A model generated the notes under the pieces. That model made no database searches. It had not been told where the DNA came from and saw only the letters and a list, made by a program, of their open reading frames with translations. The position numbers and the translations under genes are program-made. DNA of 32,233 nt from an uncultured Mycoplasmatota bacterium (lineage in GTDB: Bacteria > Bacillota_I > Bacilli_A > RF39 > UBA660): NCBI GenBank assembly GCA_946494015.1, contig CAMMBL010000007.1, forward strand, positions 1 through 32,233, read 5' to 3'. Shown one piece after another: positions 1 to 32,233 of the stretch. The first letter of the stretch is position 1. Each line of letters starts with the position of its first letter.

Positions 1-77
1 AAACAAAATATGGCTACTCCCATAATATAAACTTTTGAAACATCAGTTTTCATTAACTTCTTTATTTTATACTTCAT
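1..77 (-). CDS. N-terminus (partial, runs off the window) of a surface/exported protein paralogous to the 30247-32072 gene
   Basis: Minus-strand ATG at 77-75 translates MKYKIKKLMKTDVSKVYIMGVAIFC, nearly identical to MKYKIKKLMKTDVSKIYIMGVIIFC of the right-end gene; upstream RBS GGATAGGAGTTAAATG. Confidence 0.8.
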   Translation of the reverse strand, partial: MKYKIKKLMKTDVSKVYIMGVAIFC

Positions 78-114
78 TTAACTCCTATCCTTTCTTTATT
101 TTACTACATTAAAA

Positions 115-140
115 AGAACAGAATATATCTATCCTGCTCT
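115..140 (-). terminator. Leader hairpin followed by U-run (attenuator-like), left copy
   Basis: Minus strand AGAGCAGGATA-GATA-TATTCTGTTCT then TTTT; 11-bp stem allowing G-U pairs, between putative promoter and start codon. Confidence 0.55.
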
Positions 141-167
141 TATTTCATAGTAAAAGAAAGGTACTAG

Positions 168-197
168 ATTATGGCTAAATGCCCCCCCCCCAGGTAA
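168..197 (-). promoter_or_regulatory. Candidate promoter with G10 tract in spacer, left copy
   Basis: Minus strand TTACCT-(G10 + 8 nt)-CATAAT, 18-nt spacer; the -35 match is weak. Confidence 0.4.
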
Positions 198-286
198 CTA
201 TTTGTAAACGGGAATCTATCATCTTTCATCTACTCCTTTCTTCTATCTTCTTATAACTTTATGTTAACATATTTTGATATGTTAGT

Positions 287-1579
287 CTATATTTTTTTAC
301 CTGGAGTTATTCTTTCAAGATTACCCATATATGGTCTTAAAACTTCTGGAATTAATACACTTCCATCTTTTTGATAGTTATTTTCAATAACAGCGATTAA
401 ACCTCGTGGTGATGCTACTACAGTATTATTTAAAGTATGGACATAATATGTTCCATTTTCTCCTTTAGTTCTAATACCAAGACGTCTTGCTTGAGCATCT
501 CCTAAAGTAGAACAACTTCCAACTTCAAAATATTTTTGTTGTCTTGGACTCCATGCTTCTACATCACATGATTTAACTTTTAAATCAGCTAAATCTCCAC
601 TACAACATTCTAATTGTCTTACTGGTACATTCATATTTCTAAATACTTCAACTGTATATCTCCACATTTTCTCATACCAGTCCATAGATTCTTCTGGTTT
701 ACATAATACTATCATTTCTTCTTTTTCAAATTGATGAACACGATATAATCCTCTTTCCTCTAAGCCATGAGAACCACCTTCTTTTCTAAAACAAGGTGAA
801 TAAGAAGTTAAAGTAATAGGAAGTTCATCTTCTTTAATTATTTGTCCCTTATAACGGCCAATCATTGAATGTTCACTTGTGCCTATTAAATATAAATCTT
901 CGCCTTCTATTTTATACATCATAGCTTCCATTTCTGGAAATGACATAACTCCTGTAACTACATCACTATGAATCATAAATGGAGGAATACAATAAGTAAA
1001 GCCTTTATCTATCATATAATCTCTTGCATAAGCGATCATAGCTTCATGAAGTCTTGCAATATCTCCTGTTAAATAATAAAATCCTTCCCCAGATGTTCTT
1101 CCCGCTGCTTCTTTATCCATACCATTTAAATTCATTATAATATCAGCATGATATGGTATTTCATACTCTGGAACATATGCTTCTCCAAATCGTTCCTTTT
1201 CAACATTTTCACTGTCATCTTTACCTATAGGAACAGTCTTATCCATTATATTAGGAATTACCATCATTTTTTCTTTTAATTCTTCATTTAATTTCTTTTC
1301 TTCTTCTTCAATAGATACTAACTTGTTATTAATCTCTTTAACTTCTTCTTTTTTCTTATTAGCTTCATCTGCTTTTTTATTTTTCATTAAAATACCAATA
1401 TTACTACTAATTTCATTACGATCTTTTCTTAACTCATCACCTTGTTGTTTTAAAGATCTAATTTTTTCATCTAAAGTAATTACTTCATCTACTAAAGGTA
1501 ATTTTTCATCTTGAAATTTCTTTTTAATATTTTCTTTTACTATCTCTTTGTTTTCTCTTACAAATTTAATATCTAACAT
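287..1579 (-). CDS. serS: Serine--tRNA ligase
   Basis: MLDIKFVRENKEIVKENIKKK..., class II aaRS motifs (TSEHSMIGRYKGQ, FRKEGGSHGLEERGLYRVHQFEKEE, NNTVVASPRGLIAVIENNYQ); internal ATG at 1579 has RBS GGAGGAATT. Confidence 0.97.
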   Translation of the reverse strand: MLDIKFVRENKEIVKENIKKKFQDEKLPLVDEVITLDEKIRSLKQQGDELRKDRNEISSNIGILMKNKKADEANKKKEEVKEINNKLVSIEEEEKKLNEELKEKMMVIPNIMDKTVPIGKDDSENVEKERFGEAYVPEYEIPYHADIIMNLNGMDKEAAGRTSGEGFYYLTGDIARLHEAMIAYARDYMIDKGFTYCIPPFMIHSDVVTGVMSFPEMEAMMYKIEGEDLYLIGTSEHSMIGRYKGQIIKEDELPITLTSYSPCFRKEGGSHGLEERGLYRVHQFEKEEMIVLCKPEESMDWYEKMWRYTVEVFRNMNVPVRQLECCSGDLADLKVKSCDVEAWSPRQQKYFEVGSCSTLGDAQARRLGIRTKGENGTYYVHTLNNTVVASPRGLIAVIENNYQKDGSVLIPEVLRPYMGNLERITPGKKI

Positions 1580-1603
1580 AATTCCTCCTTCTAAGTCGAA
1601 AAA

Positions 1604-1815
1604 CAAAAAAAGGATAGCTACTTAAGGAGCCTATATAACTAAAAGGAATATAGAATATAGACGGTGCCATCCTTATTATTTCTTAATTTAGATAACGGTA
1701 ATACCCGGATATAAAATCATCTAAAGAGTAGATAGTTAAGTTTTTTTCATTGTTTCCACCAACCACAATGTCTCTATTAAAAAAAGATCTTAACATTATC
1801 TCTTGTTATCGACTT
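1604..1815 (-). promoter_or_regulatory. T-box leader upstream of serS, putative UCU (Ser) specifier
   Basis: Minus strand T-box-like AAGGATGGCACCGTC (1661-1675) able to pair with GCTATCCTT of a terminator ending TTTTTTTG; stem I halves GTTAAG/CTTAAC; TCTA in the specifier position (codon 1730-1732). Confidence 0.85.
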
Positions 1816-1821
1816 ATTTAT

Positions 1822-1850
1822 ATTATAGGCATTATTTGTTAATTTTACAA
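1822..1850 (-). promoter_or_regulatory. Sigma-A-like promoter of serS T-box leader
   Basis: TTGTAA-17 nt-TATAAT on the minus strand. Confidence 0.75.
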
Positions 1851-1858
1851 GTAGTTTT

Positions 1859-2119
1859 TTATTTTGTTTCAATTATTAGTTTTATTGCTGTTCTTTCTTC
1901 TCCATCTATTGCTATATCTGTAAATGCTGGAATACATACTATATTTTTACCTGATGGCGCTAGAAATCCTCTAGCTATGGCTACAGCTTTAATGGCTTGA
2001 TTTAAGGCTCCAGCTCCTACTGCTTGTATTTCGACACTTCCACTTGCCCTAAAAACATTTGCAAGAGCTCCTGCTACTGAATTAGGGTTTGATTTTGATG
2101 AAACTTTTAGTGTTTCCAT
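1859..2119 (-). CDS. spoVS: Stage V sporulation protein S
   Basis: 86 aa METLKVSSKSNPNSVAGALANVFRASGSVEIQAVGAGALNQAIKAVAIARGFLAPSG...; characteristic SpoVS sequence. Confidence 0.96.
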   Translation of the reverse strand: METLKVSSKSNPNSVAGALANVFRASGSVEIQAVGAGALNQAIKAVAIARGFLAPSGKNIVCIPAFTDIAIDGEERTAIKLIIETK

Positions 2120-2202
2120 AATTTATATCATCCTTTCTTTTTTCTAAATTATTGTATGAAGTAAAAGAATAATAAAGAACAAAAAAAAGAGTAAATTACT
2201 CT

Positions 2203-3204
2203 TTAAAATAAACTTTCTATTTGGGAATTATTATTTTGTTGTTCATTAGTGTCTAAAGTTTCTGGTGTAACAATTGGTGGTGGAGAAACAACTTGTTGAT
2301 TATTAATGTTATTTTCAACATGATTATTTTCATTAGTAGACTGAGTTAAATTTTCTATAGTTGGTATTTTTATTTCTTCTGTTTTTGTTTCATCAACTTT
2401 TGGAGTAATTTCAACAGGCTCAATTTTTGGGGTTTCAACACTTGGCATTTCTACTGTTGAATTTATATTATTAACTGTTGGAATACTTTGAGTATTTTCT
2501 AGTGGATTAGCTCCCCCATATATTGGTCTATGAACATTTGAATCTACTTCTATATTAGATACTATTGGACTTGCTCCCCCATATATTGGTTTTGGTTCTT
2601 CTTTTGGTGGTTCTATAGGTTGAGAAGGTTTAGTATATACTGGTTGTGGCACTTCATTAAGTTGGGGTTGAACTTCAGTTGTTTCCATAGTTGGCGGTGT
2701 TGGTTGTTCATTAGTAATTAATGGTTCCACTTTAGGCATTTCAGGTTGATTATTATTTACATTAGGGGTTGTAATAACTACTGGTTCTTCTTTCTTAGGT
2801 TCAATAGGTTCAACTTGAGATACTACTGTAACTGGTGGAACTGAACTTAAATTTGTTTGATTATTATTTAATTCTTCTACTTTAGGTGTTGTTTGAATAG
2901 AAGCATTATTATTTTCTACTTGATTAATTGGTTGTTCTTGTGCTATTTGACTTGGAACAGTTACTGAAGGTGTTGCTTGTGGCATTGCTTCAGTTGTAAC
3001 TGGAGTATCTACTGAAGGTGTAGCCATGACATTAGCATCATGTTCTGCTTGAACTTCACTTTCCTTTTTAGTCTTTTTATTTCCTGTTGCAATAAAAATA
3101 ATTAATGCTATTAGAAGTAGTAAAACACCTCCAGTAATTAACATACCTGGAATTGATGTAAAAAAACTTAAATCAAAACTTGCTAATATCATAATAACTT
3201 CCAT
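2203..3204 (-). CDS. Single-pass membrane protein with long Pro/Thr/Glu/Asn-rich low-complexity tail
   Basis: N-terminal hydrophobic helix (GMLITGGVLLLLIALIIFIATG) then P/T/E/N-rich region with repeated RPIYGGA(S/N)P segments. Confidence 0.7.
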   Translation of the reverse strand: MEVIMILASFDLSFFTSIPGMLITGGVLLLLIALIIFIATGNKKTKKESEVQAEHDANVMATPSVDTPVTTEAMPQATPSVTVPSQIAQEQPINQVENNNASIQTTPKVEELNNNQTNLSSVPPVTVVSQVEPIEPKKEEPVVITTPNVNNNQPEMPKVEPLITNEQPTPPTMETTEVQPQLNEVPQPVYTKPSQPIEPPKEEPKPIYGGASPIVSNIEVDSNVHRPIYGGANPLENTQSIPTVNNINSTVEMPSVETPKIEPVEITPKVDETKTEEIKIPTIENLTQSTNENNHVENNINNQQVVSPPPIVTPETLDTNEQQNNNSQIESLF

Positions 3205-3239
3205 CTCCCTTATCTTATACTAATTAAATAATAACAAAA

Positions 3240-3273
3240 AACTATGCAAAAAGCAAATACTTTTTACATAGTT
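3240..3273 (-). terminator. Intrinsic terminator after the ABC transporter operon
   Basis: Minus strand AACTATGTAAAAAG-TATTTG-CTTTTTGCATAGTTTTTT. Confidence 0.8.
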
Positions 3274-3322
3274 AGACAGATATTGTAAAGTGTTATTAGC
3301 TTTAAATAATTATATTTTATTT

Positions 3323-4114
3323 CTATTCAAGATTTAATTTTCTATTTAAAATATAGTTAGTAATTGGCATTATTATAGCAATTATTATTAGAATTAAAAT
3401 AATTAGAATAATAAATAATAAATTAATTGATGCTAGTGGTGTAAAAGTTGCATCTAATTGTTTAACAAAGTCTGGACTTATTATAAAAATAGATGATAGT
3501 GTTAATGCAAAATATATTTCATAAATAATATATAAAACGATATAGGCAATAAAGCTAAATGCTAATTTATTAGTATTTTTTAACTGGCCTATGGCTATAG
3601 ATAAATAACATAAAGATATTTGTGATAAATATGCTACTATAATTAAAATAATACAAAGTATTAACATTAACCACGCATCACTTGTGAAATAAGTAAATAA
3701 AGTATAAAGGTCATTAGTAAAACTTGTCCACTCACCATTACCTATTATTAAAATACAAATAGAAATCATAAAAATAACTGTACTAGAAATAGCTGTTATT
3801 AAAGATGTAAGTACTTTAGATGTTAAAATGGTACTTTTCTTAACTGGTAATGTGTTTACTAAATAAGCTCTTTCACTAGTAAAATCTAAATAAAAATCTC
3901 TAATATTTAAGAAAAATGTTCCTATTAATAGAATCATTAGTATTATGACATAGGCAAATACTACTAGGGCATTTAAAGTTGAAAATAGATTTGACAAATC
4001 ACTTAAATTATTAAAAATAATTGTTAAAATAGTAATAACTAAGGTAATTAGATAAATTGGTAGTAAGGTTTTAAATAAATTTTTTAAATCATATTTTAAT
4101 ACTTTCTTTAGCAT
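3323..4114 (-). CDS. ABC transporter permease (ABC-2-like)
   Basis: About 6 predicted TM segments; overlaps the upstream ATPase gene. Confidence 0.8.
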   Translation of the reverse strand: MLKKVLKYDLKNLFKTLLPIYLITLVITILTIIFNNLSDLSNLFSTLNALVVFAYVIILMILLIGTFFLNIRDFYLDFTSERAYLVNTLPVKKSTILTSKVLTSLITAISSTVIFMISICILIIGNGEWTSFTNDLYTLFTYFTSDAWLMLILCIILIIVAYLSQISLCYLSIAIGQLKNTNKLAFSFIAYIVLYIIYEIYFALTLSSIFIISPDFVKQLDATFTPLASINLLFIILIILILIIIAIIMPITNYILNRKLNLE

Positions 4115-4803
4115 TTAAATTCCTCCCTAAATAAATCATTTATAGACTTGTTGGTTTCTTTTCTAATATTATCTGTACTACCAGTTCTTACTACTTTACC
4201 ATTTTTTAAAAATATTACTTCATCTAATACTTTTTCTAAATCACTAATTAAATGCGTTGAAATTAAAAGACTAGCATCATCATTAAAGTTAGTAAGAATT
4301 GTATCAATGATATAATCTCTTGCAGCTGGATCTATTCCTCCTATTGGTTCATCTAAAATATATAATTTAGCTTTTCTACTCATTACAAGAATTAGTTGAA
4401 CTTTTTCTTTTGTTCCTTTAGACATAGTTTTAAGTTCTTGATTTAAATCAAGATGTAATTTATTTATTAATTCTTTCGCTTTATTTATTCTAAAATCTTC
4501 ATAAAAATCTTTAAAATAGTTAAGTAATTCTAAGACAGTCATATTTTGATTTAAATAATTTTTATCTGGTAAATAAGAAACAATTTTTTTAGTTTCTACT
4601 CCTTTATTTAAACCATCTATTTTAATTGTTCCTCTATCTTCTTTTAATAAATCATTTATTAATTTAATTAAAGTAGTTTTACCACTACCATTTGGCCCTA
4701 ATAGTCCAACTATTTTTCCTTTTTCTATATTAAAAGTAACATCATCTAAAACTTTATTTTTTCCATAGCTTTTAGTAATATGATTAACTTCTAATAAAGC
4801 CAT
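4108..4803 (-). CDS. ABC transporter ATP-binding protein
   Basis: Walker A GPNGSGKTT, signature-region MSKGTKEKVQL, Walker B LYILDEPIGGID, H-loop STHL. Confidence 0.95.
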   Translation of the reverse strand: MALLEVNHITKSYGKNKVLDDVTFNIEKGKIVGLLGPNGSGKTTLIKLINDLLKEDRGTIKIDGLNKGVETKKIVSYLPDKNYLNQNMTVLELLNYFKDFYEDFRINKAKELINKLHLDLNQELKTMSKGTKEKVQLILVMSRKAKLYILDEPIGGIDPAARDYIIDTILTNFNDDASLLISTHLISDLEKVLDEVIFLKNGKVVRTGSTDNIRKETNKSINDLFREEFKC

Positions 4804-5162
4804 TATAAATCACTCTCCTTAATTATTTTCTTTATTTCTATATTACTATATCCTAATGATTTTAAAGTATTAATAAATTCTTGATATAAATTTTTAGCTA
4901 GTTTGTTCTTTTCTTTTAAAATAAACTCTTTATCATCTATAACATATTTACCATTAGTTCTAACTGTATAAATAAACCCTTCTTCTTCTAAGCTAGTTAA
5001 GGCTTTTTGCATTGTATTAGGATTAACCTGATATTTAAAAGCCAACTCTCTTACTGATGGTATTTTACTAGCTGGTAATAATTTCCCTTTAAATATTTCT
5101 TTTTTTATCAAGTCTTCTAGTTGTAAATAAATTGGTTTATCATTATCAAATGTATATGATAT
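4803..5162 (-). CDS. GntR-family (YtrA-like) transcriptional regulator
   Basis: wHTH LLPASKIPSVRELAFKYQVNPNTMQKALTSLEEEGFIYTVRTNGKYV; reading frame extends upstream of the listed TTG start as ISYTFDNDKPIYLQLEDL, giving the full GntR N-terminus, with RBS GGAGG before an ATA at 5162. Confidence 0.85.
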   Translation of the reverse strand: MSYTFDNDKPIYLQLEDLIKKEIFKGKLLPASKIPSVRELAFKYQVNPNTMQKALTSLEEEGFIYTVRTNGKYVIDDKEFILKEKNKLAKNLYQEFINTLKSLGYSNIEIKKIIKESDL

Positions 5163-5180
5163 AAGTATCCCTCCTTTTTT

Positions 5181-5198
5181 GTATTACTTAATTAATAC
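5181..5198. promoter_or_regulatory. Candidate operator palindrome
   Basis: GTATTAcTTAAtTAATAC, 18-bp inverted repeat with one mismatched pair, just downstream of the minus-strand -10. Confidence 0.6.
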
Positions 5199-5199
5199 A

Positions 5200-5228
5200 G
5201 TTATACAATAATTATATGCTAATGTCAA
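5200..5228 (-). promoter_or_regulatory. Promoter of GntR-ABC operon
   Basis: TTGACA-17 nt-TATAAC on the minus strand. Confidence 0.75.
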
Positions 5229-5246
5229 GTTCTTTTAGTAGTTAAA

Positions 5247-5275
5247 TTGAATAGTTTTTATTTATTATGTATAAT
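5247..5275 (+). promoter_or_regulatory. Divergent promoter of the 524-aa ORF
   Basis: TTGAAT-17 nt-TATAAT. Confidence 0.7.
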
Positions 5276-5305
5276 ATGTCTTAGAAAATGAAATGAGGCT
5301 TTAAT

Positions 5306-6880
5306 ATGATAGATAACAAATTAAGTAAATATAAGAATTTAGTAGTTAAAGATATTTATAAAAATGGAAATTATGTTTTTATTTCTTTAGATAATGGTCA
5401 AAATATTTTATTAAATGAAAAGAAAATATATGATATTTCAGAATATGATGCATTTTTTGAAGTTATTAATATGAATAATATTAATTATGCTATTTTAAGT
5501 AGGGATTATGATGCTTCTTATGTAATTAATTTAGAAACTAAGAAAGTTGTTTTTAAAGATAAAAATGTTTATCATATAAGTAAAGCTGATGATAAGTGTT
5601 TACATATAATTAGAAATATTGGTGATAATACAATTTATAATATTGAAACAAAAAAATATTTAACAGCGCCTTTAGGTTATGAGTTTGAAAAATCTTTAAA
5701 AAATAATTTATATGTTTTTAAAGAAAAGAATAATAATAAAGGCTTTTTTGACTCTAAAAGATTAATTACTGATTTTAATGGTAACGTTTTGTTAAGAGAT
5801 TTAGAAGGATTACTTAATTTTAGAGATAATCACTTGATAGTAGATAATGATGATATACTTACTATTATTAATTTAAATGATATTGATAATTTGCAAATTA
5901 AAACTGTTAAAAATGATCAGTCTTTACTTGCTAAGCCCCAAATATATGGTGATGGTAAGGTACTTTTGATTAAGGAAAATACAATTAGTCTTTATGACTT
6001 AGATTTAAAGTTAAGAAAAGAAATTAAAGTTGATAATTTAAAAGAAATTATAGATTTAGAGATAGTTGATGTTTTAAAATTACTTATTCCTAGTCAAGAA
6101 AATGATCAAGTTGTAAATAAACATTTATTTATTAATTTAGAAACTGAAAAAAGTCTTTCTCATAGTCGTATTGCCCCTTTTCCTTATTTTAATCCTTCTA
6201 CTTATGTAGGAATGGATTATCTTAATGGTAAAGAACAAAACTTTTATTTTTATGATAAAAATTTTAATTTAATTAGAAAGATTAAAGGATGTAAGTTTGA
6301 TAGTATTGATTGTAATAAAGAATGTATGTTTTGTATAGAAAACAATGGTAGAAAACAAGTACTTAATACAGAAAATGGTCTATTAAAAGATATTTCTTAT
6401 GATTATATTAAATTTCATGTTTTTGAGCCATATGGTTATGGAATTGATTTAGAAAAAGAAAAGATGGATTTCTTTGATTTGAATTTAAATGTAATCATAA
6501 AAGATTTTGACTATAATAAATATAATATAAATATTTTTCAAAATGAATTTAGTTATTTTATTATAAATGATTATTTATGTATTTCTAGCCATATTGTAGA
6601 TTGTTATGGTCAGTCACATTATAGAAGAATAATTGAGCAAAATAAAGGACCATTAATATTTGATAAAGTAGATTGTGATATTTATCCTTTAGATTCTTAT
6701 ATTAAAATAGTGGAAAATGGAGAAAATAAATACTTTAATACAGAAACTGGCCAGTTTACTTCTTTTGCTATTTTGGCACCTATTAATGATGAGGGAAAAA
6801 TAGATTTTACAAAGCTTGATAGTTCATCTTTGATTATTGATCAAAAAATTAAAGTAAAAAAACTAAAAAGACCATTTTAA
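5306..6880 (+). CDS. Hypothetical protein, probable beta-propeller/repeat fold
   Basis: 524 aa of repeated short beta-strand-like blocks (YVINLETKKVVFKDKN, TIYNIETKKYLTAP, LFINLETEKSL); RBS ATGAGG; own promoter and terminator. Confidence 0.75.
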   Translation: MIDNKLSKYKNLVVKDIYKNGNYVFISLDNGQNILLNEKKIYDISEYDAFFEVINMNNINYAILSRDYDASYVINLETKKVVFKDKNVYHISKADDKCLHIIRNIGDNTIYNIETKKYLTAPLGYEFEKSLKNNLYVFKEKNNNKGFFDSKRLITDFNGNVLLRDLEGLLNFRDNHLIVDNDDILTIINLNDIDNLQIKTVKNDQSLLAKPQIYGDGKVLLIKENTISLYDLDLKLRKEIKVDNLKEIIDLEIVDVLKLLIPSQENDQVVNKHLFINLETEKSLSHSRIAPFPYFNPSTYVGMDYLNGKEQNFYFYDKNFNLIRKIKGCKFDSIDCNKECMFCIENNGRKQVLNTENGLLKDISYDYIKFHVFEPYGYGIDLEKEKMDFFDLNLNVIIKDFDYNKYNINIFQNEFSYFIINDYLCISSHIVDCYGQSHYRRIIEQNKGPLIFDKVDCDIYPLDSYIKIVENGENKYFNTETGQFTSFAILAPINDEGKIDFTKLDSSSLIIDQKIKVKKLKRPF

Positions 6881-6900
6881 GATTTCTTTTTAGTTTTTTT
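6857..6900 (+). terminator. Intrinsic terminator overlapping the 3' end of the 524-aa ORF
   Basis: AAAAACTAAAAAG ... CTTTTTAGTTTTTTT. Confidence 0.7.
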
Positions 6901-6924
6901 AATTTAAAGGTTTTAGGAGCATAG

Positions 6925-7740
6925 TTATATATTAAAAATAAATATATATAGTAATTTATAACCGAAGATTCTAATTAATTCTCTTATAGCAAAGATTATT
7001 AAACTAATAATTTTAAAGCCATAAAACTTAGGAGGTATTAATTTACCTATTACTAATCCCATAAATAATTTAATTAACAGTATACTCTTAGTGATATTAA
7101 AATTATTAAGCATCTTCTTCACCTTTTAAAATATTAATTATTCTGTTTTTTAATTCTTTGTCTGCTAATTCATCTCTTTTTATTTTTAATAGTTCTCCTT
7201 TATTTAAAACTACTATTTCATCACATAAATTTAAGGCAAGTTCTATAATATGAGTAGAAAAGATTAATATCCTATTCTTTTTCATTTCTTCTGCTACTAC
7301 AACATCAAATAATGTTAAGAGTTCATCTAATAATAAAATGTTTGGACTTGCAATTAAATAGATTAACATTTGCATTTTATTTTTCATTCCATGAGAATAA
7401 TCTTTCATTAGTTTATCTCTATCATCCATATCTATCTTAACGATGTCAAAATATTCAGCAATAGTTTTTTAGTCTTTAATATTTTCTTTATTAATATCTA
7501 TAAAGTATTTTAAAAATCCAGGAACAACAGGAGTTGATAAAACATACCCTATATCACTACTTTCTATTTTTTTATTAGACTTACCATTAGTTAAATATTC
7601 TCCCCTATCACACTTTAAATCTTCATTTAAACAGTTAAAGAAGTAGTCTTACTGGCTCCATTTCTTCTCAAAAAGCCCATAAATCTTACTACTTTCAAAA
7701 GTAAAATTAATGTTTTTTAACACACACTTTTTATCAAAGT
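6925..7740 (-). pseudogene. Decayed ABC transporter operon remnant (ATPase plus truncated membrane ORF)
   Basis: Minus-strand frames encode ATPase pieces interrupted by frameshifts/stops: FDKKCVLKNINFTFESSKIYGLF..., then ORF 7106-7429 with YSHGMKNKMQ and NILLLDELLTLFD; Walker A is destroyed; the following 65-aa membrane ORF overlaps its end. Confidence 0.8.
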
Positions 7741-7742
7741 TT

Positions 7743-8228
7743 TTACTTAAAATTATCCTTATATATTTTTAAAGACTCTCCTAATATATCTCTATATTTT
7801 AAAAGATAGTTTTTAGTATATTCAGTCATATTAGACGGTAAGTTATCTACATTAAACCACTCTAACTTCTTACTTTCATTATCATTTACTTTTAAATCAC
7901 CACTATATTTTTTTACTACAAAGATTGCTGTTATATCATATAACTTATCTCCATTAGGATATTCTTTATATGTATCTTTTCCTGATAATACTTTTACCAT
8001 TTCTAAATCTATAATATCTAAGTTAGTTTCTTCTTTTAATTCTCGTTTTGCAACGTCTTCAAAGCTTTCCCCTAATTCCATCGCTCCACCTGGAAAACCA
8101 TACTGATTATAATCCGTTCGAAGTTGCATTAACACTTCATCTTTATCATTGAAAACAAATAAACCTACTCCTGCAGTTAAAATTGGATTATGCCCTACAT
8201 ATTTTCTTAAATCTTTAATATAACTCAT
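7743..8228 (-). CDS. Nudix hydrolase
   Basis: Nudix box GGAMELGESFEDVAKRELKEETNLDI. Confidence 0.93.
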   Translation of the reverse strand: MSYIKDLRKYVGHNPILTAGVGLFVFNDKDEVLMQLRTDYNQYGFPGGAMELGESFEDVAKRELKEETNLDIIDLEMVKVLSGKDTYKEYPNGDKLYDITAIFVVKKYSGDLKVNDNESKKLEWFNVDNLPSNMTEYTKNYLLKYRDILGESLKIYKDNFK

Positions 8229-8740
8229 AGCAATTCCTTTCTCATTATATATCTTATTTTCCCACCATACATTAACTTCTCTTTATATTTTTTATAACCA
8301 GCATTCTCTAATGTTTTAAGGCTTGCTAAATTATTAGGATGAACAGTTGCATAAGCGTATTTTATACTAGCATCTCTTTCTTGCATTATAGACTCTGCTT
8401 TTAAAATTAAACTTTTCTGCAAATGATTTCCTCTATATTTTGGTAACACTCCAGCATTATCCATTTCAATAGATAAAGATATTTCATCTTTAGGTATTTC
8501 TTCAGCAAGTTCACAATTTATATTAATATATCGCTCTGCTATTAGAAAGCCTGCTAACTCATCTTTATATAATACTTTAAGAATAATAGCATTATCTTCT
8601 AATTTCTTTAATATCTTATCATATTCCATTAAATCAATAGAATACCATTCTTTATGCTCTAAATTTTCATAAATTATTTTACAAACTTTAATAATCTTTT
8701 CTATATCATTTTTATTTCCTTCTTTAATAATAAATTCCAT
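8225..8740 (-). CDS. GNAT-family N-acetyltransferase
   Basis: GVLPKYRGNHLQKSLILKAE... ATVHPNNLASLKTLENAGYKKYKEKLMYGG typical GNAT A/B motifs. Confidence 0.9.
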   Translation of the reverse strand: MEFIIKEGNKNDIEKIIKVCKIIYENLEHKEWYSIDLMEYDKILKKLEDNAIILKVLYKDELAGFLIAERYININCELAEEIPKDEISLSIEMDNAGVLPKYRGNHLQKSLILKAESIMQERDASIKYAYATVHPNNLASLKTLENAGYKKYKEKLMYGGKIRYIMRKELL

Positions 8741-8790
8741 AATGTCCTCCTAAAATGGTTAAACAAAATTACCATTATCATAATCATTAA

Positions 8791-9996
8791 TCAATTATTG
8801 TAAGCTTTTTTTCGCAATTTTAATAAAGTTATAGATTCTAAATGATAAGTATTAGGAAATTCATCTACTAATTTGATAGATTTAAGTTTATATTCACTAT
8901 CCAAGAGATTAATATCACGAGCAAGAGTTAAAGGATTACATGAGATGTAAATAATATTTTTTACTTTTAAGGATAAGAGAAAGTCTATTAAGTCTTTAGA
9001 AATACCACTTCTTGGGGGATCTAAAATAATAGTATCAGGTACATACTTTAGTTTATTAATAACTTTACTTACATCACCTAAATAAAACTCTGTATTAGTA
9101 ATATTATTTAACTTAGCATTACTTTTGGCATCCATTACTCCATCTTCAATAACTTCAATACCAATAACTTTTTTAGCATAATCACTTACTAATAAACTAA
9201 TAGTACCAGTACCACAATATAAATCATAAATAATATTACTGTTTAGTTCTTTTACTAAATCAATAACTTCTTTATATATTAAACTAATACCTTCTTTATT
9301 TACTTGAAAGAAAGAATCTTTTCTAACCATAAACTTTTTAGATAAAACTTCTATCATTAAAGCTGGAACACCACTGATTAGTTCATTATTATAGTATAAT
9401 GAACTAACTAAAAATGAAAAGAACTCTTTAATAGACTCTTTATCTTCCTTACCTTCTAATATTAACATAATCTTACCATCTAAAGATTTAATAATGGCTT
9501 TAGTTAGTTTCTTATGTACTTTAATAAAAGAATTAAGAGAAGCGGTTAGATTTATAATATTACTATCTAATAAATTACACTTATCAATAGAAATTAAATT
9601 ATTTGATCTTTCTTCATAGTAACCTATTTTATCTTTTTTAATATGAAATGTTACTTTATTACGATAATTATACTGCTTTGTTTTTAAAATATCTAAGTTT
9701 TCTAAATTATAGTTTGTATATTTAGAAAAAATATTTTTAATGGTATTCTTTTTAAATTCTAATTGTTCATTATAAGTTAAATGACCTATTTGACATCCTC
9801 CACATTCATTATAATAAGGACAATACTTTACTTTAAGAGGGTTGCATCTTTTACCAAGAGAATAGTTTTTTTTGCTATTTACTATATCGATAGAAACTTC
9901 TTCATTTAGTTTTACTTTAGGAATAAAAACAATTTTATTATTTATTTTAGCAATACCTCTACCTTGATGGTCATAATCTATTATTTTTACTTTCAT
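8791..9996 (-). CDS. rlmCD: 23S rRNA (uracil-C5)-methyltransferase, RlmCD/RumA family
   Basis: N-terminal TRAM-like KVKIIDYDHQGRGIA, Cys cluster CPYYNECGGCQ, SAM motif YDLYCGTGTISL, DPPRSGI, ISCNPLTLARD. Confidence 0.92.
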   Translation of the reverse strand: MKVKIIDYDHQGRGIAKINNKIVFIPKVKLNEEVSIDIVNSKKNYSLGKRCNPLKVKYCPYYNECGGCQIGHLTYNEQLEFKKNTIKNIFSKYTNYNLENLDILKTKQYNYRNKVTFHIKKDKIGYYEERSNNLISIDKCNLLDSNIINLTASLNSFIKVHKKLTKAIIKSLDGKIMLILEGKEDKESIKEFFSFLVSSLYYNNELISGVPALMIEVLSKKFMVRKDSFFQVNKEGISLIYKEVIDLVKELNSNIIYDLYCGTGTISLLVSDYAKKVIGIEVIEDGVMDAKSNAKLNNITNTEFYLGDVSKVINKLKYVPDTIILDPPRSGISKDLIDFLLSLKVKNIIYISCNPLTLARDINLLDSEYKLKSIKLVDEFPNTYHLESITLLKLRKKAYNN

Positions 9997-10108
9997 TTAG
10001 ATCACCTAATAATAGGTTACTACAAAATTTAATAAAGATGAAGGACTATTTAAAGATTATTATTATTATTTGAAAATTATAATATAAGTATAAAAAGGAG
10101 AATTAACA

Positions 10109-10347
10109 ATGTTTAAAAAATATAATATTAATGATTTATATATTGCTAATATTGATGCTTAGAATTAAGAAACAAAATTAGGTGGTGATAAAATTGGTGG
10201 TATTTTAAAAATTGGAGAAACTACCTTTTCATATATAACTATACTAGAGATAGAAATAATTTTAGTTATGTAATAAGTCATATAGAACCTTTTAATAAAT
10301 ATTATAATAAAGATGAGAAAATTAAGATTAAAAAGAAAAGTTTATAA
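10109..10347 (+). pseudogene. Decayed small protein gene, family unknown
   Basis: RBS AAAGGAG plus ATG, MFKKYNINDLYIANIDA then two stops, in-frame continuation ETKLGGDKIGGILKIGETTFSYI, then frameshift to NFSYVISHIEPFNKYYNKDEKIKIKKKSL*; terminator immediately after. Confidence 0.6.
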
Positions 10348-10356
10348 GATAAGTTT

Positions 10357-10377
10357 GAGGTTAATACCTCTTTTTTT
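10357..10377 (+). terminator. Intrinsic terminator
   Basis: GAGGT-TAAT-ACCTC-TTTTTTT. Confidence 0.8.
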
Positions 10378-10430
10378 ATTTAATAATAATCTATATTTTG
10401 GTAATACTAAAAGGGAGATGAGGTGAAGTT

Positions 10431-11849
10431 ATGCTTGCTGATGAGATTAAGAAAGCTTTTGGTAATGCTACTGATTTAATAATTAGACCTTTTATTATCG
10501 ATAATAAAGAAATAACTCTTGTTATGAGTGAAGTTTTAGGTAGCTCTGATTATGTAAATGATTTTATTTTAAAAAAGCTTTTGACTATTAAGTTTAATAG
10601 TAATGATATTGGTAATGAATTACTTAATTTTATTCCTACTAATAATGGTAAAATTTTAAATAAATTTAGTGATATGACTGATTATATTTGTATGGGGTTT
10701 GCTCTTTTACTTTATAGTGATAAAGAAGCACTAGCAATTGAAGCTAGAACAAGTATTGATCGAGGTGTTGCTGAAGTTAATAATGAAAGTACTGTTATGG
10801 GGAGTAAAGATGCTTTTAATGAAAACTTTAATACTAATATTGGGCTTATTAGAAGAAGAATTAGAACTAATGAGTTATATGTTGATGGAATGTTTATTGG
10901 GAAAAATACTAAGACTAAAATAGGCATTTTATATATGAATAATATAGCAATTAAGAAAAATGTTAGAGAAATTAAAGAAAAATTAGAGAAAATTAATGTT
11001 GATGGAATTATTGATACTGGAAGTTTAAAAACTTATCTTGATACCAAAACTAGTCTTTTATTTCCTACAATTATTTCAACAGAACGTCCTGATAGAGTAT
11101 CGCAAGCTTTACTTGAAGGAAAAGTTGCTATTGTTGCTGATAATTCACCTTTTGTTTTAATTACGCCAACTTTTTTTATAGATTATCTACATACTAGTGA
11201 TGATTATTATGGAAAAGCGATTAACGCATCTTTTACTAGAATAATTAGATTTATAGCTTTTTTAATAGCTATTTTTATTCCCGCTTTATATATTGCCCTT
11301 ACTACTCATAATCAAGATATTTTACCTCTTTCTTTATTTCTTAATTTTGCAAGTCAAAGAGAATCTGTTCCCTTTTCAGCTTTAATAGAAGCAATTTTCA
11401 TGAGTATTTCTTTTGAAATATTAAGAGAAAGTGATATTAGAAAACCAGCTAGTATGGGAAGTTCTGTTTCTATTTTAGGAGGATTAATATTAGGAGATGC
11501 GGCGGTTGCTGCAGGTATTATTTCTCCAATTATGATTATTGTTATTTCTATATCAGCGATATCTGGATTAGCCTTCTCATCAATGGAGATGATTTCAGCT
11601 TTAAGATGGTGGAGATTTATCTTATTATTTTTAGCTATGTTCTTTGGTTTATTTGGTATATTTACAGGCTTTATTATTCTTCTAGCTTCTTTAGTAACAA
11701 CAACTTCTTTAAATGTTCCATACCTTGCTCCATTTTCCCCTTTTATTAAAACTGAACTTAAAGATGCAATTATAAAAAGTGATAATAAAAAAATTAGAAA
11801 GCGTAATCCTTTACTAACAAAAAATATTATAAGGGAGATAAAAAAATGA
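10431..11849 (+). CDS. gerAA: Spore germination protein, GerA-type A subunit
   Basis: 472 aa with GerA family signatures (IDTGSLKTYLD, FPTIISTERPDRVSQALLEGKVAIVADNSPFVLITPTFFIDYLHTSDDYY, REASV-like SFEILRESDIRKP). Confidence 0.95.
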   Translation: MLADEIKKAFGNATDLIIRPFIIDNKEITLVMSEVLGSSDYVNDFILKKLLTIKFNSNDIGNELLNFIPTNNGKILNKFSDMTDYICMGFALLLYSDKEALAIEARTSIDRGVAEVNNESTVMGSKDAFNENFNTNIGLIRRRIRTNELYVDGMFIGKNTKTKIGILYMNNIAIKKNVREIKEKLEKINVDGIIDTGSLKTYLDTKTSLLFPTIISTERPDRVSQALLEGKVAIVADNSPFVLITPTFFIDYLHTSDDYYGKAINASFTRIIRFIAFLIAIFIPALYIALTTHNQDILPLSLFLNFASQRESVPFSALIEAIFMSISFEILRESDIRKPASMGSSVSILGGLILGDAAVAAGIISPIMIIVISISAISGLAFSSMEMISALRWWRFILLFLAMFFGLFGIFTGFIILLASLVTTTSLNVPYLAPFSPFIKTELKDAIIKSDNKKIRKRNPLLTKNIIREIKK

Positions 11850-12814
11850 AAAAGATAATTATTATTTGTATAATACTATTATTATTTTTAGGTTATACTC
11901 CATATCATGAATTAAATGATTTAGCAGTGGTTGATGTAATGGCTTTAGAATTTAAGGATGATAAGTATACTCTTTATTTGAATGTAATTAATGATAAAAA
12001 TAAAGTTTATACCATTAAAGGTAATAGTTTAGGAGAAGTTTTTTTTAAAGCTAAAGATATAAATAATAAGAAAACTTATTATAAGCATTTAAATGTTGTT
12101 ATTTTTAATAAAGATATTTTAAAAAATAATAATAAGTTATTAACTTTTTTTAAAGATGAATTTACAGGTATTGATTATTTAACTTTAGCAACAGATAGTA
12201 ATTTGAATACTTTGTTTAATAAATATCATAAAGGGAAAGATTATAGAAGTTTTTTAGTAAAAGAAAAAAGTGAAACAGGTAGTATTGTTAATATATCTTT
12301 TAAAGATTTATTAAGTAGTAATTTAGATGAAATTAAAAACTATGTTATTCCAATTATTGGAGTTGACTCTAAATTATTTAGTAAGGGAATATATATTATT
12401 GATAAAGATTATATCTTAGATAAGGATTTAGCTAGAATTGTTTATTTACTTGATAATAAAATTACTACTTATAGTGAAAAAATAAAAGTTAAAAATAATT
12501 ATTATCAAGTTATAATTTATAATTTAAATACTTCTATTAGTTATAAAAATAATACTATTAATATTTCAGTAACTGGTAATATTGATAGTTCTGATACTAA
12601 TAATTTAGTAAATATTAAGAAAAAAATTATTAATGATCTAGAAGAAAAAACAAATGAATTAGTTACTTTAGAAAAACAAAAAGGATTTTATGTTTCTAAT
12701 ATTATTAATTATATTTATTTAAAAGAAAAAGATAATTCAGTTAATTCATATCAAAATGCTAATATAAAAATAAAGGTTAAATTAGAAGAAAAGGAGAGAA
12801 ATAATTATGATTAA
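11846..12814 (+). CDS. gerAC: Spore germination protein, Ger(x)C family
   Basis: 322 aa, N-terminal signal then divergent Ger(x)C-like sequence; position in the ger operon with overlapping start/stop. Confidence 0.8.
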   Translation: MKKIIIICIILLLFLGYTPYHELNDLAVVDVMALEFKDDKYTLYLNVINDKNKVYTIKGNSLGEVFFKAKDINNKKTYYKHLNVVIFNKDILKNNNKLLTFFKDEFTGIDYLTLATDSNLNTLFNKYHKGKDYRSFLVKEKSETGSIVNISFKDLLSSNLDEIKNYVIPIIGVDSKLFSKGIYIIDKDYILDKDLARIVYLLDNKITTYSEKIKVKNNYYQVIIYNLNTSISYKNNTINISVTGNIDSSDTNNLVNIKKKIINDLEEKTNELVTLEKQKGFYVSNIINYIYLKEKDNSVNSYQNANIKIKVKLEEKERNNYD

Positions 12815-13679
12815 TAAAAAAATTGGGTTATTACAAATTTCTACTTTAGCTTTCTTTTTAACTACATCTTCTTTTATTTTATTTTTTGAAAAAATTATTA
12901 GAGTTAGTAAATCTGATACGATTATTAGTATTATTATTGGATGTATATTTGATCTTTTATTATTTAAAGTTATATTGTGGGGAAGAAAAAAAATTAAATT
13001 TAATAATAAGATTGCTAATATATTTTTGATGATAGTTTTAACAGCTATTTTTATTTATTTACTTATTAATAGTACTAATTTTATTAAAACTAGTTTTTTA
13101 GCTAGTGGTAATTTTTATAGTATTATTATTTTACTTTTTCTTATGTGTTTAATTACTTCTAATAAAAGTTATAAAGAAATATCAAGTTTATCTTTAATAT
13201 TATTTTTTATATTTATACCTCTTTTTATTATTAATATAATTGGTAGTACTTTTAGTCTTGATTCTTCTTATTTAATGCCTCCTTTTGCTACTAGTTTTGG
13301 AAATATTATTATGGGTGCTGCTTTATTTATTATTTATACTATGTTACCTTTACTTTTACTTTTATTTATACCATATAATGAAATTGATAATAGAAAAAAA
13401 CAAGATAAATATTTATATCTTGCTTTAACTTTAGGATTTTTAGTAATAATAATTCAATACTTACTTTTATATTTTTCTTGTAGTATTAATATTATAACTA
13501 GTTATAATTATCCTTATATGTTAGTAATTAATAGTCTTTCTAGTTCTTTCATATTAGGAAGATTTAGTTATATTATTAGTTTTTATCTTTTATTTTCTTT
13601 AGTTATTACTCTTTCTTTAATTTTAACTATAATTAAGCATTTATTTCTTGACATGAATAACCTAAGGCTTCAAGATTAG
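12807..13679 (+). CDS. gerAB: Spore germination permease, GerAB family
   Basis: 290 aa polytopic membrane protein with LFFEKIIRVSKSDTIISIIIG-type N-terminus, third gene of the ger operon. Confidence 0.85.
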   Translation: MINKKIGLLQISTLAFFLTTSSFILFFEKIIRVSKSDTIISIIIGCIFDLLLFKVILWGRKKIKFNNKIANIFLMIVLTAIFIYLLINSTNFIKTSFLASGNFYSIIILLFLMCLITSNKSYKEISSLSLILFFIFIPLFIINIIGSTFSLDSSYLMPPFATSFGNIIMGAALFIIYTMLPLLLLLFIPYNEIDNRKKQDKYLYLALTLGFLVIIIQYLLLYFSCSINIITSYNYPYMLVINSLSSSFILGRFSYIISFYLLFSLVITLSLILTIIKHLFLDMNNLRLQD

Positions 13680-14175
13680 TTCTTTGGGTTGGTTTATCAT
13701 TAAAATAGTTACTTAAAGTTGTATTAGTATTATTAGCTTCTATACTTTCTTTAGTTAAAATTAAAGTTATATTATTACCAGTTTGTTTTTCACTAACTAA
13801 TCCGCTATTTCTAATAGTATTAATTTCAGTGGTAATTTGATTGTTATAATCTTTAATATTAATAGAAGCTGGGAATTGATAATAGAATGTTACTTTATTT
13901 AAAATACTATTAGCATAAGTACTAGTTATTATTGTATTGTAATTTAAATTATCGGCATTACCTGCCTTTTTACAAACTAAACTTGTGATATTAGCATTTA
14001 AATTGCCACTATTATTAGTTGTTGTTGCACTATTATTATTAATTTCATTTACATTAGTTTCTTCTTTAAAAAATATTCTAGTTAAAGGAGGAATAAAAAT
14101 CATTATAACAAGTAAAATCATAATTAAATATATAATACTATCAGGTATTGATGATTTAGCTGTCATTTGCTTCAC
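13633..14175 (-). CDS. Hypothetical membrane-anchored protein
   Basis: 180 aa, N-terminal TM then Asn/Thr linker and small extracellular domain with two Cys; last 47 nt antisense to the gerAB 3' end. Confidence 0.65.
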   Translation of the reverse strand: MKQMTAKSSIPDSIIYLIMILLVIMIFIPPLTRIFFKEETNVNEINNNSATTTNNSGNLNANITSLVCKKAGNADNLNYNTIITSTYANSILNKVTFYYQFPASINIKDYNNQITTEINTIRNSGLVSEKQTGNNITLILTKESIEANNTNTTLSNYFNDKPTQRTNLEALGYSCQEINA

Positions 14176-14560
14176 TTTCCTTATCTAACTTTTCCTTTAA
14201 TCTCATGTTGTATAAAAATTTTCTAATATAAAATATTAAGAATAGGAAAGGAATAATAGGGAAAAACATAAAGAAATAATATAATACAATATTAGATTCT
14301 ACTATATTTAAATTATGAAGTGTTTTTATAAAAGCAAAAGCAAAACCAACTGATACTGATAATAAAATCGCTGTAAAGATAATTCCTAAAACATTACTCC
14401 AATAATTAATAGCATAATTAACATCATTAGAATTTTTATCTTTATTTAAGTAGGTATATATTTTTGTTCCTATAAAAAATAATATTAAAACTACTGTTAA
14501 CGGTATTATTATATAAAAAAGTAAAATCTTAAAGTTTTCTGTTGTATAAATTGTTTCCAT
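14156..14560 (-). CDS. Hypothetical membrane protein (about 3 TM)
   Basis: 134 aa hydrophobic ORF overlapping the start of the 180-aa gene. Confidence 0.65.
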   Translation of the reverse strand: METIYTTENFKILLFYIIIPLTVVLILFFIGTKIYTYLNKDKNSNDVNYAINYWSNVLGIIFTAILLSVSVGFAFAFIKTLHNLNIVESNIVLYYFFMFFPIIPFLFLIFYIRKFLYNMRLKEKLDKESEANDS

Positions 14561-14631
14561 CTATCACTCACCTATTATAATAATATCATAACTAAAAAAG
14601 TACTTCAACTTAAAAACAATTATTTTAGTTA

Positions 14632-15099
14632 TTAATTTTTTATCTTTACATTTTCTAATTCTAATAATTTTCTCTTTCGATTTATTCCCCCTACATAACT
14701 TCCTATATTATTTTTACTATTAATTACACGATGACATGGTAAGAGAATGGGACAAGGATTATTATTTAAAACTTTTATAATAGGACTTATTGTTTCTTCA
14801 TTACCTAGTTCTTTGGCTATTTCTTTATAGGTTTTAACTTCTCCATAAGGAATATGACTAACTATTTCTAATATTTTTGCTTCTAAGCCAAAGACTAAAT
14901 AATTATAAAAAGAAAAGGATTTTAATTCTCCTTTAAAATATAATTCTAGTTCTTTTTTTACTTTAATACTTAGAGCATTTTCTACTCCATTATCTATTTT
15001 GTCAACAAAACTAAGTGATAAAACAGCACAATCACTTGTATTTATTCTAATTAATCCTATTGGACTTTGATAAAAAGAAAGATAACTAACATGATACAT
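14632..15099 (-). CDS. ogt: Methylated-DNA--protein-cysteine methyltransferase
   Basis: IPYGEVKTYKEIAKELG ... LLPCHRVINSKNNIGSYVGGINRKRKLLELE, active-site PCHR. Confidence 0.95.
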   Translation of the reverse strand: MYHVSYLSFYQSPIGLIRINTSDCAVLSLSFVDKIDNGVENALSIKVKKELELYFKGELKSFSFYNYLVFGLEAKILEIVSHIPYGEVKTYKEIAKELGNEETISPIIKVLNNNPCPILLPCHRVINSKNNIGSYVGGINRKRKLLELENVKIKN

Positions 15100-15108
15100 A
15101 TTTACTCC

Positions 15109-15681
15109 TTAAAATAATTCTATAAATAAGCTGTAAAATATTAATGTTAAGGGTTTCCCTAATATTATTATAAGAAAAAAACGTCTAAAGGTCAAATTGC
15201 TAATTCCAGCGATATAACATAATAAATCATCTGGGGCTCCAGGCAAGAGAATACCTAGAAAAAAGACTTTTTCGAATTTTTTATTCTTAACATATTTTAG
15301 ATATTTATTAATAGTTTCTTCTTTAAATAGTTTTTTTATTAATGGTAAGCCAAAATTACGACTTAAAAGAAAAGCCATTATACTTCCTAAGGTTAGGCCA
15401 GCATAATTATAAATAAAGCCAAGAACAGGTCCAAATGCTAGTGTTCCAGCTAGACAAGAGGCTCCACCTGGTATTACAGGAAAGACTACTTGAACAATTT
15501 GAATTAATAAAAAGATTATGGGACCTATAAGACCATATTTTTTTATTCTTCCTACTAGTAACTCTGGACTTGTTAATAAGTTCATTTTTATAGCATATAT
15601 AATAAAAGCTAATAATAGAATAGTGATTATAATAGTCATAATCATCATAACTTTTTTTAATGTTTTATTATCATCTGTCAT
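15109..15681 (-). CDS. TVP38/TMEM64 (VTT-domain) membrane protein
   Basis: GPIIFLLIQIVQVVFPVIPGGASCLAGTLAFGPVLGFIYNYAGLTLGSIMAFLLSRNFG. Confidence 0.9.
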   Translation of the reverse strand: MTDDNKTLKKVMMIMTIIITILLLAFIIYAIKMNLLTSPELLVGRIKKYGLIGPIIFLLIQIVQVVFPVIPGGASCLAGTLAFGPVLGFIYNYAGLTLGSIMAFLLSRNFGLPLIKKLFKEETINKYLKYVKNKKFEKVFFLGILLPGAPDDLLCYIAGISNLTFRRFFLIIILGKPLTLIFYSLFIELF

Positions 15682-15806
15682 AGTATCACTCCTATTTCTA
15701 TTTTAACCAATATTGCTATATTAATTAGAATAAATGTAAAAATTATAGTTTAACGATTACATATTACTATTGGAATAACTGCTCGTCAATATAGTTTTAG
15801 TTGCTT

Positions 15807-16718
15807 TTAAATTTTTTCATCACTATCTATAGTAATATTAGCTAATTTTATGGCGGCTTCTTTTGTATTAGCTGTTAAAATAAATCTATTAACATGACAA
15901 AAATTAGCTCCTTTTATACCTGTTACTTGTTCTAAATTTTTATTAGTTAAACCAGCCCATTTTTTAGGAAAATAAACCCTACTTGTTTTATCATTTAAAC
16001 TAATTGGAACAGTTTTAATAGCATATCCTCCTCTATTTGATGGGTATATCACTAATTTAATTGTTTTACCTTTTAATGATGTAAGTATAGTTTCTTCATA
16101 AGGTAAATACTCATCTAAAATTAGGATAGGACCAGTATTTTTATTTAGTAATTGTTTTACTTTCTTGCTAGCAATTACTTTACCATTAATATTTTTTATT
16201 TCTTCAGTTAAAATTATCTTAGCTACCATAACGGCTTTAATAAATTGTTCATTTTCATCATCATTACTCATATAACTAGGATTAAACAATTTAATAATCT
16301 CACTAACTGTTTTTACTTTATAATTAGAAGTTATAACAGGAAAAATACCATTATCTATAGCATCTATTGCCTCTATAAAATCTTTAACTAAATAATTATA
16401 AATTGCTCTTGTATTTTTTAAATTAATTTTTTTTAAATAGGCTAAACCATATTCTTCAAAAATTAAACCAAAAGATGAGTATTTAATGTTATTTTCTCTT
16501 ATTTTAGCATCTGCTTGATGATGATCAAACTTACCTTTTCCAATATCATATACAATAGTTTTATTAGAAATATCATTAGGTACTTCTTTTAATCTTATTA
16601 CTTTAAAATCTTCAAAGTATAGATCTAAAAAAGCAGTTGCAAAAACTTCATCAGCATGCATGGTACCACTATGAGTAATTCCAAATGCTTCATGATAATC
16701 ACTTACGATTTTTACCAT
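15807..16718 (-). CDS. MYG1 family protein (DHH-like)
   Basis: THSGTMHADEVFATAFL ... VYDIGKGKFDHHQADAKIRENNIKYSSFGLIFEEYG ... ATNL-region FPKKWAGLTNKNLEQVTGIKGANFCHVNRFI. Confidence 0.92.
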   Translation of the reverse strand: MVKIVSDYHEAFGITHSGTMHADEVFATAFLDLYFEDFKVIRLKEVPNDISNKTIVYDIGKGKFDHHQADAKIRENNIKYSSFGLIFEEYGLAYLKKINLKNTRAIYNYLVKDFIEAIDAIDNGIFPVITSNYKVKTVSEIIKLFNPSYMSNDDENEQFIKAVMVAKIILTEEIKNINGKVIASKKVKQLLNKNTGPILILDEYLPYEETILTSLKGKTIKLVIYPSNRGGYAIKTVPISLNDKTSRVYFPKKWAGLTNKNLEQVTGIKGANFCHVNRFILTANTKEAAIKLANITIDSDEKI

Positions 16719-17985
16719 TTTCTAATTCCTCCATTCTTATATTAGCATTATGTTCTATTTTATCCCAAGCTAAATCTTTATTTTTTAGGGCTAAATATAA
16801 GCACTTGACATAACTTGCTAAGAAAATAGGATTATATAATAAAGCTTTTATTTTCATCTTTCGATTAAGTCTTAGACTATTTTTTTCTTTTACTAATAAA
16901 ATAAAAGTAAAAATAACTAATATTAAGTATACAGCAATAATAATTATAAATATTTGAAGTAGAAGTGTTGTTACTGGAATTTTAATAATTGAATTTGCTA
17001 TAATTCTATAAAGTAAGTTTATTAGATATAATATAAGACTAATAATTAATAAAATATAGGGTTTAACACCAACTAAAGCGGTATATAAAGATGGATAATT
17101 GGAATCTTTTTTTAAAGCTTTTTCTTTTAATAAGGAATAATATTTTCTTCTTGATTCAAAATAGCCTTTAACCCATCTTGTTCTTTGCTTAATAGTAATA
17201 TCATAAGTAGTTGGCTGTTCATCATAATATATAGCCTTAGTATTATAAGTAGAGCTTAAATTATGTAAAGTAGCATATAAACTTAACTCATAATCTTCAG
17301 TTAAACTATGAAAGGGATAACCTCCTAATTTTTCTAAAATTTTTCCTCTTATATAAAATCCTGTACCACTTATAGTTAAATTTAAATTATGTTTAGCTTT
17401 ATAATTATTAGAAAAAGTATTAATCATAGAAAATGTTAATGATGATGAGGCAGCATAGATACTATCATTACCATTTTTAGTATTTCTATAACCGATTCCA
17501 ATATCATAACCTTTTTTATAACTTTTTAACATTTCTTCAAAAAAATGTTTATCTAAAATATTATCAGCATCAAAAATAAAATAAGCATCATAATGTTTGT
17601 TTTGTTTTATTATTTCTTTAATAGCATCATCTAAAGCATACCCTTTTCTTCTTTTAGTTAAATCTTTACGATAAACTATATTAATATTTCTTTTTTTAGC
17701 AATAGTTACAGTAGGATCTTTTTTATCTTCTACTATAATATAAATATTTGTAGAATCTATTTTTAAAGTTTGTTTTTTTATACTATCTAATAAACCTTTT
17801 ATAACTTTAGATTCATTTCTTGCTGGTATTAAGATCGCAAAAGTAGGATTATTATTTACTTTATGAAGTTTTATTTTACATCCTTTTAAAGTTATTAAAT
17901 ATTCTTTAAAAAGCATATAAGTTGCAATAAAAACTAATATTAAACAAATTAAGGTTACCATATTATTTTTCCTTTCTAATTTCAA
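16699..17985 (-). CDS. Glycosyltransferase family 2, membrane-associated
   Basis: ILIPARNESKVIKGLLDSI, FIFDADN, TEDYELS, QRTRWVKG (QxxRW), C-terminal TMs. Confidence 0.9.
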   Translation of the reverse strand: MKLERKNNMVTLICLILVFIATYMLFKEYLITLKGCKIKLHKVNNNPTFAILIPARNESKVIKGLLDSIKKQTLKIDSTNIYIIVEDKKDPTVTIAKKRNINIVYRKDLTKRRKGYALDDAIKEIIKQNKHYDAYFIFDADNILDKHFFEEMLKSYKKGYDIGIGYRNTKNGNDSIYAASSSLTFSMINTFSNNYKAKHNLNLTISGTGFYIRGKILEKLGGYPFHSLTEDYELSLYATLHNLSSTYNTKAIYYDEQPTTYDITIKQRTRWVKGYFESRRKYYSLLKEKALKKDSNYPSLYTALVGVKPYILLIISLILYLINLLYRIIANSIIKIPVTTLLLQIFIIIIAVYLILVIFTFILLVKEKNSLRLNRKMKIKALLYNPIFLASYVKCLYLALKNKDLAWDKIEHNANIRMEELENGKNRK

Positions 17986-18652
17986 AGTTCATATTAGGAA
18001 AACTTTTAGCTAGAACTTTATCTGGATAAACTTTATCATATAGTTCTCCAACTGGTGTTAGTGGTTTTATATTATTTCTTCTTAAAGCACTCCTAATTAA
18101 GGCACTCCAAGATATAACCATATCTATTATTAAGAAAATTAAAAGGATATAAAAAATTATGGTTCCAATTTTTATAGGTATCTTTTCAATTAAATTAGAA
18201 ATAAGAGGATATAATACTTTTGCAAATAATAAAGTAAATAGTCCCCATACTATCATATATGGTATAGTAGTTCTACCATTTATATTTAAAAAATAGTTGC
18301 TATAATCCCAAGATATAGTATGAGTAAATGTTTCTTGTAAAAAACTAATTATATATTCAAACGCTCCCCCTAATATACTTCCATATAAAAAAGTTTTAAT
18401 ATTTGAATAGTTGGGTTTTACTAAAAGATATACTATTAAAACAGCCCCAGCGCCATAAATGGGACTAAAGGGTCCATAAATAACTCCCCTTCTTAATTCC
18501 CAAACAATATTTCCTGTTGAGATATAGACTTTTATTAAATTTAGAATTTGTTCATATAAGGCTCCTATAATAGAGCCTATAGCAAAGACTAAAAATAATT
18601 TTTTAGCACTATAACCTTCGGCAAAAACTTTATTATTTTTTATACTACTCAT
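17963..18652 (-). CDS. Putative ABC-transporter type IV / CmpB-like membrane protein
   Basis: FAIGSIIGALYEQILNLI...WELRRGVIYGPFSPIYGAGAVLIVYLL; start moved to ATG 18652 (AAAGGGG RBS-like). Confidence 0.75.
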   Translation of the reverse strand: MSSIKNNKVFAEGYSAKKLFLVFAIGSIIGALYEQILNLIKVYISTGNIVWELRRGVIYGPFSPIYGAGAVLIVYLLVKPNYSNIKTFLYGSILGGAFEYIISFLQETFTHTISWDYSNYFLNINGRTTIPYMIVWGLFTLLFAKVLYPLISNLIEKIPIKIGTIIFYILLIFLIIDMVISWSALIRSALRRNNIKPLTPVGELYDKVYPDKVLAKSFPNMNFEIRKEK

Positions 18653-18748
18653 ACTACTACCCCTTTGACTTGTTGTTATTTTAACATATAATATGCAAAA
18701 TGACAAGAAAAAGCGTGGTGCTATTATAATAATTAGATGTTTTTTATA

Positions 18749-19459
18749 TTATTTTGTAAAAAGATCTATAGGTTTTTTTACATATTTTAATTTTTTAGAA
18801 ATTTCATGAGTAATATCTGTATTTTCTTCTACTTTAATATTAAAATCATTATGAATACAAGTTAGTAATTTATTATAATCAGCTTCATTAACTAATGATT
18901 CTATACAAATACTTTTAAATAGATTTAGAAGATTCTTTTTATTTAATATTGATATTAGACTTGTAGAAGTATCCATTGTGAAAAATAAGTCTGGATCTAC
19001 TATTATAATACCTTCTTTATTAATTACAGTATTATCTTTTTTGATATCTTCTGTACATACTCCAATATGTTCACTAAATATATTGAATAAGTTTTCTAAT
19101 TCTCTAAAGTTATCTAATATATAGTCTTTTTGTTCTTCTAATATATTTATTGAATTATTAGGATAATATTTTGCTGTATAGGCATCAGTTATAAATTGAG
19201 ATTTTATAAATTTATTTTTTAGCATTTTAGCAAAATTACTTTTATTATATATATCTAACAATTCGATAAAATGGGGATTATTTACATCTTTTAATATATC
19301 GAACATTTCAGGGCTTAATCTAAAATCAAGAATTGTTTCTTGATAATATTTTTTAAAGATTATATCTTTATTATATAGTATTTTAGCACAATGACCATGA
19401 TTTAAGTATTTCATATTATTTAATTTTAATGTTTCTTTATTTCTATTATAATAAGCCAT
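18749..19459 (-). CDS. Putative protein-kinase-like fold protein
   Basis: GHCAKILYNKDIIFKKY (nucleotide-loop-like), EDIKKDNTVINKEGIIIVDPDLFF (catalytic loop D-x4-N and D-metal-like); start at ATG 19459 with RBS GGAGGAG. Confidence 0.5.
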   Translation of the reverse strand: MAYYNRNKETLKLNNMKYLNHGHCAKILYNKDIIFKKYYQETILDFRLSPEMFDILKDVNNPHFIELLDIYNKSNFAKMLKNKFIKSQFITDAYTAKYYPNNSINILEEQKDYILDNFRELENLFNIFSEHIGVCTEDIKKDNTVINKEGIIIVDPDLFFTMDTSTSLISILNKKNLLNLFKSICIESLVNEADYNKLLTCIHNDFNIKVEENTDITHEISKKLKYVKKPIDLFTK

Positions 19460-19563
19460 AATACTCCTCCTTTTAACACGATAAATTAAGTGCATTTAAT
19501 ATTTTATCATAAAGTTTAAAATTCTTTAAATATAATATGATTAATTTTATAATAAATACTAAA

Positions 19564-19597
19564 AAATCATCTAACTCAAGCTTGAATTAGATGATTT
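19564..19597. terminator. Bidirectional-looking terminator hairpin after the NAGPA gene
   Basis: AAATCATCTAAcTCAAGCTTGAaTTAGATGATTT with T-run on the minus strand. Confidence 0.8.
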
Positions 19598-19603
19598 ATA
19601 TTT

Positions 19604-20704
19604 TTATTTAACTATCCAAAAGGTTGGTATATCTCTAAGACCATTAGTACCAGCGGCTACAGGATGATTTATTATTTTATTATTAATAACTAGAGCGCTT
19701 GAACTTCCTCCATCCATATTAGCAGCATTAATAGCACCATAATTTTCCATGATTTCAGTTAGATCACCCATATCAGCTCCAATTGAAGAAGCTAAACGAC
19801 CATTTATAACTAAAAGAAGGACAATACCATCTTCTCGCTGACCAATAGCTGTTCTAGGGGCAATACCCCAACCTCCATTTCCTTTAACAAAACTACTTTT
19901 ACCATTAACTATCAAGAATGGTCCGAATTCAATAGCATCTCTTATTCCCATATTTATAGCTTCTTCTTTACTCATTTTACCTAAAACTAATTTATTATCT
20001 TTAGTAAAACCTACAAAGCCTCCGCCCATACTAGCATCTTCATAATCACTTACGATTTGTCCATCTTTAATAACTGTTCCATGAGGTAAGGCTCCATTTG
20101 AATTCCAATCAGGATCATAAAAGCCTCCCGCATTAATAGCAATAATGGCATTTTCTCTTTTGGCTACAGTAGTAATTGCTTCTCCTTTTTTACCTAAATA
20201 TGCTGTTGTAGCAATAGAAATACGTGATGGATCATATACAGCTACTAAATATCCTTGATAACCACTTCCACTCACTTCAATGACTTTGTATAAATCATTT
20301 CCTTTATCTTTAGTTAAAATTTCTTTTTCATATTCATTTTTATATATCTTTTGATTAGTATTATAATCTTTAAAATTAATTAGATCAGGGTTTGAATTTT
20401 CATTAACTTCAATAATATGATTATTGGCAAGGACTTCATTTATAACTTTATCATTATAAAACCAAGTTGCTAAATATTGATGATTCATTGAAGTCATCGC
20501 TGAAGTTATCCAAAAATTTCTAAAGCTTCCAATTGGCCCATAAAAAAGAAAAAGGCCAAAAGCACATAAAATAATTATTAAAGTAATTATAATTTTTTCT
20601 ATTCTTTTACTTTCTTTTCTTTTTATTATTTTTAATTCTTTAGCAATACTAGGCATGATGATAGTTTTATCAAAGTTATCATTTTTATTCATCAGGTTCA
20701 GCAT
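19604..20704 (-). CDS. Phosphodiester glycosidase (NAGPA-domain) family protein
   Basis: IIAINAGGFYDPDWNSNGALPHGTVIKDGQIV ... APRTAIGQREDGIVLLLVINGR ... AINAANMDGGSSSALVINNKIIN. Confidence 0.92.
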   Translation of the reverse strand: MLNLMNKNDNFDKTIIMPSIAKELKIIKRKESKRIEKIIITLIIILCAFGLFLFYGPIGSFRNFWITSAMTSMNHQYLATWFYNDKVINEVLANNHIIEVNENSNPDLINFKDYNTNQKIYKNEYEKEILTKDKGNDLYKVIEVSGSGYQGYLVAVYDPSRISIATTAYLGKKGEAITTVAKRENAIIAINAGGFYDPDWNSNGALPHGTVIKDGQIVSDYEDASMGGGFVGFTKDNKLVLGKMSKEEAINMGIRDAIEFGPFLIVNGKSSFVKGNGGWGIAPRTAIGQREDGIVLLLVINGRLASSIGADMGDLTEIMENYGAINAANMDGGSSSALVINNKIINHPVAAGTNGLRDIPTFWIVK

Positions 20705-21320
20705 TTTCTTCTACCTCACTAGCATCATTTAATTGCACACTTTCTTCTTGCTTACCCTTATATTCTCTATCACCATTTATATCTAAATAGTCACGATCTA
20801 ATTTTATTTCTTCTAACTTAGTATCATTACTTTGATTTTCATCTAACCATTTATTATAAGCTTTTATATTATTGTTATACCCTTTTACATCACTAACATA
20901 AGTGTTAACTACTTCTTCATATCCAATAACAACAGCTTCACATTTATTATTAACACTAACTTCTGGATAAAGAACATTTATACACTTATTTTTTAATTTA
21001 GAAAAGTTTTTATCAATAGCTTCTAAACTTTCTTTATAATTTGCAAATAATTCTTTATAATGTTCATCATTTTCTTTTAAAGTTTGATAATACATATCTT
21101 GCATAACTTCTTTATAAATGTTATCTCTTATCTTATTAAAATTATCAACATTACTCTTAAACTCATCATAAGTATTAACAACAACATTCATCCTCTTTTT
21201 AATCTCTGCTTGATCATTACTATAATTAATTACAGCATATATAATAATTCCTCCAATAATTAATAAAAATCCAATTAATATTATTATTCCTATATGTTTA
21301 TTTTTACGTTTAACTTCCAT
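20685..21320 (-). CDS. Hypothetical single-pass membrane protein with coiled-coil-like ectodomain
   Basis: 211 aa; N-terminal TM IGIIILIGFLLIIGGIIIYAVI then charged helical region; overlaps the downstream NAGPA gene. Confidence 0.65.
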   Translation of the reverse strand: MEVKRKNKHIGIIILIGFLLIIGGIIIYAVINYSNDQAEIKKRMNVVVNTYDEFKSNVDNFNKIRDNIYKEVMQDMYYQTLKENDEHYKELFANYKESLEAIDKNFSKLKNKCINVLYPEVSVNNKCEAVVIGYEEVVNTYVSDVKGYNNNIKAYNKWLDENQSNDTKLEEIKLDRDYLDINGDREYKGKQEESVQLNDASEVEENAEPDE

Positions 21321-21526
21321 AAATACACTCCTATTATCATAATACTATAATTTAATTTCTTTATCTTATTATGTAACACATCAAAAGAATTATTAATATC
21401 TTAGCTATTTAATTATAATATTTTTATTAGACAATATCAATACTAATATTTTTATTTAATCATATTATAATTAGAAATTTTATTAATATTGAAGTAAACT
21501 TTACAAATTAATGTTACTTATCACAG

Positions 21527-21555
21527 TTGAAAAGATAAAAAAATTAGTCTATAAT
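21527..21555 (+). promoter_or_regulatory. Promoter of LCP gene
   Basis: TTGAAA-17 nt-TATAAT. Confidence 0.75.
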
Positions 21556-21582
21556 GGAAAGGTATACATGGAGGTTAATTAG

Positions 21583-23628
21583 ATGAAAAAGAATAAAGAG
21601 AAAAACAAGGAGAAAAAGTGTCGTTTATGGCTTTTAATAATAGGTTTTATTGTTATTATTGCTAATATTTTTACTATTTATAATATTTTATTATTAGGTC
21701 CTGTGGAGGAATTAATAAGGTATATTATTATTGGGGTATTTGTTCTTTTAGATATAATTATTATTGTTAAAATTAGAGGAAAAAGAAAAAATAAAGAAAA
21801 AAAAGTTCGACTATTTACAGTTTTTTTGATCATTTATCTAATTTTAAATATTTTAATTAGTTTAGTGATTATGTATGCTTATGGTACAATATCTAGTATT
21901 AATAGAGATTATGTAACATATTCTAGTAGTCTTATTGTTAAAAGTGATAGTGCTTTTGATGACGTTAAAGATTTAAAAGATACTAAAATTGGTATTTTAA
22001 AAGATGAAAGCTCTCCTGAAGGTAATATTATTCCTAATGAAGTAATTAAAGAAAATAATTTAAAAGATGATAATAAAATAGTTAAATATGATGATTATTT
22101 TTCTTTAGTTGCTGATTTATATGAAAGTGAAGTTGATGCAGTATTTGTGCCAACAGATTATCCTTCTATGTTTAATAGTATAGAAACTTATCAAAATATT
22201 AGTAGTGAAACCAAAATTATTTTAACTAAAGAGAAAAAGATGAAAAAAGCAAGCACTAGCAATAGAGAAACTGCTTCATCTGGTAAATCTGTAACAGATC
22301 CTTTTACTATTCTTTTAATGGGAGTAGATTCAGCGGAAGAAGGATTATCTAAAAATACGGTTGCAAATGGTGATAGTTTAATTCTAATTACCTTTAATCC
22401 TGATACTTTAAATGCTACAATGTTAAGCATTCCAAGAGATAGTTATGTGCCAATTGCTTGTTGGAATGGAAATCCTGAAAATAAAATTACGCATGCGGCT
22501 GCTTATGGAACTGATTGTATGATGAGTACAATTGAAAATTACTTTGATGTTACAATTGACTATTATGCTAAGATTAACTTTAAAGGATTAGTTACTTTAG
22601 TTGATACTCTTGGAGGAATTACTGTAGATGTTCCACAAGATTTATGTACTGATAATTCTAATCGTGAAGGAGAAGTTTGTATCAGTCAAGGGGTTCAAAC
22701 ATTAAATGGTGAACAAGCTTTAGTACTTGCAAGAAATAGAAAACAATTAAGTGGTGGAGATTTAGATAGAGGTTTAAATCAACAATTAGTTATTCAAGGA
22801 ATATTAAATAAAGTTAAAGATATGAAAAGTATTAATCAAGTTATGAATGTTTTAAATACAGTTACTAATAATCTTGATACAAATTTTACAGAAAAACAAA
22901 TTTTATCATTTTATGATATTGCTAAAGATATAATGAATAATGCTCTACAAAAAGATGATGCTGATTTAATAAATATTGAACAGTTATATCTTGATGGTAC
23001 TGGTCAAATGATTTATGATGAGAGAAGTAGACTTGTTTTATGGGATTATGTGCCTAATGAACAAAGTAGAAAAGATATTATTAATGCTATGAAAATCAAT
23101 TTAGGTAAAAAAGAGCCTGAAATGATTAAAGAATTTACATTTTCAATAAATGATCCGGATTACGAAAAACAAATAACTGGAAGTGGTCCTTATAAAAAAA
23201 CATCTACTTATGATTTATTACCTGATTTTACAGGAGATAGTGAAGCGCAAGCTCGTAGTTATGCTAGTGCTCATGGAATTAGTATTCGTTTTGTAGGTAA
23301 TAGTGGTTATGTAGTTAGTCAAAGTTTACCAGCTAATAAAAGAGTTGATTTAATTAGTGGTAGTGTTGTATTAACATTATCAGGTAGTAGATATAACAAT
23401 GACGACGATGATGATGAGCCAGTTTATACTCCACCTACTGATAATACTGGTGATGAAGATGATACTAGTAGTAATGTACCTGGTATACCTCCATCTGGTA
23501 GTAATACTGGAACTGGATCTGGAGGAGATGCTGGTAATGGAGAAGATAATGATGGTCAAGGTGGAACAGATGGTGGAGATAAAAAACCTGGTACTGATAC
23601 TAATCCTGATGGTGCTACTACAGAATAA
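21583..23628 (+). CDS. LytR-CpsA-Psr (LCP) family protein with extra N-terminal solute-binding-like domain and C-terminal PASTA-like domain
   Basis: LCP core FTILLMGVDSAEEGL...ANGDSLILITFNPDTLNATMLSIPRDSYVPI...NKITHAAAYG...GGITVDVPQDL...LNGEQALVLARNRK; SDSAFDDVKDLKDTKIGILKDE...; PASTA-like LLPDFTGDSEAQARSYASAHGISIRF; Gly/Asp tail. Confidence 0.9.
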   Translation: MKKNKEKNKEKKCRLWLLIIGFIVIIANIFTIYNILLLGPVEELIRYIIIGVFVLLDIIIIVKIRGKRKNKEKKVRLFTVFLIIYLILNILISLVIMYAYGTISSINRDYVTYSSSLIVKSDSAFDDVKDLKDTKIGILKDESSPEGNIIPNEVIKENNLKDDNKIVKYDDYFSLVADLYESEVDAVFVPTDYPSMFNSIETYQNISSETKIILTKEKKMKKASTSNRETASSGKSVTDPFTILLMGVDSAEEGLSKNTVANGDSLILITFNPDTLNATMLSIPRDSYVPIACWNGNPENKITHAAAYGTDCMMSTIENYFDVTIDYYAKINFKGLVTLVDTLGGITVDVPQDLCTDNSNREGEVCISQGVQTLNGEQALVLARNRKQLSGGDLDRGLNQQLVIQGILNKVKDMKSINQVMNVLNTVTNNLDTNFTEKQILSFYDIAKDIMNNALQKDDADLINIEQLYLDGTGQMIYDERSRLVLWDYVPNEQSRKDIINAMKINLGKKEPEMIKEFTFSINDPDYEKQITGSGPYKKTSTYDLLPDFTGDSEAQARSYASAHGISIRFVGNSGYVVSQSLPANKRVDLISGSVVLTLSGSRYNNDDDDDEPVYTPPTDNTGDEDDTSSNVPGIPPSGSNTGTGSGGDAGNGEDNDGQGGTDGGDKKPGTDTNPDGATTE

Positions 23629-23660
23629 AGAGATAAGTTTAATTTACTTATCTCTTTTAT
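23629..23660 (+). terminator. Intrinsic terminator
   Basis: AGAGATAAGT-TTAATTT-ACTTATCTCT-TTTAT. Confidence 0.8.
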
Positions 23661-23736
23661 TATGGTCTTACAACTGTTATTTTTTTATTTTTATCAACTA
23701 AAATGAACACTTTTTAAGAATTTTGGTGAACGCTTT

Positions 23737-24759
23737 TTAAAAATCCATATTTTCTAGATAAGACACCGCTTCATCAAAACTTCCAATAGCTTTAATTTTA
23801 ATATCATAATTATTTTTTTCTTTTTCTTTTAAGGCTTCTTTATAATTATCCCCTTTAGGAACTAAAAACAAGTCAGCTTTAGCTTTTACAGCACCATTTA
23901 ATTTATATTTTACACCACCTATTTCCCCTACTGTTCCATCACTATTAATTGTACCTGTTCCTACTATTTTTAAGCCATTAGTTAAATCTTTATCTATTAA
24001 TTTATCATAGATAGCTAGGGTTAACATCAAACCTCCACTAGGTCCACTTTCACTTTCTTTAAAATTAAGTTCTATTTTTGGAGAAGTTTTAAATTCATAA
24101 ATTGTACTAATAGAAACTCCTGTTAATTTTTTACCATCCATATTTTTTACAGTTGCAGTTACTTCTTTTTCTTTATTGTTTCTAATAACTGTAATAGTTA
24201 TTTTATTCCCTATATTACTATTATTAACAAAATTTGTATAATCTGTTATTTCTGTTATTTCTTGACCATTAACCTTTTTTAATTCATCACCTATTCTAAG
24301 ACCATTATCTTCTTTTTTTTCGATATAAATAACATAATAATGTTTATCTTTTATCTTAATTTCTTTATTAGCCTTATTATAGGCTAACATAATAGCAGTT
24401 TGATTAGCATTTTCTAAATATATCTTATTTCTAAATAATATATCAGCACTAGTTTCTTCTTCATTTAATTCTACATCTTCTTGTTTTTCAATATCATAAG
24501 AGGGAATAATATTACCCAATATAAAAGAAGCAACATTTCCCTGTAATTCTTTAACATAAGCAAAGTTTAATGATCCTTTGCTTTCTGTTTGATTCATGCC
24601 TATTTTAATTCTGTCATTAATATTAATTGTGCCACCTCCGGCATAAATATAATATGGTAATGGTATTATCAAAATTAAATATACAATTATTAAAAATATA
24701 ATACTTTTATAATTTTCTTTCATAAATTTTTTAATTTTTAAATACATTTTATTAAACAT
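23737..24759 (-). CDS. ylbL: PDZ/Lon-type protease, YlbL family
   Basis: N-terminal TM, PDZ-like GLRIGDELKKVNGQEI, Lon catalytic SGPSGGLMLTLAIYDKL (Ser) and GGVKYKLNGAVKA (Lys). Confidence 0.9.
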   Translation of the reverse strand: MFNKMYLKIKKFMKENYKSIIFLIIVYLILIIPLPYYIYAGGGTININDRIKIGMNQTESKGSLNFAYVKELQGNVASFILGNIIPSYDIEKQEDVELNEEETSADILFRNKIYLENANQTAIMLAYNKANKEIKIKDKHYYVIYIEKKEDNGLRIGDELKKVNGQEITEITDYTNFVNNSNIGNKITITVIRNNKEKEVTATVKNMDGKKLTGVSISTIYEFKTSPKIELNFKESESGPSGGLMLTLAIYDKLIDKDLTNGLKIVGTGTINSDGTVGEIGGVKYKLNGAVKAKADLFLVPKGDNYKEALKEKEKNNYDIKIKAIGSFDEAVSYLENMDF

Positions 24760-24805
24760 TATATCAGTCCTTTACTATACCATTATACCAAAAGAAGGTT
24801 ATTTT

Positions 24806-25714
24806 ATGAAAAAAAAATATCAGGAATTACTAGCAGTATTAATAATTTTATTTATCTATATTGGTATATTTTTAAAACCAACTCTAATTATTGAAAGTGG
24901 AATAAATAGTCTTAATATTTTTAAAACTAAACTTTTCCCTTCTATTTTTCCTTTCTTTGTTTTATCATATCTTATTCTTGATTTAGGATTAGCTACTAAA
25001 ATTAGTAATAAATTAAATTTTATTATTAAAAAATTATTCAATATTGAAGGAGAAGCTACCTTTATTATTTTAGTTAGTATTATTTCTGGATTTCCTAGTG
25101 GTTCTAAATATATTGCTACTTTATATAATAAAAAAAGAATATCTAAAAATACTGCTAATTATTTACTTACTTTTACCCATTTTGCTAATCCTCTTTTTGT
25201 TTTAGGAACCTGCGGTATTATTTTAAATAATATTTTACTTGCTTATAAAATATTATTTATTCAAATTATTTCTAATATTATATTGGGTATTATTTTAAGA
25301 CCTAAAAGTTCTGAATCATTTAAAATATCTCCTTATAAAGCTAATAGTTTTTTAGAAGCTTTGCCTAATGCTATTAATGAAGCAGTTAAATTATTATTAT
25401 TTATGTTGGGATCAATTACTTTTTTTATGTTTTTAGCAAAATTAATAAGTAGTTTTTTCAACCTTAATCCTTTTATAACTACTATCATTACAGGACTATT
25501 AGATTTAACTAGTGGTATTAGTTTAGTTGGTAATTTAAGTTTAGACTTGACTATTAAAGGTTTAATTATTTTAAGTTTTATTACATTTGGAAGTTTATCT
25601 GTTCATATACAAGTTTTAAATAATATAAAAGAGCAAGATATTAGTTATAAATATTTTCTTATGGGAAGAATTATTCAAACAGCTCTTGCTCTTTTACTTT
25701 ATCTTATATTTTAA
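24806..25714 (+). CDS. ylbJ: Sporulation integral membrane protein YlbJ family
   Basis: FPSIFPFFVLSYLILDLG ... SGFPSGSKYIATLYNKKRISKNTANYLLTFTHFANPLFVLGTCG; divergent from ylbL. Confidence 0.88.
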   Translation: MKKKYQELLAVLIILFIYIGIFLKPTLIIESGINSLNIFKTKLFPSIFPFFVLSYLILDLGLATKISNKLNFIIKKLFNIEGEATFIILVSIISGFPSGSKYIATLYNKKRISKNTANYLLTFTHFANPLFVLGTCGIILNNILLAYKILFIQIISNIILGIILRPKSSESFKISPYKANSFLEALPNAINEAVKLLLFMLGSITFFMFLAKLISSFFNLNPFITTIITGLLDLTSGISLVGNLSLDLTIKGLIILSFITFGSLSVHIQVLNNIKEQDISYKYFLMGRIIQTALALLLYLIF

Positions 25715-26205
25715 TATATATAATTAATTGGACATGTAATTATAAAAGAATATGTTTTATTAGTAAAATTTGGATGATTAAAAATTATTTCTATTTTTAA
25801 ATAATTTTTATCTAATAAATATTCTATTTTAGATTTTGTACTTAAAGTTAAATCAGCTATTTTAGGAATTGTATAATCTATTATATTATCAGTTTTACCA
25901 TAGCTAATAATACCTTCCTTACTATTAAGAATAAGCTTTGTTTCATAATTACTTGGATTATCAAAAGTTAAAATAGTTTCATCTTTATTAATAACATTAA
26001 CATTAATTAAATGACCCATTATTAAATCATCTTGAATTGTTTTTTGAATATTATTACTATAACTATCAACTTCATTATATATTTCTTCAACTTTTTCTTT
26101 ATTACGATAACTCATTATTGAATTAAAAATACTAACAACAATTATAGAAACAATAATAAAAGAAACTAATAATTCAATTGAAGTCATTCCCTTTTTATTG
26201 ATCAT
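25711..26205 (-). CDS. Prepilin-like protein with type IV N-methylation motif
   Basis: NKKGMTSIELLVSFIIVSIIVVSIF. Confidence 0.82.
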   Translation of the reverse strand: MINKKGMTSIELLVSFIIVSIIVVSIFNSIMSYRNKEKVEEIYNEVDSYSNNIQKTIQDDLIMGHLINVNVINKDETILTFDNPSNYETKLILNSKEGIISYGKTDNIIDYTIPKIADLTLSTKSKIEYLLDKNYLKIEIIFNHPNFTNKTYSFIITCPINYIY

Positions 26206-26741
26206 AGTGCTACCTCCATAGTTCCATATTTGTTAGTATTATTTGCTTTATATTCTATTATTACTCTATAATATCCTTTACTTGAAGTTTTATTAGTATT
26301 TTTACTATAAGTAGGAAGATAATCTATATATTCTTTAAAATCACGAGAAAAACTATTATTATCTTTAATATATTTTTTAAATTCTACTGTATTATAAGTA
26401 GTTAAATATAATTTTGTAATGTTATTTACATCTTTAAAGTTTTGACAAATAGTACTACTATTATTTTCTTGATATAAATTACAGTCACTAATATCAATAT
26501 ACCCTATTGAAGCTGTTTTAGTATATATATCTGTTGGTAAACCTTTTAAGGCTATCATTCTAGCCCAATGAGCTATATATGTTGCTTCTACAGTATTATA
26601 ATTTTTATAACGTTCATATTCCCCTATAAGAGGTACAATATTAGTAAAAAGCAATGAGAAAATACCCATAATAAAAACACTAACGATTAAAGTTTCAACT
26701 AATAAAAAACCTTTTTGGTTTACTATTTTTGTCTTTCTCAT
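26202..26741 (-). CDS. Prepilin-like protein with type IV N-methylation motif
   Basis: NQKGFLLVETLIVSVFIMGIFSLLF; overlaps downstream prepilin gene. Confidence 0.82.
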   Translation of the reverse strand: MRKTKIVNQKGFLLVETLIVSVFIMGIFSLLFTNIVPLIGEYERYKNYNTVEATYIAHWARMIALKGLPTDIYTKTASIGYIDISDCNLYQENNSSTICQNFKDVNNITKLYLTTYNTVEFKKYIKDNNSFSRDFKEYIDYLPTYSKNTNKTSSKGYYRVIIEYKANNTNKYGTMEVAL

Positions 26742-26825
26742 AATAAGCTCCTCTTGTAATTAAGTTATTCTTAATATATAATATATTATAGTAAAATAAG
26801 TGAATAAAGTAAAGGGGCTGATCGC

Positions 26826-28088
26826 TTGATAACTTATGATATGGCCAAGATGCCAATTGTTGATGTTGTAGATGATATTATATTTAATGCTGTTAAATCT
26901 GGAGCTAGTGATATTCATTTTGATCCACGTGATGATTTTTTGATGGTACGAATTAGAATAGATGGGGATTTACAAGATTATACTGAGATTCCTAAAATGT
27001 ATGAGAGAAACTTAATTACAAGAATTAAACTTTTAGCTAATATGAATATAACTGAAAGTAGACTTCCTCAAGATGGATCTATTAAAGGTAATATAAAAGG
27101 TGTTGATCTTGAAACTAGAGTTTCTACTTTACCTACTAATGAAGGAGAAAAGTGTGTTATTAGAATACTTGATTATAGTAGAAGTTTAGAAGGTATTGAT
27201 GCTTTAGGATTTAATAAAAGTAATTTTTTTAAACTAAAAAAAATGATTGCTGAACCCAATGGAATTATTTTAGTAACAGGTGCTACTGGTTCTGGTAAAA
27301 GTACAACAGTATATTCTATTTTACAGGTTTTAAATAAGAAAGAGACTAATATTATTACGGTTGAAGACCCTATAGAAATGAATATTGAAGGATTAAATCA
27401 AGTCCAAGTAAATAGTGAAATTGGACTTGACTTTTCAACTGTTCTAAGATCTATTTTAAGACAAGATCCTAATATTATTTTAATTGGGGAAATAAGAGAT
27501 AGTGAAACAGCTAAAATAGCTGTTAGGGCTTCTATTACTGGACATTTAGTTTTATCTACAATACATACTAATAATTCTTTAAGTACAATAGAAAGATTGC
27601 TTGATATGAATGTAGAAAGATATTTATTATCTAGTGCTTTATCTGGTATTATATCTCAAAGATTAGCAAAAAAAGTTTGTCCTTATTGTCATATAAAAAA
27701 GGAAACTACACCATATGAGAAAAAGGTTTTTAAACTTGCTTTAAATAAAGATGTCAAAGAAATTTATGTTCCTAATCTGTCAGGATGTGATAAATGTAAT
27801 AATGGTTATCGTGGTCGCATTGCTATTCAAGAAGTATTAATGATTAATGATGAGATAAAGAATGCTTTAAATGAAGAAAGATTAGAAAAAGAAGACTTAA
27901 ATAAATTAGTTTATACGTCTGATGTTATTACGATGCTTCAAGATGGGCTTCTAAAGGTTTTAGATGGTTCTACTTCTTTTGATGAAATCTATAGAATAAT
28001 AGATGTTGATGATGATTTAGATAGTTATTGTAAAATTAGAAATATAAATAATGATAGTTTTAATGATGATGGAGAGGAAATATTATAA
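26826..28088 (+). CDS. Type II/IV secretion/pilus assembly ATPase (GspE/PilB)
   Basis: GASDIHFDP, Walker A GATGSGKSTT, Asp box, RQDPNIILIGEIRDSETAKIAVRASITGHLVLSTIHTN, Cys4 motif CPYC...CDKC; TTG start after AAAGGGG. Confidence 0.95.
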   Translation: MITYDMAKMPIVDVVDDIIFNAVKSGASDIHFDPRDDFLMVRIRIDGDLQDYTEIPKMYERNLITRIKLLANMNITESRLPQDGSIKGNIKGVDLETRVSTLPTNEGEKCVIRILDYSRSLEGIDALGFNKSNFFKLKKMIAEPNGIILVTGATGSGKSTTVYSILQVLNKKETNIITVEDPIEMNIEGLNQVQVNSEIGLDFSTVLRSILRQDPNIILIGEIRDSETAKIAVRASITGHLVLSTIHTNNSLSTIERLLDMNVERYLLSSALSGIISQRLAKKVCPYCHIKKETTPYEKKVFKLALNKDVKEIYVPNLSGCDKCNNGYRGRIAIQEVLMINDEIKNALNEERLEKEDLNKLVYTSDVITMLQDGLLKVLDGSTSFDEIYRIIDVDDDLDSYCKIRNINNDSFNDDGEEIL

Positions 28089-28122
28089 AAAAAATGTAAC
28101 AATAAACTAGTTACATTTTTTT
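28088..28122. terminator. Bidirectional terminator between pilB-like and alkD-like genes
   Basis: AAAAAAATGTAAC-AATAAACTA-GTTACATTTTTTT. Confidence 0.85.
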
Positions 28123-28808
28123 AATAATAATTTTAATCTATCTTTTTCTTCTTTAGAAATACGTAATGATTCTCTTATTTTCATGATTGTTTTATTATAA
28201 ATAAATATATTAAGATTAGTATTTTCTAAAAAGTTTAAAAGTTTCTTTTTATTTAGAAAATAGCAATAACTTAATAACCAGGCTATTGCCATCATTACAT
28301 AATAACTATTATTTTTATTTTTTGACACAAGATCAAAAATAGTATCTAAATATTTTTCATCAATATAATAATTAAGTAAAAATACATATGCAGCTCTAAT
28401 TGTAAATTCATGATTAGAGTTAATATATTTTTTTAAATATGGTAAATAAGATGGAAGTTCTTCTTCTTTTAGTTTAAATCTATTTATAACCATATCACAA
28501 ATAGCCCAATTATCAACTTTACTAATAAATTTAGTAAAATATTTAATTCTAGTATTATTATCTTTTATTTTAGCAATAACAAAGCCTAAAATCATAACTT
28601 CTTCATAATATTTAAAATTAACTAATTTATAGTAGTTATCTATATCTTTATAATTAATTTTTTTAGCTAATTTATCTAAGTATTTAGTTCTAACTCCTAA
28701 TATTATATAATTAGTTTTTATAAGTTTTAATGAAAAATCACGATATTTATCTTCTTTATAACTTTTTAATTCTTCTATAAAGGTTTGATAAGTATTTTTA
28801 GTAATCAT
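28107..28808 (-). CDS. DNA alkylation repair protein (AlkD-like, HEAT repeats)
   Basis: FSLKLIKTNYIILGVRTKYLDKLAKKI ... FISKVDNWAICDMVINRFK ... FTIRAAYVFLLNYYI. Confidence 0.88.
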   Translation of the reverse strand: MITKNTYQTFIEELKSYKEDKYRDFSLKLIKTNYIILGVRTKYLDKLAKKINYKDIDNYYKLVNFKYYEEVMILGFVIAKIKDNNTRIKYFTKFISKVDNWAICDMVINRFKLKEEELPSYLPYLKKYINSNHEFTIRAAYVFLLNYYIDEKYLDTIFDLVSKNKNNSYYVMMAIAWLLSYCYFLNKKKLLNFLENTNLNIFIYNKTIMKIRESLRISKEEKDRLKLLLKKCN

Positions 28809-29125
28809 TTTCTTAGATTTTTCTCCATTGTAATAACTTTAACGTAGCTTATAACACTTGATATAATCATACCTATATTTAATATTAAGATTAAAATAGC
28901 AAATAAATTAAAGTCTGATAGTCCTCTTATTAGACTAGTAAGTTCATCTTCAGTCACAGCATTACGTGTTGAAAAATAGCTTAATGTTAGTATTAATGTT
29001 AACAAAAAATATAATAATGATATTATTCCTACTTTCCATTTTTTTAATCTAAAAAACTTATAAATACAAACAGCTTCTATCGCTAAAAAAAGAAAGATTA
29101 AAACTAAAAATATATAATTACCCAT
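28805..29125 (-). CDS. Small membrane protein
   Basis: 106 aa, about 3 TM, overlaps the alkD-like gene. Confidence 0.6.
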   Translation of the reverse strand: MGNYIFLVLIFLFLAIEAVCIYKFFRLKKWKVGIISLLYFLLTLILTLSYFSTRNAVTEDELTSLIRGLSDFNLFAILILILNIGMIISSVISYVKVITMEKNLRK

Positions 29126-29137
29126 TTTACTACCTCC

Positions 29138-30055
29138 TTAATATAATTCTTTTGGTAAAATTTCTTCTAAAGCTTCTGTTATTATTTCACTGGATTCTTT
29201 TAATTTTTCTTCTTCATCTTTAGTTAATTTAATATTAATTATATCTTCTATCCCATTTTTACCTATAACAGCTGGTGTTGATAAATATACATCATAATAA
29301 CTGTTGTAATTTGATATAGCATAAACTTTTTTTAAGTTCATAATTATGGCAAGAGTAAGTTCAACAAGACAGCTAGCTACTCCATCACTAGTATATCCTT
29401 TTGATTTTACAATAGTACTTCCCATTTTCTTAGTTTCTAAAGATAATTGTTCTTTTTCTTCTTCTGTTAGAAAACAACTAATATTTTGAAGTCCTATATT
29501 AGCATTGCTCCAAGCGACAAATTGACTATTACCATGTTCTCCTAAAACATAAACATTTATATCACTTGCTAATACTTCTATTTTTTTACTAATTAAAGAT
29601 TTTAATCTAGCTGTATCTAACATAGTACCTGTACCTATTACTTTGTTATATGAATGGTCAGTATAATGTGCTACTAATTCAGTTATAACATCTAAAGGAT
29701 TAGAAGCAACTAAATATATTCCTTTAAAATTAGTATCTCTTAGTTTACTTGTAATATCTACAATAATTTCATTAGTTTTATATAAATCATTTAATCTATC
29801 TTTATCACTTTGAGATATTCCAGCAGTTATAACTATAATATCAGCATTATTACAATCATCATATGTTCCAATTTTAATATTAATATTTTTATTTTTATAA
29901 ACAAGTGATTGTTCTAGATCTAATATTTCTCCTTTTAAGTGATCAGTATTAATATCAATTAAACTAATATTTAGATCTAAATTTGATTCTAAGCATAGTT
30001 TTTTCAAATAACTAAGTCCTACATTGCCACAACCTATAATTACTATATTATTCAT
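29138..30055 (-). CDS. ldh: L-lactate dehydrogenase
   Basis: IIGCGNVGLSYLKKL, ASNPLDVITELVAH, IGTGTMLDTARLK, VLGEHGNSQFVAWSNANIG. Confidence 0.93.
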   Translation of the reverse strand: MNNIVIIGCGNVGLSYLKKLCLESNLDLNISLIDINTDHLKGEILDLEQSLVYKNKNINIKIGTYDDCNNADIIVITAGISQSDKDRLNDLYKTNEIIVDITSKLRDTNFKGIYLVASNPLDVITELVAHYTDHSYNKVIGTGTMLDTARLKSLISKKIEVLASDINVYVLGEHGNSQFVAWSNANIGLQNISCFLTEEEKEQLSLETKKMGSTIVKSKGYTSDGVASCLVELTLAIIMNLKKVYAISNYNSYYDVYLSTPAVIGKNGIEDIINIKLTKDEEEKLKESSEIITEALEEILPKELY

Positions 30056-30203
30056 AAACTACTATCACCCTAGTTTTAGTTTATCATAAATTTAATATAA
30101 TATAAAGAATGAAAAATAAAAATTAAATCTTCTGTTCTTTATATTTTTATTATATCAAATTAATTATATTATTAATAATCTTTATCATTTAAGGTAAATT
30201 ATT

Positions 30204-30232
30204 AAAAAAATCATAATAAATTAATATCATGA
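30204..30232 (-). terminator. Intrinsic terminator downstream of the reconstituted surface-protein gene
   Basis: Minus strand TCATGATA-TTAATT-TATTATGA-TTTTTTT. Confidence 0.75.
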
Positions 30233-30246
30233 CTTTTTATTATTTA

Positions 30247-32072
30247 TTATCCTAAAGCAATAGTAAATGGGTTATTCTTTGTGCCATCTCCAGATGTTAT
30301 TATCACGTTAGATTTTAAATTCATGGATGGCTTAATACCGTTCTCAGAAGAATTAGGCTCATATAAAGCTATATCCCCCCATCCGCCTATACATTTATTA
30401 TAAGTAGTATCCTTTGGGGTTAAAATCCAATAATCTACATTTTTTCTTCTTTATCAAACTGTCCTGACATTAATTCTCCATAGCGAAGTAAGCCTATTTT
30501 AGCATTAGTTGTAGTCGAAGTTAAATTACTCATATTAATATCTTTATATTTAGCTAGTTTATATGATGCACCATTTCCTACTGTTCCAAGATACCATGTT
30601 GTACTATCCTCTATCATATCATTATAATTACTATCTACATAACTTGTTAAATAATCTTCATTTAAAAATCTTCCAATCTTAATACTAGTTGAAAACATTA
30701 AAGAACCATATTTTAATTGTAGAAAAGTAGTAGTTCCAGCTTTTAAAGGTTTATCACTAACTATTTTTGTTAAATTTTCTGTTTCATGGCTTACTATTCT
30801 ATATAAGTTGTTTACACCTGTCCCAAATCTTATATACTCACCACTATATCTAGTATTTAATTTTACGCTATTTAAATCAGTATCATTATCTCCACTTAAA
30901 CGATAGGGATCTTCTGCACTTCCATTACCACTTGCTATTTTTACATCTGATCTTAAATTTATAGCTGGACGAACACCTATTTTACCTACTGGGTCAAAGT
31001 AATTTATACTACCATCATCTAACAAATAAAAAACATTTGAAGTATTGTATGGTGTTAAAGTCCACCACCAAAGGCTATTATTTAAATAACCTGTTGAAGA
31101 ACTTGCTTCTTTGTAACTTGTTACATATTCATAATAATTTAATAATCCTACTGCATCCTCTACCATTGTTGTTTGAGCTGGCTTACTTGATGATGTTGTC
31201 TGTGTTGCATTCCATTTAGCATCCATTACAATAAATTTTTCAGGCTCTCTTAAATTTCCTAAAAAGCCATCTACTGTTGTATCATTTAGCCATGATTCCA
31301 TATTACTTCCTTTAAAAGCTGCACCATTAGAATAATTATAATTAATTGAACTTATATTCCACTGGGTCACTAATTTAATTGTCTTAGCACTATTGTTGAT
31401 ACTAACTGCTCTCCATAATTTACCGCTATACCATATATAATTATTGGGATCTGTTCCTGTTATAAAGGTATCTATTCCATCATCATATGTTCCCCCATTA
31501 TTTCCAACATTCTCTATTATGGTATCTGATGCTTTTATTACATATTCAGTAAATAAATGACCATCACTAGGTAGGCTTAAATCATTGTAATCAAGCCCTA
31601 TTTGTACTCCTAAATTAATATTTATACTACTACTGGTTGAATTAACTACTTTTATCTTATATAATTTCTTATCTCCATTACTTCCAGCTTTTGAGAAGAC
31701 TTCTCCTTTTTCTGTTGGAGGAATATCAGTACCTTCTTCTACAATGTATCCAGCATCTACTCCTGAAGGTAAGTCCCCTATATAATAAAAGTTTAATCTA
31801 GCATCTCTAGTATTTGTATTATTTAAATTAATTGTATAAGTAGCATTACTATTTCCTGGTACTGTTATTATATTTGTTTCATTATTATTTACTTTTAATT
31901 CATACTCTAATGTTCCGGTAATAATACTTATCGCTCTATTCTTTTCTTTATTTACTGTAAACATTGCATAGGAAAAATAACTGCCTAATAGTATTAAACA
32001 AAAGATAATTACTCCCATAATATAGATCTTTGATACATCAGTTTTCATTAACTTCTTTATTTTATACTTCAT
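30247..32072 (-). CDS. Surface/exported protein with two tandem similar C-terminal modules; reading frame interrupted at an A6 tract (545-aa ORF 30435-32072, restored length 608 aa)
   Basis: N-terminal TM; module 1 ends WWWTLTPYNTS...GVRPAINLRSDVKIASGNGSAEDPYRL; module 2 ends (other frame) NVDYWILTPKDTTYNK...GIKPSMNLKSNVIITSGDGTKNNPFTIALG*. Confidence 0.8.
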
Positions 32073-32109
32073 TTAACTTCTATCCTTTCTTTATTTTACT
32101 ACACTAAAA

Positions 32110-32135
32110 AGAACAGAATATATCTATCCTGCTCT
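32110..32135 (-). terminator. Leader hairpin followed by U-run (attenuator-like), right copy
   Basis: Same AGAGCAGGATA-GATA-TATTCTGTTCT-TTTT as left copy. Confidence 0.55.
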
Positions 32136-32162
32136 TATTTCATAGTAAAAGAAAGGTACTAG

Positions 32163-32193
32163 ATTATATCTAAATGACCCCCCCCCCAGGTAA
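32163..32193 (-). promoter_or_regulatory. Candidate promoter with G10 tract in spacer, right copy
   Basis: Minus strand TTACCT-(G10 + 9 nt)-TATAAT, 19-nt spacer. Confidence 0.45.
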
Positions 32194-32233
32194 CTATTTG
32201 TAAACGGGTGCTAGTATAATTTTGGTACACCTT

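Follow-up and report, generated by a model that had tools for sequence, protein, structure and literature searches.

Leader-peptide phase variation has been described for the pilus loci pil1 and pil3 of Streptococcus gallolyticus (Danne et al. 2014, PLoS Pathog, PMC3894217). At pil1, GCAGA repeats lie within a leader ORF, and out-of-frame changes lengthen the leader so that it ends in a terminator stem-loop; leaders that do not reach it end 39-49 bp upstream. Ribosome-dependent readthrough was demonstrated there genetically, with expression going up on deletion of the terminator and down on loss of the leader start codon (PMC3894217). In the open-access literature we found such a combined leader-peptide/terminator phase switch described for S. 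gallolyticus only, at these two pilus loci. In pyrBI of E. coli, termination is prevented when translation of the leader carries a ribosome into the terminator hairpin. Slippage in simple repeats within a promoter alters the transcription of surface genes at Bordetella fim (poly-C) and Haemophilus hif (TA), and the variable surface lipoproteins of Mycoplasma are large switchable families of exported proteins in small AT-rich genomes. For the Mycoplasma families, we know of no leader attenuator.

Here we describe a tract of about nine G that precedes dozens of surface-protein genes in uncultured bacteria of the chicken gut. We consider it probable that this tract switches a phase-variable attenuator of transcription, which is made up of a leader reading frame and a terminator.

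The G tract at the ends of the window

The window, by which we mean the whole stretch of 32,233 nucleotides that was analysed, has a GC content of 24%. Runs of at least eight G are confined to two places, 182-191 and 32178-32187, which confirms the copies at both ends reported by the initial annotation. Six G-run matches were found in the window compared with 0.04 in dinucleotide shuffles, far more than chance would give, and the tract is repeated. On the minus strand the right end reads TTACCTGGGGGGGGGGTCATTTAGATATAATC, with TTACCT (32193-32188) before the G10 run (32187-32178) and TATAAT (32168-32163) after it, just as had been noted. The run is located 105 nt upstream of the ATG at 32072 of a 545-codon gene for an exported protein, and the earlier picture of a slippable G tract upstream of such a gene is right in outline.

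The initial annotation took the tract for a promoter spacer that tunes the distance between -35 and -10 elements, and at this one copy TTACCT - 19 nt - TATAAT can indeed be written. However, a consensus promoter scan of 31950-32233 did not report the site, and the genome's other 16 copies have CATAAT, TATAGT or similar in place of TATAAT. Because it is confined to the right copy of the window, a promoter at this position is no shared feature; when the terminator-reaching frame is followed, TATAAT turns out to be made up of leader codons (AGA TAT AAT), and it is unconserved. Instead, 83 of 122 distinct sequences carry a conserved extended -10 motif, TRTGnTAnnnT, upstream of the leader, mostly 39-54 nt before the leader start codon; in shuffles the share is 2.6%. 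The motif is common in AT-rich DNA (22 matches across the window, 19 expected), so that its weight comes from its fixed place before leaders. For the right copy, this promoter would sit past the contig end. A spacer also leaves the conservation of frame and terminator unexplained, and we regard it as highly improbable. A Bordetella fim-type spacer switch was rejected, as the tract does not lie between a conserved -35 and -10. Phase variation, which had been guessed correctly, is very probable; the mechanism proposed for it was wrong, since the tract lies within a leader ORF, with an intrinsic terminator after it (Table 1).

Table 1. Coordinates of the features of the two units in the window
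Feature	Position	Strand	Remarks
G10 tract, right copy	32178..32187	-	predicted leader frame switch; in-frame codons TGG GGG GGG GG(T)
Leader ORF, right copy	32159..32233	-	...VYQNYTSTRLQIVTWGGGHLDII, then stop; 5' end past contig end; contains …RLQIVTW-GGG…
Terminator-reaching (ON) frame 3' of tract	32124..32177	-	SFRYNLVPFFYYEIRAG, then stop; at G10 unjoined to leader start
CCTTTCTTT	32148..32156	-	complementary to leader Shine-Dalgarno (SD) regions; possible SD sequestration, tentative
Intrinsic-terminator hairpin, right copy	32109..32136	-	AAGAGCAGGATA-GATA-TATTCTGTTCTT, 12 pairs, then TTT; from terminator scan
Downstream gene, right copy	30435..32072	-	exported protein: N-terminal membrane segment, beta-sandwich, DUF6273
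Extended -10 promoter motif, left copy	261..271	-	TATGTTAACAT
Leader ORF, left copy	175..222	-	SD AAAGGAG 239-233, ATG at 222: MIDSRLQIVTWGGGI, then stop; predicted OFF
G10 tract, left copy	182..191	-	
Terminator hairpin, left copy	114..141	-	ON-frame stop at 131-129
Second downstream gene, start	1..77	-	MKYKIKKLMKTDVSKVYIMGV...; family shared with the right one; cut by contig end

Distribution of the unit in the genome and the genus

With the surrounding 140 bases as query, 17 tract-bearing copies of the unit were found in the genome (1.23 Mb in 78 contigs). These have in common GTTTACAAATAGTTACC(T)G6-12 followed by a stretch like ATAATCTAGTACCTTTCTTT, while their upstream contexts differ; AAGAGCAGGATAGATATATTCTGTTCTT comes next in the copies whose contig extends far enough. 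Sixteen of the 17 are at or near contig ends, which indicates that the assembly broke at the repeat, and the unit thus accounts for where this draft genome is broken. All genomes used here are draft or metagenome assemblies, in which tract lengths within repeats are prone to mis-assembly, above all at contig ends, as is the case for the window.

Among related genomes, 31 of 60 matched the block query, all within one of the 23 genera sampled. Several of the matching assemblies are assigned to Candidatus Onthousia (Bacilli), and from the shared element and the grouping by genus in the genome search we infer that the window belongs there too. A pattern search recovered the unit in 25 of 35 genomes of the genus, with 27 copies in one genome (G013), 14 in another (G031) and 13 in that of the window; the same pattern written backwards gave no match in these 35 genomes. 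No unit was found outside the genus among 289 genomes from 104 genera sampled from the order. A viral scan returned a single match (L248), a G5 run lacking leader and terminator, which we judged to be chance.

In three pairs of copies (L178 and L177, L244 and L156, L193 and L076), upstream halves of about 100 nt are identical, while the downstream halves have diverged, which suggests reshuffling at the tract.

Leader frame, stop position and terminator

The anatomy of the unit is established from 152 distinct copies. A start codon with an SD sequence opens a leader that has ...LQxVTW ahead of the G tract; beyond the tract it mostly runs on for 15-24 codons, and an intrinsic-terminator hairpin with T's behind it comes next. 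A leader start with an SD sequence is present in 140 of the 152. From the tract onward, the frame that reaches the terminator is open in every copy (152/152), and the other two frames are interrupted by stops in 147 and 151 copies. Because the copies share ancestry, the segments were also clustered at a 60% identity threshold; the frame remained open in 15 of 15 clusters, as against 2/15 and 1/15 for the other frames. Indels in multiples of three were dropped as evidence for coding because the tract length absorbs any non-triplet indel. Longer leaders, in which repeated GKxxRQF-like units (for example YQGKINRQFQGKINRHFSK) precede LQxVTW, occur in L064, L066, L069, L130, L150 and others.

The terminator stem is kept in 141 of the 152 copies, in 38 distinct stem sequences, and at stem position 6 a C-G pair is exchanged for T-A (90 vs. 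47 among the 141). In 139 of these 141 stems, the stop codon of the ON frame falls within the 5' arm of the hairpin, at a depth of 10 nt in 108 copies and of 5 nt in 31, and the leaders ending in RAG-stop, RIE-stop, KE-stop or KRE-stop always have the stop inside the arm. Leaders in this frame end a median of 13 nt inside the hairpin, out-of-frame leaders a median of 31-33 nt short of it. The right copy of the window follows this arrangement: the terminator scan found one hairpin where 0.1 was expected, and the ON-frame stop TAG (32126-32124) is within its 5' arm. With G10, its leader runs into a stop at 32161-32159 instead (phase d=2) and is predicted to be OFF. The unit shares with the pil1 type a leader ORF with a start codon and a ribosome-binding site, a non-triplet repeat within the leader, a terminator in which one frame only ends, and repeat numbers that vary between near-identical loci (see below). 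The hairpins are modest, at about -12 kcal/mol, and only 3 pairs of the window stem are G-C, which counts against a frame switch.

The in-frame product could itself be functional, as a small protein or as an arrest peptide that stalls the ribosome on the hairpin. LQxVTWGG ahead of the tract is well conserved, and the commonest hairpin type comes with an IRAG-stop ending that resembles the IRAGP of SecM. However, the C-terminal residues of the leader vary freely with the type of hairpin (RRIE-stop, LKE-stop, TKRE-stop, VKRIE-stop), and synonymous changes in its 3' part are not in excess, at 53 of 304 changes, which is near the neutral value of 0.18. A SecM-like arrest peptide is disfavoured because the endings vary and constraint at the codon level is absent, and we consider a functional product very unlikely. 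Since the choice of amino acids is unconserved and the synonymous share is about neutral, what has been kept is the frame and the position of the stop rather than the peptide.

A block that is a mere dispersed repeat, or a recombination hot spot, without any regulatory role would fit the many near-identical copies at contig ends as well as the upstream halves common to copies with different downstream halves. Yet units that have diverged between genomes retain the frame, the stop position, the pairing of the stem and the placement close to a gene, and a role in nothing but recombination or dispersal is extremely improbable.

The attenuator that we consider probable would work as follows. An upstream promoter would give rise to a transcript carrying the short leader ORF, the intrinsic terminator and the surface-protein gene, and a slipped-strand change in the G run would shift the reading frame of the leader. 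In one frame out of three, the ribosome would reach the stop within the 5' arm of the hairpin and cover the arm, so that RNA polymerase could proceed (ON). In the other two frames, it would stop about 30 nt short of the hairpin, which would then form and terminate transcription (OFF). That the terminator is active, that the ribosome occludes it and that cells switch reversibly, and with this the step from sequence to function, is what we infer by analogy with pil1.

The SD sequence of the leader can also pair with a conserved TTACTTTCTTTC just before the terminator, over 11-13 bp in most copies compared with mostly 6-8 in shuffles. Swapping the partners between copies costs little among relatives (11.5 to 11.4), and in the species of the window the own partner gives 9.5 vs. 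7.9 for a swapped one. In view of this weak swap test, we propose the pairing only tentatively as a further regulatory layer. Between terminator and gene, five units (L104, L106, L107, L110 and L111) have in common a stretch of about 70 nt (TAAACTGGTTATATAACCAG ... TATAAT), with a similar one in L101 and L131; it may contain a second promoter that bypasses the switch.

Predicted states, downstream genes and known systems

Pure G tracts are 6-13 long, and G9 is the commonest (85 of 134); several tracts are broken up by A. Differences in tract length between near-identical loci are established by four pairs, all of them compared across genomes rather than inside one clone. L178 has G11 (ON) and L148 has G9 (OFF), with flanks identical at 494/500 positions upstream and 1098/1105 downstream. 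L226 and L108 are one G apart (499/500 and 1197/1200), L237 has G11 (OFF) and L157 G9 (ON) (493/500 and 227/230), and L176 has G8 (ON) and L231 G7 (OFF) (481/499 and 1139/1200). With the number of G, the frame of the leader differs too between these near-identical loci.

For the 150 copies listed from the genus, the predicted states are 16 ON, 95 OFF1 and 39 OFF2. The excess of one OFF frame counts against a switch, as free slippage alone would give a more even spread. With G9 predominating and most copies one base off the terminator-reaching frame, the data could point to transcriptional slippage or ribosomal frameshifting in each cell, which would not be heritable and in which a fixed G9 would set a low level of readthrough. 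We find this quite unlikely in light of the near-identical loci that differ in tract length. Returning to the heritable switch, both copies of the window are predicted to be OFF, and in its genome a copy on another contig (C61), ahead of an intact 615-codon gene, is alone predicted to be ON. In four leaders (L114, L121, L095 and L076), a nonsense codon (TGG to TGA, CAA/CAG to TAA/TAG) is present at the tract or ahead of it, and these leaders are apparently locked OFF.

A strongly hydrophobic start was seen in 124 of the 126 downstream ORFs found. When 53 of the downstream proteins were scanned, 19 had DUF6273, 3 had DUF285/PARCEL repeats and a few had leucine-rich repeats. The structure model of the protein in the window has good confidence for a membrane segment, for a beta-sandwich at about 57-160 and for a second domain at about 193-393; its C-terminal part is modelled poorly. 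There is no convincing match to a solved structure for this protein: the fold search returned no match at E<=0.001, and phmmer against the PDB no match. Near the C-terminus (30435-30450, minus strand), the frame of the gene breaks at a short A run, and the remaining 60 or so family-typical residues run on in another frame to about 30247, which would make it a pseudogene, an assembly error or a case of further variation.

Upstream of essC, which encodes the type VII secretion ATPase (TIGR03928), two genomes have a diverged G-tract leader (L202 and L229) whose terminator hairpin is unrelated; with the actual tracts, the frame stops within the hairpin arm and both are predicted to be ON. Downstream of one unit there is a group II intron (RF02005) with a reverse transcriptase (L107:760-979). 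This single intron was discarded as a sign of real terminators because it is downstream of the hairpin and not directly at it.

Up to about 27 independently switchable units per genome could produce combinatorial variation of the surface. It is conceivable, though we would not count on it, that surface variation in Candidatus Onthousia depends mainly on a network of independent attenuators, up to some 27 per genome, that extends across the genus, with an SD-TTACTTTCTTTC self-lock after early termination and with EssC under a like switch. The ON and OFF states can be read from the sequence alone, and existing metagenome reads could therefore measure switching in animals without culture.

How does the unit compare with the systems described so far? 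With the Mycoplasma families, it shares a large set of exported proteins, here predicted to be switchable, in small AT-rich genomes, and 3 of the 53 downstream proteins scanned match the Mycoplasma-type DUF285/PARCEL family. At fim and hif the repeat is part of the promoter, whereas in Candidatus Onthousia it is translated and lies downstream of the promoter. At pyrBI the signal is UTP, which acts through pausing of the polymerase, whereas the input here would be a reading frame set by a mutable tract. With pil1/pil3, the unit shares a slippable repeat in a leader ORF, a frame that decides between ending in or before the terminator, an in-hairpin ending that predicts ON, predicted control of surface structures and OFF as the commoner state. 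In contrast to the GCAGA pentanucleotide, which belongs to two pilus operons in a single species group, it has a mononucleotide G tract, an unrelated repeat unit. There are up to 27 such loci per genome in these uncultured Bacilli, and the genes that follow encode several families of surface proteins as well as EssC. Given that the repeat units differ (G vs. GCAGA), the resemblance to the pil1 leader is presumably convergent, and we predict a separate mononucleotide version of this kind of switch, in use at numerous loci throughout one genus of uncultured bacteria of the gut.
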